From: an uncultured Litoreibacter sp. | Lineage (GTDB): Bacteria > Pseudomonadota > Alphaproteobacteria > Rhodobacterales > Rhodobacteraceae | Direction: 5' to 3' | Assembly: GCA_947501685.1 (NCBI GenBank) | Contig: CANMWQ010000003.1 | Coordinates: 496,001 to 560,000, forward strand | DNA: 64,000 bases | Shown: in pieces, positions 1 through 64,000 of the stretch | Numbering within the stretch: the first letter of the stretch is position 1 | Layout: every line of letters begins with the position of its first letter | Notes under the pieces: generated by a model | What the model was told of the DNA's origin: nothing | Databases searched by the model: none | The model's input: only the letters and a program-made list of their open reading frames with translations | Made by a program: the position numbers and the translations under genes

Positions 1-238
1 GCATCCAGCCCGGGCCCGCCTCCTCGCCCGCCAGCGCGTCGGTCGCGGCCCCGAACAACGGAGCGGCCAGCACCGCCAGCACTTTGGACAGCAGCAAGAA
101 CCCCATCGCGATCACCACACGGCGTCTGACCCAAGCCACATCTTCGGGCCACAAATAGGGGATCACCCGCTTGACCACGCGCCAGCCGTCGCGGCGCAAA
201 TCCTGGTTGAGGCGGGCGTCTGAGACTTCGGTGACCAT
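1..238 (-). CDS. ABC transporter ATP-binding/permease, 5' end only (Atm1-type)
   Basis: Only about the first 79 codons are in the window; the gene continues beyond base 1. It starts at an ATG read on the minus strand (MVTEVSDAR...). The N-terminus is a short charged cytoplasmic stretch with VVKRVIPYLWP, then a first membrane helix starting at VVIAMGFLLL and continuing through KVLAVLAAPLFGAATD. This layout and wording resemble the N-terminus of Atm1/HMT-type half exporters of alphaproteobacteria, which export glutathione-linked or Fe-S-related compounds. The ATPase domain is not visible, so the family call is an inference from the N-terminus. Confidence 0.6.
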   Translation of the reverse strand, partial: MVTEVSDARLNQDLRRDGWRVVKRVIPYLWPEDVAWVRRRVVIAMGFLLLSKVLAVLAAPLFGAATDALAGEEAGPGWM

Positions 239-522
239 AGGGGGTGGGGCTTTCAGCAAGGCTAGGCTTTGCAACCTAGTCCTGCACCACGCCAAGGGCC
301 AGAGCGCAGCCGCCTAAAACCCGCAATAAAGCGTCGCAATAAAACGAAGCCTCGGCCCCAGCGGGGTCTTGTTGCAAATATGCTGCCGCTAAATCTCTCA
401 ATTTCCCCGCGCATCCCGCGAATGGTTTATTTATGGTAAACAGGTTGAAAAGAAACCAGAAAATGGGGGAGAGCTGAGGCCTGCCGACCACAATCTACGG
501 GGCGTTTCGAACGGATTCGACC
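239..522. other. Intergenic region between divergent genes
   Basis: This 284-base gap lies between the minus-strand ABC exporter and the plus-strand Hint gene, so it should carry both promoters. It is richer in A and T around 385-470 than its surroundings. The minus-strand 71-codon ORF at 276-491 has no recognisable domain and no convincing ribosome binding site, so it was not called. No operator palindrome or RNA was recognised. Confidence 0.4.
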
Positions 523-1533
523 ATGACAGATGCCATGGCCGGTTTCGCGACCTTTGGCGCAAGTTTCCAGATCAGCGCCTATAGCCAGATCACCATCTCG
601 GACGGGGCCGATCCCACCATCATTGATGGTGATGATATTTCGAATGAAACCCCCAACGACCCTACCCAAACCTATCTGGGAAATGCGTTTTTCTGGGATT
701 ACACCATTCAGGTGAATGACGGGGTAAACACCTATAGTATCGGCATTTTTGACTATGACATCAACGGCAACGGCACCAGTGGCGGGGTCGATGCCGAGGA
801 CGGGTTCTTCATCGGGTTCATCGACGGCCAGATCCCGCCCCTCAACACCACGCTGACCTTTGGCCCTATTCTGGACAATGGTCCCGATATTGACGAGGAA
901 ACGGTGGTGCCCTGCTTTACCGCAGGCACGCGGATTGCCACGCCGGACGGCCCCCGGCTGGTGGAGGCCTTGCGCGTCGGAGACCTCGTGGAGACCGCGG
1001 ATAACGGCCCGCAACCGATCCGCTGGATTGGCAGCCGCACGCTTGGCGCAGAGGCGCTCGCCGTGCGGCCAAAGCTGCGTCCTGTGCGGATTTCCGCCGG
1101 GGCTTTGGGCTTCGGGCTGCCGCGCCACGATCTGCTGGTGTCGCGCCAGCACCGGATGCTGGTTCGCTCGCCCATTGCCAGGCGGAAGTTTGGCACCGCG
1201 GAAGTGCTGCTGCCCGCCATCAAGCTGATAGACATGCCCGGCGTTTTCATCGACGAGGACGCGACGCCCGTGACCTATATCCACATCCTGTTTGACGCCC
1301 ATGAGATCGTGTTTGCCGAGGACGCGCCGTCCGAGAGCCTCTTTACCGGGCCGCAGGCCCTTGCCAGCCTTGGCGAAGACGCGGTTGAGGAAATCGCGGC
1401 GCTGTTCCCCGAGCTGTTGTCGCCCGCGCACCGCCCCCGGTTTGCCCGCCATGTGCCGCAGCGCGCCAGACAGACGCGCCGCCTGTTGGAGCGCCATATC
1501 CGCAACGATAAACCGCTGCTCACCCGCCATTAA
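523..1533 (+). CDS. Hint domain-containing protein
   Basis: A 336-residue protein with two parts. Residues 1 to about 125 are an acidic, Asp/Asn/Gly-rich segment of beta type. From about residue 130 a Hint (hedgehog/intein) module begins with CFTAGTRIATPDG and continues with VGDLVETAD and RWIGSR. Hint modules in inteins and hedgehog proteins perform self-cleavage starting at the first Cys, which is present here. In Rhodobacteraceae such proteins are frequent and often secreted, but their role is unknown. No signal peptide is visible. Starts at 523 or 535 are both possible. It stands alone and converges on the LysM gene 25 bases away. Confidence 0.85.
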   Translation: MTDAMAGFATFGASFQISAYSQITISDGADPTIIDGDDISNETPNDPTQTYLGNAFFWDYTIQVNDGVNTYSIGIFDYDINGNGTSGGVDAEDGFFIGFIDGQIPPLNTTLTFGPILDNGPDIDEETVVPCFTAGTRIATPDGPRLVEALRVGDLVETADNGPQPIRWIGSRTLGAEALAVRPKLRPVRISAGALGFGLPRHDLLVSRQHRMLVRSPIARRKFGTAEVLLPAIKLIDMPGVFIDEDATPVTYIHILFDAHEIVFAEDAPSESLFTGPQALASLGEDAVEEIAALFPELLSPAHRPRFARHVPQRARQTRRLLERHIRNDKPLLTRH

Positions 1534-1558
1534 GACCGGGGTTTAGCCTCGGGGGCCG

Positions 1559-3034
1559 TCAGCCTTCCGGGATCGCAAAAACCTGTCCGGGGTAGATCAG
1601 GTCCGGGTCGCGGATCAGGTCGCGGTTGGCCTCGTAGACCCGCACATATTCGATGCCGGAGCCAAAACGGTCCTCCGCAATCGCCCAGAGCGTAAAGCCT
1701 TTCTGCACCGTCACCACATTGGCGCGCCCGGCGGCCTCGGCCACGATCTCGGGCTCTTCGCGCTGGAACGGCGTCTCGACCCGGCTGGTCACCGTGCCTT
1801 GCTCGTCCAGCTCGTCAATGCGCAGCCGGTAGACGCCTGCATCCACGTCCGGCAGCGGCGTGCGCCATGTGCCATCCGGGGCGATTTGCACCGTTTGCAC
1901 CGGCTTGCCGTCCAGATAGACCCGCGCAAAACTGGCCCCCTGCCCGCGCCCGCTCAAGGCCACGTCGCCGCTGGTGTCATAGGTGATCGTGTCGATCACC
2001 AGATTGGCCACGACCTGCGGGCTTTGCGAGGGCACCTCAGGCTGCGCCGCCCCCTGCAACACCCGCACGCCGCTTTCATCGGCCAGCACGATGGTTGGGC
2101 TTTCAGGGGTCAGACTTTCAGGGGTCGGACTCGTGGGGGTCACTTCTGGTGCCACCGGCTCAGAGTCCAATTCTGGCTCCACTTCTGCGACGACCTCAGG
2201 GGCCACATCAGGTGCAGGCTCCGCCGCAGCATCCGCCTCCGCAATCTCAGTCACGGGCTCAGTCACCGGCTCAGTGACGGGCTCGGCTTCAGGCTCAGCT
2301 TCCGGCGTAATCTCTGGCGCAACTTCTGGCTCTGCCTCTGCCACCACAACCGGGCGCACCGGCGCGATCAGCACCGTGCCGACCGAGGCCACCACCGCGC
2401 CGCCCTCCACGCTCATCTGCGCCGAAAGGCTGCGCGGCGCGTCCGAGGGCGGCATGTCAAACAGCGCCACGAACTTGCCCGTCACATCCGCCGTGGCCCG
2501 GCCCACTTCTACGCCGTCGGCCAGCAAAATCACCTCCGCGCCCGGTGCCGCATTCCCCGCGATCACCGCCGCCCCCTGAGGGTCGATGCGCACCACGTCA
2601 AAGCTGGGCCCGACCGGGGTTTCTGCCACTTCAGGCTCGGGCTCCGCCTCAGCTTCAGCCTCTCCCTCAGGGTCAGCGTCTGCAAGCTCACTATCCGGCT
2701 CCGCCGCGACTTCCTCATTGTCCGGCTCCGCCAGAACATCCTCACCATCCGGCTCGGCTACAGCTTCCGGCTCGGTCTCCGCGACAAGCTCATCCTGAGC
2801 CAAATCCTGAACCGCGTCCTGCACGACCACGTCCTGCGCGCTCTCATCCGGCGCGACCACCGCGTCCACCACCGCCGCAGGCGTGTCATCCGGTGCGGCC
2901 TCGGACCCTGCAACCGGCGCCTCAGCGCCGCGGCCCAAAAACACCACCCAATACACGGCTCCGGCCAGCGCCACGGCACCCACCAACAGCATGACCGTAG
3001 ACCCGGTCAGTGCAGACGTTTTCTTCTCAGCCAT
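1559..3034 (-). CDS. LysM peptidoglycan-binding domain protein with acidic Glu/Pro region
   Basis: The ORF track starts at 3055, but the internal ATG at 3034 (MAEKKTS) sits behind GGAAAAAGGAACAGG and is the better start, giving 491 residues. A single membrane helix (MLLVGAVALAGAVYWVVFL) near the N-terminus is followed by a long low-complexity Glu/Ala/Pro/Val region and two immunoglobulin-like or bacterial big-domain-like stretches (IDPQGAAVIAG..., ISY-like DTITYDTSGDV...). The C-terminal 50 residues are a LysM domain (VQKGFTLWAIAEDRFG ... YPGQVFAIP). Anchored in the inner membrane, it likely reaches the cell wall; the acidic stretch would be a periplasmic spacer. The exact role is unknown. 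Confidence 0.85.
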   Translation of the reverse strand: MAEKKTSALTGSTVMLLVGAVALAGAVYWVVFLGRGAEAPVAGSEAAPDDTPAAVVDAVVAPDESAQDVVVQDAVQDLAQDELVAETEPEAVAEPDGEDVLAEPDNEEVAAEPDSELADADPEGEAEAEAEPEPEVAETPVGPSFDVVRIDPQGAAVIAGNAAPGAEVILLADGVEVGRATADVTGKFVALFDMPPSDAPRSLSAQMSVEGGAVVASVGTVLIAPVRPVVVAEAEPEVAPEITPEAEPEAEPVTEPVTEPVTEIAEADAAAEPAPDVAPEVVAEVEPELDSEPVAPEVTPTSPTPESLTPESPTIVLADESGVRVLQGAAQPEVPSQSPQVVANLVIDTITYDTSGDVALSGRGQGASFARVYLDGKPVQTVQIAPDGTWRTPLPDVDAGVYRLRIDELDEQGTVTSRVETPFQREEPEIVAEAAGRANVVTVQKGFTLWAIAEDRFGSGIEYVRVYEANRDLIRDPDLIYPGQVFAIPEG

Positions 3035-3229
3035 CGCCTGTTCCTTTTCCCCCAATCGCGCCCCGCCAGCCTCAGGGCCAGCCTTGCAGCCGGGCGCGCA
3101 GCCCGTCTTGCGGCAGGCCTTGCATTGCGTCCGGCCTCGCGGACTTGTGCGAACCTAGCAGGCCCTCTATCACTTGGCAAAAGCAAGTCACATCCGCTTG
3201 TGCCAGCCCGTTTTTGAGGATCTTCCCGC

Positions 3230-3793
3230 ATGACCGCCACGCCGCTGCCCCGTTCCGTCTGTGTCTATTGCGGCTCGCGCATGGGCACCGATCCGGCCTA
3301 CCGGGAGGCCGCCCACGCGGCAGGCAGGCTGATCGCGCAAAACGGCTGGCGGCTGGTCTATGGCGCGGGCGATGTGGGGCTGATGGGCGAGGTCGCCCGC
3401 GCCGCGCAAGCAGGCGGCGCGGAGGTCTTCGGCGTCATCCCCGTTCATCTCTTTGACCGCGAGGTCGGCAAGCAGGATCTCACCAGTTTCGTCATCACCG
3501 AAACCATGCATGAGCGCAAAAAGGTGATGTATATGAATTCCGACGCCATCGTGGTGCTGCCCGGCGGCGCGGGCTCGCTGGACGAGTTTTTCGAGGTGCT
3601 CACATGGCGTCAGCTTGGCCTGCATGACAAGCCGATCGTGCTGTTGAACACCAATGGCTACTGGGATCCGCTGCTGGCGCTGAATGCCCATGTGGTCGAT
3701 CACGGCTTTGCCGACGCCTCCATGCTGGACTTCATAACACCCTGCGCCACCCCTGAGGAGATGGCCACCACGCTGCAACAGCGCTGGGCCTGA
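3230..3793 (+). CDS. LOG-family (TIGR00730) nucleoside monophosphate phosphoribohydrolase
   Basis: 187 residues, the usual length for the family. The Rossmann fold opens with VCVYCGSRMG and carries the signature PGGAGSLDEFFEVL near residues 110-123, which forms the substrate site and holds the conserved acid. LOG proteins cleave cytokinin-type or ordinary nucleoside 5'-monophosphates to the base and ribose 5-phosphate; many bacterial members act mainly in nucleotide turnover. It is cytoplasmic and stands alone, divergent from the LysM gene. Confidence 0.9.
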   Translation: MTATPLPRSVCVYCGSRMGTDPAYREAAHAAGRLIAQNGWRLVYGAGDVGLMGEVARAAQAGGAEVFGVIPVHLFDREVGKQDLTSFVITETMHERKKVMYMNSDAIVVLPGGAGSLDEFFEVLTWRQLGLHDKPIVLLNTNGYWDPLLALNAHVVDHGFADASMLDFITPCATPEEMATTLQQRWA

Positions 3794-3922
3794 TCCACCG
3801 ACGCGCCATGGCAAAACGCCCTTCAGCGCCGGATTAACCCAAATGTGATGCGCAGCCTGGGCGCTTTCTTGTTACGCTCCGCAGAAGAATCACAAAAAAC
3901 ATCCCCAATACGGAGCGCGCCT

Positions 3923-4378
3923 ATGTCCCTGAAAACCTCCATCGCCGCCGTGGCGCTGGCCCTGACGGCGGCTCCCGCCCTCGCGGCCGAGGGCGAACGC
4001 GTCCAGATCACCGGCGAAATCATCGACACATGGTGCTACTTCTCCGGCGTCATGGGCGGCCCTGAGGCCGTCGTGGGCTCCGCGCATCACACCTGCGCGC
4101 TGTGGTGTTCGGCGGGCGGCATTCCCGTGGGCCTTTTGGGCGATGACGGGGAGGTCTACATGGTCCTCAAGATCAACGGCGACGACCAATCCGCCTCCGG
4201 CGACACGCAGCTGACCCTTGCCAGCCACGAGATCGTGGCCGACGGCATGCTCTATAAACGCGATGGGCTGAACTATCTGGTGGTGGAGGCCGTCGTGGAA
4301 GATCGCGGCATCACCAACCTGAACCACGAAGATTTCGGCGTGGTCCCCGGCTTCGCCATTCCAAAACCAAAGAAGTGA
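3923..4378 (+). CDS. Periplasmic CxxxC protein A of the SCO/rhodanese operon
   Basis: Uncharacterised. The start at 3923 (MSLKTSIAAVALAL) gives a clean Sec signal peptide cut near AALAAEG; the longer ORF start at 3845 would bury it. The mature part is about 130 residues. Visible residues are C38 in GEIIDTWC, a HHTCALWC box (H55, H56, C58, C62) and then GGIPVGLL. The Cys-x3-Cys box with flanking His suggests binding of copper or another metal, or thiol chemistry. The downstream protein B has the same layout (ExxDxxC ... CxxxC ... GLL ... DGLL ... YLV), so the two look like diverged paralogues. First gene of a five-gene operon. The function is inference. Confidence 0.75.
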   Translation: MSLKTSIAAVALALTAAPALAAEGERVQITGEIIDTWCYFSGVMGGPEAVVGSAHHTCALWCSAGGIPVGLLGDDGEVYMVLKINGDDQSASGDTQLTLASHEIVADGMLYKRDGLNYLVVEAVVEDRGITNLNHEDFGVVPGFAIPKPKK

Positions 4379-4389
4379 GGGCCCGGATC

Positions 4390-4962
4390 ATGAAAAAGCT
4401 CATCGCAGCACTCGCCATTCTCGCCACGCCATTGGCCACATCCGTCGCGGCGCAGGATTTCTCTGAAGGCTCCACCGCCAAGTCGTGGAACCTCTATGCC
4501 GAGGTCCCCGCCACCTTTGAGGCCGAAGTCGTCGATATCCTGTGCACCGTCGCAGGCGATTGCGCCGCGCAATGCGCTGAGGGCCGCCAGCTGGGCCTCT
4601 TGCGCTCCGCCGACAATGTGCTGGTCTTCCCCAACAAGAACTCCCAAAGCTCTTTCAACGGGGCGGCTTACGATTTGCACCCCTATTGCGGCAAAATGGT
4701 CGACGTGGACGGGCTGCTCATTGAGGATGAAGACATCCAGGGTGCCACCAACATCTACCTCGTCCAAAAAATCAAGGAAGCCGGGGCCGCTGACTGGGCC
4801 AAGGCCAATAAATGGACCAAGGTCTGGGCCGCCAAACACCCTGAGGCCAAAGGCAAAGGCCCGTGGTTCCGCCGCGACCCGCGTGTCAACGCCATCATCG
4901 CCGATACCGGCCATCTGGGTCAGGGCCTCTCCCCCGAAGAAGCCTATGAGATCACACGGTAG
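4390..4962 (+). CDS. Periplasmic CxxxC protein B of the SCO/rhodanese operon
   Basis: Uncharacterised, 190 residues. The ATG at 4390 (MKKLIAALAILATPLATSVAAQ) gives a signal peptide and is preferred to the upstream ATG at 4375, which overlaps the previous gene. Cysteines are C52 (EVVDILC), C58 and C62 (CAAQC, then GRQLGLL) and C100 (LHPYC). The pattern parallels protein A but lacks the HH pair and has an extra C-terminal basic region (about 160-175). It probably works with protein A and the following SCO protein in periplasmic metal or thiol handling; this rests on context and Cys spacing only. Confidence 0.75.
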   Translation: MKKLIAALAILATPLATSVAAQDFSEGSTAKSWNLYAEVPATFEAEVVDILCTVAGDCAAQCAEGRQLGLLRSADNVLVFPNKNSQSSFNGAAYDLHPYCGKMVDVDGLLIEDEDIQGATNIYLVQKIKEAGAADWAKANKWTKVWAAKHPEAKGKGPWFRRDPRVNAIIADTGHLGQGLSPEEAYEITR

Positions 4963-4972
4963 GCCCATTCAT

Positions 4973-5530
4973 ATGATCCGCGCGACACTTATAAGCCTCG
5001 CCATGGCGACCCCCGCCATGGCCGAAACCCCGCTGCCCTTTGATCTGGGCGGCGACTACACCCTGACCAATCAGCATGGCGACGCCTACACCCAGGCCGA
5101 CCCGCAGGGCCGCCCGCAGCTGCTCTTCTTTGGCTATGTGAACTGTCAGGAAATCTGCTCTGCCGTGTTTCCGATGATGGCCGAGGTGGTGACCGAAATC
5201 GAAGCCCAGGGCATGGAAATCACCCCGGTGATGATCACTGTTGACCCGGTGCGCGACACGGTGGAGACGATGGGCCCAAAGCTGGCCGACTATCATCCCG
5301 ATTTCATTGGCCTCACCGGCACGGAGGCCGAGCTGCAAGTGGCCTATGACGCCTATTCCGTCGAGAAGGAAGAGGTCTTCGTGGACCCCGAATATGGCCC
5401 CGTCTATGCCCATGGCAGCTTCATCTATCTGCTGGATGCCGAAGGCACATTCCTGACCCTCGTGCCCCCTATCGTGAGCCCAGCGCAAGCCGCGGGCATC
5501 GTCGCAAAATACACGCAGGAGCTTGGTTAA
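4973..5530 (+). CDS. SCO family protein
   Basis: 185 residues with a short signal peptide (MIRATLISLAMATPAMAE) and a thioredoxin fold. The SCO motif is C58-x3-C62 (NCQEIC) with the distal His in YAHGSF, the three ligands used by SCO1/PrrC proteins to bind copper. SCO proteins deliver copper to, or reduce thiols in, the CuA site of cytochrome c oxidase subunit II. The start at 4973 lies just behind the stop of protein B. The ORF track shows a longer frame from 4496, which is read-through in another frame of protein B. Confidence 0.92.
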   Translation: MIRATLISLAMATPAMAETPLPFDLGGDYTLTNQHGDAYTQADPQGRPQLLFFGYVNCQEICSAVFPMMAEVVTEIEAQGMEITPVMITVDPVRDTVETMGPKLADYHPDFIGLTGTEAELQVAYDAYSVEKEEVFVDPEYGPVYAHGSFIYLLDAEGTFLTLVPPIVSPAQAAGIVAKYTQELG

Positions 5531-5531
5531 G

Positions 5532-6005
5532 ATGGCCTCACCACTCACCCGCCGCGCGGTTCTGACAGGCGGCGTTGCCGCCCTTGGCACCGGCACGTTT
5601 TTCGCCGCTGGCGGGCAAAACCTGTTCTATTCGCTCATCACAGAGGCCAGCGCCGCTGAAAACCTCGACCCGCCCACCGCGCATCAACTGGCAGCGACGG
5701 GCAAGATCACCCTTGTGGACATCCGCCGCCCCGATGAATGGGCCAAAACAGGCTCGGGCGAGCACGCTCATCGCCTCGATCTGCGCCGCGACGACTTCAT
5801 CGCAGAGCTGGACAAGTTGTTGGACGGCGACCGCTCCGCCCCCCTTGCGCTGATCTGCGCGCGCGGCGTGCGGTCTGCGCGCGAGAATAACAAGCTGATC
5901 GCCGCAGGCTTCACCAATGTCATCGACGTGCCCGAAGGCATGCTTGGCAACAAACGCGGCCCCGGCTGGATCAAACGCGGCCTGCCGCTGAACCTCGCCA
6001 AATGA
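5532..6005 (+). CDS. Exported rhodanese-like protein with Tat-type signal
   Basis: 157 residues from ATG 5532; the ORF track begins at a TTG nine bases upstream. A twin-arginine type leader (LTRRAVLTGG) is followed by a single rhodanese domain with VDIRRPDEW and the active-site loop CARGVRS (C109). Rhodaneses carry sulfur as a persulfide on this Cys. Export by Tat places it in the periplasm next to the SCO and CxxxC proteins. It starts just after the SCO stop and overlaps the next gene by ATGA. Confidence 0.88.
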   Translation: MASPLTRRAVLTGGVAALGTGTFFAAGGQNLFYSLITEASAAENLDPPTAHQLAATGKITLVDIRRPDEWAKTGSGEHAHRLDLRRDDFIAELDKLLDGDRSAPLALICARGVRSARENNKLIAAGFTNVIDVPEGMLGNKRGPGWIKRGLPLNLAK

Positions 6006-6829
6006 TCCGCATCACCGCGCTGGCTCTTACCGCACTGACCGCCACCCAAGCCCATGCGGGCTGCGCCGATGGCAGCGACACGCCCTGCACCGTGCCGCTG
6101 GGCGAGTATCACATCATGCTCCCCGAGGGCGTCGACACCCCGCCCGCGCTGCTGTTCCTCCATGGCGCAGGCGGCAATGGCAAACAGGCGATGCGGATGA
6201 AAACCGCGTTGGAGCGCGGTTATGCCGTGATCGGCCCCAACGGGCTCAAACGCCCCAATTCCCGCTTCGGCCCCGGCTGGTCCTTCCACCCGGCCCGGCC
6301 CCAGCAACGCGACGAAATTGCCTTCATGCGCGAAATCCTCGACGACGCCGCACAGACCCACGGCATCGATCGCGACCGCGTGCTCTTGGCGGGCTTCTCC
6401 ATCGGCGGCTCCATGGTCAGCTACATGGCCTGCGACGCGCCAGATCTGGCCGCCGCCTACGCGCCGGTCGCAGGCAGCTTCTGGCGTCCGCATCCCGCCA
6501 TCGACGCCTGCCAAGGCCCGGTCAAACTGCTCCACACCCATGGCTGGAAAGACAAAACCGTCCCCCTCGAAGGCCGCCCCGTCAGCGTCGCCGATATCGA
6601 GCAAGGAGACGTCTGGTACGGCATGCAAATCTGGCGTCGCGTCAACGGCTGCCTGGGCCGCCGCGCAGACAGTTTCGACACATCCGGAGCCTTCTGGATC
6701 CGGTCATGGGACACATGCGAAAACGGCGCGCTGGACTTCATCCTCCACCCCGGAGCCCACGGCATCCCCAAAGGCTGGTCCAACACCGCGCTCGACTGGT
6801 TCGAAGGGCTGGACCTGTCTGCTGAGTGA
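6002..6829 (+). CDS. Secreted PHB depolymerase-like alpha/beta-hydrolase esterase (LpqC type)
   Basis: 275 residues with a signal peptide ending near QAHA-G. Alpha/beta-hydrolase marks are LLFLHGAGGNG (oxyanion region), GFSIGGSM (nucleophile Ser in G-x-S-x-G), D in HTHGWKDKTVP and H in HPGAHGIPKGW. Members of this group cleave polyester or small ester substrates; LpqC-like members are often called feruloyl or polyhydroxybutyrate esterases. It is the last gene of the CxxxC/SCO/rhodanese operon, joined by an ATGA overlap, though its chemistry has no obvious tie to the others. Confidence 0.85.
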   Translation: MIRITALALTALTATQAHAGCADGSDTPCTVPLGEYHIMLPEGVDTPPALLFLHGAGGNGKQAMRMKTALERGYAVIGPNGLKRPNSRFGPGWSFHPARPQQRDEIAFMREILDDAAQTHGIDRDRVLLAGFSIGGSMVSYMACDAPDLAAAYAPVAGSFWRPHPAIDACQGPVKLLHTHGWKDKTVPLEGRPVSVADIEQGDVWYGMQIWRRVNGCLGRRADSFDTSGAFWIRSWDTCENGALDFILHPGAHGIPKGWSNTALDWFEGLDLSAE

Positions 6830-7143
6830 GAGCTATTCAACGCACCTAAACAAGCCTACGCCATGTTGCGCATTGATGGCGGGCTTGTGGACTTTGCTGC
6901 CTTTCAATGAGGGCATTGCCAGACCGCGGGATGGCGATCCAAGGCTCATTCGAAAGCATTTTATGGCAGCAAGGTCATCTTCCCCATATGCGCCGCGCCA
7001 AGCCCACCAAATCGCCAGTCCTGACGGGCGGTCTGGCGATGCCCGGGGCCTGCGGCCTGTTAACCGGGCAAGGGGAACTGAATGACCGTCTCGCGGACAA
7101 AACGTCAATTCGCTGCGCTTGCGCCAATGGCTGCTTTTTGAGG
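6830..7143. other. Convergent intergenic stretch with imperfect inverted repeat
   Basis: A 314-base stretch between two converging genes. Short ORFs exist on both strands, but none has a recognisable domain or ribosome binding site. The notable structure is a pair of inverted arms: GGGCATTGCCAGACCGC near 6910-6926 and GCGGTCTGGCGATGCCC near 7029-7046, with an inner pair TGGCGAT/ATCGCCA. A decayed mobile element or a structured RNA are both possible; neither can be shown here. Confidence 0.4.
6910..7046. repeat. Imperfect inverted repeat, about 17-base arms
   Basis: The left arm reads GGGCATTGCCAGACCGC and the right arm reads GCGGTCTGGCGATGCCC; the reverse complement of one matches the other at all but one base. 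About 100 bases separate them and contain a second, shorter inverted pair. Position and function are unexplained. Confidence 0.55.
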
Positions 7144-7719
7144 CTACCTTGACCGTGCAAACCATCTTGCCGTGATCGACCAAAGCAACAAGCACAACAA
7201 TCCGACCAGTGCGGCTTGTGACACAAACCCTGACCAAGCGCTGACCAAAACAAAGATTTCCATGAATTCCGGGTAATCGATGTATCTCCGTGGCTTTGGT
7301 AGAACGAACGCCAGCACTCCTTGAAATGACGTGCTGCCGATCAATGCAACATGCAGAACCCAGAAGAGTATTTTGGTTAGAGCCGGGTATAGCATCGCTC
7401 CAAAACGCATTTGCATCCAAGTTATTGCTCCGAAGACCGCCATGGCGATGCCAATGTTCCAATGGAAGTGGCCGTGGCTCACTACATAGTAGGTGTCATG
7501 ATATGCTGGTTCTGCTTCTCGAACTTGACTCAGAGCAATTTGGATTTGTGCGAAGCTGACCGCGCCGAAAACGGCGTAGATCGCTGCTACAGTGAAGAAC
7601 AGCGCGGCGGGCTTCCAGCCGCGAATACTCGCCAGAAGCGGAACGAGGATCAAACATAACAAAAAGACAGCGGAATAAATCAAAACTAATCGCCCTGGAA
7701 CTTTTGCCCCGTGTGCCAC
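7144..7719 (-). CDS. Small membrane protein resembling the C-terminal third of cytochrome oxidase subunit I
   Basis: 191 residues from a GTG start, five or so hydrophobic helices. Residues 74-84 read HDTYYVVSHGH, matching the HDTYYVVAHFH of helix X in haem-copper oxidase subunit I, whose two His ligate haem a3 and haem a; H82 and H84 align without gaps and H86 is extra. Residues 143-150 read PRRYIDYP, matching the conserved PRRxxDYP loop of the same subunit. The earlier part with the CuB ligands and the second haem a ligand is absent, so it cannot be an oxidase by itself. Base composition is clearly lower in GC than its neighbours. It could be a true short family or a decayed remnant with an intact frame. 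Confidence 0.7.
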   Translation of the reverse strand: MAHGAKVPGRLVLIYSAVFLLCLILVPLLASIRGWKPAALFFTVAAIYAVFGAVSFAQIQIALSQVREAEPAYHDTYYVVSHGHFHWNIGIAMAVFGAITWMQMRFGAMLYPALTKILFWVLHVALIGSTSFQGVLAFVLPKPRRYIDYPEFMEIFVLVSAWSGFVSQAALVGLLCLLLWSITARWFARSR

Positions 7720-7863
7720 CGAAGCAGACCTTGATCAAGGCCACAGCATCCGTTGCAGTGGGCTCAAACCAGCCATCCGCCCCACCTCTCGCCAATAGCC
7801 CTTCTCGACCTGCCCCAACTTATCCACAGCCTGTGGATAAACCCGCCTTCTGTTAACGAAATA

Positions 7864-7917
7864 TTTTGGTACAAAATGGGTTATGGGCCCAAAAGGTTTG
7901 CCCCATTTTGTACAAAA
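7864..7917 (-). repeat. Palindromic repeat, family 1, copy 1
   Basis: Read on the minus strand: TTTTGTACAAAATGGG, 21-base spacer, CCCATTTTGTACCAAAA. The arms are inverted repeats, each with the 12-base palindrome TTTTGTACAAAA (one arm has an extra G). It sits about ten bases after the opgH stop. A second copy with the same 21-base spacer is at 47595-47651, also just after a stop and in the same orientation relative to the gene. Confidence 0.8.
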
Positions 7918-7927
7918 CGGCCCAAAC

Positions 7928-9793
7928 CTACTCAGCAGGGATGCGATCTGCCTCGTCCAGCGCCCGGCGCAACCTGAGCCGCTCAAGCTTCGCCGCCTGA
8001 ATAATCGACGGCGCGTTGAACACCTCCGCCGTTCCCATTTGCCGCCGTGTCCATTCAAAGCGGGTCAGCTTAGCCCCTGATATATATGACAAAAACACCG
8101 CGCCCAGCAGGCTGACAGCAATCGGCGACAGCCACAAAGTTATGATCCCCTCATACATCCCGAAGACCAAAGCCGCGCCCAAAACGGTCTCTGCGGCGTG
8201 GAATTTGATGTGGTCCCAAACCGAATACCGCGCCCCATGCCGCACTTGCGGCACCCATTTTTCCTTGAATCCCAAGTAGGTACGCGCCACAGCTAATGTT
8301 TGCTGAACCATTAAGATAGGCGCAAACAGCACCGAGACGATGATCTCCGTCACGAAGCTGAAGACGAACTGCACCGGACCCCCGAGGTCTCGCAAGCTAA
8401 CCCCCGTCCGCCCAATCGCCGTCGCCCCAAGGAATTTTGGAGCCAGTAACATACCGTACATAAAGAATAAAATGAAAAGGTTGTTCACATGGCCAATCTC
8501 CGGCCAGTCCACCTGAGGGTTGTCCCCAGTGAAGTAGGTGATCACATTTTCCTCTGCGCTGACCCCGATAATAGCCCAGACTGCCAGCAGGATAAACCAC
8601 GCCGGAGACAGCAGATAGGACATCGCGCCGTGGAACAAATGGAAGCGGGTGACAGAGTGAAAACCTTTTGATCCCAATATGTTAAGGTGTTGCAGATTGC
8701 CCTGACACCAGCGGCGGTCGCGGCGCACATAGTCGATCAAATTGGCAGGCACCTCTTCATAGCTGCCCTTGATGCGCGGCAAGAAGCGCACAGCCCACCC
8801 CGCCCGGCGCAACAACCCTGCCTCGACAAAGTCATGACTCAAGATCAGCGCCCCCTTAGAGCGGAACGTATCAAGCTTCGGCAACCCCGCCGACGCCGCA
8901 AACGCCGCCGTCCGGATGATCGCGTTATGGCCCCAGTAATTGCCTTCCCGATCGGCCCATTTGGCCAGTCCTTCGGCCAAAACTGCGCCGTAAACCGTGT
9001 TCGAAAACTGCTGCACGCGGCCAAATAATGTATCTGCACCAAAGAGTTGCGGGACGGATTGGATCAAACCGGCACTGGGATCAGCAGACATCTCGTCGGT
9101 CAGCGCAATGATGGCCTCGCCCGACATCAGACTGTCGGCATCAAGCACCAGCATGGCGTCATACCCGCCGCCCCAGTGCTCCACCCAATCGGCCAGATTG
9201 CCGACTTTGCGGTCCGTGTTCTCTGCCCTGCGGCGGTAATAGACCTGCATGCGTCCGTCCATCCGGCTGCGCAGCTCTGCGAAGGCCTGGCATTCCTTGG
9301 CCGCGATCAAGTCGTCGCGTGTATCAGACAGAATAAAAAGTGTAAAATCATGAGGATGCGGGGCGTTTTTTAACTGATCCAGCATCGCGGTTGCGTTGCC
9401 GAACACTTCCACCGGGTCCTCATTATAGACCGGGACCAGCAGTGCGGTTTTCAGCGGGGTCACGTCCAAGACCGCCCGTGGCGCATCGGGGCGCAGCAGG
9501 TTCAGGATGCCCGCCGTCACGGTTGAGACCGACAGCGAAATCCAGAAAAATGTCAATGCAATCAGGGCGATAAGACCCATCTCGAACCAGGTCAGCCCGT
9601 CCATGGAGAAGAAATCCGTGAACACCATAATCAGCCCGAGCGTCGTCAAAATGGCAGGCACGAAGACCAGCCCGCGCCACCAGGACACGCCGCTTGTGGG
9701 CCGGAAATCGGGGGCCTGAGTGTCGTGATAATCGCGGTGCAAATCCTGCTTTGGATGCGCAAGCGGTTGATTTGGCGGCATAAACTGCGTCAT
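7928..9793 (-). CDS. opgH: Glucans biosynthesis glucosyltransferase OpgH (MdoH)
   Basis: 621 residues from the ATG at 9793, which forms ATGA with the opgG stop and has AGGTGG upstream; the track start at 9814 is seven codons longer. It is an inner-membrane family 2 glycosyltransferase: two N-terminal helices (about 30-100), the catalytic domain with LVPVYNEDP, LVLDADSLMSG and the RRWCQGN motif, then several C-terminal helices. It polymerises beta-1,2 glucan from UDP-glucose while passing it into the periplasm. Last gene of the opgC-opgG-opgH operon. Confidence 0.95.
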   Translation of the reverse strand: MTQFMPPNQPLAHPKQDLHRDYHDTQAPDFRPTSGVSWWRGLVFVPAILTTLGLIMVFTDFFSMDGLTWFEMGLIALIALTFFWISLSVSTVTAGILNLLRPDAPRAVLDVTPLKTALLVPVYNEDPVEVFGNATAMLDQLKNAPHPHDFTLFILSDTRDDLIAAKECQAFAELRSRMDGRMQVYYRRRAENTDRKVGNLADWVEHWGGGYDAMLVLDADSLMSGEAIIALTDEMSADPSAGLIQSVPQLFGADTLFGRVQQFSNTVYGAVLAEGLAKWADREGNYWGHNAIIRTAAFAASAGLPKLDTFRSKGALILSHDFVEAGLLRRAGWAVRFLPRIKGSYEEVPANLIDYVRRDRRWCQGNLQHLNILGSKGFHSVTRFHLFHGAMSYLLSPAWFILLAVWAIIGVSAEENVITYFTGDNPQVDWPEIGHVNNLFILFFMYGMLLAPKFLGATAIGRTGVSLRDLGGPVQFVFSFVTEIIVSVLFAPILMVQQTLAVARTYLGFKEKWVPQVRHGARYSVWDHIKFHAAETVLGAALVFGMYEGIITLWLSPIAVSLLGAVFLSYISGAKLTRFEWTRRQMGTAEVFNAPSIIQAAKLERLRLRRALDEADRIPAE

Positions 9794-11319
9794 GCCGTCC
9801 ACCTGTAGAGCCATACTTCAGTCAGCGATACGCCGTTCTTGACCAATTGCACGCGCAGCTCAGCGCCCTTGGCCTCTCCGGGGTCGAACTTGAAGGCCAG
9901 CCGCAGCCCGCCTGTGCCGGGATTGCGTTGCAGCACCCCGTCCGTCACCGTGCCGCGGTTGCTTGAGATGAACCGTGTGATCGTATCGAGATCGGCATCG
10001 GCGCCAAACTCAGGATGATCGTCAAAATCGACCGCGATGATCTGGTAAGGCACCTTCTTGTCGAAGCCCTTGCCGATCCGCGAGTTGAGCACTTTGGCCA
10101 CGTCACGCGGCCGCACAGGTTCGCCACCCCATTGCATTGTGTAATTGAAATCATAGGCTTGGCCCGGTTGCAGCGGCTCGCGCGGGCGCCAATAGGCGAC
10201 GATATTGTCGTAGATTTCCTTCTCGGACGGGATCTCCACCAGCGTCACCGCGCCCTTGCCCCAATCCTCGGAAGGCACAATCCAAAGCGATGGGCGGTTG
10301 TGGTAGAAGGCTTCGAGGTCCGCGAAATCCTCCGCCTCGCGGGCGCGCTGCATCAGGCCAAAGCCGCGTGGCCCGTCATCGACAAAGCTCGAAATCTCCA
10401 GCTCGCGCGGGTTGGCCAGAGGCCGCCATAGCAGCTCTCCTGCGCCGTTCCAGACCAGCAGCCCCTCGCTGTCATGCACCGCAGAGCGGAAATCGTCGAA
10501 ACGAGTTCGGTTGGTCTCGTCGAAAAGAAACATCGAGGTCAGGGGCGCGACGCCCACGTGATCCAGTTCCTTGCGGGCGAAAAGCGTCGCTTTGACTTTC
10601 ATCTCGGCGGGCAATCCGGGTGTGATATCAAAGGTATAGGCCCCGGTGACGGAAGGGCTGTCGAGGATCGCGTGGACCCGCGTCATGCGGGCTCCGGGCT
10701 CAGGGGCTTCGACGAAGAAATGGGTGAATTCTGGGAATTCCTCCCCCGCCGCGTCGCCGGTGTTCAGCGACAGCCCGCGCGCCGACAGGCCGTAATTCTG
10801 GCCCGTGCCGATTGCCCGGAAATAGCTGGCGCCCTGAAAGACGAGGAACTCTTCAAAAATGCCCGGTGTCTTCAGCTCGGCCCGCAAGCGGAAGCCGGAA
10901 TAGCCCATCGTGTCGTCAATGGGGAGGTCTGGAAACTGGTCGGTTCTGTCAAAGAGCGAGATGTCAAACGCCAGCGTTTGCGAGATGTCGCCGTCGACAA
11001 TATTGATCTCCACGGGGCGCGGGAAATAGAGGCCGGGGTGGAAAAAATCCATATGGAACGGGCGCTTGGTGTCGGACCAGAGCGCTTTTTGCGCGTTGAA
11101 CCAGATGGAGCGGTATTGGTCGTAATCGAGATCCCGCCACCCGGCAGGCACCTGCGCCATCGGGGTGTAGGCCTGCGTGGCCATCTTTTGTGCACGGGCC
11201 ACAAGCAGCTCGCGCGAGAAGGGCTGCGGCGTGCCTTTGAACATCGGCAACGCCTCCGCCCTGCCCGCAACGGCGGCGGCCCCCAGCATAGCCAGAAATG
11301 AGCGGCGCGACAGCGTCAT
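9790..11319 (-). CDS. opgG: Periplasmic glucan biosynthesis protein OpgG/OpgD
   Basis: 509 residues from the ATG at 11319 with a twin-arginine leader (LSRRSFLAMLGAAAVAG); the ORF track start adds 19 codons. The mature protein has the MdoG beta-sandwich fold (FDISLFDRTDQFPDLP..., ending VQLVKNGVSLTEVWLYRW). OpgG-family proteins are needed for glucan release and branching in the periplasm. A Tat leader is more typical of OpgD in enterobacteria, but the gene neighbours point to the main OpgG role. It overlaps opgC by ATGA upstream and opgH by ATGA downstream. Confidence 0.93.
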   Translation of the reverse strand: MTLSRRSFLAMLGAAAVAGRAEALPMFKGTPQPFSRELLVARAQKMATQAYTPMAQVPAGWRDLDYDQYRSIWFNAQKALWSDTKRPFHMDFFHPGLYFPRPVEINIVDGDISQTLAFDISLFDRTDQFPDLPIDDTMGYSGFRLRAELKTPGIFEEFLVFQGASYFRAIGTGQNYGLSARGLSLNTGDAAGEEFPEFTHFFVEAPEPGARMTRVHAILDSPSVTGAYTFDITPGLPAEMKVKATLFARKELDHVGVAPLTSMFLFDETNRTRFDDFRSAVHDSEGLLVWNGAGELLWRPLANPRELEISSFVDDGPRGFGLMQRAREAEDFADLEAFYHNRPSLWIVPSEDWGKGAVTLVEIPSEKEIYDNIVAYWRPREPLQPGQAYDFNYTMQWGGEPVRPRDVAKVLNSRIGKGFDKKVPYQIIAVDFDDHPEFGADADLDTITRFISSNRGTVTDGVLQRNPGTGGLRLAFKFDPGEAKGAELRVQLVKNGVSLTEVWLYRWTA

Positions 11320-12614
11320 CTCGGTTTCACCCTCCAAGGTTGCCCTTTGATATAGGCCACAAAGTAGGCAACGCAAATCAACGCGGCACAGCCGATCAGG
11401 TTCCCGGTGGTCACCACAGCCGTTGAACGCTCGATCTGGTCATAGGCAAATCCCAGCACGCGAGCTAAGACCATGGAGAACAAGAACACCGCCAGCGATT
11501 GCTGGCCGACCTTCATGATCACGGCGACGATGCCGCCCCAAAGGCGTGACAGCCAGCCCGTGCCCGAGGCGATCAGGCGGTGCCCGCCGACGCCTGCTGC
11601 GACCCATGCCAGATAGGCCAGCGACAAGAAGTGGATGTAGCGAAACAGGCCAAAATCGGATTTGGAAATCCACGGCTTGTTGGCCACCCGCCACTCGACC
11701 ACTGGGTTGCCCTCCATCACCAGCCCGAACCATTCGCGGTTCACAGCGCGCACGCCGATATTGGACAGCGGGATATTGGCCAGCACCACGATCAGCGCCA
11801 GCGCGATCAGCCACCACTTGACCGGAGGCGCCGGGATCCAGCCGCGCATGAAGGCGAACCCGGTGAAGAAAACCAGCTGCCAGCCGAACGGGTTGAAGAA
11901 CCATTCACGTGCCGACCACGGCTCTGCGGGGAAGTTGATGGTCATGTCCCCTGCCCCGAAAATCTCCAACACGCCCTCTTGGGCGAAGAGCCAGACCACG
12001 GCGATCACGGTAAACATCAGGTAAAGATTGATTCGGGCCAGCGCCATCACCGCCGGCATCATCACCAAAATCACCATATACATGGGCAAAATGTCGAAAT
12101 AATTGGGCACATAGGTCAGCGTGAAAATGCCCACCAACTGGTCAGCGGTGGTAGAGACCAGCTCTCCGCCACGCGTGACGCCGTCAAAGAAGGGCACGAG
12201 GTTGAGCGTGCCGATATAGCGTTTCTCGAAGATGCCAAAGCTGTCCCAGAAGGCCAGCATCATGGCGATGAAGAAAAACATGCCGATATGGGCCCAGTAG
12301 ACCTGCCAGACCCGGTAGCCGACCCGCGCGGTGCCGAGCGTCCAGCCCGCACGGTCGAATGTCCGGCCAAAGGCGATGGCCGAGGCCATGCCAGAGCAGA
12401 AGACGAAGATTTCGGTGGCGTCCGAGAAGCCCCAGCGCGCCGGGATCCAGCTTGTGAAGAAATTGCCGGGCGTGTGGGCGAACAGGATGATGAACATCGC
12501 GATGCCCCGGTAAAAGTCGAGCCGCGGATCGCGGATCGTCGCCCCGGAGGTGCCCGTGGCCCCTTGGGTAAGCGGGGCCGCCTTTGATGCGTTATCTGTG
12601 AGGGTCATTGTCAT
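11316..12614 (-). CDS. opgC: OpgC succinyl/acyltransferase-like membrane protein
   Basis: 432 residues, about ten membrane helices. After a polar N-terminus it reads RDPRLDFYRGIAMFIILFAHTP, the start of the acyltransferase-3-like OpgC family. OpgC adds succinyl groups to osmoregulated periplasmic glucans. First gene of the operon; start either 12614 or the second ATG at 12608. The 287 bases upstream have no called gene and should hold the operon promoter, but no clear -35/-10 pair was identified. Confidence 0.93.
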   Translation of the reverse strand: MTMTLTDNASKAAPLTQGATGTSGATIRDPRLDFYRGIAMFIILFAHTPGNFFTSWIPARWGFSDATEIFVFCSGMASAIAFGRTFDRAGWTLGTARVGYRVWQVYWAHIGMFFFIAMMLAFWDSFGIFEKRYIGTLNLVPFFDGVTRGGELVSTTADQLVGIFTLTYVPNYFDILPMYMVILVMMPAVMALARINLYLMFTVIAVVWLFAQEGVLEIFGAGDMTINFPAEPWSAREWFFNPFGWQLVFFTGFAFMRGWIPAPPVKWWLIALALIVVLANIPLSNIGVRAVNREWFGLVMEGNPVVEWRVANKPWISKSDFGLFRYIHFLSLAYLAWVAAGVGGHRLIASGTGWLSRLWGGIVAVIMKVGQQSLAVFLFSMVLARVLGFAYDQIERSTAVVTTGNLIGCAALICVAYFVAYIKGQPWRVKPR

Positions 12615-12901
12615 CCAGGATCAACTATGCTGCGCCGCAGAGCTGCGTCGCTTATTCCGCACCAGCGCGGGCCACGCAACCCGGCGCAGTCACCGCCATC
12701 TGCGCACCCTTGAGGCGGCTTTGGCCAAATACGTCTTGGAACATGTTTAATCCTACTTTGCTGCGGTGCGAGACACGGCGTCCCTTCTGCATAGCGAGAC
12801 ATGTATTCATCCGTAAACGCTTGTGCATGCTCAATAACGGACATGTGAGGGCATTTCGAAAAACGGGAGCCTCTGACACGCGAAAGCCCGCCTGTTTGGG
12901 G

Positions 12902-13669
12902 TCAGCGCGTTTCGGTTTGTGCAGGTTTGGCCTGCAATGCCGTGTAATGAGGCAGAATGTGATCGGCCAGCCGCGCGGCCCAGGCGGCATAGACCTGTGG
13001 GCCTGGATGGAAGCCATCCTTCGACATAAGCCCATGCAATGGCAGGTCGGCGGGGATATGAAAGCAGTCGGCCCGGCGCGCGGCCAGTTGCGCCAGACCC
13101 GCATCATAGCGGCGGCCCTGACGGCCCAAAATCCAGCGCAGAACGGGCGGCAAAAGCGGGAATTGACCGATTTGCGGGATGCCCGAGACATAGATTTGTC
13201 GCACCCCGAATTTGCTGTGCAGCAGGTCCCACATCAGCTCGGTATCCTCCAGCCAGTTCTCCCGAGACGCGCGCTTGGTGATGTCATTCACCCCAAGCGC
13301 CGTGACCGCGATGTCGTATTGCGCAGCAGGCATCTTGACCAAACGCTTGAACATCTGCCGCGTGGTGCGCCCGGTTTTGGCCTCCAGCGCCCACTCCACG
13401 GTGAAATGCGGGCTGAGCCCGTCCAAAAGCTGCCCGCTGAGCGCCTCTGATTGGTCGCTCACCCCCACGCCCGCCGCAGAGCTGTCGCCCAGAAGCAGCA
13501 CCCTGAGCGGCGGCCCATCGCCCGCAATCCCTGCGCGCGGACCGCCAGGTTCCGGCAAAATCAGCGCAGTTTTGCGCAGATACGCACCCTGCGCCAGCAG
13601 ATAGGGGAAGATCAGGAATTTAACGGCGATCTCGGGATGGATCCGGGCGTGCAGGCGCGGGAAGGCCAT
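12902..13669 (-). CDS. SGNH/GDSL-type hydrolase
   Basis: 255 residues from the ATG at 13669 (MAFPRLHARIHPE), preceded by TGAGGT; the ORF frame extends 61 codons further without support. SGNH blocks are visible: LLLGDSSAAGVG (block I, Ser), GVNDITK (block III, Asn) and DGFHPG (block V, Asp and His). An N-terminal hydrophobic stretch (VKFLIFPYLLAQGAYL) may anchor it to the membrane. Such enzymes are esterases or lipases of small substrates. It stands upstream of opgC on the same strand with a 287-base gap. Confidence 0.88.
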   Translation of the reverse strand: MAFPRLHARIHPEIAVKFLIFPYLLAQGAYLRKTALILPEPGGPRAGIAGDGPPLRVLLLGDSSAAGVGVSDQSEALSGQLLDGLSPHFTVEWALEAKTGRTTRQMFKRLVKMPAAQYDIAVTALGVNDITKRASRENWLEDTELMWDLLHSKFGVRQIYVSGIPQIGQFPLLPPVLRWILGRQGRRYDAGLAQLAARRADCFHIPADLPLHGLMSKDGFHPGPQVYAAWAARLADHILPHYTALQAKPAQTETR

Positions 13670-13742
13670 AGTGGGGACCTCAGTTTTGGCTTTACGGGCT
13701 AGGATAGGCCTGCGCGGCTCGATGTCACCCACCAACCTTGCG

Positions 13743-14222
13743 TCACAAAGCGCGGCGAAAGATGACCTTGTCGACACCGTCGCCGTAATAGCCCCGGATT
13801 GTCGCCTCCTGCGCGTATCCCCGTTGGGTATAAAACCCGCGCGTGGCCTCAAAATCGTCGCCGCTGGCCGTCTCGATCAACATCAGCCGCGCACCAGCGT
13901 CCCGCGCGCGGCGTTCCGCCTCTGCAAGAAGCGCAGTGCCCACGCCTGTCGCCTTTTGCGCCGCACGTACGCCGATGAACCACAGGTTCCAGACGCCATC
14001 CGCCATCTCCTCTGGGGAGACATAGGCCGCGCCGATGAGCGCGTCTGCCTCTGCAGCCAGCCAGTGGTGATCCTCGCCGGGCTGCGCAAAATGCGCTTTG
14101 GTCATTTCGGTGAAGCCGTCCAGCTCGTCTGCAGTAAAGAGCCCGGTTTCACGGGCCACATCCATCAGCGCCGACAGGTCACGGGCCTCCGCACTGCGGA
14201 TGGAGAAGTTTTGATTGGTCAT
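13743..14222 (-). CDS. GNAT family N-acetyltransferase
   Basis: 159 residues with the GNAT fold: the acetyl-CoA motif A region reads GVRAAQKATGVGTALLAEAERRA (a Q/RxxGxG/A type loop), followed by LMLIETASGDDFEATRGFYTQRGY. The acceptor substrate cannot be told from the sequence. It lies on the same strand as the SGNH hydrolase, 73 bases upstream of it. Confidence 0.88.
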   Translation of the reverse strand: MTNQNFSIRSAEARDLSALMDVARETGLFTADELDGFTEMTKAHFAQPGEDHHWLAAEADALIGAAYVSPEEMADGVWNLWFIGVRAAQKATGVGTALLAEAERRARDAGARLMLIETASGDDFEATRGFYTQRGYAQEATIRGYYGDGVDKVIFRRAL

Positions 14223-14331
14223 GGGTCTTGATCTCGGTTCTGGAAAAGGGAAATGCGCCAGAGGGCGCGAGGCCGTCAGGAGAGAGGTGCCAGAACACTG
14301 AAATCACACGGAACTTAGCAGTCCCGCCGGA

Positions 14332-15525
14332 TCAAGTCGAGCCCGGCTTGCCTTTCAGCTTGGCCAGCACCTCATGCGTATCCTGCCCGAAACGCGGCGG
14401 GGCGCGGCGGTAGGTGACGGGGGTTTTGGACAGTTTCAGCGGGTTGCCGATCAGCTCGACCGCGCCTTTTTCCACATCGTCACGCGGCATGGTGATCTTC
14501 ATCTCGCGGGCCGCGACCTGCTCGGAGGCAAAGACTTGTTCCAGCGTGTTCACCGGCCCCACCGGCACTTTGCGCGCCTCAAGCCCTGCAATCACGTCGG
14601 CCATGCTATGCTTGGCCAGCTCCGCCTCATATTCGGCAATCAGATACTCCCGGTTCAGGACGCGGTTGGCATTCTGCGCGTTGTCGCCCTCAGCCAGATC
14701 GGGCCGGCCGAGAAACTCGCAAAACCGCGCATATTGGCTGTCATTGCCTACTGCCACCAACACATGGCCGTCACGGGTTTTGAAAGTCTGGTAGGGCACG
14801 ATTGTCGCATGCTCATTGCCCCGCCGCGGGCGCGGCTTGCCGGTCGTTAGATGCGCCACGCCTTCATTGATCAGCCAGCTGACCTGCGTGTCCACCAAAG
14901 CCACGTCGATATGCTGCCCCTCGCCCGTTTGATCCCGGTGGCGCAGGGCCGCCAGAATACCGATGGTCGCATAAAGCCCGCAGACCACATCCGCGATGCC
15001 CACAGCGACCTTCATCGGCTGGCCGTCGGGTTCACCCGTCAGCGACATGATCCCGCCATAGCCCTGCGCCATCAGATCATAGCCCGGCTTTTCGCGGTTC
15101 GGCCCGGTCTGGCCAAAGCCAGAAATAGAGCAATAGATCAGATGCGGATGCGCCTTCAGCAGGCTGGCCTGATCCAGCCCATATTTTTCCAGTCCACCCG
15201 GTTTGAAATTCTCAATCACCACATCGGCGGAGGCCGCCAGCGCCCGGATCGTCTCCTGCCCCTCCTCGCCGGCAATATCGACGGAGATCGACAGCTTGTT
15301 GCGATTGGCGCACATGAAATAGGCGCTCAGATCGGTCTTCTCGCCATCCGGCCCATTCACAAACGGAGGACCCCATCCCCGCGTGTCATCGCCGCCCGAT
15401 TTGGGGTTCTCGATCTTGATCACCTCCGCACCCAGATCACCCAGAAGCTGCGTGCAGGTGGGGCCCGCCAAAATCCGCGACAGGTCCAGAATCTGCAAAC
15501 CGTCCAATGCGCCTTTGGGAAACAT
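14332..15525 (-). CDS. CaiB/BaiF family (family III) CoA-transferase
   Basis: 397 residues. It opens with LDGLQILDLSRILAGP and EVIKIENPKSGGDDTRGW, the typical family III start; the catalytic Asp lies in the GYDLMAQGYGGIMSLTG stretch. Such enzymes move CoA between carboxylic acids, as in formyl-CoA:oxalate or succinyl-CoA:hydroxyacid transfer. The ATG at 15525 overlaps the upstream ThDP-enzyme stop as TGATG, so the two are probably translated together. The substrate is not clear from the sequence. Confidence 0.9.
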   Translation of the reverse strand: MFPKGALDGLQILDLSRILAGPTCTQLLGDLGAEVIKIENPKSGGDDTRGWGPPFVNGPDGEKTDLSAYFMCANRNKLSISVDIAGEEGQETIRALAASADVVIENFKPGGLEKYGLDQASLLKAHPHLIYCSISGFGQTGPNREKPGYDLMAQGYGGIMSLTGEPDGQPMKVAVGIADVVCGLYATIGILAALRHRDQTGEGQHIDVALVDTQVSWLINEGVAHLTTGKPRPRRGNEHATIVPYQTFKTRDGHVLVAVGNDSQYARFCEFLGRPDLAEGDNAQNANRVLNREYLIAEYEAELAKHSMADVIAGLEARKVPVGPVNTLEQVFASEQVAAREMKITMPRDDVEKGAVELIGNPLKLSKTPVTYRRAPPRFGQDTHEVLAKLKGKPGST

Positions 15526-17135
15526 CAAATCCGCCCGTCATAGCTGTTTTTGTCGATCACGGCGGCGATCACGGTGAAGGTCTCCGCACTTTGCGCCTCT
15601 TGCAGGGCCGCGCGCAGCTCGTCGCGGTTGGTCACTGTATGTCCGAACCCGCCAAACGCCTGCCCGATGGCCGCAAAATCGTGACGCGCGAAATCCACCC
15701 CACGATTGGCCATCTGACGCTGGCGCTGTTTCAGCTCGATCAGCGCGAGGCTGGCATCCACGAAGACCACGAAAATCGTGTTGAGCCCATGCTCGGCGGC
15801 GGTGGAGAGCTCGCCCGCCACCATCAAGAACCCCGCATCGCCGGAGAAACTGACCACGCAACGGTCAGGGCTCGCATATTTCGCCCCCATCGCCAGCGGC
15901 ACCGCGCAGCCCATTGTGCAAAGCGCCGTCGATTGCACGAGGCCCTTAGGCTGGTGGCAGCGCCACATCTGGCTCAGCAAAATCCGGTGCGCGCCGCTGT
16001 CCACGGTGGCAATCGTGTCCTTGGGCAGCATCTCATTGCACAGCGCAATCACAGCACCAGGCCCCCACTCCTCGTCGCGCGGGAAGGCCTGCGCCAGCGC
16101 ATCCTGCACCTGCGCAATCTCGCCGCCTTGCCAAACGTCAGGGCGCGCAGCGCTGTCCATCGCAGTGAGCGTAGCACCGGTATCGGCCACAAAATTCAGC
16201 CCCGCCTGATGCATGTAGTGATCATTTGGCACCGCCGTGATGTCGATCACGCGTGTTTCTGCCGGGTCCCAGACCTCGCGCCAGCCGGGGCGCATCTCAA
16301 TCGGGTCATAGCCCACACAAATCACCAAGTCGGCAGCCTGCACAAAGGGCAGCAGGTGCGTGTCCGCCAGCGGCGACAGCCCCGCCCCGCCCAAACAAAG
16401 CGGATGGTCCTCGGGCAGCACCCCCTTGGCCTTGTAGGTGGTCACCAACGGAATACCGCGCGCCTCAGCAAAAGCCTGCAACGTCGCGGCGCTGCCGTCT
16501 TTTAGCACATCGAGGCCCGCCACGATCACAGGCCGCGCGGTCTGAGACAGCCACGCGGTGGCCGTCGCCAAATCATCCGGCGCAGGCACAGTGGGAGAGG
16601 CCTCAGCCCTCCGGCGCGGCTTTGGTGACGCAACCGCATCCGCCACGGAAATCGGCACGTCGATATGCACCGGGCCTTCACGGCCCTCCGTCGCGATGCC
16701 CACCGCCTTGTCGGCAATGATATCCGCGCCCTCTGCCGTCAGGGTGAAGGTCGCCTTGGTGATCTCGTCAAACACCGCGCGGTGGTCGAGCACCTGATGG
16801 GTGTAGGTCAGCGCCTCATCGGCATCGACGCAGCCTGTCAGCACGATCATCGGCACGCGATCTTGATGCGCGTTGGCCACCACATTGACGCCATTCATCG
16901 CGCCGGGGCCGACGGTCGCCACCAGAATACCCGGCGCGCCGTTTACGTGATGCACGCCTTCGGCCATGAAGCCAGCGGCGTTTTCATGCTTGCACAGGAT
17001 GAACTCGATCCCGGCCTGCTCAAGCGCGTCGATGATGGTCAGCACCTCGCCGCCGGGCATCCCAAACGCATGGCGGCACCCCGCCTCATAAAGGCGCTTG
17101 GCCACCAGATCAGCGGCGCGTGTTGGTTGGGTCAT
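15525..17135 (-). CDS. Thiamine diphosphate-dependent enzyme, acetolactate synthase-like
   Basis: 536 residues with the three-domain ThDP layout: N-terminal PYR domain with the catalytic Glu in CKHENAAGFMAEG (E51), a central domain (about 185-320) and the PP domain with SGDAGFLM. The usual motif is GDG followed about 25 residues later by Asn; here it is GDA and the later position reads FVDASLALIELKQ where FND is expected, so a metal ligand seems replaced by Val. Paired with a CoA-transferase, it may act on a 2-hydroxyacyl-CoA or oxo acid, but neither oxalyl-CoA decarboxylase nor acetolactate synthase is assured. Confidence 0.85.
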   Translation of the reverse strand: MTQPTRAADLVAKRLYEAGCRHAFGMPGGEVLTIIDALEQAGIEFILCKHENAAGFMAEGVHHVNGAPGILVATVGPGAMNGVNVVANAHQDRVPMIVLTGCVDADEALTYTHQVLDHRAVFDEITKATFTLTAEGADIIADKAVGIATEGREGPVHIDVPISVADAVASPKPRRRAEASPTVPAPDDLATATAWLSQTARPVIVAGLDVLKDGSAATLQAFAEARGIPLVTTYKAKGVLPEDHPLCLGGAGLSPLADTHLLPFVQAADLVICVGYDPIEMRPGWREVWDPAETRVIDITAVPNDHYMHQAGLNFVADTGATLTAMDSAARPDVWQGGEIAQVQDALAQAFPRDEEWGPGAVIALCNEMLPKDTIATVDSGAHRILLSQMWRCHQPKGLVQSTALCTMGCAVPLAMGAKYASPDRCVVSFSGDAGFLMVAGELSTAAEHGLNTIFVVFVDASLALIELKQRQRQMANRGVDFARHDFAAIGQAFGGFGHTVTNRDELRAALQEAQSAETFTVIAAVIDKNSYDGRI

Positions 17136-17170
17136 GAAGAGGTCTCCCGAGGCGGTCTGTATCTGTCGCT

Positions 17171-17638
17171 TTATTGCACGGCTGTTTGCGCAATGGCCAT
17201 AAAGATTGCGTCCAGCTCACCCGCTGCCACACCAAGCTCCGGCCCTGCCTCGGCCATATAGGGCGCAAAAACAGTCGAGGGGGTCTTGTAAGACAGGGTC
17301 GCTGAGCCGTCCTCATTTTCCGTCACATAGACCCGCACCGGGGCCTCAATCATCGCCGCCGTGGACAGCCCCAGAATGCGCACCGCGTAGACGTTGTTGA
17401 ACAGCCCGATCACCCGGTTGCCGGGTATGGTGATGCCGCGCGATTTGGCCGCGGCCGTCGGGCCCGCTTGCGTCACCACGCCCATCTTGTTGGCCTTGGC
17501 CGAGCTCTTCACGGAGGCCACGAGTTCCTCAAAAGACTTCGCGCTCTCCATCACCACCCAGCCGTCGCGCGGCGTCATCTCCGCCTGCGCGGCCCAGCCC
17601 CAAACCATCATCACTCCGATCAAAACAGCGCGCATCAC
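17171..17638 (-). CDS. DUF302 domain-containing exported protein
   Basis: 155 residues with a signal peptide (MMRAVLIGVMMVWGWAAQAE). The DUF302 pattern is visible: SFEELVASVKSSAKANKMGVVTQ, NRVIGLFNN and PVRVYVTENEDGSATLSY. The family binds no known ligand with certainty; it is common in periplasmic proteins of proteobacteria. It precedes the ThDP-enzyme gene on the same strand by 36 bases, so it may share its transcript. Confidence 0.85.
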   Translation of the reverse strand: MMRAVLIGVMMVWGWAAQAEMTPRDGWVVMESAKSFEELVASVKSSAKANKMGVVTQAGPTAAAKSRGITIPGNRVIGLFNNVYAVRILGLSTAAMIEAPVRVYVTENEDGSATLSYKTPSTVFAPYMAEAGPELGVAAGELDAIFMAIAQTAVQ

Positions 17639-17654
17639 CCATCTCCATTTGGTT

Positions 17655-17671
17655 AAAAATACTCAAATTCC
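17655..17671 (+). repeat. Repeat family 2, short copy
   Basis: AAAAATACTCAAATTCC, an exact 17-base match to the reverse complement of 51759-51775. It lies just upstream of the DUF302 gene. A single short match could be chance, but the two other sites share a longer version. Confidence 0.45.
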
Positions 17672-17727
17672 CATGCCAGAGCCAAAGCGCGCAGGCCAAT
17701 CACGTCTGCGCCAACGCCTGCCAAAAC

Positions 17728-17770
17728 GCACAACACCCCGGACGCCGTCAGGCCCCGGGGTGTTGCAAAA
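17728..17770 (-). terminator. Rho-independent terminator after sodB
   Basis: Read on the minus strand: GCAACACCCCGG, loop, CCGGGGTGTTGTGCGTTTTGG. The stem is about ten pairs and lies 30 bases after the superoxide dismutase stop, with a short T-rich tail. Confidence 0.7.
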
Positions 17771-17801
17771 CATCATGCGCCGCGTCAGCGGCACAATTGG
17801 G

Positions 17802-18401
17802 TCACATGCGAGAGGCGACGTTTTCCCAGTTGACCAGATTATCCATGAAGTTGGTCAGGTATTTCGGGCGCGCGTTGCGGAAGTCGATGTAGTAGCTGTG
17901 CTCCCACACGTCGCAGCCCAGCAATGCCGTTTGGCCAAAGCACAGCGGGTTCACGCCGTTTTCGGTCTTGGTCACCGCCAGCGAGCCGTCGGCGTTTTTC
18001 ACCAGCCAGCACCAGCCCGAACCGAACTGCCCGGCACCTGCCGCAGAAAACTGCGATTTGAATTCATCGACCGAACCGAAGCTGTCTTTCAACGCGCTTT
18101 CCAGCTCGGAGGGCATGGCGGATTTGCCCGGGCCCATCATCTCCCAGAACTGGTTGTGGTTCCACAGCTGCGAAATGTTGTTGAAAATCCCATTCTGTGC
18201 CACCGCGGAGGCGTCATATGTCCCCACAATGATCTCTTCGAGCGACTTGCCTTCCCATTCGGTGCCCTCAATGGCCTTGTTGCCATTGGTGACATAGGCG
18301 TTGTGGTGCAGGTCGTGGTGATATTCCAGCGTCTCTTTGGACATGCCGTTATCGGCCAAAGCGTCATGCGCATAGGGAAGGTCGGGAAGTTCAAAAGCCA
18401 T
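17802..18401 (-). CDS. sodB: Superoxide dismutase, Fe/Mn type
   Basis: 199 residues from the ATG at 18401 (MAFELPDLPY). Metal ligands are recognisable: His in LEYHHDLHHNAYV, His in WNHNQFWEM, and Asp and His in GCDVWEHSYYIDF. Dismutates superoxide to oxygen and peroxide in the cytoplasm. Whether iron, manganese or either is used cannot be settled by eye. Stand-alone gene with its own terminator. Confidence 0.96.
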   Translation of the reverse strand: MAFELPDLPYAHDALADNGMSKETLEYHHDLHHNAYVTNGNKAIEGTEWEGKSLEEIIVGTYDASAVAQNGIFNNISQLWNHNQFWEMMGPGKSAMPSELESALKDSFGSVDEFKSQFSAAGAGQFGSGWCWLVKNADGSLAVTKTENGVNPLCFGQTALLGCDVWEHSYYIDFRNARPKYLTNFMDNLVNWENVASRM

Positions 18402-18479
18402 GTGAAAGCCCTCATCAGGTTGGTGTTGCGGTCTGCTCCCTAACTGAGCGCGCGGGAGGCTTGCGTCAAGCAAGTCGTG

Positions 18480-19046
18480 TCAAAACAGGCCAGTTTCCGA
18501 TCCGGGCTGTGCGGCGCGTTTGAGCAGCTCGAACACGTATTCGGCCTGCGAGCGGAAACACATCACCTCAATCATCTCTGCGTCCCGCAGCCAAAACGCC
18601 GCCGGGGCCTGCGCCAGCCGGGTGCGCCGTATCTCGCCCTCCGAGAAAGCGCTTTGCGCCATGTCCACCGGGGCCAGCTTGGCCACGACCTGCCGCGCAG
18701 CGCTTCCGGTGATGGCAAAGACCGCCCGCGCATCCGACATGTTCGCGGCCAGAAAATGCTGACCGGCCAGCGCTTTGGACAGCTCCGCCACGGCTGCCTC
18801 GGCATGGGTGTAGGGGCAGAGGATCAACAGCTCGTCAGGGCTCATCCAGGCCACGCCGTGGCTGTCGCTTAGCACACAGCCCCGCATCTGCGGCACGCCT
18901 GAACCCGTCAGCGCCTTAACTGCTTTCTTCATAGGGGCCGCAGACAGGTCGCCGCGCAGGGTGATCATGCCGCGCAGGCCTTGCTCCGTGATGGTCGCAA
19001 AACCGGTATGAGCCTCGCCTTGCAACGCGCTGACAGCATTAGACAT
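18480..19046 (-). CDS. soxG: Sarcosine oxidase subunit gamma
   Basis: 188 residues from ATG 19046, which has GAGGGGGAGAAG upstream and overlaps the soxA stop by eight bases; the track start at 19088 lies inside soxA. The small gamma subunit supports the alpha subunit's folate-binding half and holds no cofactor of its own. Recognised by position and by MRGCVLSDSHGVAWMSPDELL, characteristic of SoxG. Last gene of the soxB-soxD-soxA-soxG set. Confidence 0.92.
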   Translation of the reverse strand: MSNAVSALQGEAHTGFATITEQGLRGMITLRGDLSAAPMKKAVKALTGSGVPQMRGCVLSDSHGVAWMSPDELLILCPYTHAEAAVAELSKALAGQHFLAANMSDARAVFAITGSAARQVVAKLAPVDMAQSAFSEGEIRRTRLAQAPAAFWLRDAEMIEVMCFRSQAEYVFELLKRAAQPGSETGLF

Positions 19047-22000
19047 TTTGCTTCTCCCCCTCGCGGTCATAAAAGACCGGGTCAACAATCTTCGCCTTCA
19101 CATCGGAGCCGTCTAGTTTGGGGAAAGAGATCACCTCCCCCATCCGGTCCGGCCCGTTCAGCACCAGCCCCATGGCGATGCCGCGCTCAAGATTGGCCGA
19201 ATAATAGGTGGAGGTCACACGGCCCTGCGTCTCTCGCTGGCCGTTTTCATTCGTGCCCTCAGTCACCGCATAGGCGCCATCTGGAATGACCGAGCCATCC
19301 ACGCTCTCCAGCCCCACCAGTTTCCAACGTTTGGGATCCATCATATGGTCCCGCTGCTGCGCGCGTTTGCCAAGATAGTCGTCTTTCTTCTTCGATAGCG
19401 CCCAGTGCAGGCCCAAATCTTGCGGGATCACCGTGCCGTCGGTCTCGTCGCCGATCATGATGAAGCCCTTCTCGGCGCGTAAAATGTGAAGACATTCAGT
19501 GCCATAGGCGGTGACGTTGAGCTCTTGACCTGCCTCCCACAGCGCGTCCCAGAAGGCACGGCCTTGGCTGGCGGGCACGGCAATCTCGTAGCTCAGCTCG
19601 CCCGAGAAAGAGATACGGAACACCCGCGCGTCAAACCCGCCGATCTGCCCCTCAGCCCACTCCATAAAGCCCAGCGCCTCCTTGGAGACATCCATGCCGC
19701 CCAGCTTTTCCAACACCTTACGGGCATTGGGGCCGACCACGGCGATCTGCGCATATTGCTCCGTCACATTGGCAGTGTAGACCTTCCAGTCCCACCATTC
19801 GGTTTGCAGCCATTCCTCCATATGGGCGTGGATGCGCGACGCCCCCCCGGTGGTGGTGTGGCAAAGCCATGTGTCATCATCCAGCCGCGCGACCACGCCG
19901 TCATCGGACAAAAACCCGTTTTCCGAGCACATCAGCCCGTAGCGGCATTTGCCCGGCTTCAGGTTGGACATCATATTCGTGTACATCATGTCGAGGAAAC
20001 GCCCCGCATCCGGCCCTTTCACGATGATCTTGCCAAGGGTCGAGGCATCCAGCAGCCCGAGGCTCTCGCGCACGGCTTTGACCTCACGGTTCACCGCATC
20101 CTCGGTGCTTTCGCCCGGACGTTTGTAGCAATAAGCGCGCCGCCAATGGCCGACCGGTTCCCATTCCGCGCCGTTCTCCTCGCCCCAACCGTGCAGCGGA
20201 GTTTTGTCGACGGGTTGGAACAGCTCGCGCGAGGCTTCCCCCGCAATCGAGCCCATCGAGATCGGATGGTAGGGAGGCCGGAAGGTCGTCGTCCCCACTT
20301 TCGGAATTTCGTCGTTTAAACTATCAGCAAGGATCGCCAGCCCGTTGATATTGCTAAGCTTCCCTTGATCCGTCGCCATGCCCAAAGTCGTGTAGCGCTT
20401 GGTGTGCTCGACGCTTTCAAAGCCCTCTTGGGCGGCTAGCTGCACGTCGGACACTTTCACATCGTTCTGATAGTCCAGCCATGTTTTGGAACGCAGCTTG
20501 TAGCCCGCTCCTTGCGGCATTTTCCACACGGCAGCCATCGGGGCCATGGGCTCCGCCCCCGCCTTGGCGGCGACCTCGCGCGAAGCCTTACCGCCAACCG
20601 TCTTGATCACCGCCTGCGCCTGCTGATGCGCGTCGTTCAGGCAGCCGCCTGTGCTCATCTGACCGTTTGCAGCGCCCACAACGCTGACAAACCCTGCACC
20701 ATCCGCGCCCAAAGGCGGGCGGTCGTGGTCGGGGCGGAAATGGGCCTGTGCCGCGTCCCAGATCAGCTTGCCGCCGCAATGGGACCACAGATGCACCACC
20801 GGAGACCAGCCGCCGGACATGGCGACCGCGTCGCATGTGATCTCTTCCAACACCGCGCCCTCGCCCGCCTGCGCGCAGATGGAGACACTTTCAACGCGCT
20901 TGCCGCCCTTCACGCTGGAGATGCCTTTGCCCGTCTCGACCCGGATGCCAATCGCTCGGCAGTCCTCCATCAACGCGCCTCCGCCCTGAGGTCGCGCGTC
21001 CAAGATCACCGGCACTTCAAGGCCCGCTTTCTTCAACGCAAGCGCCGTGCGGTAGGCGTCGTCATTATTGGTCACGACCACGGTGCGGTCGCCCGCCGAG
21101 ACGCCGTAATTGACCACGTAATCGCGCAAAGACGCCGCAAGCATCACGCCTGGAATGTCATTGCCCGCAAAGGACAAGGGCCGCTCCAGCGCGCCGGTGG
21201 CCGTGATGATCTGCTTGGCCCTGATCCGCCACAAACGGTGGCGCGGCAGCGTGGTCGGGGCAAGATGGTCGCCCAACCGCTCATAACCCAGCGCGTAGCC
21301 GTGATCATAGACGCCCGCGCCCATGCAGCGGGTGCGCAGCGTGACGTTCTCCATGTTTTCAAGAGCTTGCACGGTGGCGTTGATCCACGCATCCGCGTCC
21401 ATGCCATCAATCATCGCCCCGTCCACCGGAACCCGTCCGCCCCAATGCGCAGTCTGTTCCAGCAGCAACACCTTCTTCCCAGACCGCCCAGCAGTCAAAG
21501 CCGCCTGCAAGCCTGCGACGCCACCACCGACGATCAAAACATCAGCAAAGACATAGAGATGCTCATAGGTGTTGGCGTCCCGGCCCTTGGGCGCTTTGCC
21601 CAAACCCGCCGCCTTGCGGATAAACGGCTCGAACAGGTGTTTCCACGCCGCGCGCGGATGGATGAAGGTCTTGTAATAAAAGCCCGCAGGCATGAAGCGG
21701 GCGGCGTAATTGTTGACCACGCCCACATCCATCTCCAGCGAGGGCCAATGGTTTTGCGAGGTCGCCGTCAGCCCGTCAAACACCTCCGTCGTGGTGGCGC
21801 GCGCATTGGGCTCGAAATGGCCATCCTTGCCCAAATTCATCAACGCGTTCGGCTCTTCCGGCCCTGCGGCCACGATCCCGCGCGGGCGGTGGTATTTGAA
21901 CGAGCGGCCCACCAGCATTTGATCCGCGCCCAACAGCGCGGAGGCCAGCGTGTCGCCCTTGAACCCTTTCAGCTTGCGGCCGTTAAATTCGAACCCCACG

Positions 22001-22050
22001 GACGTGGCGCGGTCAATCAGCCGGCCGCCTGTGCCTAGACGTGTGCTCAT
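19039..22050 (-). CDS. soxA: Sarcosine oxidase subunit alpha
   Basis: 1003 residues, the normal length. An N-terminal 2Fe-2S-like fold without cluster cysteines (RSFKYHRPRGIVAAG), an NAD-binding Rossmann domain (DVLIVGGGVAGLQAA near 170), and from about 600 a GcvT-like tetrahydrofolate domain (LLDASTLGKIIVKGPDA). The heterotetramer oxidises sarcosine to glycine, with H2O2 and 5,10-methylene-THF as products. A GGGAGG site precedes the ATG. It overlaps soxD by ATGA. Confidence 0.96.
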   Translation of the reverse strand: MSTRLGTGGRLIDRATSVGFEFNGRKLKGFKGDTLASALLGADQMLVGRSFKYHRPRGIVAAGPEEPNALMNLGKDGHFEPNARATTTEVFDGLTATSQNHWPSLEMDVGVVNNYAARFMPAGFYYKTFIHPRAAWKHLFEPFIRKAAGLGKAPKGRDANTYEHLYVFADVLIVGGGVAGLQAALTAGRSGKKVLLLEQTAHWGGRVPVDGAMIDGMDADAWINATVQALENMENVTLRTRCMGAGVYDHGYALGYERLGDHLAPTTLPRHRLWRIRAKQIITATGALERPLSFAGNDIPGVMLAASLRDYVVNYGVSAGDRTVVVTNNDDAYRTALALKKAGLEVPVILDARPQGGGALMEDCRAIGIRVETGKGISSVKGGKRVESVSICAQAGEGAVLEEITCDAVAMSGGWSPVVHLWSHCGGKLIWDAAQAHFRPDHDRPPLGADGAGFVSVVGAANGQMSTGGCLNDAHQQAQAVIKTVGGKASREVAAKAGAEPMAPMAAVWKMPQGAGYKLRSKTWLDYQNDVKVSDVQLAAQEGFESVEHTKRYTTLGMATDQGKLSNINGLAILADSLNDEIPKVGTTTFRPPYHPISMGSIAGEASRELFQPVDKTPLHGWGEENGAEWEPVGHWRRAYCYKRPGESTEDAVNREVKAVRESLGLLDASTLGKIIVKGPDAGRFLDMMYTNMMSNLKPGKCRYGLMCSENGFLSDDGVVARLDDDTWLCHTTTGGASRIHAHMEEWLQTEWWDWKVYTANVTEQYAQIAVVGPNARKVLEKLGGMDVSKEALGFMEWAEGQIGGFDARVFRISFSGELSYEIAVPASQGRAFWDALWEAGQELNVTAYGTECLHILRAEKGFIMIGDETDGTVIPQDLGLHWALSKKKDDYLGKRAQQRDHMMDPKRWKLVGLESVDGSVIPDGAYAVTEGTNENGQRETQGRVTSTYYSANLERGIAMGLVLNGPDRMGEVISFPKLDGSDVKAKIVDPVFYDREGEKQNV

Positions 22051-22376
22051 GAGAACCTCCCCCAGCTCCAGCCCGGCCGCTTGGCCGTGATCGCCGCGCG
22101 GATATCTGCAGGCGGCTCATAGGTTTGCGCGGTATAGGTGCCGAATACCTCCAGCGTCATCGTGCAGCGCGCCGCGTGAAACCACTTGCCGCAGCCATTT
22201 GCGTGTCGCCATCGCTCGAAATGCACGCCTTTGGGGTTTTCGCGCATGAACATATATTCCTCGAACGCATCATCCGAGGCCCCCACGGTTTCGCGCTTGA
22301 TATGGGCCTGCCCACCGGCGGCCAGCTCCGTTTCATCCGCCTCAACACCGCAACAGGGACATGTCAGGACCAGCAT
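22047..22376 (-). CDS. soxD: Sarcosine oxidase subunit delta
   Basis: 109 residues from ATG 22376 behind GGAGGTG. N-terminal zinc site CPCCGVEADETEL plus later His and Cys (HANGCGKWFHAARC), the SoxD pattern. The small delta subunit binds zinc and sits on the alpha subunit. The stop overlaps the soxA start as ATGA. Confidence 0.94.
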   Translation of the reverse strand: MLVLTCPCCGVEADETELAAGGQAHIKRETVGASDDAFEEYMFMRENPKGVHFERWRHANGCGKWFHAARCTMTLEVFGTYTAQTYEPPADIRAAITAKRPGWSWGRFS

Positions 22377-22469
22377 GGGCGCACCTCCAAAGCCTTTCGG
22401 GCATACAAAAAGGCAGCCACGCATGCGCGACTGCCTTTCAAATTCGTAAATTGGTCCGCCGGGGAGCGG

Positions 22470-22646
22470 TCAGTCCGTTGTGGCCGCGCCACCAACAGTA
22501 TTCTGGTCAATAAGGCTCGCCGGGATTTCCGGCGCACTGTTTGCGCCCATAAACGCGAGTACGAGGATGAGCAGCCCAATAAGTGCCGCCGCAACAACCA
22601 GTGCCTTGCCGCCCAGACTTTCTTCGTGTGTTGTATAGTCAGACAT
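22470..22646 (-). CDS. 58-residue single-span membrane protein inside the sarcosine oxidase cluster
   Basis: Not in the supplied ORF track because it is under 60 codons. The ATG at 22646 is preceded by AAAGGAGGAACACTC, an excellent ribosome binding site, and the frame stays open to TGA at 22470. The protein begins MSDYTTHEESLGG, has one helix (ALVVAAALIGLLILVLAFMG) and a polar tail (PEIPASLIDQNT). It lies between soxB and soxD on the same strand, with 253 bases in front of it and 93 behind. No known family was recognised. A role in anchoring the enzyme or in uptake is only a guess. Confidence 0.75.
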   Translation of the reverse strand: MSDYTTHEESLGGKALVVAAALIGLLILVLAFMGANSAPEIPASLIDQNTVGGAATTD

Positions 22647-22899
22647 GAGTGTTCCTCCTTTTGAGTGAGGACTACATCGCCTGCCAGACCGCGCGCTTCA
22701 ATTGTTCCGCAGGGCACCCCGAAAATTCGGCCTGTTTGCGCCAAACCGCGCTGAGACGGGCAGCAGAAGTTTGCCTGTTCTGAAAACCAGTAAACTTTTG
22801 CCATTTTTTCGCTTGCACTTCGCCTTTGTTTCCGATTTTGGCACAATTTCGCGCTCATTTCGTTAACAATCCACGAAAGCGGCCCACTCGCCCCGCACA

Positions 22900-24144
22900 T
22901 CAATGTGCCACCCCGGCAGCGACGCTTTCATCAATGAAACGCCCCTCCTTAAACCGATCAAGGCCGAACTCAGCCGTCAAAGGCGAATAGCCTTTCGCCA
23001 TCAGCTCCGCAAAGCCCCAGCCAGAGCCCGGAATGGCCTTGAAGCCCCCCGTCCCCCAGCCGCAATTGATGAAACAGTTCTCCAACGGTGTTTGCGACAG
23101 AATAGGCGAGCGGTCCCCCGTCACATCCACGATCCCGCCCCATTGCCGCAGCATTTTGAGCCGCGAGATCATCGGGAAGGTCTCGATCAAGGCCCGCACG
23201 GTCTCCTCGATATGATGGAAAGAGCCGCGCTGCGTGTAATTGTTATAGCTGTCTGTGCCGCCACCGATGACCATCTCGCCCTTGTCCGATTGCGACAGGT
23301 AGCCATGCACCGTGTTGGCCATCACCACGATATCCATGCATGGCTTAATGGGTTCTGAGACCAGCGCCTGCAACGCCACGCTTTCGATCGGCAGCCGGAA
23401 GCCCGCCATCTCCGCCAGATGCCCTGAATGACCCGCCACCACGATGCCCAGCTTGTCGCAGCCAATAGCCCCGCGCGAGGTCTCGACCCCCGTGACTTTG
23501 CCGTTTTCGCGCAAAACACCCGTCACTTCGGTCTTTTGCAAAATATGCATGCCCATATCGGAGCAGGCCCGCGCATAGCCCCAAGCGACCGCGTCATGGC
23601 GCGCCGTGCCGCCGCGTGCCTGCCACAGCCCGCCCATCACCGGATAGCGGGGCCCTTCGATATTCATGATCGGGCAGATTTCCTTGACCTTTTCAGGCCC
23701 GATGAATTCCGTCTTCACGCCCTGCAACGCATTGGCATAGGCCGTGCGCTGGTAGCCGCGCACCTCATGATGGGTCTGCGCCAGCATCAACACGCCCCTC
23801 GGGGAGAACATGACGTTATAGTTCAGGTCCTGGCTCATCGTCTCGTAAAGCGAGCGGGCTTTCTCATAGATCGCCGCCGACGGGTCCTGCAGATAGTTCG
23901 AGCGGATGATCGTCGTGTTGCGCCCGGTATTGCCGCCGCCCAGCCAGCCTTTCTCGATCACCGCGACATTGGTGATGCCGAAATTCTTGCCCAGATAATA
24001 GGCCGTGGCCAGCCCGTGCCCGCCCGCGCCTACGATAATGGCGTCATAACGCGCCTTTGGCTCCGGCGCGGACCAGGCGCGCTCCCAGCCCTGATGATAG
24101 CGGGCCGCTTCACGCGCGATGGCAAAGGCAGAATAACGTTTCAT
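22900..24144 (-). CDS. soxB: Sarcosine oxidase subunit beta
   Basis: 414 residues from ATG 24144 (MKRYSAFAIAREA); the longer ORF frame to 24291 lacks support. FAD-binding GxGxxG-type motif AIIVGAGGHGLATAYYLG near residue 37, then the N-terminal GNTGRNTTIIRSNYL stretch typical of SoxB. This is the subunit with noncovalent FAD and covalent FMN where sarcosine is oxidised. First gene of the set, divergent from ruvX. Confidence 0.96.
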   Translation of the reverse strand: MKRYSAFAIAREAARYHQGWERAWSAPEPKARYDAIIVGAGGHGLATAYYLGKNFGITNVAVIEKGWLGGGNTGRNTTIIRSNYLQDPSAAIYEKARSLYETMSQDLNYNVMFSPRGVLMLAQTHHEVRGYQRTAYANALQGVKTEFIGPEKVKEICPIMNIEGPRYPVMGGLWQARGGTARHDAVAWGYARACSDMGMHILQKTEVTGVLRENGKVTGVETSRGAIGCDKLGIVVAGHSGHLAEMAGFRLPIESVALQALVSEPIKPCMDIVVMANTVHGYLSQSDKGEMVIGGGTDSYNNYTQRGSFHHIEETVRALIETFPMISRLKMLRQWGGIVDVTGDRSPILSQTPLENCFINCGWGTGGFKAIPGSGWGFAELMAKGYSPLTAEFGLDRFKEGRFIDESVAAGVAH

Positions 24145-24319
24145 AAAAGAGGCCCCGACACGACAGTTTCCATCAGGGTTTTGCGCCATCGCAACCGATG
24201 CCATCCGACCCCGCACGACAATATATATCGGTCCCGCGACATGCCAGCGCCGCCCGGCACTTATTTTCGACGTGCTTGCATGGACTCTCACGGCAAAGCG
24301 CCGCTATCAGGGCCGGATC

Positions 24320-24802
24320 ATGGGCGAAATTTACACCGACATATCGCAATTCGCGCAGGCCATCGGCGCGCATGCCCCTTTGGCCGGGCTCGATCTGGGC
24401 ACCAAGACCATCGGCGTGGCTGTGAGCGACGTGATGCAAAGCGTGGCCACGCCGCTTGAGACCATCAAACGCACCAAATTCACGATGGACGCGGAGGCCC
24501 TGCTGGCGATCTGCACCAAGCGCCAGATCGGCGGGCTGATCCTCGGCCTGCCGCTCAATATGGACGGCTCGGACGGGCCGCGCGTGCAATCCACGCAGGC
24601 CTTCGCGCGCAATCTCTCACGGCTCACCGCGCTGCCGATTGCCTTCTGGGACGAGCGCCTCTCCACCGTGGCCGCCGAACGCGCGCTCCTAGAGGCGGAT
24701 ACGTCACGCAAACGTCGCGGAGAGGTGATTGACCACGTGGCCGCCGGGTTTATCCTGCAAGGGGCGCTGGACCGGCTGGCGCATATCAAAAGAGGCCGAT
24801 GA
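24320..24802 (+). CDS. ruvX: Holliday junction resolvase-like RuvX (YqgF)
   Basis: 160 residues from ATG 24320. RNase H-like fold: LAGLDLGTKTIGVAVSD (first catalytic Asp), LGLPLNMDGSDGPRVQ, FWDERLSTVAAER and the last Asp in EVIDHVAAGFIL. Essential in many bacteria; acts in 16S rRNA 5' end processing and possibly on Holliday junctions. The stop overlaps the next gene by ATGA. Confidence 0.95.
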   Translation: MGEIYTDISQFAQAIGAHAPLAGLDLGTKTIGVAVSDVMQSVATPLETIKRTKFTMDAEALLAICTKRQIGGLILGLPLNMDGSDGPRVQSTQAFARNLSRLTALPIAFWDERLSTVAAERALLEADTSRKRRGEVIDHVAAGFILQGALDRLAHIKRGR

Positions 24803-25029
24803 TGGATGATCAATGGAGCCGCGACGAGGTGGAAAGCCCCTGCGTCAAAATCTGCGTCGTCCACCCGGCCGAGCGCATTTGTACGGGCTGTCTGCGCAGC
24901 ATGGACGAGATCGCCGCCTGGTCGCGCATGTCCAACGCGGCCCGCGCAGTCCTGAAAGCAGAGCTGCCCGCCCGCGCGGAGCGGTTGAAAAAACGCCGGG
25001 GCGGGCGCGCCGCGCGTCTGTCTAAATAG
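24799..25029 (+). CDS. DUF1289 domain protein
   Basis: 76 residues. The DUF1289 Cys pattern is clear: ESPCVKICVVHPAERICTGCLRSMDEI, with four cysteines that could bind zinc or an iron-sulfur cluster, followed by an aromatic W in IAAWSRMS. Function is unknown. Overlaps ruvX as ATGATG, either ATG may start. Confidence 0.9.
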   Translation: MMDDQWSRDEVESPCVKICVVHPAERICTGCLRSMDEIAAWSRMSNAARAVLKAELPARAERLKKRRGGRAARLSK

Positions 25030-25140
25030 CTTCTTTTTGCTAGAAATATGCTCAGGGAGTTTGCCCTTGCGGCTGAGGGATGAAATCCCTCAAAGAGCAA
25101 GATAAACACTGCGCGGCGCAGCCGCTCTATAAGGTCCCCT

Positions 25141-26265
25141 ATGAGCAGCTCGACAGACACTTTCGACATTTTCGCCGTCGCCCCGCCGGGGTTGGAGCAT
25201 TTTCTGCTCACAGAAATCCGCGCGCTGAAATTCGCCAGCGTCACCGCGATCCCCGGCGGGATCAGCTTCAAAGGCAATTGGTCGGAGGTCTGGCGCGCCA
25301 ATCTCGAGCTGCGCGGCGCGACCCGCATTCTGGTGCGTATCGGCAGCTTCATGGCCTTCCATCTCGCCCAGCTCGACAAGCGTGCAACCAAATTTCCATG
25401 GAGCGATACGCTGCCCCATGGCAGCGCGGTCAAGGTCGAGGTCACCTGTTCCAAATCGAAAATCTACCATGACAAAGCCGCTGCGCAACGCATTGAAAAC
25501 GCGCTGATATCTTGCGGATACCAGATCAACCCAAAGGCCCGGATCAGCCTGAAGGTGCGGGTTGATGACAACCGGGTCACGCTGTCTTTGGACAGCTCCG
25601 GCGACAGCCTGCACAAGCGCGGCCATAAAGAAGCTGTCGGCAAGGCCCCGATGCGGGAAACGCTGGCCTCGCTGTTCTTACGCCAAGCAGGCTATGACGG
25701 CACTGGGTCTGTTCTGGGCCCGGTGCTGGATCCGATGTGCGGCTCCGGCACGTTTCTGATCGAGGCCGCCGAGATCGCGCATGGTCTGCAACCCGGCCGC
25801 AGCCGCAGCTTTGCGTTTGAGCACCTGAACGGCTTCGACCCTGAGGCTTTCGCAACCCTGCGCCGCCCGGCGCAGCCCCTCGCAGGCCCAGCGCGGTTCT
25901 TCGGCTCGGACCGCGACCCCGGTGCCGTGCGCATGTCCAAAGACAATGCCATGCGGGCCGGGCTTGGCGATCTGTGCGACTTTCGCAATCACAGCCTCAC
26001 GGAGGCCCGCCCGCCAAATGGCCCGCCCGGACTGGTCATCACCAACCCGCCCTATGGGGGCCGCATCGGCAATAAAAACATGCTGCATGGCCTCTATGCC
26101 GGTCTGGGCGAGACGCTGCGCCAACATTTTTCCGGCTGGCGCGTTGCGATCATCACATCAGAGCCCGCGCTGGCCAAATCCACGGGTCTGGTCTTCACCT
26201 CCAAATCCGCCCCGGTGCCGCATGGTGGGCTGAAGATCCGGCTGTTCCAAACCGGACCGCTTTAG
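25141..26265 (+). CDS. THUMP domain class I SAM-dependent RNA methyltransferase (RlmL N-terminal type)
   Basis: 374 residues. The N-terminal ferredoxin-like and THUMP part (about 1-165) has FDIFAVAPPGLEHFLLTEI. The methyltransferase part has LDPMCGSGTFLIEA (SAM site) and the catalytic ITNPPYGGRIG (NPPY), marks of N2-guanine RNA methyltransferases such as RlmL, which modifies 23S rRNA G2445. The C-terminal RlmK half is not present. Confidence 0.92.
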   Translation: MSSSTDTFDIFAVAPPGLEHFLLTEIRALKFASVTAIPGGISFKGNWSEVWRANLELRGATRILVRIGSFMAFHLAQLDKRATKFPWSDTLPHGSAVKVEVTCSKSKIYHDKAAAQRIENALISCGYQINPKARISLKVRVDDNRVTLSLDSSGDSLHKRGHKEAVGKAPMRETLASLFLRQAGYDGTGSVLGPVLDPMCGSGTFLIEAAEIAHGLQPGRSRSFAFEHLNGFDPEAFATLRRPAQPLAGPARFFGSDRDPGAVRMSKDNAMRAGLGDLCDFRNHSLTEARPPNGPPGLVITNPPYGGRIGNKNMLHGLYAGLGETLRQHFSGWRVAIITSEPALAKSTGLVFTSKSAPVPHGGLKIRLFQTGPL

Positions 26266-26291
26266 TCCAGCCGCTTTTAGCTCAGCCACTT

Positions 26292-27068
26292 TTAGCCCAA
26301 CCAGTCACCAATCTGAGGCAATTCCGGCCGGAAATACGCAATCATCCGCAGCGCGTCCGCGGCCTCCCCCCAAGGGGCCACGCCGTGCAGGGACAATCGG
26401 TGGATCACATATGCCTCCCCCGGTGCGGCATGCACGGTGACCCGTTTGCAGGTCTCAAAGCAAATACGACGCGTGGCTTGGTAAATATCGGTCAGGTCCA
26501 CCGCGCCCCAATCTGCGGGCGGCACATCGGCCAAAGCTGCGGCAAAGGCGTCGCGCATCAGAATATGGCTGCCTTCCCAAACCACCATCGGGCTGGCCTC
26601 GGGCGAGGTCTCGTTCAGCGGCAGCCCTAGCACAAAGCCGTGCGGCTCGCGCAGGTGGCGGCGACGATCCGCCCCTTCGGGCAACAGCCCGTCCACATGG
26701 GCCGCGTCGCGGTCACGGCGGAACCGGAAGGCCGCAGCGCTTTCGCCCGGCATCTCGCGCGGGTAGCCGGGGTAGATCACCGACAGTTGCGCCCGGTCCC
26801 AAAGCTGCGCGCCAAACCGCGCCGCGATGAAGTCAACCGCAACGCCTTGCAGCTCTGGGCCACCCGGCACGGCCCCGCGCGCGTCATTGGGCAGAGCGTT
26901 GACGCCCGCAAACCACGTCCCGCCGCAGCGCAACCACGCGGAAACCAGATCAGGGTCCTCAGTGGCCCGCATGGCCACCGGCACAACCGCCTCCACCCAG
27001 CGCGAGAGCGCCTGATCTTGGGCAAACCGGCACCAGCCTCGCTGGTCAAACGTCGCCTCAGGGGTCAT
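26292..27068 (-). CDS. Phytanoyl-CoA dioxygenase-like protein
   Basis: 258 residues. A probable double-stranded beta-helix of the 2-oxoglutarate/Fe(II) type: the iron motif is suggested by H-x-D in AHVDGLLP near 145 and a late His in HRLSLHGVAPWG with a following Arg (ALRMIAYFRPE). Members hydroxylate small molecules. The family call rests on motif spacing, so the cofactors are inferred. The start overlaps the stop of dusA by ATGA, suggesting joint transcription. Confidence 0.7.
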   Translation of the reverse strand: MTPEATFDQRGWCRFAQDQALSRWVEAVVPVAMRATEDPDLVSAWLRCGGTWFAGVNALPNDARGAVPGGPELQGVAVDFIAARFGAQLWDRAQLSVIYPGYPREMPGESAAAFRFRRDRDAAHVDGLLPEGADRRRHLREPHGFVLGLPLNETSPEASPMVVWEGSHILMRDAFAAALADVPPADWGAVDLTDIYQATRRICFETCKRVTVHAAPGEAYVIHRLSLHGVAPWGEAADALRMIAYFRPELPQIGDWLG

Positions 27069-28081
27069 TGCGCCGCGTGGGCGTGGGTCTCGACATGGCT
27101 CAAAGCCTGCTCCACCAGCTCCGGCCCCGCGCCGGGCTTGCTCACCCCGTCAGACAGGCACCGCCGCCAGCCCCGCGCGCCGGGGCGTCCGGCAAACAGG
27201 CCCAGCATGTGGCGGGTCACCTGATGCAGGCGACCCCCTGCCGTCAAATGCGCCTCTATATAGGGCAGCATCGCGCGCGCGGCGTCTGCGGCCTCGGTCA
27301 AGGGATCGCTCTGCCCAAACACCGCGCTATCGGTGCGGCCCAGAATATCCCAAGGCTGATGATAGGCCGCGCGCCCGATCATCACGCCGTCGAGCGTCTG
27401 CAGATGCGGCACCGCCGCCTCCAACGTGGCCAGCCCGCCATTCAGGGAGATATGCAGCTCGGGAAACTCGGCCTTCATCCGGTGTACCAGATCATAATCC
27501 AGCGGGGGGATATCGCGGTTTTCCTTCGGGCTCAGCCCTTGCAGCCAAGCTTTGCGGGCATGGATGGACACCCGCTGCACGCCCGCGTCGCGGATCCGGG
27601 TCAGAAAATCGGGCAGCACGTCGCTTGGGTCCTGATCATCCACCCCGATGCGGCATTTCACGGTCACCTCCACGGGTTGCGCCGCAATCATCGCGGCCAC
27701 GCAATCGGCCACAAGGCCCGGCTGCTCCATCAAGACCGCGCCAAAACAGCCCGATTGTACCCGGTCCGAGGGGCAGCCCACGTTGAGGTTGATCTCCGCA
27801 TAGCCGTGATCCGCGCCGATCCGCGCGGCTGCCGCCAGCTCTGCCGGGTCCGAGCCGCCCAGCTGCAACGCCACGGGGTGCTCTTCGGTGCTGAATTCCA
27901 GCAAATGCAACGCGCCACCGCGCACCAGGGCGGGGGCGGTCACCATCTCCGTATAAAGCAGCGCGTGGCGCGACAACTGGCGGTGAAAATACCGGCAGTG
28001 ACGGTCGGTCCACTCCATCATAGGGGCGACGGACAGGCGGGCGGCTTGGGCCACAAGGTCTTTGTCGGGGCGAGTGTTCAT
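27065..28081 (-). CDS. dusA: tRNA-dihydrouridine(20/20a) synthase DusA
   Basis: 338 residues from ATG 28081; the ORF frame begins 98 codons upstream but lacks support. TIM-barrel flavoenzyme marks: SVAPMMEWTDRHCRYF near the start, NLNVGCPSDRVQSGCFG with the catalytic Cys, and HARKAWLQGLSPKENR. These are the DusA subgroup wordings. It reduces uridine 20/20a in tRNA using FMN and NADPH. Confidence 0.95.
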   Translation of the reverse strand: MNTRPDKDLVAQAARLSVAPMMEWTDRHCRYFHRQLSRHALLYTEMVTAPALVRGGALHLLEFSTEEHPVALQLGGSDPAELAAAARIGADHGYAEINLNVGCPSDRVQSGCFGAVLMEQPGLVADCVAAMIAAQPVEVTVKCRIGVDDQDPSDVLPDFLTRIRDAGVQRVSIHARKAWLQGLSPKENRDIPPLDYDLVHRMKAEFPELHISLNGGLATLEAAVPHLQTLDGVMIGRAAYHQPWDILGRTDSAVFGQSDPLTEAADAARAMLPYIEAHLTAGGRLHQVTRHMLGLFAGRPGARGWRRCLSDGVSKPGAGPELVEQALSHVETHAHAAQ

Positions 28082-28231
28082 GGGCCTGCAGGTAGCATCG
28101 CGGCGGGCGCAATAAAAGGGTCTGGCGCGCAGCCGACGGCACCGGGCGCGTTTGCCCGAATTTGTGTTTTGACTCGTGATTTGAGCGCTCTTATCTTCGA
28201 AAACAGGGCAAGAAGGTAGCGACCCATAAGA

Positions 28232-28777
28232 ATGCACAGGCTCAATATTGGAACTGCGGCGGTGCTGGCACTGGCCGTCTGCGCGCCTCATGCGCCCGCA
28301 CAGGCGCAAGAGAGCGACCTGATCGAGACCGCAAGGGCAACTCTTGCCGGGATCCAAAGCAGGTCTTTTTCGCAAAACCGCGAGTTCTGTGGGCTGATCG
28401 GGCGCAATGCGCAGGGCAAGCTGGTGATCACCCGACCGAGGCGAGGCAGCCAGGACGGCTGCCGCCCGAAATCATTCTTTCGCAGCGATATCGAGGTTCT
28501 GGCCTCCTTTCACACGCATGGCGCGCATATGGCGGATGAAACCGTTGAGGTGCCCTCAACCCTTGATCTGGAGGCCGACGCGGAAGAGGGGATTTACGGG
28601 TTTGTCTCCACGCCGGGAGGGCGGTTCTGGATCATCGAGCCAGAGAAAGACCGGGTGAGGATGCTCTGCGATATCGGCTGCCTGCCGCAAGATCCGTCCT
28701 ATGACGTAGCGTCAGATGAACCGCTGAAATCCATATATACTTGGGCGGAGCTGCAAGATCGCGAAGCCGGGGGTTGA
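28232..28777 (+). CDS. Secreted JAMM/JAB-like DUF4329 protein, copy 1
   Basis: 181 residues with a signal peptide (LALAVCAPHAPAQAQ). The JAMM metalloprotease signature is readable: E51 in REFCGLIGR, HTH at H94 and H96, and S109/D112 in PSTLD. In JAMM enzymes Glu, the two His and Asp bind or work with zinc to cleave isopeptide or peptide bonds. DUF4329 is a JAB-like group that also occurs as toxin domains. An aspartate-rich LEADAEEG loop follows. Copy 2 follows after 54 bases with catalytic residues at identical positions. Activity is inferred. Confidence 0.8.
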   Translation: MHRLNIGTAAVLALAVCAPHAPAQAQESDLIETARATLAGIQSRSFSQNREFCGLIGRNAQGKLVITRPRRGSQDGCRPKSFFRSDIEVLASFHTHGAHMADETVEVPSTLDLEADAEEGIYGFVSTPGGRFWIIEPEKDRVRMLCDIGCLPQDPSYDVASDEPLKSIYTWAELQDREAGG

Positions 28778-28831
28778 CTGGGGCCGCATGACCGTTGAAT
28801 TTAGAAGATCTGCAAGGGGACTATCGCGATT

Positions 28832-29422
28832 ATGAAGAAACTCATGCTGACGACCACTTTGATCGCTCTGACCTGCACGTCTGGTGCCTTTGCGGGCAAT
28901 GGTGTGCTGAGCCAGGAGCTGATCAACATCGCCCGCCAAAGTCTGGCGTCGATCCAATCGCAATCCTTCAAATCGAAACGCGAATATTGTGGTCTGATCG
29001 GCAGAACCACCGCCGGGGAGCTGATCGTCTCCCCTGCCCGCCGTGGCCGCACCAGTGGCTGTGACGAGCGTGGCTTTAAGGACCGCACGATTACGCCCCT
29101 GGCCTCTTACCATACGCATGGCGCCTTTCATGAGGATGCCGATAGCGAGGTGCCCTCGACCATGGATGTGGACATGGACCACCATCACGGCGTTTTTGGC
29201 TTCGTCGCCACGCCCGGCGGGCGGTTCTGGGTGATTGACCATCGCTCGCGCACCGCCAAACAGATTTGCGGCATGGGGTGCCTGCCCTCGGACCCAAAGT
29301 TTGACCAAGGCATGGCTGGCGAGATCCCCGATCATCTGACCCGTCGCCAGATGGCGCAGCGCGAGGGCAAAGGTGGCCCACGGCATCTGCGCGCGCGCGC
29401 CTTGAAGAACGCGGATAAGTGA
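28832..29422 (+). CDS. Secreted JAMM/JAB-like DUF4329 protein, copy 2
   Basis: 196 residues with a signal peptide (MKKLMLTTTLIALTCTSGAFA). It repeats the pattern of copy 1: E51 in REYCGLIGR, H94/H96 in YHTHG and S109/D112 in PSTMD, then a His-rich DHHHG loop and FVATPGGRFW. A basic C-terminal tail (RRQMAQREGKGG...) is absent from copy 1. The pair clearly arose by tandem duplication. No immunity-like or secretion-system gene was seen next to them, so a toxin role is not supported. Confidence 0.8.
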   Translation: MKKLMLTTTLIALTCTSGAFAGNGVLSQELINIARQSLASIQSQSFKSKREYCGLIGRTTAGELIVSPARRGRTSGCDERGFKDRTITPLASYHTHGAFHEDADSEVPSTMDVDMDHHHGVFGFVATPGGRFWVIDHRSRTAKQICGMGCLPSDPKFDQGMAGEIPDHLTRRQMAQREGKGGPRHLRARALKNADK

Positions 29423-29454
29423 TCCCGACAAGTTGCGAGTCTGTCGCATCTAGA

Positions 29455-29484
29455 TTGACTTCTTGAGACTCGTTCTCATATTGT
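29455..29484 (+). promoter_or_regulatory. sitABCD promoter with Fur/Mur-like operator in the spacer
   Basis: A -35-like TTGACT (29455-29460) and -10-like TATTGT (29479-29484) are 18 bases apart. Between and over them lies TGAGACTCGTTCTCA (29464-29478), an inverted repeat with TGAGA/TCTCA arms. Fur-family repressors bind similar TGAGAATnATTCTCA sites, and alphaproteobacterial Mur controls sit genes, so manganese-dependent repression is likely. The regulator itself is not in the window. Confidence 0.65.
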
Positions 29485-29516
29485 GGGCAGACTTCCCCAA
29501 TGTGAGGATCAACCCG

Positions 29517-30392
29517 ATGCGTTTTTTGTTGCTGAGCGCCCTCGTGGCCTTTGCCTCCCCCGCCGCTGCCGAAGATAAATTCAAGGCCGTCACCACATTC
29601 ACCGTGATCGCCGACATGGCCCGCAACGTCGCCGGAGACGTCGCCGTGGTCGAAAGCATCACCAAACCCGGCGCGGAAATCCACAATTACGCCCCCACCC
29701 CGCGCGACATTGTCAAAGCGCAGGATGCCGACCTGATCTTGTGGAACGGGCTGAACCTTGAGCTGTGGTTTGAGCAGTTTTTCCGCAACCTGCGCGATGT
29801 TCCTTCTGCGGTGGTCTCCGACGGGGTGGAGCCGATGAGTATCACCCAAGGGCCCTATGACGGCAAACCCAACCCGCATGCGTGGATGTCGGTCGATGCG
29901 GCACAGATCTACGTCGACAATATCGTGGCGGCCTTTGCCGAGCATGACCCCGACAACGCGCAAACCTACCGCGACAATGGCGAGGCCTATAAGGCGCGCA
30001 TTCTGGCTGAGCTTGGCCCTCTGAAAGAGGCGCTGGCCGCGGTCCCTGAGGAGGCGCGCTGGCTGGTCACCTCGGAAGGCGCGTTTTCCTATCTGGCGCG
30101 GGATCTGGACCTCAAGGAGCTCTATCTCTGGCCGATCAACGCCGACGCCCAAGGCACGCCGAGCCAGGTGCGCAACGTGATCGACACGGTGCGGGCCAAT
30201 AATATCCCGGTGGTGTTCTCGGAAAGCACGGTCTCCTCTGATCCGGCCGAACAGGTGGCCCGCGAAACCGGAGCGCGCTATGGCGGTGCGCTTTATGTAG
30301 ACAGCCTCAGTGGCCCCGATGGCCCGGTGCCCACCTATCTTGACCTGCTGCGCGAGACCGTCAGCATCATTGCCAAAGGACTGACCAAGTGA
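29517..30392 (+). CDS. sitA: Manganese/metal ABC transporter substrate-binding protein
   Basis: 291 residues from ATG 29517 with a signal peptide ([17 protein letters not shown]). Cluster A-I binding protein marks: [12 protein letters not shown] (first His ligand), KPNPHAWMS (second His), SEGAFSYL (Glu) and a late Asp-containing [15 protein letters not shown]. Delivers Mn2+ (possibly Fe2+ or Zn2+) to SitCD in the inner membrane. First gene of the four-gene operon. Confidence 0.93.
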
Positions 30393-31273
30393 GCGAAACC
30401 GGCCAAATGGTGGGCCTGAGCGCGACCGATATCACGGTCACCTACCGCAACGGCCACACCGCCCTGCGCGACGCCTCGTTCGAGCTGCCCACCGGCACGA
30501 TTGCTGCGCTGGTGGGCGTCAACGGCTCTGGCAAATCGACGCTCTTCAAGGCAATAATGGGGTTTGTTCCGACCTCTTCTGGCGAGATCAGCGTGCTGGG
30601 CGGCACCGTCAAAGATGCGTTGAAAAGCAATGTGGTAGCCTACGTTCCTCAAGCAGAAGAGGTCGATTGGTCTTTCCCCGTGCTGGTCGAGGACGTGGTG
30701 ATGATGGGCCGCTACGGTCATATGGGTTTTCTGCGCATCGCCAAGCCCGCCGATCACCGCGCCGTGGAAGACGCGTTGGACCGTGTCGGAATGTCTGATT
30801 TTCGCAAACGCCAAATCGGAGAGCTGTCGGGCGGCCAGAAAAAGCGCGTCTTTCTGGCCCGCGCTCTGGCGCAGGACAGCCGGGTGATCTTGCTCGATGA
30901 GCCCTTTACTGGCGTCGATGTGCAGACTGAGGACGAGATCATAAACCTGTTGCGCGCCATGCGCGACGAGGGCCGGGTGATGCTGGTCTCCACCCACAAT
31001 CTGGGCTCCGTCCCGGAGTTTTGCGACCGCACCATCCTGATCAAAGGCACCGTGCTCGCCCATGGCCCGACGGAGGAGATTTTTACCTCGAAAAATCTCG
31101 AACGCGCCTTTGGCGGCGTGTTGCGGCATTTTGTGATGCAGGGCGCGGATTTGCATGATGATGACGAAGACAAGCGTCGCCTGACCGTCATCTCCGATGA
31201 TGAGCGGCCCTTCGTGATTTACGACCACCATGACGAGGATGAAGAGGACAAAAGCGATGCAAACGCTTCTTGA
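30389..31273 (+). CDS. sitB: Manganese/metal ABC transporter ATPase
   Basis: 294 residues, from a GTG that overlaps the sitA stop. Walker [10 protein letters not shown], signature LSGGQKKR, Walker B LLDEPF, and the H-loop STHNL. The last 45 residues are unusually acidic and His-containing ([21 protein letters not shown]), a tail that may bind or sense metal. Downstream sitC starts inside this gene, 17 bases before its end. Confidence 0.94.
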
Positions 31274-32102
31274 GCCCTTCGCCTACACTTACATGCTCAA
31301 CGCGATGTGGGTCTCCGCCCTCGTTGGGGGCGTCTGCGCGTTCCTGTCGGCCTATCTGATGCTGAAAGGCTGGTCGCTGATCGGAGACGCCCTGAGCCAT
31401 TCCATCGTTCCCGGCGTCGCCGGGGCCTATATGCTAGGCCTGCCCTTCGCCTTGGGCGCGTTTTTCGCAGGCGGGTTGGCTGGGGCGGCGATGCTGTTTC
31501 TCAACCAGCGCACGGGGCTGAAGGAGGACGCCATTATCGGGCTGATCTTCACCTCCTTCTTTGGGCTGGGGTTGTTTATGGTGTCGCTGTCGCCGACCTC
31601 GATCAACATTCAGACCATCATCCTGGGCAATATTCTGGCGATCTCGCCTTCGGATATCCTCCAACTGGCGCTGATCGGCTTCGTCTCGCTGGGCATTTTG
31701 CTGGTCAAATGGAAGGACCTGATGGTCACCTTCTTTGACGAAAGCCATGCGCGCTCCATCGGGTTGAACCCGGACCGCTTGAAGCTGCTCTTCTTCACCC
31801 TGCTCAGCGCCTGCACCGTCGCCGCCTTGCAGACCGTCGGCGCGTTTCTGGTCATCGCCATGGTCGTCACGCCCGGCGCCACGGCCTATTTGCTGACCGA
31901 CCGTTTCCCGCGCCTGCTGATCGTCTCCGTCACGATCGGGGCGCTGACCTCGTTTTTCGGGGCGTACATAAGCTACTATCTCGACGGGGCCACGGGCGGT
32001 GTGATCGTATGCCTGCAAGCCGTGATCTTTGGCCTCGCGTTTCTGTTTGCGCCCAAGCACGGAATTCTGGCCTCGCGCAAACGCGCGGCGGAGGCTGTGT
32101 GA
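31257..32102 (+). CDS. sitC: Manganese/metal ABC transporter permease, first
   Basis: 281 residues from ATG 31257 ([17 protein letters not shown]). ABC-3 family permease with about eight helices and the opening [20 protein letters not shown]. It forms a heteromeric channel with SitD. The stop overlaps the sitD start as TGATG. Confidence 0.94.
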
Positions 32103-32920
32103 TGGACGAACTTCTCCTGCCCTTCCAATTCGCCTTCATGCGCGACGCGTTCCTCATCACCATGATGCTGGCCGTCCCGGCAGCACTTTTATCCTGCTTT
32201 CTGGTGCTCAAAGGCTGGTCCCTGATGGGCGATGCGATCAGCCATGCGGTGCTGCCCGGCGTGGTCATCGCCTATGTCATCGGCATCCCGCTGGTGATCG
32301 GGGCCTTCGTGGCCGGCATGGCCTGCGCCCTGCTGACGGGCTGGATTGACGAGAATTCCCGCGTCAAACGCGACACGGTGATGGGGGTGGTGTTCTCGGC
32401 CATGTTCGGGCTGGGGATCGTGCTCTACACCAAGGTGGAGAGCGATGTGCATCTCGATCATATCCTCTTTGGCAATATGCTGGGGGTGGGCCCTGCGGAT
32501 CTCTGGCTGACCGGTATCATCGCGCTCGGGGTCACTGCCCTGCTTTTGGTCTTCTGGCGCGATCTGCTGCTGCATGCGTTTGACGAGCAGCAAGCGCGCG
32601 CTCTGGGCCTCAATGTGCGCTGGCTGCATTTCGGGCTCTTGGCGGTGATCTCCCTGACCGTGGTGGCGGCGCTGAAAGCGGTTGGGATCATTCTGGCGAT
32701 TGCCTTTCTGGTCGGCCCCGGCGCGGTGGCCTTCTTGATGACGAGGCGCTTTGGGCAGATGCTGTTTGCCGCTGTCTCGGTTGCGGTTTTCTCAAGCTTT
32801 GCAGGGATTTACCTTAGCTTCTTCATCGACAGCGCCCCGGCCCCGACCATCGTCCTGATCCTGTCCGCGATCTTTGTTCTGACATTTTTGAAAGTCTCAT
32901 GGGCCGCACGCACCGCTTAA
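32102..32920 (+). CDS. sitD: Manganese/metal ABC transporter permease, second
   Basis: 272 residues from ATG 32102. Same family and topology as sitC, with CFLVLKGWSLMGDAISHAVLPG near the N-terminus. The ORF track start at 32009 lies within sitC. Last gene of the transporter; the next gene starts 39 bases on and is likely unrelated. Confidence 0.94.
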   Translation: MDELLLPFQFAFMRDAFLITMMLAVPAALLSCFLVLKGWSLMGDAISHAVLPGVVIAYVIGIPLVIGAFVAGMACALLTGWIDENSRVKRDTVMGVVFSAMFGLGIVLYTKVESDVHLDHILFGNMLGVGPADLWLTGIIALGVTALLLVFWRDLLLHAFDEQQARALGLNVRWLHFGLLAVISLTVVAALKAVGIILAIAFLVGPGAVAFLMTRRFGQMLFAAVSVAVFSSFAGIYLSFFIDSAPAPTIVLILSAIFVLTFLKVSWAARTA

Positions 32921-32959
32921 GGCTTTGCGCGCGCCGGGCTTTTGCCTAAAACTGCGCCC

Positions 32960-34375
32960 ATGAACAGATACCCCCGTGATATGCGCGGCTACGGCCCGAC
33001 CCCGCCCGATCCTCAATGGCCAAATGGCGCGAAGATCGCCGTTCAGATCGTCATGAATTACGAGGAAGGTGGCGAGAATAATATCTTGCATGGCGACAAG
33101 GCCTCCGAGGCGTTCCTGTCCGAAATCGTCGGGGCCAGCGCATGGGACGCGCAGCGGCACTGGAACATGGAATCGATCTATGAATACGGCGCACGAGCCG
33201 GGTTCTGGCGCTTGCACCGCTTGCTCAAGGACCTGCCCGTCACGGTCTACGGCGTGGCGACGGCGCTCGCACGCTCGCCCGAGCAAGTCGCCGCCATGCA
33301 AGACGCCAATTGGGAGATCGCCAGCCACGGGCTGAAATGGATCGAATATAAAGACTTCACCGAGGATGAGGAACGCGAGCATCTCACCAAGGCCATCGCG
33401 CTGCACAAAGAAATCACCGGCGCACGGCCACGCGGCTGGTATACGGGGCGGTGTTCGGACCACACGCTGAAGCTGGTGGCGGAGGAAGGCGGCTTTGCCT
33501 ATTGCGCCGACAGCTATGCGGATGACCTGCCCTATTACGAGCGGTTTGACGGCCATGACCAACTGGTGGTGCCCTATACGCTTGATTGCAACGACATGCG
33601 CTTTGCCACCCCGCAAGGCTTCAATTCGGGCGACCAGTTCGAGACCTATCTGCGCGACAGCTTTGACGCGCTCTACGCCGAAGGGGTCGAGGGCGCGCCC
33701 AAGATGATGTCCGTGGGTCTGCATTGCCGCCTTGTGGGCCGCCCCGGTCGGGTGCAGGCGTTGCGGCGGTTTATAGACTATGTGCGTGGGCATGACGACG
33801 TGTGGTTCGCGACCCGTGAGCAGATTGCCGACCATTGGCGCAAGACCCATCCGCCAGCGGATCGCCCGCGTCCGTCGCAGATGGACAAGCCCGCGTTCAC
33901 CGAGGCCTATGGCGGCATCTTCGAGCATTCGCCTTGGGTGGCAGAACGCGCCTGGGCGCTTGAACTGGGCCCCGCACATGACAGCGCGGCAGGGCTGCAT
34001 GCGGCCATGGTGCGCGCCTTTCGAGCCGCCCCGTCGGCAGACCGTCTGGAGGTGCTCGACGCCCACCCTGATCTTGCGGGCAAACTGGCCGCGGCCAAGC
34101 GGCTGACCAAGGAAAGCAGTTCGGAGCAGGCCTCCGCAGGGCTCGACGCGCTGACCGATACGGAGCGCGCGACGTTCACCCAGATGAACGAGGATTACAT
34201 CACCAAGCACGGCTTTCCCTTCATCATCGCGGTGCGCGACCATGACAAAGCCTCGATCATGAAAGCCTTCCTGAAACGCATCAACAACACCAGCGAGGCG
34301 GAGTTTTTGGAGGCCTGCGTGCAGGTGGAGCGCATTGCCTATCACCGGCTGACGGATATGCTGCCCGGCTCCTAG
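32960..34375 (+). CDS. puuE: Bifunctional allantoinase (PuuE) / OHCU decarboxylase
   Basis: 471 residues. Residues 1 to about 300 form the polysaccharide-deacetylase-like allantoinase PuuE (MNYEEGGEN, NWEIASHGLKW, GLHCRLVGRPGR). Residues about 305-470 form a 2-oxo-4-hydroxy-4-carboxy-5-ureidoimidazoline decarboxylase with the catalytic HPDLAG and the HGFPFIIAVRD strand. The two activities follow one another in ureide breakdown: OHCU to allantoin, then allantoin to allantoate. No other purine gene is adjacent. Confidence 0.92.
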   Translation: MNRYPRDMRGYGPTPPDPQWPNGAKIAVQIVMNYEEGGENNILHGDKASEAFLSEIVGASAWDAQRHWNMESIYEYGARAGFWRLHRLLKDLPVTVYGVATALARSPEQVAAMQDANWEIASHGLKWIEYKDFTEDEEREHLTKAIALHKEITGARPRGWYTGRCSDHTLKLVAEEGGFAYCADSYADDLPYYERFDGHDQLVVPYTLDCNDMRFATPQGFNSGDQFETYLRDSFDALYAEGVEGAPKMMSVGLHCRLVGRPGRVQALRRFIDYVRGHDDVWFATREQIADHWRKTHPPADRPRPSQMDKPAFTEAYGGIFEHSPWVAERAWALELGPAHDSAAGLHAAMVRAFRAAPSADRLEVLDAHPDLAGKLAAAKRLTKESSSEQASAGLDALTDTERATFTQMNEDYITKHGFPFIIAVRDHDKASIMKAFLKRINNTSEAEFLEACVQVERIAYHRLTDMLPGS

Positions 34376-34388
34376 CAGTCACCCTTGT

Positions 34389-34432
34389 ATCCCGCTATGG
34401 CCAACGGGAAACGCGGGGAGTTTTTTATTTTT
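34389..34432 (+). terminator. Probable terminator after puuE
   Basis: CCCGC, a 17-base loop, GCGGGGAGTTTTTT: a short GC stem followed by a run of six T, 14 bases after the puuE stop. Confidence 0.55.
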
Positions 34433-34496
34433 CTGCGCCTTGGTTTCATCCAGAATCACGTCTAATCAGGCCTGAAATAACAAGGGATTTTGTAAG

Positions 34497-35858
34497 ATGC
34501 TAAGCTGTTTCAAAAGCTACGACGTACGCGGCAAATTGGGTGAAGAGCTCAACACGGATATCGCTTACAAAATCGGACGTGGCTTTGCCGTTGCCATGAC
34601 CCCCGGCACGGTGGTGATCGGCTATGACGTGCGCCCGACCTCTCCGGAATTGGCCGAGGCCCTGACACGCGGGTTGCGCGACGAGGGCGTGGACGTCATC
34701 GACATTGGGCTCTGCGGCACCGAGGAAGTGTATTTCGCGACCACGCATCTGAAAGCGGGCGGCGGGCTGATGGTCACGGCCTCGCATAACCCGATTGATT
34801 ACAATGGCATCAAAATGGTGCGCGAGGGCTCGCGGCCTATTTCTGCTGCGGACGGGTTGGGCGACATCTCCATCCTGTGCGAGCATGACGCCTTTGGCGA
34901 TGTCAAAGCGCAAGGCAGTTACACCAAACAGGACCCGCGCGACGCCTATGCGGACCGTGTGGTTTCCTTTGTCGATCTGAGCGCATTGAAGCCCATGAAG
35001 ATCGTCGTGAACGCTGGCAACGGCGTCGCCGGACCGACCTTTGACGTGATCGCAGACAAACTGGCAAAGGCCGGCGCGCCGTTTGAATTTATCCGCCACA
35101 ACCACGACCCCGATGGTGGCTTTCCAAATGGCATCCCCAACCCGCTCCTGCCAGAGAATCGTTCGCAAACGGCCGACCGGGTGATTGCGGAGGGCGCAGC
35201 GTTGGGTGTGGCCTGGGACGGCGATTTTGACCGCTGTTTTTTCTTCGATGAGACCGGCGCTTTTGTGGACGGCGAATATGTGGTGGGGCTGCTGGCCTCC
35301 GCCTTCTTGCCGAAATATCCCGGCGCGAAAATCATCCATGACCCGCGCGTGGTCTGGGCGCTTCTGGACCTTGTTGCGGATGGAGATGGGGAGGCCGTGG
35401 TCTCTCAGTCCGGCCACTCGCATATCAAGGCGAAAATGCGCGAGGTGGATGCGGTCTACGGCGGCGAGATGTCCGCGCATCACTATTTCCGTGACTTCAT
35501 GTATTGCGACAGCGGCATGATCCCGTGGCTGCTTGTGGCCGAACATATGTGCCGCACGGGCCGGACCCTGTCTGACCTTGTGGCCGACATGCAGGCGCGC
35601 TTCCCGTCCTCGGGCGAGATCAATTTCAAGCTGGCCGACAAGCAACCGGCCATCGACGCGTTTGAGGCGACTTACACCGCCCATGCCAAGGACGTGGACC
35701 GGTTGGACGGCGTGTCGCTCGATATGGGTGAGTGGCGCGTGAACCTGCGCCAGTCCAACACGGAGCCGGTCTTGCGCCTGAATGTCGAGACCAAAGGCGA
35801 CCGCGACCTGCTGAAAGCCAAGGTGGACGAGATCAGCGCGCTGATCACGGGTGCCTAA
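34497..35858 (+). CDS. Phosphomannomutase/phosphoglucomutase
   Basis: 453 residues. Phosphohexomutase marks in order: the phosphoserine loop MVTASHNPIDYNGIK (about 100), metal-binding DGDFDRCFFFDE (about 242-251), sugar loop YGGEMSAHHYFRD and the phosphate loop RQSNTEPVLRL. Interconverts mannose 6-phosphate/mannose 1-phosphate and probably the glucose pair, giving precursors for surface polysaccharides. Stand-alone gene with its own terminator. Confidence 0.94.
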   Translation: MLSCFKSYDVRGKLGEELNTDIAYKIGRGFAVAMTPGTVVIGYDVRPTSPELAEALTRGLRDEGVDVIDIGLCGTEEVYFATTHLKAGGGLMVTASHNPIDYNGIKMVREGSRPISAADGLGDISILCEHDAFGDVKAQGSYTKQDPRDAYADRVVSFVDLSALKPMKIVVNAGNGVAGPTFDVIADKLAKAGAPFEFIRHNHDPDGGFPNGIPNPLLPENRSQTADRVIAEGAALGVAWDGDFDRCFFFDETGAFVDGEYVVGLLASAFLPKYPGAKIIHDPRVVWALLDLVADGDGEAVVSQSGHSHIKAKMREVDAVYGGEMSAHHYFRDFMYCDSGMIPWLLVAEHMCRTGRTLSDLVADMQARFPSSGEINFKLADKQPAIDAFEATYTAHAKDVDRLDGVSLDMGEWRVNLRQSNTEPVLRLNVETKGDRDLLKAKVDEISALITGA

Positions 35859-35898
35859 AGCTGGTACCTAGCAAACGTTAAGAAAACAACGAATTCAA

Positions 35899-35935
35899 GC
35901 CTTTCGCCTGTGTTTCGCAGGCGAAAGCTTTTGGT
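35899..35935 (+). terminator. Rho-independent terminator after phosphomannomutase
   Basis: CTTTCGCCTG, short loop, CAGGCGAAAG then CTTTT: a ten-pair stem with a T tail about 45 bases after the stop. Confidence 0.8.
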
Positions 35936-36024
35936 CTAAGCCGCTGTTTGCGGCGCGCTCCTGCGCGTGAAACTCGGCATCCCGGCGCGCCCTGCCGGGC
36001 CGCAAAGGTTAACGGGGCCGCGTG

Positions 36025-36747
36025 CTAGCCGCGTAGCTCAGCCACCAGATCGCGCATCTGATCCAGCTCAATCGCACCGGGGATCAGCTGATCCTCGAAC
36101 ACAAACGCAGGCGTGCCGTTGATACCTAGCGCTTGCGCCAGCTCGCGGCTGGTCTCGAAATGTGCGTCGATGATGGCGCTTTGCATATCGGCCATCAGCT
36201 TCTCGACATCCATGCCCAGATCATCAGCGATGCTCAGAACATTTGCCTGCGAGGCACGGCCCTCGTTGGCCATGAGGGCAACGTGGAATTCCTCGTATTT
36301 GCCCTGATTGCGCGAGGCCAGTGACGCACGGGCCGCGAACTCGCTTTCCTCGCCCAAGATCGGCCATTCGCGCAGCACGACACGGATATTGCGATCACCC
36401 GCGATCAGCTCGCTCACCGACGGGAAGACCCTGCGGCAGTAGCCACAATTATAGTCGAAAAATTCCACCACGGTGATGTCGCCATCCGGGTTGCCCAGAA
36501 TTTCCGCGTTGGGATCATTATGCAGCGCCGAGAGCTGGCTTTTCAGCGCCTCCGCCGTCGCCGCTTCCTGCGCGGCCACTTCCTCGGCGCGCAGCAGCTC
36601 GATCGCCTCGCGGATGATCTCCGGATTTTGCCGGATCGTGTCGAGCACCAAGGCGCGGATTGCGGCCTCGTCCATCTCCTGGGCCTGAAGCTGCGCGGGC
36701 AGGCACAAAGCCATGGCGGTTGCGGCGGAAAGGGCGAATTTGAGCAT
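36025..36747 (-). CDS. DsbA family protein
   Basis: 240 residues from ATG 36747 (MLKFALSAATAMALCLPAQLQAQ, signal peptide). A helical N-terminal extension (about 30-75) precedes a thioredoxin-fold domain with FDYNCGYCRRVF (CxxC) and cis-Pro in NGTPAFVFEDQ. This Com1/DsbA-like arrangement belongs to periplasmic oxidoreductases or isomerases. Divergent from dsbD. Confidence 0.93.
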   Translation of the reverse strand: MLKFALSAATAMALCLPAQLQAQEMDEAAIRALVLDTIRQNPEIIREAIELLRAEEVAAQEAATAEALKSQLSALHNDPNAEILGNPDGDITVVEFFDYNCGYCRRVFPSVSELIAGDRNIRVVLREWPILGEESEFAARASLASRNQGKYEEFHVALMANEGRASQANVLSIADDLGMDVEKLMADMQSAIIDAHFETSRELAQALGINGTPAFVFEDQLIPGAIELDQMRDLVAELRG

Positions 36748-36958
36748 GTGGCGGCCTATCACTGTTGGCAAAATCGGGTTGGGCGGACCCTGCGGGCTGC
36801 GCCTTGGAATGTCAAACTGACGGGCGATCACAGGACGGTGAAATGGCTGCATATTTCTTGCCTTCTGGCCCTTGTTGATTGAGGTTCCAGCCAGCCTTAA
36901 CGCAAGACGGGCCTGCTTGCTGATGACGCGGCCCGCCAGATAATTGTCGAGACCCTGC

Positions 36959-39007
36959 ATGATGCACCTGACCCGCTGCCTGTTTCAGACCCTCGCGGGC
37001 GTTTGCGTGATGCTGGGCCTGATGACCGCGATGGCGGTTGCGGGCAGCTCGCCCTCTTATGTGAGCGACCGGATCACGGCGCGGCTGATCACAGCAGAAA
37101 ACGGCGTGGCCCCAGAGGCGCGCACAATTTCGGCCGCGATTGAGGTCAAGCTGGCCGATGGGTGGAAGACCTATTGGCGCGCGCCGGGCGCTGTCGGCTA
37201 CCCGATGGAGCTGGATTGGAGCGGCTCGGTGAACCTCAGCGACGACACGCTGCTCTGGCCCGCGCCCAAGCGCTTTTCGGCCTTCGAGATTGAGAATTAC
37301 GGCTATGAGACCGCCGTCACCTTCCCACTGCGCCTTGCGCTGGACACCCCGGGCGAGGCGGTGATCCTGAAAGCCTCTGTCAACATGCTGGTCTGCGCCG
37401 CGCTCTGCGTGCCGGAGCAGTTCGATCTGTCGCTGGTGCTGCCGCCCGGCACGCAGATCGACCGCGACGCAGGCGCGTTGATCGCGCAGACCGTCGAAAA
37501 ACTGCCCGTTCCAGGTGCGCTCAGCGATATCTCCGTGACCGCCGCCTTGCAGGACGAGAACGCGCGGCTTGAAGTGCTGGCGCAAAGCGAGCGGCCCTTT
37601 GGCGATCTCTCCGTGATCCCGGATTTGGGGCTCGACGCCAGCTTTGGCCCGCCCGAGATCACCTTGTCGGAGGGTGGCCGCAGCGCGCTTGTGCGCTTTG
37701 ACGTCCTCTCCACGCCGGAGACGCTGCCGCCTTTACAATTGGTCGTCACAGACGGGCCGCGCGCCGCGAGCTTTGCGCCTGAGCTGGTCGCGGCCATCGA
37801 CGCGCCCGCAGCCGCCACCGGTCTCGCGTGGTTCTTCCTGCTGGCCTTCATCGGCGGCGTGATCCTGAATGTGATGCCCTGCGTCTTGCCGGTGCTGACG
37901 ATCAAATTTGCCTCCGCGCTGAAAGCCCGCGACCAAAGTCCGGGCCGGGTGCGGGCCGGGTTCTTGATGTCTGCGCTGGGGATCCTCGCCTTCATGTGGT
38001 CGTTGGCCTTGGTCTTGCTGGCGGTCCGGGCGGGCGGCGGCTCCATCGGGTGGGGCATTCAGTTCCAGAACCCCTATTTCCTGACCGTGATGGTCTCCAT
38101 CGTGACGCTGTTTGCGGCCAATCTTTTTGGCCTGTTCGAGATCACCCTGCCGCAAAGTTGGAACACCAAGATGGCGGGCAGCGGCGACAGCAAAGGGCTG
38201 GGCGGCGACTTCCTGACGGGTGCGCTGGCCGCTGTGCTCGCGACGCCCTGTTCCGCGCCGTTTCTGGGCACCTCGATCACCTTCGCGCTGGCGGGCTCTG
38301 CAATGCAGGTGATGGTGATTTTCACCGCACTCGGGCTGGGGCTCGCCCTGCCCTATCTGCTGGTGGCCCTCTGGCCGCAAACCGTGCGCGCTTTGCCCAA
38401 GCCCGGCGCGTGGATGAATAAAATACGCTTTGTGATGGGGCTGCTGCTGCTCGGCACCGCCTTGTGGTTGCTGAGCGTTATCTTTGGTGTCACGGGCGGC
38501 ACGGCGACGGCGTTAATCGCGGTCCTAATGGTCGCGATGTTGGCGGTGCTGGCCCTCCTGCCGAAGGGCCGCGCGATGGTGGTGGCTGCGCTTGCCGCAA
38601 TTGCGTTGCTCGTGCCGATGGCGGCCCCGGCGCCCGCGCCTTTGACGATGCAAGCCGGCTCCAGCTGGACCGCTTTCGCCGCGCCGCAAATCGCGCAGGA
38701 GGTCAGCGCGGGCCGGGTGGTCTTCGTCGATATCACCGCCGATTGGTGCCTGACCTGCAAGGCCAACAAGTCGCTGGTGCTGGACCGCCCCGTGATCGTG
38801 GAGGCGCTCGCCGCCGAGGACGTCGTGGCCATGATGGGCGACTGGACGCGGCCGGATGACGCGATCCTGAGCTACCTCAAGCAAAACGGGCGGTTCGGCA
38901 TTCCGTTCAACATCGTTTACGGCCCCGGCGCGCCGGACGGGATTGCTTTGCCGGAACTGCTGAGCAAGGACGCGGTGCTGGACGCCTTGGCGCAGGCGCG
39001 GGGCTAG
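36959..39007 (+). CDS. dsbD: Thiol:disulfide interchange protein DsbD (ScsB-like)
   Basis: 682 residues from the ATG at 36959; the track start is a TTG. N-terminal exported domain (about 20-280) with CAALCVPEQF, a central eight-helix CcdA/DsbD channel with NVMPCVLPV and ATPCSAPFLG, and a C-terminal thioredoxin domain with DWCLTCKANK. Transfers electrons from cytoplasmic thioredoxin across the membrane to periplasmic thiols, which also supports the neighbouring cytochrome c maturation genes. Confidence 0.94.
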   Translation: MMHLTRCLFQTLAGVCVMLGLMTAMAVAGSSPSYVSDRITARLITAENGVAPEARTISAAIEVKLADGWKTYWRAPGAVGYPMELDWSGSVNLSDDTLLWPAPKRFSAFEIENYGYETAVTFPLRLALDTPGEAVILKASVNMLVCAALCVPEQFDLSLVLPPGTQIDRDAGALIAQTVEKLPVPGALSDISVTAALQDENARLEVLAQSERPFGDLSVIPDLGLDASFGPPEITLSEGGRSALVRFDVLSTPETLPPLQLVVTDGPRAASFAPELVAAIDAPAAATGLAWFFLLAFIGGVILNVMPCVLPVLTIKFASALKARDQSPGRVRAGFLMSALGILAFMWSLALVLLAVRAGGGSIGWGIQFQNPYFLTVMVSIVTLFAANLFGLFEITLPQSWNTKMAGSGDSKGLGGDFLTGALAAVLATPCSAPFLGTSITFALAGSAMQVMVIFTALGLGLALPYLLVALWPQTVRALPKPGAWMNKIRFVMGLLLLGTALWLLSVIFGVTGGTATALIAVLMVAMLAVLALLPKGRAMVVAALAAIALLVPMAAPAPAPLTMQAGSSWTAFAAPQIAQEVSAGRVVFVDITADWCLTCKANKSLVLDRPVIVEALAAEDVVAMMGDWTRPDDAILSYLKQNGRFGIPFNIVYGPGAPDGIALPELLSKDAVLDALAQARG

Positions 39008-40149
39008 TTGCCGCCGCTAAGCCGCTCTAGTCCGTCTTCGACCATAGTGCGGCGCGGGTCGTCTGCGGGCAGCTCTGCCACAAGCGGTGCGGCCCCTTGC
39101 AGCGCGGCCAGGGCGCGGTCTTCCTGACCCAAGACCAGCAAGGCACGGGTCAGTTGCAGCCAGCCGTCGAGATCCTCCGGTTCGTCCTGCAACCGGGCCT
39201 CCAGCCCGTCGACCATGGATTGCACGAAGGCGGCGCGCTCCTCTTCCGACATCTCGGAGGCCGCGTCGATGTCAGCTTGCGACGGGCCGGGGCGCTGCGC
39301 AAATTGGGGCGGGTCAACCGGGTCGAGCCCCAGCCGTTCGCCCATCTGGTTGGCCGTGTTGAAGAAAGTCGGCATCCACGGGGCGAACTGATCCTCCTGC
39401 GCGATCCGGTCGAGCAGCAGCGCGCGGGCATCGGCGGTGTTGCCCTCCTGCTCCATCGCGACGGCGGTATAGAAAGTCGCCGCCGGGTTGGTCGGGTCCA
39501 GCTCTGTCGCGCGGTCGATAGCGCGGCGCGCCAAGGGCGTGACGGTGCCGCTTTCGGCGGTGATTAAGGCCTCCGCATATTGCGACCATGTGGCCGACGT
39601 CGCGTCGTCACGCTCCACGATTTGGGAGAACGCTTCTGCGGCCAGACCGGGGCGGCCCATATTCATATAGGTGGTCGCCAAGAGCTCCCAGCCGCGCGTC
39701 TCGCCGCCTTGCGGATCGTCTTCTAGGCGGCTCCGCAACTCCGTCACGAGGGCCTGCAATTGGCGCGCGTCGTCTTGTTCGGCCCCGCGTTCCGCGAAGG
39801 GCACGGACGGAATGTCAGGCGCGCCGACCTGCCAGTAAAGGCCCAGCCCCGCGAGCGGCACGATCAGGGCTGCGGCAAAGATTGCGGCGCGGCCTGAGGC
39901 GGAATGGCCGAGCTCTTCGCGTTCGGAGGTGGCGAGCATGCGGCGCTTGATCTCCACCTGCGCGGCGCGGCCTTCCTCAGGGGTGATCAGCCCGCGTTCG
40001 GTGTCGCGTTCGACCTCGGCCAGCTGATCCTCATAGATCGCCATCGCCTTGCCATGACGCCCCTGCTCGGCGTTCTGCTGCTTGCCGAGGGGCCACAGAG
40101 TTCCCACGACCACGCAGGCCGCCATCAAGGCGAAAAGCACCCAGAGCAT
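39004..40149 (-). CDS. ccmI: Cytochrome c maturation protein CcmI
   Basis: 381 residues. Two N-terminal helices frame a cytoplasmic loop (VLFALMAACVVVGTLWPLG and AAIFAAALIVPLAGLGLY), then TPR-like repeats (LLATTYMNMGRPGLAAEAF...). CcmI holds apocytochrome c for the CcmFH haem lyase. The ATG shares one base with the ccmH stop (TAATG). Confidence 0.92.
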   Translation of the reverse strand: MLWVLFALMAACVVVGTLWPLGKQQNAEQGRHGKAMAIYEDQLAEVERDTERGLITPEEGRAAQVEIKRRMLATSEREELGHSASGRAAIFAAALIVPLAGLGLYWQVGAPDIPSVPFAERGAEQDDARQLQALVTELRSRLEDDPQGGETRGWELLATTYMNMGRPGLAAEAFSQIVERDDATSATWSQYAEALITAESGTVTPLARRAIDRATELDPTNPAATFYTAVAMEQEGNTADARALLLDRIAQEDQFAPWMPTFFNTANQMGERLGLDPVDPPQFAQRPGPSQADIDAASEMSEEERAAFVQSMVDGLEARLQDEPEDLDGWLQLTRALLVLGQEDRALAALQGAAPLVAELPADDPRRTMVEDGLERLSGGN

Positions 40150-40601
40150 TAGATGTCGTCCTTTTTGCGCAGCGCCTCAAGGCGGGCCTGTTCTTCGGGG
40201 GTCAGCGCTGCTGTGCGTTGCCCGCGCTTGCCGCGCAGCGCCATGACCACGGCCAGAAAGCCCAGCGCCAGAATGACGAATGGCCCTAGCCAGAGCGCGT
40301 AGGTGGAGGGCTTCCAAGGCGGGTTGAACAGCACGAAGTCGCCGTAACGCGCGACCAGATATTCGAAGACTTCTTCATTGGTGTCGCCCGCCACCAGCCG
40401 TTCGCGGATGATCAGGCGCAGGTCGCGCGCGACGCCTGCGTTTGAGCTATCAATCGGCTCGTTCTGGCACACCACGCAGCGCACATCGGCGCTGATCACG
40501 CGGGCGCGTTCCTCGAGCACGGGGTCGTCCAGCACCTCGTCAGGCTCCACCGCGAAAAGCGGTGTCGCCAGCAGGCAGAGGATCAGGACGAGGCGTTTCA
40601 T
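40149..40601 (-). CDS. ccmH: Cytochrome c maturation protein CcmH
   Basis: 150 residues with a signal peptide, the redox motif VRCVVCQNEPIDSS (LRCxxC type), one C-terminal helix and a charged tail. Reduces the apocytochrome CxxCH disulfide in the periplasm. The start overlaps the ccmG stop as ATGA. Confidence 0.95.
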   Translation of the reverse strand: MKRLVLILCLLATPLFAVEPDEVLDDPVLEERARVISADVRCVVCQNEPIDSSNAGVARDLRLIIRERLVAGDTNEEVFEYLVARYGDFVLFNPPWKPSTYALWLGPFVILALGFLAVVMALRGKRGQRTAALTPEEQARLEALRKKDDI

Positions 40602-41143
40602 TGCGCTGCCTTGGCGGCGTCGAGCGCCTCCTGAAAGCGGCGTTGCCCGTCGCCCACGACGGGACCCGGAAAGCGGTGCAGCACGATGCCGTCATTGCTG
40701 ATGATGAAGGTTTCGGGCACGCCGGTGACGCCCCAGTCAATGCCTGCGCGCCCCGTGACATCTGCCCCGATGCGCTCATAGGGATTGCCCAACTCCTCAA
40801 GCCACGCGGCGGCGTTCTCGGGGGTGTCTTTGTAGTTGAGGCCCACGATGCGCAGGTTTTGCTGTTCGCTCATACGGGTCAGGATCGGGTGCTCTGCGCG
40901 GCACGGGCCACACCAGCTGGCAAAGACATTGACCAGCGTGAGCCCCTGCCCTTTGAGGTCTTCGGTGGACAGGCCCGGCGTGTCCACCCCCTCGATGGGA
41001 TCGAGCGCAAAGTCAGGGATGGGTTGCGAGATCAGCGCCGATGGGATGGACGAGGGATCGCGCCCGCCGGAAAGGCCCCAAAGGGAGAAACCGCCAATGA
41101 TGAGGGCCAGCACGAAGGGCGCGGCGAAGAGGAGGCGTTTCAT
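40598..41143 (-). CDS. ccmG: Thiol:disulfide interchange protein CcmG/DsbE
   Basis: 181 residues; an N-terminal membrane anchor (LLFAAPFVLALIIGGFSLWG) and a thioredoxin domain with FASWCGPCRAEHP and cis-Pro in GVPETFII. Keeps CcmH and apocytochrome c reduced with electrons from DsbD. Six bases separate it from the ccmF stop. Confidence 0.95.
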   Translation of the reverse strand: MKRLLFAAPFVLALIIGGFSLWGLSGGRDPSSIPSALISQPIPDFALDPIEGVDTPGLSTEDLKGQGLTLVNVFASWCGPCRAEHPILTRMSEQQNLRIVGLNYKDTPENAAAWLEELGNPYERIGADVTGRAGIDWGVTGVPETFIISNDGIVLHRFPGPVVGDGQRRFQEALDAAKAAQ

Positions 41144-41149
41144 CTGGGG

Positions 41150-43129
41150 CTACTCCGCAGGGGTGGCGTTGACGGGCGCGGCACGACGCGGGGCGCCGAC
41201 GCGCAGGCGGCGATCAGACAGCGACAGCGCGCCGCCCAGAACCAGCATGAGCGAGCCGAGCCAGAGGAAGTTGACCAGCGGCTCGTAGATCAAACGCAGG
41301 GTCCAGAGACCTTCAGTGTTCTCCGCCGCAGGCTCCGCGATGGAGACATAGAGATCGCCTGCTAGGGTCTGGCGAATGTCGCTCTCCGTGGTGGTTGCCT
41401 GCGCCACCGGGTAGACGCGGCGTTCGGGGAAGAGCTGGGTCACGAACTCACCGTCGCGGGTGACGTCGAGCGTGGCAACTTGCGCCACGTAATTGGGGCC
41501 TTGCACCTGCTCGACGCCCACGAAAGTGACCTCGAACCCGGCGATGGGCACGGCCGTGCCGGGCTCGGCAAAGCTGACCGTGTCGGTTTTCCACGCGCTG
41601 GCCCCGATGGCACCCACCATCAAAACGGCGAGCCCCAGATGGGCCATGCTCATCCCATGCGCGGAGCGCGGCTGGCGGTTGATCCGCGCCCAAGCGCCTT
41701 TTTGCAGCAGCTTCACGCGGCGGGCCCAGTCCTGGATCGTGGCCCCGATCAGCCAGAGCGCGATGCCCATGGAGATGACCGCAAGAAGCGGCCCACCATC
41801 GGCGATCCATGCCACGACAAGCGTGCCGAGCAGCACCACGACGCCCACCCATTTCAGCCGGGCCAGCACGCCCGGCAGGTCGGCGCGTTTCCAACTGAGA
41901 TGCGGCCCCAGCCCCATGACGATGACCAGCGGCAGGGTGATCGGGATGAAGGAGGCGTTGAAGAAAGGCGGCCCGACGGAGATTTTCTCCCCCGTGACGG
42001 CCTCGAGAAAGAGCGGGTAAAGCGTGCCGAAAAGCACCGTGGCGCAGGCCGTGGCAATGAGGAGATTGTTGATGAGCAGCCCCGCCTCGCGGGAGATGGG
42101 GGCGAAAAGCCCGCCTCCCTCCATCGCAGGCGCGCGCCATGCGAACAGCGCCAGCGAGCCAAGGATGGAGACGGCAAGCAGGCCCAGAATGTAGACGCCG
42201 CGTTCGGGATCGACGGCGAAGGCATGCACGGAGGTGAGCAGCCCTGAGCGGACGATGAACGTGCCCAGAAGCGACAGGGAGAAGGTCAGGATGGCCAGAA
42301 GAATTGTCCACGCTTTGAACGTGTCGCGTTTTTCGGTGACGATGGCGGAGTGCAGCAGCGCGGTGCCCGCCAGCCACGGCATGAAGGAGACGTTCTCGAC
42401 CGGATCCCAGAACCACCAGCCGCCCCAGCCGAGCTCATAATAGGCCCACCAAGAGCCCAGCGCGATGCCGCCTGTGAGCGCCATCCACGCGGCCAAGGTC
42501 CATGGGCGCACCCAGCGGGCCCAGGCGGGATCAACGCGCCCTTCGATCAGGGCGGCGACGGCGAAGGAGAAGACGATGGAGAAGCCGACATAGCCGATAT
42601 AGAGCAGCGGCGGGTGGATCGCCAAACCGAAATCCTGCAAAAGCGGGTTGAGGTCTTGGCCATCCAATGGCGGCGGGAAGACGCGGTCAAACGGGTTTGA
42701 CGTCAGGATCATGAAGCTCAGAAAGCCCACAGAGATCCACGCCTGCACCGACAAGGTGCGCGCTTTCAGGGCCAGCGGGATATTGTCGGCCATCACGGCA
42801 ACGGCGGCCCCGAAGAGGGCGAGGATCAGCACCCATAACAGCAGGGAGCCCTCATGGCTGCCCCATGTGCCCGCGACCTTGTAGAGCATGGGTTTGAGGG
42901 AATGCGAGTTCTCCACCACGTTGCGCACGGTGAAGTCGCTGACGATAAAGGCATGCATCAACGCGCCAAAGGCGAAGACCAGTAGCGCGGCCTGGATCAC
43001 CGCCGTGGCCTGCGCGCTGGCCATCCAGAGCGTGTTGCGCCGCGCGGCCCCGGCGATGGGCAGCACCGATTGCACAAGGGCGGCTATCAGCGCCAAGGCC
43101 ATCGCAAATTGTCCGAGTTCAGGGATCAT
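41150..43129 (-). CDS. ccmF: Cytochrome c haem lyase subunit CcmF
   Basis: 659 residues with about 15 helices. The WWD domain (GWGGWWFWDPVENVSFMPWL) binds haem in the periplasmic face. It is the core of the haem lyase with CcmH and CcmI. First gene here of ccmF-ccmG-ccmH-ccmI; ccmE and ccmABCD are not in the window. Confidence 0.96.
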   Translation of the reverse strand: MIPELGQFAMALALIAALVQSVLPIAGAARRNTLWMASAQATAVIQAALLVFAFGALMHAFIVSDFTVRNVVENSHSLKPMLYKVAGTWGSHEGSLLLWVLILALFGAAVAVMADNIPLALKARTLSVQAWISVGFLSFMILTSNPFDRVFPPPLDGQDLNPLLQDFGLAIHPPLLYIGYVGFSIVFSFAVAALIEGRVDPAWARWVRPWTLAAWMALTGGIALGSWWAYYELGWGGWWFWDPVENVSFMPWLAGTALLHSAIVTEKRDTFKAWTILLAILTFSLSLLGTFIVRSGLLTSVHAFAVDPERGVYILGLLAVSILGSLALFAWRAPAMEGGGLFAPISREAGLLINNLLIATACATVLFGTLYPLFLEAVTGEKISVGPPFFNASFIPITLPLVIVMGLGPHLSWKRADLPGVLARLKWVGVVVLLGTLVVAWIADGGPLLAVISMGIALWLIGATIQDWARRVKLLQKGAWARINRQPRSAHGMSMAHLGLAVLMVGAIGASAWKTDTVSFAEPGTAVPIAGFEVTFVGVEQVQGPNYVAQVATLDVTRDGEFVTQLFPERRVYPVAQATTTESDIRQTLAGDLYVSIAEPAAENTEGLWTLRLIYEPLVNFLWLGSLMLVLGGALSLSDRRLRVGAPRRAAPVNATPAE

Positions 43130-43258
43130 GGGCCGGGCCTTTGTTGCATGTCATTGGATATGTTGTCATCTGCCCGCCGGGGTCAAGGTGACGGGGCGCG
43201 ACAGGGTGTCCCGATCCCCTGTAATCTCCTCACATTTTGGTCAGAACGGGGCCTGCGC

Positions 43259-44107
43259 TTAGCTGCGCGAAAACCGCAAGAGGGCCACGCCGAGCAGGGT
43301 CACCATGGTGGAGAGGACTTTGCCAAGGCTCAGGCGCTCTCCCATCAGGCCCACGCCCATGAGCAGCGCGAAGATGATGGAGGTTTCGCGCAAAGCCGTG
43401 ACCAGCGCGATGGGGGCTTGGGTGAAAGACCAGATCACCAGCGCGTAGGCCGCGAAAGAGGCCGTGCCGCCCACGAGGAAGACCATGCGCCCCTTGCCCG
43501 GCAGATCGCGCAGCGTTTGCGGGGTGGTGACGGCCAGATAGATTGCGAAGATGATCGAATTGGCGATACCCAGCCACCCATAAAACCCCAGCGCCGTGCC
43601 CGCCTGCCGCGCGCCCAGCCCGTCGACCAGCGAATAGGAGGCGATGAAACAGCCCGTGACCAGTGCCAGCAATGCGGCATTGCGGTTGCGCAGCCCGTCG
43701 GCCCCGCGCACCAGCGCGATGCTGAGGATACCGGCGGCGATGATCAGGATGGCAAGAAGCTCGATCTTGGCCAGCGTCACGCCCAGAAACCCTACGGAGA
43801 CCAGCGCCACCAGCAGCGGCGCAGAGCCGCGTGCGATCGGGTAGACCTGTGTGAGATCCCCGATCTTGTAGGAGGCCAGCAAGAACCATTGATAGCCGAA
43901 ATGCAGCAGCATCCCCGCCAAGAGATAGGGGTAGCTGGCCGGGTCGGGTGCAGGCACGAAACACAGCACCAGGAGGGCCGCAGGGATATGGCCAATCACC
44001 ACGCCTGCCATGTTCAGCCGCTTGTCCGCCCCGCCCTTGACCAAGGCGTTCCAGCTTGCATGCAACAGGGCCGCCGTTAGGACCGCGATAAAGACCGTTC
44101 CGCTCAT
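43259..44107 (-). CDS. DMT superfamily permease (EamA)
   Basis: 282 residues with about ten helices in two EamA repeats (IAVLTAALLHASWNALVKGG; GFYGWLGIANSIIFAIYLA). Substrate cannot be told. It diverges from the HisD-like operon with 151 bases between. Confidence 0.88.
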   Translation of the reverse strand: MSGTVFIAVLTAALLHASWNALVKGGADKRLNMAGVVIGHIPAALLVLCFVPAPDPASYPYLLAGMLLHFGYQWFLLASYKIGDLTQVYPIARGSAPLLVALVSVGFLGVTLAKIELLAILIIAAGILSIALVRGADGLRNRNAALLALVTGCFIASYSLVDGLGARQAGTALGFYGWLGIANSIIFAIYLAVTTPQTLRDLPGKGRMVFLVGGTASFAAYALVIWSFTQAPIALVTALRETSIIFALLMGVGLMGERLSLGKVLSTMVTLLGVALLRFSRS

Positions 44108-44189
44108 GGCGCGACCCTAGGCGAGCTGCGGACGACCAACAAGGCGCAAGGCACGCCTGCGCGTGGCCAAGGTGGCGGCGAATTGTCTT

Positions 44190-44201
44190 GAATACGTATT
44201 C
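44190..44201. promoter_or_regulatory. Candidate LacI-type operator
   Basis: GAATACGTATTC, a perfect 12-base palindrome with central CG, as many LacI-family operators have. It lies 57 bases before the HisD-like gene and 82 bases before the DMT permease start, in front of an operon that itself encodes a LacI-type regulator. Confidence 0.55.
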
Positions 44202-44258
44202 TCGGCTGGTAGATTACTGCGATACCAGTGCAACATCGGCGAGACGGGACCCCAGATC

Positions 44259-45587
44259 ATGACCATCACCTATCTCAAACGCGGCAAGTCAGAGGCGGAC
44301 CGTCAAGAGGATGACGCGCAGGTCAGGCAGGTGGTGGAGACCACGCTGAAAGACATCGAGACGCGCGGCGACACGGCGGTGCGGGAGCTGTCAGAGAAAT
44401 TCGACGGATACAGCCCGGAGAGCTACCGGCTGTCGCAAGCGGAGATCGACGCGTTGATGGCGCAGGTCTCGGAACGGGACATGGCGGATTTGAAATTTGC
44501 CCAAGACCAAGTGCGTAAATTTGCGCAGGCGCAGCGGGACTCGATGCTGGATATCGAGGTGGAGCCGATGCCCGGCGTGATCCTCGGCCACAAGAACATC
44601 CCTGTGCAAAGCGTCGGCTGCTACGTGCCGGGGGGCAAGTTCCCGATGGTGGCAAGCGCGCATATGTCGGTGGCCACGGCCTCCGTGGCGGGTGTGCCGC
44701 GCATTATTGCAGCGACCCCGCCCTTCAAGGGCAAACCCAACCCGGCGGTGATCGCCGCCATGCATCTGGGCGGCGCGCATGAGATTTACGTGCTGGGCGG
44801 CATTCAGGGCATCGGCGCGATGGCCTTGGGGACCGAAACAATTGAGCCCGTGCATATGCTTGTGGGCCCCGGCAACGCCTTTGTGGCGGAGGCCAAGCGG
44901 CAGCTGTTCGGGCGCGTTGGCATCGACCTGTTTGCCGGCCCCACGGAGACGATGGTGATCGCGGATGATACGGTGGATGGCGAAATGTGCGCCACGGATT
45001 TGCTGGGTCAGGCGGAGCATGGCTACAACTCCCCTGCCGTGCTGCTGACCAACTCGCGCAAGCTGGCGGACGCCACGATGTCGGAGATTGAGCGCATCCT
45101 GAAGATCATCCCGACGGCGGACACCGCCTCCAAGTCTTGGGAGGATTACGGCGAGGTGATCCTGTGCGACAGCTATGACGAAATGCTGGAGGTGGCCGAC
45201 GACATTGCGTCCGAGCATGTGCAGGTGATGACCGACCGCGACGACTGGTTTCTGGAGAAGATGACCTGCTACGGCGCGCTGTTTCTGGGGCCGCGCACCA
45301 ATGTGGCCAATGGCGACAAGGTGATCGGCACCAATCACACCCTGCCCACCAAAAAGGCAGGGCGCTATACGGGCGGGCTGTGGGTCGGCAAGTTTCTGAA
45401 AACCCATAGCTACCAGAAGATCACCACGGATGAGGCGGCGGCCGATATCGGGGCTTACGGCTCGCGGCTCTGTCTGCTCGAAGGGTTCGTGGGCCATGCG
45501 GAGCAGTGCAACCTGCGCGTGCGCCGCTATGGCGGGTTGAACGTGCCTTACGGCGGCCCCGCGCCGTACAAGGACGCGGCGGAGTAA
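44259..45587 (+). CDS. Histidinol dehydrogenase-like dehydrogenase (HisD/HpsN family)
   Basis: 442 residues from ATG 44259. HisD-family ligands are present: GQAEH (zinc Gln and His), ASEHVQVMT (catalytic Glu-His), GTNHTLPT and the C-terminal HAEQCNLR. The context (LacI regulator and SnoaL-like protein, no his genes) argues against histidine biosynthesis. One studied relative is HpsN, a sulfopropanediol 3-dehydrogenase, but no hpsO/hpsP or transporter for that is seen, so the alcohol substrate is unknown. The ORF track start at 44163 adds 32 codons. Confidence 0.85.
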
Positions 45588-45590
45588 GGG

Positions 45591-46613
45591 ATGGCCTCCA
45601 GCAAAGTCACCGCGCATGACGTGGCGCAGGCGGCGGGGGTGTCGCAGCCGACCGTCAGCCGGGTGTTCACGCCGGGGGTGACGGTTTCTGCGGCTTTGGA
45701 AAAGCGTGTGCGGGAGGCCGCCAAAACGCTCGGCTACCGGCCCAACACGCTGGCGCGCTCGCTGATCACGGGGCAGTCGATGACCATCGGGCTGATCGTC
45801 GCCTATCTGGACAATCCGTTCTACACCGAGGCGCTGGAAAAGCTCAGCCACACGCTGCGCGAGCGCGGCTATAACATCATGATTTTCATGGCCGCCAACC
45901 ATGCCAGCGACGTGGATCAGGTGGTGCATGATCTCTTGGATCATCAGGTGGACGGGATCATTCTGGCCTCAGTTGCCGCGTCGTCTGCGCTGACGGACCG
46001 GCTGCGCGACGAGGGCGTGCCGCTGATCTTGTTCAACCGGGGCCATAGCGATCGCTCCATCAGCGCGGTCACGTCCGCCAATTTCGAGGGCGGGCAGAAA
46101 GTGGCGGAGTTCCTGCTGTCGGGCGGGCATCAGCGGATTGCGCATATTTCGGGCTGGCAAGGGGCTTTGACCGGGGCGGATCGTTGCGCGGGGTTTCTGG
46201 CAGGGCTTGAGACGCAGGGGGCGGAGGCGGTCTCGGTCACCGACGGGCTGTTCTCCCGCGAGACGGCGGCGGCGGCCACGCGCGCGCTGTTTGCCAGCAG
46301 CCTGAACCCGGATGCGATCTTCGTGGGCAATGACCATATGGCCTTCGCCGTGATCGACGTGCTGCGCAGCGAGCTGCGGCTGGAGCCGGGCTGCGATGTC
46401 TCCGTGGTGGGCTATGATGACGTGGCCATGGCCAGCTGGCCCAGCTACAACCTGACCACCGTGCGCCAACCCGCCAACCGCATGGTGCAGGCCGTGGTGA
46501 CCCAGCTTCTGGGCCAGATCGAGGGCTCTGAGCCGGTCGCAAAACACATTGAAATCGACGGCCCCCTGATTGTCCGGGGGTCGGCCAGAATACCGCAAGG
46601 ATGGACCAGATGA
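45591..46613 (+). CDS. LacI family transcriptional regulator
   Basis: 340 residues. N-terminal helix-turn-helix VTAHDVAQAAGVSQPTVSRVF, hinge region, then a periplasmic-binding-protein-like effector domain (MTIGLIVAYLDNPFY ... VVGYDDVAMASWPSYNLTTVRQP). It starts three bases after the dehydrogenase stop, so it is co-transcribed and probably autoregulated through the palindrome at 44190. Confidence 0.94.
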   Translation: MASSKVTAHDVAQAAGVSQPTVSRVFTPGVTVSAALEKRVREAAKTLGYRPNTLARSLITGQSMTIGLIVAYLDNPFYTEALEKLSHTLRERGYNIMIFMAANHASDVDQVVHDLLDHQVDGIILASVAASSALTDRLRDEGVPLILFNRGHSDRSISAVTSANFEGGQKVAEFLLSGGHQRIAHISGWQGALTGADRCAGFLAGLETQGAEAVSVTDGLFSRETAAAATRALFASSLNPDAIFVGNDHMAFAVIDVLRSELRLEPGCDVSVVGYDDVAMASWPSYNLTTVRQPANRMVQAVVTQLLGQIEGSEPVAKHIEIDGPLIVRGSARIPQGWTR

Positions 46614-47578
46614 GAGGCTTTTCGAACCAGTTTGAGGACCTGCCCGACTATATTCTGAAGATCACCAGAGAGATCTGGGAAGGCCGCGGGCTGGCCACAT
46701 TGCATGAGTATTACGCCAAGGATTTGCCGATGCGCTTCCCCTCCGGGCTGGTGACGGGCAATGAGGCGGTGATCAACGGGACCATGGCCACGCTTGCCGA
46801 GTTTCCGGACCGTGAATTGCTGGGCGAGGACGTGATCTGGTCCGGTGACGAGGATGCGGGGTTTTTATCCTCGCACCGCATCCTGACCACTGGCACGCAT
46901 CTGGGCCATGGCGGGTTTGGCAAGCCCACGGGCAAACGGTTTGTGATCCGCGCGTTGGCCGATTGTGCGGCGCGCAACAACACGATTGATGATGAATGGC
47001 TGATCCGTGACGTCTCAGGGATTGTGATCCAGCTGGGCAAGGACGTGAAGACATTCACCCGCAAGATGATCGCGCGCGAAGGCGGCGTGGAGCATGCGAC
47101 GCGGCCCTTCACCCCCGATCAGGACGTCCAAGGCCCCTACACGGCGCGCGGCAATGACAATGAATGGGGCCAGCGTTTGGGCGACATCCTGACCCGCATC
47201 ATGGAGAAGGATTTCGCGGTGATCCCGGCGGAATATGATCGGGCGTGCCACATCCATCATCCGGGCGCGCGGGAGACGATCTCGCATGAGGGGGCGGACC
47301 GGGCGTGGCTGCCATTGCGGTCCTCCTTCCCCTCCGCCACGTTCGAGATTCACCACCAGATTGGCCGCGAGGATCCGATGATGAGCCCGCGTGCGGCGAT
47401 CCGCTGGTCCCTGACGGGCAAGCATGATGGCTACGGGCTGTTTGGGACCCCCACCGGCGCGGAAGTGCATGTGATGGGCATTACCCATGCAGAGTTCGGC
47501 CCGTGGGGGCTGCGCCATGAGTTTACGCTGTTTGACGAGGTCTCGATCTGGAAACAGATCATGATGCATCAGGGCTGA
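46610..47578 (+). CDS. SnoaL-like ester cyclase/NTF2-fold protein
   Basis: 322 residues. The start at 46610 makes ATGA with the LacI stop and has AAGGA eight bases upstream; an in-frame ATG at 46601 is possible. Two SnoaL-like halves are suggested by WEGRGLATLHEYYAKDLPMRFPSG near the N-terminus and GYGLFGTPTGAEVHVMG near the C-terminus. Such folds act as cyclases or small-molecule isomerases. The likely substrate is the product or precursor of the HisD-like dehydrogenase. Confidence 0.75.
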   Translation: MRGFSNQFEDLPDYILKITREIWEGRGLATLHEYYAKDLPMRFPSGLVTGNEAVINGTMATLAEFPDRELLGEDVIWSGDEDAGFLSSHRILTTGTHLGHGGFGKPTGKRFVIRALADCAARNNTIDDEWLIRDVSGIVIQLGKDVKTFTRKMIAREGGVEHATRPFTPDQDVQGPYTARGNDNEWGQRLGDILTRIMEKDFAVIPAEYDRACHIHHPGARETISHEGADRAWLPLRSSFPSATFEIHHQIGREDPMMSPRAAIRWSLTGKHDGYGLFGTPTGAEVHVMGITHAEFGPWGLRHEFTLFDEVSIWKQIMMHQG

Positions 47579-47594
47579 TTGGCGGTCTTTACCC

Positions 47595-47651
47595 AGTTTT
47601 GTACAAAATGGGGCAAAACCAAACGGCGCAAAACCCATTTTGTACAAAACT
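47595..47651 (+). repeat. Palindromic repeat, family 1, copy 2
   Basis: AGTTTTGTACAAAATGGG and CCCATTTTGTACAAAACT are perfect 18-base inverted arms around a 21-base spacer (GCAAAACCAAACGGCGCAAAA). The element follows the SnoaL gene stop by 16 bases. See copy 1 at 7864. Confidence 0.85.
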
Positions 47652-47844
47652 CAGCGAGGCAGATTTTAGGGTTTGCTTAAGACCCCCCCTGCCCCGCCGC
47701 CCCCAAGATGGAGACTTGCCCGGCCCCCGCCCCGCGCCCTAGGATGAGCCATTGTCATGGAGCGCGATTTATTTGAGCGACGATTTTGAAGAGCTGTTTT
47801 TCTGAGTAAATTGCCTCCGGTTTTTTGAGTGGAGGGAGATTTTC

Positions 47845-48597
47845 ATGAACGACCCATTTCAGATGCAGCGGGAGCTGCGATACGGCGCGCCGGTCTGCGA
47901 CCAGATCCTGACGGGGCGGCATTTCACCATCGGCTATTCGTGGTATTTCCGGCAGGCCAAATGGACGCTGGAGACGATCAACCCGTTGGCCATGTTGGTG
48001 GACAATGCGGTGAGCCGGCAGAACCATTTTCGGGCCGATATCCGGATCCCCAAACGGTTCCGCGCCAGCCTGCAAGCCTTCGTGGGCAGCGGCTATGATC
48101 GGGGCCATCTGGTGGCGAGCGCCAACCACACGGAAGTCGCGTTGCAAAACAGCGAGACGTTTTTGCTGTCGAACATGGCTCCGCAGCACAAAGACCTGAA
48201 CCGCAAGAGGTGGCTGGCCCTTGAAAAAGCGGTGCGGGCGCTGAATGGCAATGAGCAGATCTTTGAAACCTATGTGCTGACCTGCCCGTTTTTCGACTTC
48301 AACAAGGCGGTGGAGACGATTGGCGACCGCTCTGATGATTACGGAATTGATCTGCCAGTGCCGCATGGCTTCATCAAGAGTGTGCTGGCCGAAGACTTCA
48401 AAGGCCGGCTACGGCTTTGGACCTTCAAGATGGCTAACAAAGACCAACCGGGCGAGCTGGGCGATTATCTGGTGAACACCTATAATGCAGAGCAATATAT
48501 TGGCGGGCGGTTTTGGGACCGGGTGGCGGGGGGCGATTTGCATGAGCAAAAGAAAGACCCGATCCCGATGTGGGACCCGCTGGATGGCAGCTTTTAG
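47845..48597 (+). CDS. DNA/RNA nonspecific endonuclease, no signal peptide
   Basis: 250 residues. The beta-beta-alpha metal motif is complete: YDRGHL with the catalytic His at 88, then SNMAPQHKDLN with the Mg-binding Asn 119, and W/LE downstream (RWLALE). NucA-type nucleases usually have a signal peptide; here the N-terminus (MNDPFQMQRELRYG) has none. Either it acts inside the cell or leaves by a route not visible. The strong site GGAGGGAG precedes the ATG. GC is lower than average and a family 1 repeat lies upstream. Confidence 0.88.
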   Translation: MNDPFQMQRELRYGAPVCDQILTGRHFTIGYSWYFRQAKWTLETINPLAMLVDNAVSRQNHFRADIRIPKRFRASLQAFVGSGYDRGHLVASANHTEVALQNSETFLLSNMAPQHKDLNRKRWLALEKAVRALNGNEQIFETYVLTCPFFDFNKAVETIGDRSDDYGIDLPVPHGFIKSVLAEDFKGRLRLWTFKMANKDQPGELGDYLVNTYNAEQYIGGRFWDRVAGGDLHEQKKDPIPMWDPLDGSF

Positions 48598-48888
48598 ACG
48601 GGGCGTTCTTGCCCAGCCAAAAATAATTTTGAACCATGCGCGCCCGCCCCGCGACCTATGAGCAGAACAGCGCATCATGGGAGCCGCGATCATGACACCA
48701 ATTTCGAGAACCTACCTCCTTTTCGTCCTGAGCTTTGCCCTTTCCGCCTCGGCGGTGAGCGGATTATGCGCCATGTGATCCCGCCTGAGGGATATCCGAT
48801 GCGCCTGCCCCCTCCCCCAGATGGCGCATCAAAAAACGCCCCCGCGCAGGTTTTGCACGGGGGCGTTTGAGGTTTTCCGGGGTGCCGC
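48598..48888. other. Intergenic region between nuclease and NMT1 gene
   Basis: 291 bases. On the plus strand a 28-codon frame at 48692-48778 encodes a hydrophobic peptide (TYLLFVLSFALSASA) behind GGGAG, which may or may not be made. The rest holds the terminator at 48831. No known RNA recognised. Confidence 0.35.
48831..48869 (-). terminator. Rho-independent terminator of the pyrimidine transport operon
   Basis: Read on the minus strand: ACGCCCCCGTGC, short loop, GCGCGGGGGCGT, then TTTTTT. It follows the stop of the substrate-binding protein by about 20 bases. Confidence 0.85.
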
Positions 48889-49890
48889 TTAGTTCAGCGC
48901 CGCATCCGTGATCTCGGAGGTCCAAGCGCCTTCAGGCTGCGCCGAGATAACCGGGTCGGAGCCACCTGCCAACAGAGTGTCGACGGTGCGCTGAAAATCG
49001 GCCTCGTCGAGGGAGCCGTTTGAACCTGCGGTCAGCTTGGCGATCTCGCCCATCATGCGGACCTGATGCGCCTCCGATTGCGCGCCGGTTTCGTCATTGT
49101 CGAGGACGATGCCTGCGGCCTCCTCCGGGTTGGCTTCGGCATATTTCCAGCCCTTCATGGAGGCGCGCACGAAGCGGACCATCTTGTCTTTGAAGACCGG
49201 GTCAGAGAGGTTCTCTTCAAGCGCGTAGATGCCGTCTTCCAAAGTGGCCACGCCCTGTTCTTCATATTTGAAGGTGACGAGTTCATCCTCGGAGACGCCC
49301 GCATCGAGCACCTGCCCGTATTCATTATAGGTCATGGTGGAGATGCAATCGGCCTGGCGCTGCAAGAGCGGGTCGACGTTGAAGCCTTGTTTCAGGACCG
49401 TGACGCCGTCCTCGCCTCCATCGGTGGAGATGCCTTCCTGGGACATCCAGCTGAGGAACGGGTATTCATTGCCGAAGAACCAGACGCCGATGGTCTTGCC
49501 TTTGAAATCCTGCGGCCCGGTGATGCCGGTGTCTTTCCAGCAGGTCAGCATCAGCCCGGAGGTTTTGAAGGGCTGCGCGATGTTGACCACCGGCAGGCCC
49601 TTTTCGCGCGCGGCCAAAGCGGATGGCATCCAGTTCAGCATGACATCCGCGCCGCCCCCGGCCAGCACCTGCGGCGGTGCAATATCCGGCCCGCCGGGCA
49701 GGATTTCGACCTCAAGGCCTTCCTCTTCATAAAAGCCCTTGTCCAGCGCCACGTAATAGCCCGCGAATTGCGCTTGGGTGACCCATTGCAGTTGCAGCTT
49801 GACGCTGTTGGCGTGGCCGTCGGCAGCGGCCATCTGCGGTGTTGCGGCCAGCGCGAGTGCGATGGCGGCGGATGTGAGTAGCTTTTTCAT
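48889..49890 (-). CDS. ABC transporter substrate-binding protein, NMT1/THI5 type
   Basis: 333 residues with a signal peptide (LLTSAAIALALAATPQMAAAD) and the NMT1 pattern: KLQLQWVTQAQFAGYYVALDKGFY, then DVMLNWMPSALAAREKG. The family binds pyrimidine-like molecules such as the thiamine precursor HMP. Placed in a gene set for pyrimidine breakdown, uptake of uracil, thymine or a related compound is likely. Last gene of its strand's run. Confidence 0.9.
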   Translation of the reverse strand: MKKLLTSAAIALALAATPQMAAADGHANSVKLQLQWVTQAQFAGYYVALDKGFYEEEGLEVEILPGGPDIAPPQVLAGGGADVMLNWMPSALAAREKGLPVVNIAQPFKTSGLMLTCWKDTGITGPQDFKGKTIGVWFFGNEYPFLSWMSQEGISTDGGEDGVTVLKQGFNVDPLLQRQADCISTMTYNEYGQVLDAGVSEDELVTFKYEEQGVATLEDGIYALEENLSDPVFKDKMVRFVRASMKGWKYAEANPEEAAGIVLDNDETGAQSEAHQVRMMGEIAKLTAGSNGSLDEADFQRTVDTLLAGGSDPVISAQPEGAWTSEITDAALN

Positions 49891-49925
49891 GTGGTATCTC
49901 CCCAGTTGGTTTCAGTTGCGTTGTT

Positions 49926-50771
49926 TCAGGTGCGTTGCGAAGGGTGCCAGAAGGTCACCCCCTTCTCTATTGCGGCAATGATGCCGTAAAATGCGGAGCC
50001 CGCAAGGGCGGCCACGACGATCTCCGCCCAGACCATATCAAGGGCAAGCTGGCCGACGGAGGTGGAAATGCGAAACCCCATGCCCAAAGTGGGCGAGCCG
50101 AAGAACTCGGCCACGATGGCGCCAACAAGTGCCAGGGTTGTTGAAATTTTAAGCCCGTTGAAGATGAAGGGCATGGCGACAGGCAGGCGGAGCTTGGCCA
50201 GCGTCTGGGTGTAGCTGGCCCCGTAGGTGCGCATCAGGTCGCGCTGCATGGCGGTGGTCTCAGACAGGCCCGCGACGGTGTTGATGAGCATCGGGAAGAA
50301 CACCATGACCACGACAACGGCCGCCTTGGAGTGCCAGTCGAAGCCGAACCACATCACCAGAATGGGCGCCGTGCCAACGATGGGCAGGGCCGCCATGAAA
50401 TTGCCAACAGGCAAGAGCCCGGCTTTGAGCAGCGCGTAGCGGTCGACCAGAATGGCCGTAAGGAACGCGGCGGCGCAGCCGAGCGCGTAGCCAGTGAGCG
50501 CGCCTTTTATGAAGGTTTGCACGAAGTCGGCCCAGAGGATGGCGGTCTCGCTCGCGAAAGTTTGCGCGATCACGCTGGGCGGCGGCAGGATCACGAGGGG
50601 GACGTTTAGGCCGCGCACGATGAGCTCCCAGATGATTAAGAGCGTAGCCCCGAAAATGAGCGGAATAGCGAGGGAGACGGCGCGGGTGTCGGCCTTGCGG
50701 CCGTTGGCGAGCTTTGTGTTCAGCGCCCAGAGGGCGAGCCAGATGGCAAGGGCCGCGACCAGGTAGATCAT
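49926..50771 (-). CDS. ABC transporter permease, pyrimidine uptake
   Basis: 281 residues, about six helices, with the cytoplasmic EAA loop near GASYTQTLAKLRLPVAMPF. Binding-protein-dependent permease of the taurine/NitT family. Its start overlaps the other permease's stop by ATGA. Confidence 0.92.
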   Translation of the reverse strand: MIYLVAALAIWLALWALNTKLANGRKADTRAVSLAIPLIFGATLLIIWELIVRGLNVPLVILPPPSVIAQTFASETAILWADFVQTFIKGALTGYALGCAAAFLTAILVDRYALLKAGLLPVGNFMAALPIVGTAPILVMWFGFDWHSKAAVVVVMVFFPMLINTVAGLSETTAMQRDLMRTYGASYTQTLAKLRLPVAMPFIFNGLKISTTLALVGAIVAEFFGSPTLGMGFRISTSVGQLALDMVWAEIVVAALAGSAFYGIIAAIEKGVTFWHPSQRT

Positions 50772-51679
50772 GCCAGCCCCATCCGTTTCAGCGTGCCGCG
50801 CTGGATGGCCGAGATCAGCGCCACGAGGCTGGCGGCAAGGATGGCTGCGGCGAAGAGCGCGGACCAGATTTGGATGGTTTGCCCGTAATAGCTGCCGGTG
50901 AGCATGCGGTTGCCGAGGCCGCCGCCTTGGACGGGCAGCTCGCCCACGATGGCGCCGACCATGGCCGCCGCGATAGCGATTTTCAGGGAGGCAAAGAGAT
51001 AGGGCATGGAGGCCGGCAGCCGCAGCTTCCAGAACCCTTGGGACGCGCTGGCATTGTAGGTTTTCAGTAGGTCCAGCTGGGCCCTCTCCGGGCTGCGCAG
51101 GCCTTTGACCATTCCAACGACGACGGGGAAGAAGCTGAGATAGGCGGAGATCACGGCCTTGGGAAAGAGGCCTTGCAGGCCTATGGAATACAGCACCACC
51201 ACGATCATGGGGGCCAGCGCGATGATGGGGATGGTCTGGCTGACGATGGCCCAGGGCATGACGGATTTGTCCATCACCTTGCTATGGACGATGCCCACCG
51301 CCAGCAAGATGCCGAGGCCCGCCCCGATGGCAAAGCCCATAAGCGTGGCCGAGAGCGTGATCCAGCCGTGATAGACCAGACTGCGCTTGGAGGTGATTTT
51401 CTTGGCGATCGTGCTGTCCCATAGCTCGGCGGCCACCTGATGGGGCGCGGGCAGACGGGGGCGCTCTTGCGCGTAGGTGGCAGGGATGGCGAAGCTGTTC
51501 TTGGCGACAAGGCCGAAATGGCCCGCGTCCCGGCGTTCCTGCGCGGAAGAAGGGACAACCTGCGCGCCGCCGCGTTCCAGCTGGGTCACAGTTTCCTTGA
51601 TATTCATCACCGGCACGGCGGCATACCAAAGAGCGAGCAACGCCGCGATCACCATCAAGATGGGCGCCAGCTTACGCAT
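50768..51679 (-). CDS. ABC transporter permease, pyrimidine uptake, second
   Basis: 303 residues with an N-terminal helix, a long periplasmic segment (about 30-90) and five more helices; EAA loop NASASQGFWKLRLPASMPYL. Pairs with the 49926 permease. A 272-base gap separates it from the ATPase gene upstream. Confidence 0.92.
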   Translation of the reverse strand: MRKLAPILMVIAALLALWYAAVPVMNIKETVTQLERGGAQVVPSSAQERRDAGHFGLVAKNSFAIPATYAQERPRLPAPHQVAAELWDSTIAKKITSKRSLVYHGWITLSATLMGFAIGAGLGILLAVGIVHSKVMDKSVMPWAIVSQTIPIIALAPMIVVVLYSIGLQGLFPKAVISAYLSFFPVVVGMVKGLRSPERAQLDLLKTYNASASQGFWKLRLPASMPYLFASLKIAIAAAMVGAIVGELPVQGGGLGNRMLTGSYYGQTIQIWSALFAAAILAASLVALISAIQRGTLKRMGLA

Positions 51680-51690
51680 GGGCGGCCCCT

Positions 51691-51786
51691 ATCATTGCTT
51701 CAAAAATACTCCCGCCGGAGGCTCCTCCATTTGCAACGGGCGCGCGGTTTGAGGGGGAGGAATTTGAGTATTTTTGAAGCAGTGAT
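51691..51786. repeat. Large palindromic element, repeat family 2
   Basis: Arms ATCATTGCTTCAAAAATACTC (51691-51711) and GAGTATTTTTGAAGCAGTGAT (51766-51786) pair in 20 of 21 positions around a 54-base loop that contains CCGCCGGAGG. Lies between the ATPase and permease genes. Related sequence at 61657-61686. Confidence 0.8.
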
Positions 51787-51890
51787 GGTAAGGGTTCATT
51801 CACCATTTCAGTGCTAAGGTCTCTTCGCGGTACAGGCTGGAGAGCCGATGGCCGTAAGCGGTGATGGGGGGCCTGGGCTCCACATTGCAA

Positions 51891-51932
51891 GTGCCTTGCC
51901 CGAGGAACTTTTTGGTTTTCCGGGCAAGGCGC
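51891..51932. repeat. Hairpin after the ATPase gene
   Basis: GCCTTGCCCG and CGGGCAAGGC form a ten-pair stem with an 18-base loop, 20 bases after the ATPase stop on the minus strand. It lacks a T run, so it is a weak terminator at best; it may shield or process the mRNA. Confidence 0.6.
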
Positions 51933-51951
51933 GTTACCCTTAATGAGGGGC

Positions 51952-52743
51952 TTACACATCATCGCCATGCCCCGCCCTGAGCCCGTCGCGGACGCGGTGG
52001 GCGATGTCGATGAATTCGGCGCTGTCGCGGATATCAAGCGGGCGATCCTTGGGCAGCGGGCTTTCGATCACATCCGAGATGCGGCCCGGACGGGGGCTCA
52101 TGACGACGATCTTGGTCGACAGATACACAGCCTCGGGGATCGAATGCGTCACAAAGCAGATGGTTTTCTCGGTGCGGGCCCAGAGGGCCAAGAGCTGTTC
52201 GTTGAGGTGGTCGCGGACGATTTCGTCCAAGGCGCCGAAGGGTTCATCCATCAGCAGGATATCGGCGTCAAAAGCCAGCGCGCGGGCGATGGAGGCGCGT
52301 TGCTGCATACCGCCGGATAATTGCCAGGGGTATTTGCCGCCAAAGCCGGAGAGCTCGACCAGCTCCAGCACGCGCTCGACGCGGGCGGCTTGGTCGGATT
52401 TGGTATAGCCCATGATCTCGAGCGGCAGGGTGATGTTTTTGGCGATGGTGCGCCACGGGTAGAGCCCGGCGGCCTGAAACACGTAGCCGTAAGCGCGCGC
52501 GCGGCGGGCGGCGTCGGGGGTCATGCCATTGACCGAGAGCGTGCCGCCAGTGGGCTGCTCCAGCCCCGCGATGCAGCGCAGGAACGTGGTTTTGCCGCAG
52601 CCGGATGGGCCGATGAAGGAGACGAAATCGCCCTTGTCAATTTCGAGCGCGACGTCTTTGAGCGCCTGCACGGGACCGTCGCCGGTCTGAAAGGTCAGAT
52701 CGAGCGCGTTTGCAGAGATAACCGGAGACGGGGGCGCGGCCAT
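51952..52743 (-). CDS. ABC transporter ATPase, pyrimidine uptake
   Basis: 263 residues. Walker A GPSGCGKTT, signature LSGGMQQR, Walker B LLMDEPF, and the H-loop FVTHSI. NitT/TauT-type importer ATPase. It follows a small membrane protein by 33 bases. Confidence 0.93.
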   Translation of the reverse strand: MAAPPSPVISANALDLTFQTGDGPVQALKDVALEIDKGDFVSFIGPSGCGKTTFLRCIAGLEQPTGGTLSVNGMTPDAARRARAYGYVFQAAGLYPWRTIAKNITLPLEIMGYTKSDQAARVERVLELVELSGFGGKYPWQLSGGMQQRASIARALAFDADILLMDEPFGALDEIVRDHLNEQLLALWARTEKTICFVTHSIPEAVYLSTKIVVMSPRPGRISDVIESPLPKDRPLDIRDSAEFIDIAHRVRDGLRAGHGDDV

Positions 52744-52776
52744 TTTAGAGGGCCGCTTTGCGCGTGATAGCGCGTG

Positions 52777-52944
52777 TTAGGCCGCTTGCGGCGCGGCGCT
52801 GCTGTGTTTGGCCCAGACGCCGCCGATAGAGAAGGCCGCGAAGATGAACATCGCGTCGGCCGCAGCCACATCGTTTACCCATGTGCCAAAGGCCAAAAGC
52901 CCCAGTGCCACCACCAGCATGCAGCGTATCATGAATTTCGCCAT
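52777..52944 (-). CDS. 55-residue membrane protein in the pyrimidine cluster
   Basis: The ORF track starts at 53043, but the ATG at 52944 has GCGAGGAAC upstream and fits better. It has two hydrophobic segments (CMLVVALGLLAFG and MFIFAAFSIGGVWA) and no known family. It lies between the hydantoinase and ATPase genes on the same strand. A regulatory small membrane protein is possible but unproven. Confidence 0.6.
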   Translation of the reverse strand: MAKFMIRCMLVVALGLLAFGTWVNDVAAADAMFIFAAFSIGGVWAKHSSAAPQAA

Positions 52945-53059
52945 AAGAATGTTCCTCGCCAAATACATCTTTGGGTTGAGGTGATCCCAAGGCAATCGGG
53001 CAATTCTGTGGCCTTCTTCGGTCAATAGAAGCGTATTCGTCATTTCTTAACATATCAGC

Positions 53060-54523
53060 TCAGACGCCGGAGGGGATGTTGAGGGGATCGCGCTCGATTT
53101 TGCGCGGGGTGTTGAGCGCCTTCCATTTGCCCAGCGCCGTTGAAGCCGAGGCGAAAGCAGGGCGCGAGATGAATTTGCCGCGACCGGGTTGGGGCTGGGA
53201 GTTTTGCCCGTAAGCCCAGATCACGTCCCCGCGCGACAGGGTGTAGCGGGGTTGGGCCGTGACCGTTCTGCCCTCGAAGACGTTGTAATCAATGATGGAT
53301 TTCTGGGTGGAGACCGCGACCTCTTTGGATATTTTCGGGTCCCAGACCACAATATCGGCGTCGCCGCCCACGTTGATGCCGCCTTTGAGCGGGTAGATGT
53401 TGAGGATTTTGGCGATGTTGGTCGAGGTCGCGGCGACGAATTCCTCGGGCGTCAGCCGGCCTGTTTCGACGCCGGTGGTCCAGAGCATCGCCATGCGTTC
53501 CTCAAGCCCTCCGGTGCCGTTGGGGATGCGGGTGAAATCATCCACCCCCATGCGTTTCTGGCTGTCGTCAAAGGCCGCGTGATCGGTGGCCACCACCTGC
53601 AAGCTGCCTGCGGCAAGCCCTGCCCAGAGGGAGGCCTGATGGTCTTTTGACCGAAACGGCGGGCTCATGACGCGGCGGGCGGCATATTGCCAGTCCTTGT
53701 TGAAATACTCGGACTCGTCCAGCGTGAGGTGCTGAATGAGCGGCTCGCCGTAAACGCGCATGCCTTTCTGGCGGGCGCGGCGGATGGCTTCATGGGCCTG
53801 CTCGCAGGAGACATGCACGATATAGAGCGGCGTTCCGGCGGCGTCGGCAATCATGATGGCGCGGTTGGCGGCCTCGCCCTCGACCTCTGGCGGGCGGGAA
53901 TAGGCGTGGCCCTCGGGGCCAGTGACGCCTTGGGCCAGGTATTTTTGTTGCAGCTCCTGGACGATGTCGCCGTTTTCGGCGTGGACCAGCGGCAACGCGC
54001 CCAGATCGGCGCAGCGTTTGAACGAGGCGTACATCTCGTCATCCTCGACCATCAGCGCGCCTTTATAGGCCATGAAATGCTTGAACGTGTTGATGCCGCG
54101 TTTTTGCACGACGTCCTGCATCTCGTTGAAGACGGTCTCGTTCCAGCCGGTGATGGCCATGTGGTAGGAAATGTCGCAGCAGATCTGGTCCTTCGACTTG
54201 CGGTCCCAGTCGTCGATGGCGTTCAGCAGCGATCCGTCCTCGCCGGGCAGGCAGAAATCGACCAGCATCGTGGTGCCACCGGCGGCGGCGGCGAAGGTGC
54301 CGCTCTCGAATGTCTCGGCCGCCGTGGTGCCCATGAAGGGCATTTCGAGATGGGTGTGCGGGTCGATGCCGCCGGGGATGACATAGGCACCTTCCGCGTC
54401 GATCACCTCGTCGGCTTTCAGGTTCTCGCCGATCTCAGCGATCTTTTCGCCCTCGACCCGCACATCGGCGCTCCATTGGCGGTCGGCGGTGACGATGGTG
54501 CCGCCTTTGATGACTTTGCTCAT
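53060..54523 (-). CDS. hydA: Dihydropyrimidinase (hydantoinase)
   Basis: 487 residues, the usual length. Amidohydrolase metal site HTHLEMPFMG, the carboxylated Lys region HFMAYKGALM, later His in LVHAEN and IVHVSCEQAH, and Asp in ATDHAAFDD. Hydrolyses dihydrouracil or dihydrothymine to the N-carbamoyl-beta-amino acid. A strong site (AAGGAGATCTCC) precedes the ATG. Confidence 0.95.
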   Translation of the reverse strand: MSKVIKGGTIVTADRQWSADVRVEGEKIAEIGENLKADEVIDAEGAYVIPGGIDPHTHLEMPFMGTTAAETFESGTFAAAAGGTTMLVDFCLPGEDGSLLNAIDDWDRKSKDQICCDISYHMAITGWNETVFNEMQDVVQKRGINTFKHFMAYKGALMVEDDEMYASFKRCADLGALPLVHAENGDIVQELQQKYLAQGVTGPEGHAYSRPPEVEGEAANRAIMIADAAGTPLYIVHVSCEQAHEAIRRARQKGMRVYGEPLIQHLTLDESEYFNKDWQYAARRVMSPPFRSKDHQASLWAGLAAGSLQVVATDHAAFDDSQKRMGVDDFTRIPNGTGGLEERMAMLWTTGVETGRLTPEEFVAATSTNIAKILNIYPLKGGINVGGDADIVVWDPKISKEVAVSTQKSIIDYNVFEGRTVTAQPRYTLSRGDVIWAYGQNSQPQPGRGKFISRPAFASASTALGKWKALNTPRKIERDPLNIPSGV

Positions 54524-54549
54524 GGAGATCTCCTTTATCAGAGTTTGGT

Positions 54550-55257
54550 CTATTGGCGGCGGAACACGGTGGTCTCGGACATGCCCCGCAGCCGCGATTG
54601 CACCACCAGATCAATGGGCACCCCGTTCCTGTCGAGCGAATAGGTCAGGGTCTGGCGGGCCAGCTGGCTGGCAAAGCCCTGGCTTGGATCGGCGCGCAGC
54701 CGGGAGGTCCAGATGCCGCTGGCCTCCGTTGTGTCGGCGAGAAACCGGACCGGGCGCGGATCGCCGCTGATGGTGGAGGTGTATTGGCAGCTGCCCAGCG
54801 TGGCGAAGCAATCATGCGGCACGGTGCGGCGGCTTTGGGCCTGAAAGGTGGAGACCGCGATGCGGAACCGGTTGTCAGAGATATGGCGATAGGGCACCAG
54901 CAGCTGATTGCCGCGCACCTCGACTTTCAAATCCTCGACCTCAAGCGTTTGGCGGAGCACGCGGGAGACGTCTTCAAGGCCCTCCCCGCTGGGCAGGGTG
55001 TAGATGTAATTGCCGACATATTCATATGCGCCATCGCCGCGCCTGCGCGAGGTGACCACCAATTCGACGGGCAGCGGCAGGTCCTTGACCTCGACCTTGT
55101 AGCGGTAGGTGACGCCCGATGGCGGGCGCAGCGTGTCGAGATCGACCACTTGCGAGATGCCGGGGCGGATGGCGAGTTGAGCGGCTTGCTCGGGCGGGGC
55201 GCAGGCGGTCAGTGTCGCGGCGGCGCAGAGGGCGAGAAGCGTGGTGCGGAGGCTCAT
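54550..55257 (-). CDS. Uncharacterised lipoprotein inside the pyrimidine operon
   Basis: 235 residues from ATG 55257 with a lipobox LTAC at about residue 19. The mature part is beta-rich with VTYRYKVEVKDLPLPVELV and a CFATLGSC pair of cysteines near 150. No family recognised. It overlaps the amidohydrolase stop by ATGA and is 26 bases before hydA, so it is firmly inside the operon. Its likely place is the periplasmic side of the outer membrane. Role in pyrimidine use is inferred only from position. Confidence 0.75.
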   Translation of the reverse strand: MSLRTTLLALCAAATLTACAPPEQAAQLAIRPGISQVVDLDTLRPPSGVTYRYKVEVKDLPLPVELVVTSRRRGDGAYEYVGNYIYTLPSGEGLEDVSRVLRQTLEVEDLKVEVRGNQLLVPYRHISDNRFRIAVSTFQAQSRRTVPHDCFATLGSCQYTSTISGDPRPVRFLADTTEASGIWTSRLRADPSQGFASQLARQTLTYSLDRNGVPIDLVVQSRLRGMSETTVFRRQ

Positions 55258-56504
55258 GAGGCAACCTCCGCCGTCTCGAGAACGGCGTGGAACAGCACAT
55301 TGGTGCCAGCGGCGGCCCATTCGGGGCTGATCTCCTCGGCCTCATTGTGGCTGAGCCCGTCCACGCAGGGGCACATGACCATGGCCGTGGGCGCCACCCG
55401 GTTGATCCAGCAGGCGTCATGGCCCGCACCCGAGATCAGGTTCATATGGCTGTAGCCCAGCCGCTCCGCGACGTTTCGCACAGCGGTGACACAGCCCTCA
55501 TCAAAGGTGACGGGGTCGAAGCCGCCGACCTTCTCCATTTCGAGACCAAGGCCCATATCGTCGCAGATTTGTTTGGCGGCAGCGGCGAGGCGGTCCTCCA
55601 TATCCTTGATGACGTCGACATCTGGCGAGCGAAAATCAACCGTGAAGACCACCTTGCCGGGGATCACGTTGCGCGAGTTGGGATAAACGTCGATATGGCC
55701 CGCCGCCCCCACCGCATGGGGCGCGTGGCTGAGCGCGATTTCGTCGACCTTTTGCAAGATATGCGCCATGCCAAGCCCTGCGTTTTTGCGCATCGGCATC
55801 GGCGTAGAGCCGGTATGCGCGTCTTTGCCAGTGATCGTAAACTGCATCCAGCTGAGGCCCTGTCCGTGGGTGACGACGCCGATATCTTTCTGCTCGGCTT
55901 CAAGGATCGGGCCCTGCTCGATATGCAGCTCGAAAAAGGCGTGCATCTTGCGCGCGCCGACCTCTTCGTCGCCGCGCCAGCCGATGCGCTTGAGCTCCTC
56001 GCCGAAGGATTTGCCGTCGGCATCTTCGCGGTTGTAGGCCCAGTCCTGCGTGTGGATCCCTGCGAAAACGCCCGAGGACAGCATAGCGGGGGCGTAGCGC
56101 GTGCCTTCTTCATTGGTAAAATTCGTCACCACGATCGGGTGTTTGGTCTTGATGCCCAGATCATTGAGGGAGCGCAGGATTTCCAGCCCGCCGAGCACCC
56201 CCAGCACGCCGTCATATTTGCCGCCCGTGGGCTGGGTGTCGAGATGCGAGCCCACATAAACCGGCAGCGCATCTGCGTCCGTGCCCTCGCGCCGGGCGAA
56301 CATGTTGCCCATCTGGTCGAGCCCCATCGTGCAGCCTGCGTCTTCGCACCATTTCTGGAACAGGGCGCGGGCTTCGGCATCCTCGTCGGTGAGGGTCTGG
56401 CGGTTGTTGCCACCCGCGACGCCGGGGCCGATCCTGGCCATCTCCATCAGGCTGTCCCACAGGCGCGCGCCGTCGATCTTCAGATTTTCGCCAGGTGCTG
56501 CCAT
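55254..56504 (-). CDS. Zn-dependent N-carbamoyl-beta-amino acid amidohydrolase (hydantoinase/carbamoylase family)
   Basis: 416 residues from ATG 56504 (MAAPGENLKIDG), which has AAAGGGGGGCAGG upstream; the track start at 56525 lacks a good site. M20 peptidase-like metal residues: YVGSHLDTQPTGG, ANFTNEEGTRYAP, HIEQGP and SGAGHDACW. Removes the carbamoyl group from N-carbamoyl-beta-alanine or N-carbamoyl-beta-aminoisobutyrate. First structural gene behind the RutR-like box. Confidence 0.93.
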   Translation of the reverse strand: MAAPGENLKIDGARLWDSLMEMARIGPGVAGGNNRQTLTDEDAEARALFQKWCEDAGCTMGLDQMGNMFARREGTDADALPVYVGSHLDTQPTGGKYDGVLGVLGGLEILRSLNDLGIKTKHPIVVTNFTNEEGTRYAPAMLSSGVFAGIHTQDWAYNREDADGKSFGEELKRIGWRGDEEVGARKMHAFFELHIEQGPILEAEQKDIGVVTHGQGLSWMQFTITGKDAHTGSTPMPMRKNAGLGMAHILQKVDEIALSHAPHAVGAAGHIDVYPNSRNVIPGKVVFTVDFRSPDVDVIKDMEDRLAAAAKQICDDMGLGLEMEKVGGFDPVTFDEGCVTAVRNVAERLGYSHMNLISGAGHDACWINRVAPTAMVMCPCVDGLSHNEAEEISPEWAAAGTNVLFHAVLETAEVAS

Positions 56505-56548
56505 GCCCTGCCCCCCTTTGGACATTGTCTTTTGCGGCCGTCGTTTAT

Positions 56549-56564
56549 TTTACCAACCGGTCAA
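56549..56564. promoter_or_regulatory. RutR-like operator 1
   Basis: TTTACCAACCGGTCAA matches the RutR consensus TTGACCAnnTGGTCAA with two substitutions. It lies between the divergent amidohydrolase and rutR genes, 45 bases before the former. Confidence 0.7.
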
Positions 56565-56660
56565 AGCAAGGCTAGCAGAGGGGCCCTGCCAGTCAAGAAG
56601 AACCCCCGCAAACCCGCGCTTTCAGTGGACAAATGCCCGGTTTTTTGGCACCCCGAAAAG

Positions 56661-57284
56661 ATGAGCGCTTTCCCCGCCGACCCCAAGCCGCTGACGCGCA
56701 TTCAGACCAAGAACCGCGCGGCCATTCTGGATGCGGGGCTTGAGGTGTTTTCCACCTTCGGCTTTCGCGGCTCGACCCTGGACCAGATTGCCCGCGCCGC
56801 CGGGCTGTCGAAGCCGAACCTTCTGTATTATTTCCCGTCAAAAGAGGCCATTCATGCCGAGCTTTTGACCGGGTTGCTGTCGACCTGGCTGGACCCGCTG
56901 ACACTGATGCGCGCGGATGGCGACCCGGTGCCGGAGCTGCTGGGCTATGTACGCCGCAAGCTGGAGATGAGCCGACAATTTCCGCGAGAGAGCCGCCTGT
57001 TTGCCAATGAGATATTGCAAGGCGCGCCGCGGGTGAAGGCGGCTTTGGAGGGGGAGTTGAAGGATTTGGTGGATGCCAAGGCGGAGGTGATCCGGGGCTG
57101 GGCTGCGGCGGGCAAGATTGCCGATGTGCACCCGCATCACCTGATCTTCTCCATCTGGTCGCTGACCCAGCATTACGCCGATTTCGACGTGCAGATTCGT
57201 GCGGTGCTGGGGGAGGAAGACCCGTTCGAGGGGGCGGAGGCCTATCTTGATGCGCTGTTTACCAAAATGCTGACGCCTGCCTGA
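56661..57284 (+). CDS. rutR: TetR family pyrimidine regulator RutR
   Basis: 207 residues from ATG 56661. N-terminal HTH (FSTFGFRGSTLDQIARAAGLSKPNLLYYFPSKEAIH) and the YcdC/RutR-type C-terminal domain (PRESRLFANEILQGAPRV). RutR is released from DNA by uracil or thymine. Divergent from the pathway genes with a RutR-like box between. The long upstream ORF frame in the track is read-through. Confidence 0.94.
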   Translation: MSAFPADPKPLTRIQTKNRAAILDAGLEVFSTFGFRGSTLDQIARAAGLSKPNLLYYFPSKEAIHAELLTGLLSTWLDPLTLMRADGDPVPELLGYVRRKLEMSRQFPRESRLFANEILQGAPRVKAALEGELKDLVDAKAEVIRGWAAAGKIADVHPHHLIFSIWSLTQHYADFDVQIRAVLGEEDPFEGAEAYLDALFTKMLTPA

Positions 57285-57304
57285 GACATCTGTCGTCCCG
57301 CCAA

Positions 57305-57346
57305 AGAAAAACCGCCTGCCACCGGGGAGGACGGTGACAGGCGGTT
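57305..57346 (-). terminator. Terminator of the 57372 lipoprotein gene, possibly bidirectional
   Basis: Read on the minus strand: AACCGCCTGTCACC, loop, GGTGGCAGGCGGTTTTTCTTT. A 13-pair stem with a T tail. It is also 20 bases after rutR, which converges on it. Confidence 0.85.
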
Positions 57347-57371
57347 GCGGTCGGAGGGAGTGTGAGGCGCT

Positions 57372-57653
57372 TTAGTCCTCGTCGTCATCCGAGTCGGAGC
57401 TGGAGCCATCTGCGGCTGGCGCGGAGACACCGGATGCGCCGGTGCCAAAGCCGCGCGGGTTGCCGTCGCCGAAGCCTGCGACCGGGTTGCCGTCAACATC
57501 GACAGACGCGCCGTCGCTGGTGCGCTGGTACCCGATGACGCTGCCGTCTTTCGCGAATACGGCCACCACGTCATCGCCGGGTTCTTCTTGCTGTGCGCAA
57601 GCGCCAAGCAATGCCACGAGCGCGCCGGAAATAGCCAATGTCTTGATCTTCAT
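57372..57653 (-). CDS. Small lipoprotein with acidic C-terminus
   Basis: 93 residues from ATG 57653 (behind AGAAGGAAC). Lipobox LGAC at about residue 19, then a short repetitive Gly/Asn/Asp region (GNPVAGFGDGNPRGFG) and a tail of Ser/Asp/Glu (SSSDSDDDED). No known family. The frame beyond 57653 has no support. Confidence 0.8.
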   Translation of the reverse strand: MKIKTLAISGALVALLGACAQQEEPGDDVVAVFAKDGSVIGYQRTSDGASVDVDGNPVAGFGDGNPRGFGTGASGVSAPAADGSSSDSDDDED

Positions 57654-57741
57654 TTTATCTGTTCCTTCTCTTTTCCGACGACATAACCGCGCCGCCGCAA
57701 GTTGGTTCCCAAATTCGTGAGAAAAATTTATCGGGCGCTGT

Positions 57742-58332
57742 TCAGCGTGGGTGCAGCACCACGCGGGTGCCTTTGGGCACCTGATCATAAAGGGCTGTGA
57801 CATGGTCATTCACCATGCGCACGCAGCCATTGGAGGCCGCCTGCCCGATGGTCCATGGGTGCGGCGTGCCGTGGATGCGCAGCAGCGTGTCGCGCCCACT
57901 TGCGGTGTAGAGATAGAGCGCACGCGCGCCCATCGGGTTGTCCGGCCCGCCGGGCACGCCATTGCGGAACTGGGCGTATTTTTCGGGGAAACGCCGGATC
58001 ATGTTGCGGGTGGGGGTCCAGCTGGGCCACTCGGCCTTGCGACCCACAAAAAACGTGCCGGGCTCATATTGGTCATCCGTGCCGATGGCGACGGCATATT
58101 GCACAGCCTCGGTCTCGGACAGGGTCCAGAAGAGCTGGCGGCGGGTGGGCAGGACGTGGATTTCATTGGCGGCCACATTGCCGCTGAAACCGACCTGCTT
58201 GGGCTGGTGCTCGGGCGGGACCACCCATGTCTCGGCGTTGGGTGTGTCGGCAGGTCCGGTTGTCGCAAAGGCCGGGTGGCTCAGCGCTGTGGCGGCCCCG
58301 AGGCCTGCAATCAGGTGTCGTCTTGTGAACAT
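57742..58332 (-). CDS. Exported L,D-transpeptidase (YkuD)
   Basis: 196 residues from ATG 58332 with a Tat-type leader (MFTRRHLIAGLGAATAL). The YkuD motif is HGTPHPWTIG...ASNGCVRM, where the Cys is the nucleophile. Cross-links or modifies peptidoglycan, or attaches proteins to it, in the periplasm. Confidence 0.94.
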   Translation of the reverse strand: MFTRRHLIAGLGAATALSHPAFATTGPADTPNAETWVVPPEHQPKQVGFSGNVAANEIHVLPTRRQLFWTLSETEAVQYAVAIGTDDQYEPGTFFVGRKAEWPSWTPTRNMIRRFPEKYAQFRNGVPGGPDNPMGARALYLYTASGRDTLLRIHGTPHPWTIGQAASNGCVRMVNDHVTALYDQVPKGTRVVLHPR

Positions 58333-58445
58333 GGTGTCTCCTTGTCGCGCGCGGGGCCGAGTGGGCAACGTAGCCGTTTCGGCTCTGGCCGCAACGCAGA
58401 GAGGCGAGCCATTGCAGGCCCGCCCCGTCTTGGGTCTTTAGCGGT

Positions 58446-58748
58446 TTAGTCGTTGATCTCGGCAGCACTGTCCTCGGATTGCGAGAAGCGGTTCTCGGCA
58501 GCGGTCAGATCTTCGTCCGTCGTGCCATTGTCCTCTGGGGCCAGCACGGCTGCTTTCTTGTCATCCAGCTGCTTGCGCAGCAGCAGTTTGGCTTCCTCGG
58601 AGTCGATATCGTCGAGGTCCGGCACGATGCGCTCCGCAGCGCTGTCTTCGTCGAGGGCCAGACGCTCTTCGACGCTCTGCGTGTCTGCAATTGTCGGTGC
58701 GGACAGGGCTACGATCATCGCGGCGGTCGTCAGAAATGTCTTGGTCAT
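58446..58748 (-). CDS. Small exported acidic protein with an internal repeat
   Basis: 100 residues from ATG 58748 (preceded by AAGGAGAGAACA) with a signal peptide (TTAAMIVALSAPTIAD). The phrases DEDSAAERI and SEDSAAEIND near either end form a degenerate repeat, with a helical KLLLRKQLDDKKAA segment between. No known family. Confidence 0.7.
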   Translation of the reverse strand: MTKTFLTTAAMIVALSAPTIADTQSVEERLALDEDSAAERIVPDLDDIDSEEAKLLLRKQLDDKKAAVLAPEDNGTTDEDLTAAENRFSQSEDSAAEIND

Positions 58749-58880
58749 TGTTCTCTCCTTATCGTTCATTTTCGATCTGGAAAGACAACAAGCAGCGACC
58801 GCTGGGGTTCCAAAAAAACGCATGGTTTTTCTGGGGAACTTTCGCGGGGGAGATGCGTTTCTGAGCCGCTTTTCGCGGCG

Positions 58881-60185
58881 CTACTCGGCGGCCACCGCAC
58901 CGGGGTTGTTGGGATGGGTGGTCCAGTTGGCGTAGTCTTTTTCGACCAGTTTGCCGCTTCGGGGGTCGATCTCGCCGGGGGCCATTTGCTCCATGGAGAT
59001 GCAGTCCTCGACGGGGCAGACATCGACGCAAAGATTGCAGGCCACGCATTCGGCGTCAATCACCTCGAAGGTGCGACCCGGCGACATTGAGATGGCCTGA
59101 TGGGAGGTGTCCTCGCAGGCCGCATAGCAGCGTCCGCAGGAGATGCAGCTATCCTGATTGATCTTCGCCTTGGCCACGTAATTGAGGTTGAGATATTGCC
59201 AGTCGGTCACGTTCGGGACGGCCTGACCCACGAAATCGGCGGTGCTGGTATGGCCCTTCTCGTCCATCCAATCGGACAGGCCGGAGATCATCTCAGACAC
59301 GATCTTGAAGCCGTAGGTCATCACGGCGGTGCAGACCTGTACGTTGCCGCAGCCCAAGCTCATGAACTCCGCCGCGTCGCGCCATGTGGTGACGCCGCCA
59401 ATGCCGGAAATGGGCAGGCCAGCAGTGTCGGCGTGGCGCGCAATCTCGGAGACCATGGACAGTGCGATGGGTTTGACCGCCGGGCCGCAATAGCCGCCAT
59501 GGGAGCCTTTGCCGTCGATGGAGGGCTCGGGCGACATGGTGTCGAGATTGACGGAGGTGATGGAGTTGATCGTGTTGATCAGGCTGACCGCATCCGCCCC
59601 GCCGCGTTTGGCGGCCTCGGCGGGTTTGCGAATGTCGGTGATGTTGGGCGTGAGCTTCACGATAACAGGCATGCGGGTGTTTTGCTTGCACCAGCGGGCG
59701 ACCATTTCGATATATTCGGGCACTTGGCCCACGGCGGCGCCCATGCCGCGCTCCGACATGCCATGCGGACAGCCGAAATTCAGTTCGATGCCATCTGCGC
59801 CGGTGTCTTCCACCACGGGCAGGATGGCTTTCCACGCCTCTTCCTCGCACGGCACCATGAGGGAGACGACCATGGCGCGGTCGGGGTAGTCGCGTTTGAC
59901 GGCTTTGATTTCGCGCAGGTTTTGTTGCAGCGGGCGGTCGGTGATCAGCTCGATATTGTTGAGCCCCAAAAGCCTGCGATCCGCGCCGTAGATCGCGCCG
60001 TAGCGGGGCCCGTTCACATTGACCACGGGCGGGCCTTCAGAGCCGAGGGTTTTCCACACGACCCCGCCCCACCCGGCCTCAAAGGCGCGGCGGACGTTGT
60101 ATTCCTTATCCGTGGGCGGCGCGGAGGCGAGCCAGAACGGGTTGGGGCTTTTGATGCCGACGAATGTGCTGGTCAGGTCTGCCAT
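58881..60185 (-). CDS. preA: NAD-dependent dihydropyrimidine dehydrogenase subunit PreA
   Basis: 434 residues. FMN TIM-barrel (VGIKSPNPFWLASAPPT, then ELNFGCPHGMSERGMG) and C-terminal two 4Fe-4S clusters (CISCGRCYAAC, CVACNLCVDVCP). Reduces uracil/thymine with electrons from PreT. Strong site AAGGAGAGCACC precedes the ATG. Ten bases behind preT. Confidence 0.96.
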   Translation of the reverse strand: MADLTSTFVGIKSPNPFWLASAPPTDKEYNVRRAFEAGWGGVVWKTLGSEGPPVVNVNGPRYGAIYGADRRLLGLNNIELITDRPLQQNLREIKAVKRDYPDRAMVVSLMVPCEEEAWKAILPVVEDTGADGIELNFGCPHGMSERGMGAAVGQVPEYIEMVARWCKQNTRMPVIVKLTPNITDIRKPAEAAKRGGADAVSLINTINSITSVNLDTMSPEPSIDGKGSHGGYCGPAVKPIALSMVSEIARHADTAGLPISGIGGVTTWRDAAEFMSLGCGNVQVCTAVMTYGFKIVSEMISGLSDWMDEKGHTSTADFVGQAVPNVTDWQYLNLNYVAKAKINQDSCISCGRCYAACEDTSHQAISMSPGRTFEVIDAECVACNLCVDVCPVEDCISMEQMAPGEIDPRSGKLVEKDYANWTTHPNNPGAVAAE

Positions 60186-60195
60186 GGTGCTCTCC

Positions 60196-61542
60196 TTAAC
60201 CCATCAATGTGGTGTGAATGTCTTGCGCCGCGTCGCGGCCCTCAGCCACCGCGGTGACGGTCAGATCATCGCCACCCGTGGCGCAGTCGCCGCCGGCCCA
60301 AGTGCCTTTCTGCGAGGTGCGGCCCGCGCCCATGACAGCGATTTTGCCCTGTTCGATTTTTAGGCCATCGGGCGCGTCTTCCAGCGTCTGGCCGATGGCT
60401 TTGAAGACCTGATCGGCTTTGATGCGGGTGGTCTCGCCGGTGCCGGTGAGTGTGTCGTTTTGGGTGGCGGTGTATTCGAACTCCACTTCCGTGGCCGCCC
60501 CATTGCCATGCACGGCGACGGGCTGCGCGTTGAACAGAATGTTGACGCCGTGGGACGCCGCGAGGTCCTGCTCGTAGCGCGAGGCGCTCATGGCGGCGCG
60601 GTCGCGGCGGTAGGCGATGGTAACGTGTTCCGCGCCCAGAAGCTTGGATTGCACGGCGGCGTCCACGGCGGTCATGCCGCCGCCGATGACGACCACATGG
60701 CGGCCCACGGGGAGGGTCGCGAGGTCGCTGGCCTGTCGCAGATCGGCGATGAACGAGACGGCATCCTCGACGCCGCCTCGATCTTCACCGGCGGCGCGCA
60801 GGGCGCTTACGCCGCCCAGACCTAGCCCCAAAAACACGGCATCATATTCTTTTTGCAGGCTGCTGATCTCCAGATCGCGGCCTAAAGCCTTGCCGGAGTG
60901 CAGCGTGATGCCACCGATCTGCATCAGCCAATTGACCTCCCGCGCGGCGAAATCATCGGTGGATTTATATGCGGCGATGCCGAACTCGTTCAGCCCGCCG
61001 GGTTTGGGGGCCGCATCATAGAGGGAGACCTCATGGCCGTGCATCGCCAGCCTGTGCGCGCAGGCGAGACCTGCGGGGCCTGCGCCGATGACGGCGACTT
61101 TTTTGCCGGTGGGTTTGGCGCGGGTGAAAGGATGGACGCCCGCCTCCATCAGCGTGTCAGTGGCGTGGCGTTGCAGGCGGCCGATCTCAACCGGTTTGCC
61201 CTCGGAGACCTCGCGCACGCATACCTGCTCGCAGAGCGTTTCCGTGGGACAAACCCGCGCGCACATGCCGCCGAGGATGTTTTGGGTGAGGATCGTTTTG
61301 GCCGCCGCCTCCGGCGTGCCCGTCTGGATCTGACGGATGAACAGCGGGATGTCGATATCGGTGGGGCAAGCCGTCACGCAGGGCGCGTCGTAGCAGAAAT
61401 AGCATCTGTCGGCGGCCACGGCGGCCTCATGCGGAGCGTAGGGGGCGTGCAGGTCGTCGAAGTTTTCGGCAAGCTGATCCGCGCTGAGCCGGCCCGCCGC
61501 GATTCCGGCTGCACGTCTCGGTGTCATCTGGCTGTTGGACAT
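60196..61542 (-). CDS. preT: NAD-dependent dihydropyrimidine dehydrogenase subunit PreT
   Basis: 448 residues. N-terminal 4Fe-4S cysteines (CYFCYDAPCVTACP, CARVCPTETLC), then FAD (KVAVIGAGPAGLACA) and NAD (VVIGGGMTAVDAA) binding sites. Passes NADH electrons to PreA. First gene of the preTA pair, with a RutR-like box 50 bases upstream. Confidence 0.96.
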   Translation of the reverse strand: MSNSQMTPRRAAGIAAGRLSADQLAENFDDLHAPYAPHEAAVAADRCYFCYDAPCVTACPTDIDIPLFIRQIQTGTPEAAAKTILTQNILGGMCARVCPTETLCEQVCVREVSEGKPVEIGRLQRHATDTLMEAGVHPFTRAKPTGKKVAVIGAGPAGLACAHRLAMHGHEVSLYDAAPKPGGLNEFGIAAYKSTDDFAAREVNWLMQIGGITLHSGKALGRDLEISSLQKEYDAVFLGLGLGGVSALRAAGEDRGGVEDAVSFIADLRQASDLATLPVGRHVVVIGGGMTAVDAAVQSKLLGAEHVTIAYRRDRAAMSASRYEQDLAASHGVNILFNAQPVAVHGNGAATEVEFEYTATQNDTLTGTGETTRIKADQVFKAIGQTLEDAPDGLKIEQGKIAVMGAGRTSQKGTWAGGDCATGGDDLTVTAVAEGRDAAQDIHTTLMG

Positions 61543-61591
61543 GCCTGCCCTCCCTCGCTGAAGTCAGGGGCAGAATGGCATAGAATATTTT

Positions 61592-61607
61592 TTTATCAAA
61601 TGGTAAA
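61592..61607. promoter_or_regulatory. RutR-like operator 2
   Basis: TTTATCAAATGGTAAA, a 16-base near-palindrome (reverse complement TTTACCATTTGATAAA), three changes from the RutR consensus and clearly similar to operator 1. It lies 50 bases before the preT start. Confidence 0.6.
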
Positions 61608-61656
61608 TTTTAGGCGGTTTGTGAAGTTTGAAGGGCCTGTACGCTTTGCGAGTGTG

Positions 61657-61686
61657 GGAGCCTCCGGCGGGGATATTTTGAAACAT
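61657..61686 (-). repeat. Repeat family 2, partial copy
   Basis: Read on the minus strand it gives ATGTTTCAAAATATCCCCGCCGGAGGCTCCC, close to TTCAAAAATACTCCCGCCGGAGGCTCC at 51700-51725. Lies between preT and the MBL-fold gene. Confidence 0.65.
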
Positions 61687-61702
61687 GGAAAGACGGGACG
61701 AC

Positions 61703-62497
61703 TTAGAAAGGCCAGCTGTTTGGGCCTTGGTCTAGGCGGAAGATGTGGGGGGCTTTGTCTTTTGGGAAAAACTGGCGGACCAGAGGGTCGTGGCCGGGGA
61801 TGATCAGCTTAGGGGCGGAGGCGAGCTGGTGCAGGCGGTCAAAGCCGCGCAGCATGTCTTCGAGATCGACGACGATGGGGAACGGCTTTTTGTCGAAGAC
61901 GTTTTCGTAGAAATGCGTGGCATCCGAGGCGAGGCAGAGCCAGCCTGCATCCGTGCGCACACGCACCGCTTGCAGCCCGCGTGAATGGCCGCCCAGGCAA
62001 TGCACAGTGACGCCGTCAGCCACTGCGCCGTCGCCTTCGTGAAAGATGCAGCGCCCGGAATAGACGCGCTGGACCGCCTCGCAGATATGATCGGCGGTGA
62101 AGGGCATTTGCAGCGTGCCGTGGCACATGCAGGGGCCGGTGGCATAGGCCATTTCCGCCGCTTGCAGGTGGATCGTGGCGTTGGGAAACAGGTGCAGCCC
62201 GCCTGCGTGATCATAATGCAGATGGGTGATGATCAGCTGGGTGATGTCCTCGGCTTTTATCCCCAGCGGTTTGAGCGCCTCGCGCGGGTCCATGAGGATG
62301 GGGCGGTTGCGGGAGGTGGCCTCCGGCTGGTCATAGCCGGTGTCGACAAGTATCGTCTCGTCCCCGCGGCGCAGCACCCAGATGAAGTAATCCATCGCGT
62401 GGGGCGCGTCGTGGTTGTCGTCGAACATGAAGCTGTCCGCTCGCGTGCGTGCGTTGCGGTCGGCGTATTTGATCGCGTGGACTTGCCAGTTGCTCAT
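61703..62497 (-). CDS. MBL-fold metallohydrolase (N-acyl homoserine lactonase-like)
   Basis: 264 residues from ATG 62497. The zinc motif HLHYDHAGG (HxHxDH) and further His/Asp in GGHSRGLQAV, ASDATHF and IPGHDPLV. Resembles the AttM/BlcC lactonase type, but signal lactonase activity cannot be claimed. Follows the monooxygenase-like gene by ten bases. Confidence 0.9.
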   Translation of the reverse strand: MSNWQVHAIKYADRNARTRADSFMFDDNHDAPHAMDYFIWVLRRGDETILVDTGYDQPEATSRNRPILMDPREALKPLGIKAEDITQLIITHLHYDHAGGLHLFPNATIHLQAAEMAYATGPCMCHGTLQMPFTADHICEAVQRVYSGRCIFHEGDGAVADGVTVHCLGGHSRGLQAVRVRTDAGWLCLASDATHFYENVFDKKPFPIVVDLEDMLRGFDRLHQLASAPKLIIPGHDPLVRQFFPKDKAPHIFRLDQGPNSWPF

Positions 62498-62507
62498 GGC
62501 CAGTTGC

Positions 62508-62798
62508 TCATCTTTGCACGGTGCTGAAGGTGCGCAACTCTTTGTCCGCCACCAGATCCGCGATGGCGGGCCCGGTGGCTTTGAAATGCGGCATTTGCTG
62601 ATGGGCCTCAAAGGCGGCTTCGTCGTCATAGAGCTCGTAGAGGAACACCTGACTTGGGCGCGCGAGGTCGGTGCAGACGTCGAATTGCTGACAGCCGGGC
62701 TCATTGGCCACGGAGGCTTGCGCGTTCTTGCGGATCAGCGGCAGGAAGGCCTCCATCTTTCCGTCATGGATGGTGAAGTTGACTGTGACTGCGAACAT
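62508..62798 (-). CDS. Antibiotic biosynthesis monooxygenase (ABM) domain protein
   Basis: 96 residues from ATG 62798 (MFAVTVNFTIHDG); an ATG five codons upstream is possible. Ferredoxin-like ABM fold with EPGCQQFDVCTD and FLYELYDDEAAFEAHQQ. Such small dimers act on quinols or remove reactive by-products. Likely co-transcribed with the MBL-fold gene. Confidence 0.9.
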   Translation of the reverse strand: MFAVTVNFTIHDGKMEAFLPLIRKNAQASVANEPGCQQFDVCTDLARPSQVFLYELYDDEAAFEAHQQMPHFKATGPAIADLVADKELRTFSTVQR

Positions 62799-62859
62799 GG
62801 GGGCCTCCGTCATTGGGTTGCCGATAGTGAACGCGGAACGGAGGCCGAGGGCAAGAGGG

Positions 62860-64000
62860 TTACTCGGCTGCTTCTACATACTCCTCCATCGGGGGGCAGG
62901 TGCAGGTCAGGTTGCGGTCTCCCCAGACATTGTCGACGCGGTTCACCGGCGGCCAGTATTTGTCCACGCGGAAGGCGCCTACGGGGAAGCCGCCTGTCTC
63001 GCGGCTATAGGGCCGGTCCCAGTCCTTGACGAGGTCTTCCATTGTGTGCGGCGCGTTTTTCAGCGGGTTGTTTTCGGAGTCCATGCTGCCATCTTCGATG
63101 GCTTTGATCTCGGCACGGATGCCAAGCATGGCGTCGCAGAAACGATCGAGCTCGGCTTTGGTTTCCGACTCCGTGGGTTCGATCATCAAGGTGCCTGCGA
63201 CGGGCCAGGACATGGTGGGCGCATGGAAGCCGCAATCGCTGAGGCGCTTGGCGATGTCGTCGACGGTGATATGGGCGCTGTCGGCAAAGGGCCGCGTGTC
63301 GATGATGCATTCATGCGCGACCCGGCCCGTGGGGCCTTTGTAGAGCACGTCGAAGGCCCCTTCGAGCCGTTTGGCGATGTAGTTGGCGTTCAGGATCGCG
63401 ACCCGCGTGGCCTGCGTCAGGCCCTCGCCGCCCATCATCAGGCAATAGGCCCATGAGATCGGCAAGAGCGACGGCGAGCCGAACGGGGCGGCGGAAACCG
63501 CGCCTTCGCCCGTGTTGGGATCACCCGGCAAGTGCTTGACCAAATGCTGTTTCACGCCGATAGGACCCATGCCGGGGCCGCCGCCGCCATGGGGGATGCA
63601 GAAGGTCTTGTGCAGGTTCAGGTGGCTGACATCGCCGCCCAGATCGCCGGGGCGGGACAGGCCGACCATGGCGTTCATATTGGCCCCGTCGATATAGACC
63701 TGCCCGCCCGCGTCATGGGTGATCTGGCAGACGTCGATCACGGTTTCCTCGAACACGCCATGGGTAGAAGGGTATGTGATCATGCAGCCCGCGAGATTGT
63801 CCTTGTGCTGGTCCACCTTGGCCTGGAAATCCGCAAGGTCGATGTCGCCATTGTCAGCGGATTTCACGGGGACCACGGTCCAGCCGACCATTTGCGCGGA
63901 GGCGGGGTTGGTCCCATGCGCGCTCATCGGGATGAGGCAGATGTTGCGATGCCCCTGCCCGTTCGCGCGGTGAAAGGCGGCGATGGTCAGCAGGCCCGCA
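62860..64000 (-). CDS. gcvP: Glycine dehydrogenase (decarboxylating), C-terminal part
   Basis: The gene runs off the right edge; about 380 C-terminal residues are present. PLP site: the GcvP stretch [21 protein letters not shown] includes the Schiff-base Lys. Also [17 protein letters not shown]-protein of the glycine cleavage system, decarboxylates glycine and passes the aminomethyl group to H-protein. It and sarcosine oxidase both feed THF one-carbon units. Confidence 0.96.

Follow-up and report, generated by a model that had tools for sequence, protein, structure and literature searches.

The stretch of DNA analysed here (the window, 64,000 nucleotides from an uncultured Litoreibacter sp.) encodes two small secreted proteins without a recognised name, A and B, immediately before a SCO protein, and the question it raises is whether the three act together and what A and B would then hold or pass on. 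The genes belong to a run of five on the plus strand that overlap or are separated by gaps of no more than 12 bases: protein A (3923..4378, 151 aa), protein B (4390..4962, 190 aa), the SCO protein (4973..5530), a rhodanese (5532..6005) and a secreted alpha/beta-hydrolase (6002..6829). B starts with the ATG at 4390; a GTG at 4375 is an alternative start, with which B would overlap the end of A. A TIGR00730/LOG-type cytokinin-riboside phosphoribohydrolase-like gene (3230-3793) lies directly upstream of A and is kept there only in Litoreibacter-like loci. By inspection, the leaders of A, B and SCO are Sec-type signal peptides, and the mature proteins would be periplasmic.

The first-pass annotation described A, B and SCO as three consecutive CxxxC proteins, and the translations agree: A has H55-H56-T57-C58-x3-C62, and both B and SCO have C58-x3-C62. 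The motif by itself was rejected as evidence, being too common (13 of the 62 predicted genes in the window contain it), so the weight of the finding lies in the conservation of individual residues across some 110 loci and in the fixed order of the genes. The longer pattern proposed for A and B (ExxDxxC, CxxxC, GLL, DGLL and YLV, in that order) is present in both proteins except that A has DGML in place of DGLL. In A its elements are E32-x2-D35-x2-C38, the histidine-preceded CxxxC, GLL (70-72), DGML (107-110) and YLV; in B they are E46-x2-D49-x2-C52, C58-x3-C62, GLL (69-71), DGLL (107-110) and YLV. Neither protein matches a Pfam family above the cut-off (B has no match at all), and in NCBIfam the matches of A are weak and far below the cut-offs, with none for B. 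Single-sequence and profile searches of solved structures gave no credible match to A or B, plasmid records searched with A gave none, and a full-text literature search returned no title or abstract pointing to either protein, which is weak evidence of absence. A and B are two new, unnamed paralogous protein families without a Pfam entry.

The paralogy, also claimed at first pass, is visible at the level of profiles; direct BLAST of A against B gives nothing useful. The two profiles align over 77 collinear columns (hhalign E = 2.7e-5, probability 74.5), and B proteins of two loci, L128 and L138, match the A profile at 6e-6 and 7e-5. The small beta fold that had been expected of both appears in their separate AlphaFold models (pLDDT 84.6 for A, 86.2 for B), which share one small beta-barrel plan with the order strand, short helix, strand, strand, short helix, strand, strand; the comparison is of this order across two separate models. 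In the A model HxxCxxxC lies on a predicted helix (residues 53-65; the codons of H55-H-T-C58-x3-C62 span 4085..4108, plus strand), and the B model has extra C-terminal helices. Foldseek lists OB-fold proteins for both, with CusF and SilF among the weak matches of A; no structural match of A or B is significant (no E under 0.001), and the ranking favours OB domains as a class, CusF not being singled out. The similarity of the profiles and the matching order of elements in the models together support A and B as distant paralogues with an OB-barrel plan in common, a case that is moderate, not overwhelming.

Residues that could bind a metal are almost perfectly conserved. In A, C38, M44, H55, C58 and C62 are invariant in every row with letters (about 110 loci; 109/109 rows with letters at the columns of H55, C58 and C62), and H56 is kept in all rows but one. 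In B, the three cysteines of C52-x5-C58-x3-C62 (4543..4575, plus strand) occur in 110/110 rows with letters and C100 in 110/111. Conserved cysteines thus number three in A and four in B, and the odd number in A means that at least one of them stands outside an internal disulfide. In one genome (G335) an in-frame TGA interrupts the A gene (L130:7442-7747 / L112) and B has Phe for C100, reflecting either decay or sequencing error.

A domain paralogous to A occurs in a different setting, as the C-terminal part of membrane proteins of ~250 aa encoded next to ferric-reductase/Rieske genes (e.g. L002:1078-1839). It was found although it lay outside the query (single-sequence match ~6e-4, profile 4e-6 to 1e-5), no named Pfam family matched it, and its motif is G-E-x2-D-x2-C ... 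H-x2-C-A-x2-C-x2-G-x-P; when it is aligned with A, the three cysteines and the first histidine are still invariant. The proteins that carry it are unnamed and, unlike A, are membrane anchored, have an extra preceding domain and stand in another operon without B or SCO. That operon consists of a ferric-reductase/Rieske membrane protein, the anchored ~250-aa protein with its Cys3-His end and, at most of the sites, a small membrane protein, and was seen at L002:2-2138 (G000:C1 near 202929), L021, L022, L023, L024, L115 and L117.

The third gene had been called a SCO protein and is a true SCO1/SenC (PF02630, E = 1.2e-38, 132.5 bits against a cut-off of 22.8), with Blr1131 as the closest solved structure. 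With SCO1/SenC proteins (e.g. Bradyrhizobium ScoI, Blr1131) it shares the Pfam family, CxxxC, the Asp and the distal His; C58, C62, D95 (the Asp of DPxRDT) and H147 are present in 107/107 of the SCOs linked to A and B. It differs from them in its A-B-linked lineage, in a seemingly cleavable leader (by inspection) where SCO1/SenC has a membrane anchor, and in the surround of its cysteines. A CPDxCP surround is typical of SCO1/SenC, not strictly defining. The window SCO has CQEICS instead, and its linked counterparts in the same family show CxxIC with S, T or A as the next residue; in divergent loci the surround is CPDICP in five of six and CTETCP in L140. The linked SCO at L140:291-1412 (minus strand) also has a His-rich insert, HGSHAGHDPHAGHNSHAGHGG, just before the ligand His. 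Many alphaproteobacteria hold several SCO proteins, and the genome of the window encodes one other, between regB and regA (regB-senC-regA). A tree of 47 SCOs, which includes 26 others sampled from the same genomes, has a branch (support 80/77, recovered in 82% of bootstraps) that separates the linked SCOs from the rest, and none of 500 label shuffles clustered as tightly. Tree and shuffles point to the linked SCO as a probable dedicated paralogue, a lineage apart from the SenC of regB-senC-regA, with moderate branch support.

The three genes keep together far beyond Litoreibacter. A search anchored on B gave 80 loci, in which A adjoins B in 80/80 and SCO in 79/80, the remaining locus being cut by a contig end. 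A search anchored on A, which does not presuppose B and covers samples of the family, class and phylum, found 31 other genomes in nine families, with B adjoining in 31/31 and SCO in 28/31; the samples are subsets of genomes, with simple gene calls for the loci retrieved. A-B-SCO is one conserved three-gene module. Constant co-occurrence of the three, on which the first-pass annotation had proposed a survey, falls just short: G230 and G344 (one family) and G066 (the window's family) carry A and B without an adjacent SCO, which makes A-B the tighter core. At the G066 locus (L008:1-1959) a hydrolase gene follows A and B after a gap of ~500 bases. Of 150 sampled genomes in the window's family 19 have A, its own genome included (about one in eight), and in the phylum sample A is confined to the window's class, the alphaproteobacteria. 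Genes beyond A-B-SCO differ from clade to clade. A shared copper or respiration theme was sought in these variable flanks and none emerged, nor does any conserved neighbour name a client across the loci examined; in a single genome, L132, genes for cytochrome oxidase subunits stand ~5 kb away from A-B. The annotation had held that different folds for A and B, or their wide occurrence away from SCO among unrelated neighbours, would speak against its reading, and we observed neither.

What the module does can be proposed from these features. A and B would be Sec-exported OB-barrels forming one periplasmic module with SCO, each with a soft-ligand site, in A of three Cys together with a Met and one or two His and in B of four Cys. 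They may keep Cu(I) bound to thiolates or hand it on, His and Met helping in A, and SCO may use its own CxxxC and His to trade copper or reducing equivalents with them. The end point of the copper would be a cuproprotein, by default guess a heme-copper oxidase subunit, or safe storage. We infer copper as the ligand from the tie to SCO and from the ligand set, and infer also the direction of transfer and the client. Our preferred reading is periplasmic Cu(I) handling by a dedicated SCO together with two OB-fold Cu(I)/thiol carriers, and we rate its chances as even. Besides linkage and conservation, the odd number of cysteines in A, the presence of CusF and SilF among its weak structural matches, the His-rich insert of the L140 SCO and the oxidase genes near A-B in L132 speak for it; the loci that lack an adjacent SCO, the presence of SCO and PCuAC in genomes devoid of A-B and the low significance of the structural matches speak against it. 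A narrower proposal is more doubtful, namely that A and B would be the first pair of OB-fold Cu(I) metallochaperones to rely on Cys, a two-carrier relay with a SCO lineage of its own in a copper pathway apart from PCuAC/SenC, and with a membrane-bound cousin domain in the ferric-reductase/Rieske setting.

The main rival has the same three proteins exchanging electrons: SCO would be the thioredoxin-like reductant or oxidant of the cysteines of A and B in a thiol-disulfide relay that carries no copper, for example during oxidative stress or to maintain the reduced state of a periplasmic thiol site. SCO proteins have a thioredoxin-like fold, A and B are rich in cysteine, and the window's family has lost CPDxCP from its linked SCOs, which may change their redox or copper behaviour. 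The distal His and the Asp kept in every linked SCO nevertheless go beyond the expected need of a pure thiol exchanger, and A retains H55 and M44, which are typical metal ligands. A link to oxidative stress through the singlet-oxygen RpoE-ChrR sigma factor, whose promoter is given as TGATCC-N15-GCGTA in R. sphaeroides and TGATCC-N16-CGTA in P. syringae, was also looked for, and even a loose form of this promoter occurs in just 1 of 94 regions upstream of A. We consider the relay of electrons rather unlikely. Next in order comes a different cofactor in A and B, either structural Zn(II) or an iron-sulfur cluster for electron transfer with 3Cys-1His or 4Cys ligation. The Cys3-His set of A and the Cys4 set of B would suit it, as would the A-homologous domain in a membrane protein beside a ferric-reductase/Rieske protein; it is improbable, however, given that Sec-type rather than Tat leaders (by inspection) disfavour insertion of a cluster before export, that the spacing is not of the CDGSH type and that it would not account for the link to a dedicated SCO lineage.

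Two further alternatives bring in other enzymes, and we give both very little credence. The first-pass annotation placed a Tat-exported rhodanese after SCO and considered persulfide as a cargo, so that A and B would carry sulfane sulfur in a relay with the neighbouring enzyme. The gene is as described (PF00581, E = 9.7e-9, active loop CARGVRS, a twin-arginine leader by inspection) and sits directly 3' of SCO in Litoreibacter-like loci, but of the 80 loci found by way of B only 27 have a rhodanese, and it is missing from all seven divergent loci whose genes were read one by one, which places it outside the core. The hydrolase that follows, a member of the PHB-depolymerase-like group (PF00561, 1.3e-9; NF050058, 7.6e-23, below the cut-off of that model), has a clear homologue in 21/80 loci. 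In the best explanation rhodanese and hydrolase are lineage-specific operon passengers. In the other proposal A, B and SCO would help to mature the copper enzyme methanethiol oxidase (MtoX/SBP56), operons for which often contain a SCO of their own (PMC5739008). SBP56 is enriched with A in the family sample (14/19 against 38/131, p = 2.5e-4), and the genome of the window has SBP56 yet only two SCOs; its SBP56 gene lies at G000:C3:565274-566647, ~5 kb past the right end of the window, and the SCO other than the linked one is that of regB-regA. Outside the family the tie is gone (1/7 against ~17/232), so the enrichment probably follows phylogeny, and SBP56 is missing from 5/19 of the A-positive genomes. 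Methanethiol oxidase was rejected as the client, its enrichment extending over the family and not the class. Of the two cargoes suggested at first pass, copper is plausible and sulfur disfavoured, and the interpretation as a whole is partly supported.

The known systems closest to A and B share some of their features and lack others. CusF and SilF are OB-fold proteins that carry Cu(I) (PMC10656224). Like these Cu(I)/Ag(I) chaperones, A and B are small periplasmic OB-barrels by predicted models, with structural matches that are not significant; the ligands of CusF and SilF are Met, Met, His and Trp, whereas those of A and B are mainly Cys (in A also His and Met), there is no sequence match, and no CusCBA-type partner is found near A-B. 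PCuAC, like other periplasmic copper chaperones that cooperate with SCO, resembles A and B in idea only, as a small copper carrier acting with SCO, and neither A nor B matches the PCuAC family (PF04314) even at E values as high as 1. The gene for PCuAC lies at a separate site of the window's genome (G000:C1:431946), and 148/150 genomes of the family have one. A role for A-B-SCO as a replacement of PCuAC or SenC was rejected, both being present anyway. Genomes without A-B still carry SCO and PCuAC, so ordinary oxidase assembly can do without A-B-SCO; the module supplements the SCO/PCuAC set and is no substitute for it. A SCO lineage fixed to two unnamed secreted families provides a partner set for asking what an extra SCO does. 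Should copper be confirmed, Cys-based carriers would join a use of the OB-fold for which CusF and SilF are the only examples described to date, and two families absent from Pfam would gain a testable role.

Upstream of A there is a conserved element of the approximate form CAAAA-Y-GTGAT-Y, ~55-95 bases before the gene. Its GTGAT core is found in 60 of 94 non-redundant regions, where 12.9 would be expected (sd 3.1), and its positions cluster at a single distance; in the window it lies at 3845..3849 (plus strand) after an A-rich stretch; it is a possible part of a promoter or operator. TAGGCT is also enriched in these regions (17 against 1.1 expected) and is perhaps a -10 element.

Follow-up and report, generated by a model that had tools for sequence, protein, structure and literature searches.

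The usual explanation for REP and REPIN elements is a RAYT transposase resident in the genome. REPINs are REP doublets that form hairpins (Bertels and Rainey 2011, PMC3116915), and the CGTC-tagged REPs of alphaproteobacteria have no dedicated transposase (PMC3733652). MITEs, for example ERIC and NEMIS, are short, have terminal inverted repeats, and show insertion polymorphism (described in PMC3116915). Here we describe a family of palindromic repeats from Litoreibacter that shares features with each of these systems.

Like REPINs (PMC3116915), the Litoreibacter family has two conserved inverted 16-mers, a less conserved spacer, and extragenic dispersal, and it is miniature and non-autonomous. 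But the distance from the start of one 16-mer to the start of the other is 37 bp, versus 71 in REPINs (PMC3116915), and there are about 43 copies instead of hundreds. REPINs also have neither the asymmetric TTAACC/TTGGTAA block of our family nor its switching between arm classes. The GTAG tag of REPINs is absent from the consensus and from the conserved flanking positions. RAYT (Y1_Tnp, PF01797) was not found in the genome that holds our locus (G000, 98.99% complete) or in 12 congeners, while the control genomes were detected. The family is REPIN-like in how it works, and is not a REPIN by membership.

Like the CGTC REPs (PMC3733652), the elements are palindromic, intergenic, and alphaproteobacterial, lie mainly between co-directional and convergent genes, and have no dedicated transposase. 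However, their consensus has no CGTC tag, they are longer (55-90 bp instead of 20-40 bp), and they are built from two arms. With MITEs, they share short length, terminal inverted repeats, and empty sites in relatives; no clear target duplication was seen at the junctions compared. No parent insertion sequence with the same ends was found among the arm matches in G000, which form paired copies. (This is a draft assembly, and IS-rich gaps may be missing from it.)

A Roseicyclus genome (G041; L132, L340-L359) has a dispersed repeat, TGACCAAATGGAC-GCA-TTTTTCGCGAAAA, with 33 matches versus 3 for the control, and this repeat is also found right after opgH. It resembles the Litoreibacter family in being dispersed and in having palindromic arms around a TTTT..AAAA centre, but its letters are different and we saw no TTAACC block. 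It is an analogous family, with a likeness in build. Rfam has no relevant entry, a plasmid collection had no match to the element, and the open-access literature on Roseobacter or Litoreibacter repeats has no description of this palindromic family. Four matches in viral contigs were set aside as chance matches in AT-rich DNA, as each involves a single arm.

Two copies in the window and the anatomy of the family

The window is a stretch of 64,000 nucleotides from an uncultured Litoreibacter. A preliminary description reported two copies of a palindromic repeat in it, with a spacer of 21 bases in each. We found both, at 7864-7917 and 47595-47651, with that spacer length. The 18-nt arms of copy 2 are perfect (AGTTTTGTACAAAATGGG, 47595-47612, and CCCATTTTGTACAAAACT, 47634-47651), while the arms of copy 1 are imperfect, with an extra G in the plus-strand left arm (TTTTGGTACAAAATGGG, 7864-7880). 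Each arm had also been described as a palindrome in itself, which is true of the inner 12-mer (TTTTGTACAAAA) but not of the whole 16-mer. The features around the two copies are:

7820..7840, no strand: inverted pair of DnaA-box-like 9-mers, TTATCCACAGCCTGTGGATAA, beside copy 1
7850..7863, minus strand: 3' extension of copy 1, which holds GTTAAC (7852-7857), the element's TTAAC block, with the minus-strand reading AAAATATTTCGTTAACAG; common to L110 and L112
7864..7917, minus strand: core of copy 1, with arms 7864-7880 and 7902-7917 and spacer 7881-7901; class A (GTAC); profile match of 75 bits (C3:503849-503924)
7928..9802, minus strand: opgH-type glucosyltransferase gene, with its stop codon 10 nt from copy 1
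46601..47578, plus strand: SnoaL-type gene, with its stop 18 nt before copy 2
47595..47651, plus strand: core of copy 2, with arms 47595-47612 and 47634-47651 and spacer 47613-47633; class A
47664..47682, plus strand: TTAG-N7-TTAA block downstream of copy 2, TTTTAGGGTTTGCTTAAGA

The window has 6 arm matches with up to three mismatches, versus 0.3 expected. The DnaA-box-like inverted pair also lies behind L112, a paralogous copy of the element, and another species, G018, has it at the orthologous site (L224). Another inverted pair, of type AAAATACTCCCGCCGGAGGCTCC, occurs at 51703-51736 and 61646-61679 of the window; it is 82% complementary and unrelated to the element. A sequence resembling it follows opgH in L. 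arenae (L134).

Across the 3.32 Mb of G000, with two mismatches allowed, the arms match 45 times, versus once for the reversed control, and a profile search puts the family at about 43 dispersed copies. The DNA itself was read in stretches surrounding the copies. The aligned copies give the unit TTTTGTACAAAATGGGG CAAAACTTTTcGGGCC AAAACCC ATTTTGTACAAAA. The element is asymmetric, with two 16-nt arms and a 21-nt spacer in the short form (about 55 bp); the long form (85-90 bp) continues for about 12 nt to the TTAACC/TTGGTAA block. The arms are much better conserved than the spacer. In G018, conservation continues for about 32 nt on the right-hand side, which holds GATTTnTTAACCnnTTGGTAA. TTAAC is 5-fold enriched near the elements, at 12.5 per kb compared with 2.5 per kb elsewhere in the intergenic DNA of these loci, and part of the copies have the spacing TTAA-N7-[TG]TAA. 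The TTAACC block is missing from many short copies, such as the G018 copy between recO and its convergent neighbour.

There are two classes of arms, GTAC (class A) and GGGAC/GTCCC, and the second class is built on TTTTGGGACATTTTGGG / CCCAAAATGTCCCAAAA. Mixed copies occur, with a left arm of class A and a right arm of class B. The arms of one element are mostly of the same class, so there is some degree of coupling between them.

Shared positions and concerted change across species

As judged by opgH, the nearest named relatives of this genome are Litoreibacter species. Within the genus, the family is present in G000, G005, G006, G017, G018, G019, and G020; no other congener that we tested gave a match. 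The genomes that have it correspond to one clade of the genus, apart from G013 (82% complete), which had no match; G019 is outside the tree. The family as such was not found in 396 further genera of Rhodobacteraceae that were sampled, with at most 4 arm matches per genome, versus 35 in G000.

Empty sites in congeners place the insertions exactly at gene junctions, either between convergent stops or at TAATG stop/start overlaps. Between glpX and recJ, most congeners have a TAATG overlap, and in G000, G018, G006, G017, and G020, the element sits exactly between the stop codon and the ATG. The leuC-leuD junction is also a TAATG overlap in most congeners. There, the element again sits exactly between the two codons in G000, G018, and G017 (L298, L299, and L301), and G006 and G020 are empty (L303 and L305). 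This pattern does not follow the species tree, which is likely due to regional transfer. At the convergent junction beside recO, G018 has TGA-GGG-[53 bp]-CTATTC and G006 has GGCTAG-GT-CTATTC, and the site is empty in G005, G013, G016, G017, and G020 as well. (The gene names recJ, leuD, recO, and glpX rest on sequence recognition, and the G018 element at the counterpart of L087 was established by protein search.) None of the filled and empty junctions that we compared has a clear target duplication, with the closest empty site coming from a different species. These real empty sites back the suggestion, made from the window alone, that the repeat is a small element.

At the SnoaL-type gene, the element is present in G019 and absent from G018, G005, G006, G013, and G020; the DNA downstream of the gene in G018 differs from that in G000. 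G017 has a separate copy that lies farther downstream.

Most elements have counterparts in other species. As judged by flanking proteins, and with G017 and G006 sampled in part, 32 of 37 elements in G018, 16 of 22 in G017, and 6 of 8 in G006 lie beside the same genes as an element in G000. The similarity of the cores is 0.786 for orthologous elements versus 0.746 for non-orthologous elements from different genomes, and reaches 0.843 within G018. For the flanks, the corresponding values are 0.75 (orthologous) and 0.55 (non-orthologous). The arm class differs in 14 of 34 orthologous pairs between G000 and G018 and in 4 of 6 between G000 and G006, where the label is the best score from a sequence-only profile that splits the family into two overlapping classes, and single cases may be wrong. 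So, the positions of the elements are orthologous between species, and their sequences evolve in concert within each genome.

Placement and orientation relative to genes

Of the copies in G000, 23 have co-directional neighbours, 11 are between convergent genes, and 3 are between divergent genes; another 5 overlap reading frames. A stop codon is within 35 nt for 20 of the 42 copies. (Genes were called by a codon-usage script made for this analysis, and the assignment of gene ends may err in single cases.) A dispersed element that favours gene ends, as had been proposed, fits these counts well. Copies are also found within likely operons (leuC-leuD and cobH-cobL), and start codons adjoin almost exclusively the element's left end. 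At L093, L230, and L274, in three species, the downstream start codon lies inside the element's arm (AAAATGTACAAAAC or AAAATGTCCC), and it has been kept despite a class switch.

Both window copies have the same orientation relative to the upstream gene (opgH or the SnoaL-type gene), which the preliminary description took as a sign of a selected role at mRNA ends or of a small element with a target preference there. The genome-wide tally did turn up many further copies near stop codons, but it contradicts a fixed orientation: where elements of G000 abut stops, 10 have the same orientation and 15 the reverse. Between co-directional genes, the ratio of same to reverse orientation, relative to transcription, is 1:21 in G018 (p = 1e-5), 6:16 in G000, and 4:8 in G017. 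Because this bias runs against transcription, the window copies belong to the minority type.

Origin and role of the elements

With moderate confidence, we favour a REPIN-like family of small, non-autonomous palindromic insertions that has no RAYT in G000 or the 12 congeners searched and has been vertically retained and homogenised. The empty sites show that, in ancestors of a single Litoreibacter subclade, the elements inserted into tight junctions (convergent stops or overlapping stop and start codons), and the shared flanking genes show that the copies have since been inherited in place. The copies within each genome would repeatedly overwrite one another by recombination, gene conversion, or re-insertion, which would make the whole set drift or switch class together. 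Each arm is most likely recognised as DNA, by a transposase, a recombinase, or a binding protein, rather than as an RNA stem. Against this reading, we saw neither a transposition intermediate nor a target duplication, and no mobiliser turned up. The class coupling between the two arms of an element also counts against it. As the family has empty sites, keeps orthologous positions, and switches class across whole genomes with no RAYT found, its copies must be mobilised or homogenised in some other way. Also, the strong orientation bias between co-directional genes and the long retention of positions suggest a selected function, which a purely selfish element would not need. Since filled and empty junctions are available from closely related species, the uniformity of short bacterial repeats is directly testable here.

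A selected function might be the whole story. The elements could be intergenic signals, which a nucleoid protein or transcription factor recognises and which keep adjacent genes apart or control them, possibly with the TTAA-N7-TAA block as a CtrA-like site. A change in the protein's specificity would drag all of the sites along, and concerted evolution would then need no copying. Orthologous positions, the 21:1 orientation bias in tandem pairs of G018, the left-end preference of start codons, arms that are far better conserved than the spacer, the enrichment of TTAAC, and the absence of RNA-type covariation all fit with this. But the genes beside the elements (recJ, leuD, cob genes, recO, and opgH) are housekeeping genes with no relation to one another, G000 has two quite different arm classes side by side, the TTAACC block is missing from many short copies, some copies are inside reading frames, and close congeners have the same genes without the family. 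We consider this account possible but clearly less likely than insertion. RNA hairpins could act at mRNA ends as bidirectional terminators or 3' stabilisers. A role at mRNA ends was part of the preliminary description, and the preference for gene ends (stop codons nearby, 11 copies between convergent genes) is the part of that proposal that stands. Also, folding is better than for shuffled sequence in 74-93% of the copies of G000, G017, and G018. However, about a quarter of the G000 copies have no significant fold, and several copies cannot fold at all (such as L106). When the arms of G000 elements were permuted among elements within a class, the number of mismatches between arms was 3.05, versus 3.25 observed. 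As mismatches are no lower than after permutation, we see no compensation between arms and no selection for base pairing. The consensus fold is weak, with zero covarying pairs. The hallmarks of a bidirectional intrinsic terminator, a stem rich in G+C and a U run behind it, were seen neither at copy 1, where no U-tract terminator-like site was found, nor in the folds examined. The hairpin role is further weakened by copies that lie within likely operons or directly before start codons, and by the copies between tandem genes, which mostly read against transcription. Overall, RNA hairpins seem improbable.

We think it very improbable that the elements are dead relics of a single old burst of insertion, drifting neutrally. 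We found no mobiliser, and the positions are mostly common to G000 and G018, as such relics would have. But neutral copies should match their orthologues better than their paralogues, and this is true of the flanks and not of the cores. Furthermore, copy 1 and L112 agree at 87% over about 101 bp, which indicates a later duplication. Returning to the insertion family, a more speculative extension, which we put forward tentatively, is a junction-targeting palindromic system whose non-RAYT mobiliser reads the arms as DNA. A lineage-specific arm alphabet would sweep through all copies, gene blocks would land in or be exchanged at the copies, and similar systems with other letters might exist across the Rhodobacteraceae, for example in Roseicyclus.

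Two gene blocks in G000 suggest that such repeats shape gene content, with copies perhaps serving as homology for the gain or loss of the blocks. Recombination between copies would be the simplest account of both. A 6.4-kb block (C1:380962 to 387375) lies between direct copies that share 121 bp at 88%, and G018 has one copy there. An 8.8-kb block lies between direct copies at C7:103460 and C7:112245 (L386, C7:102000-114000). At its junction, G018 lacks the block and carries a single copy, and six other congeners are bare. As judged from their sequences, the genes in this block include a sulfoquinovose-synthase-like gene and likely polysaccharide genes.
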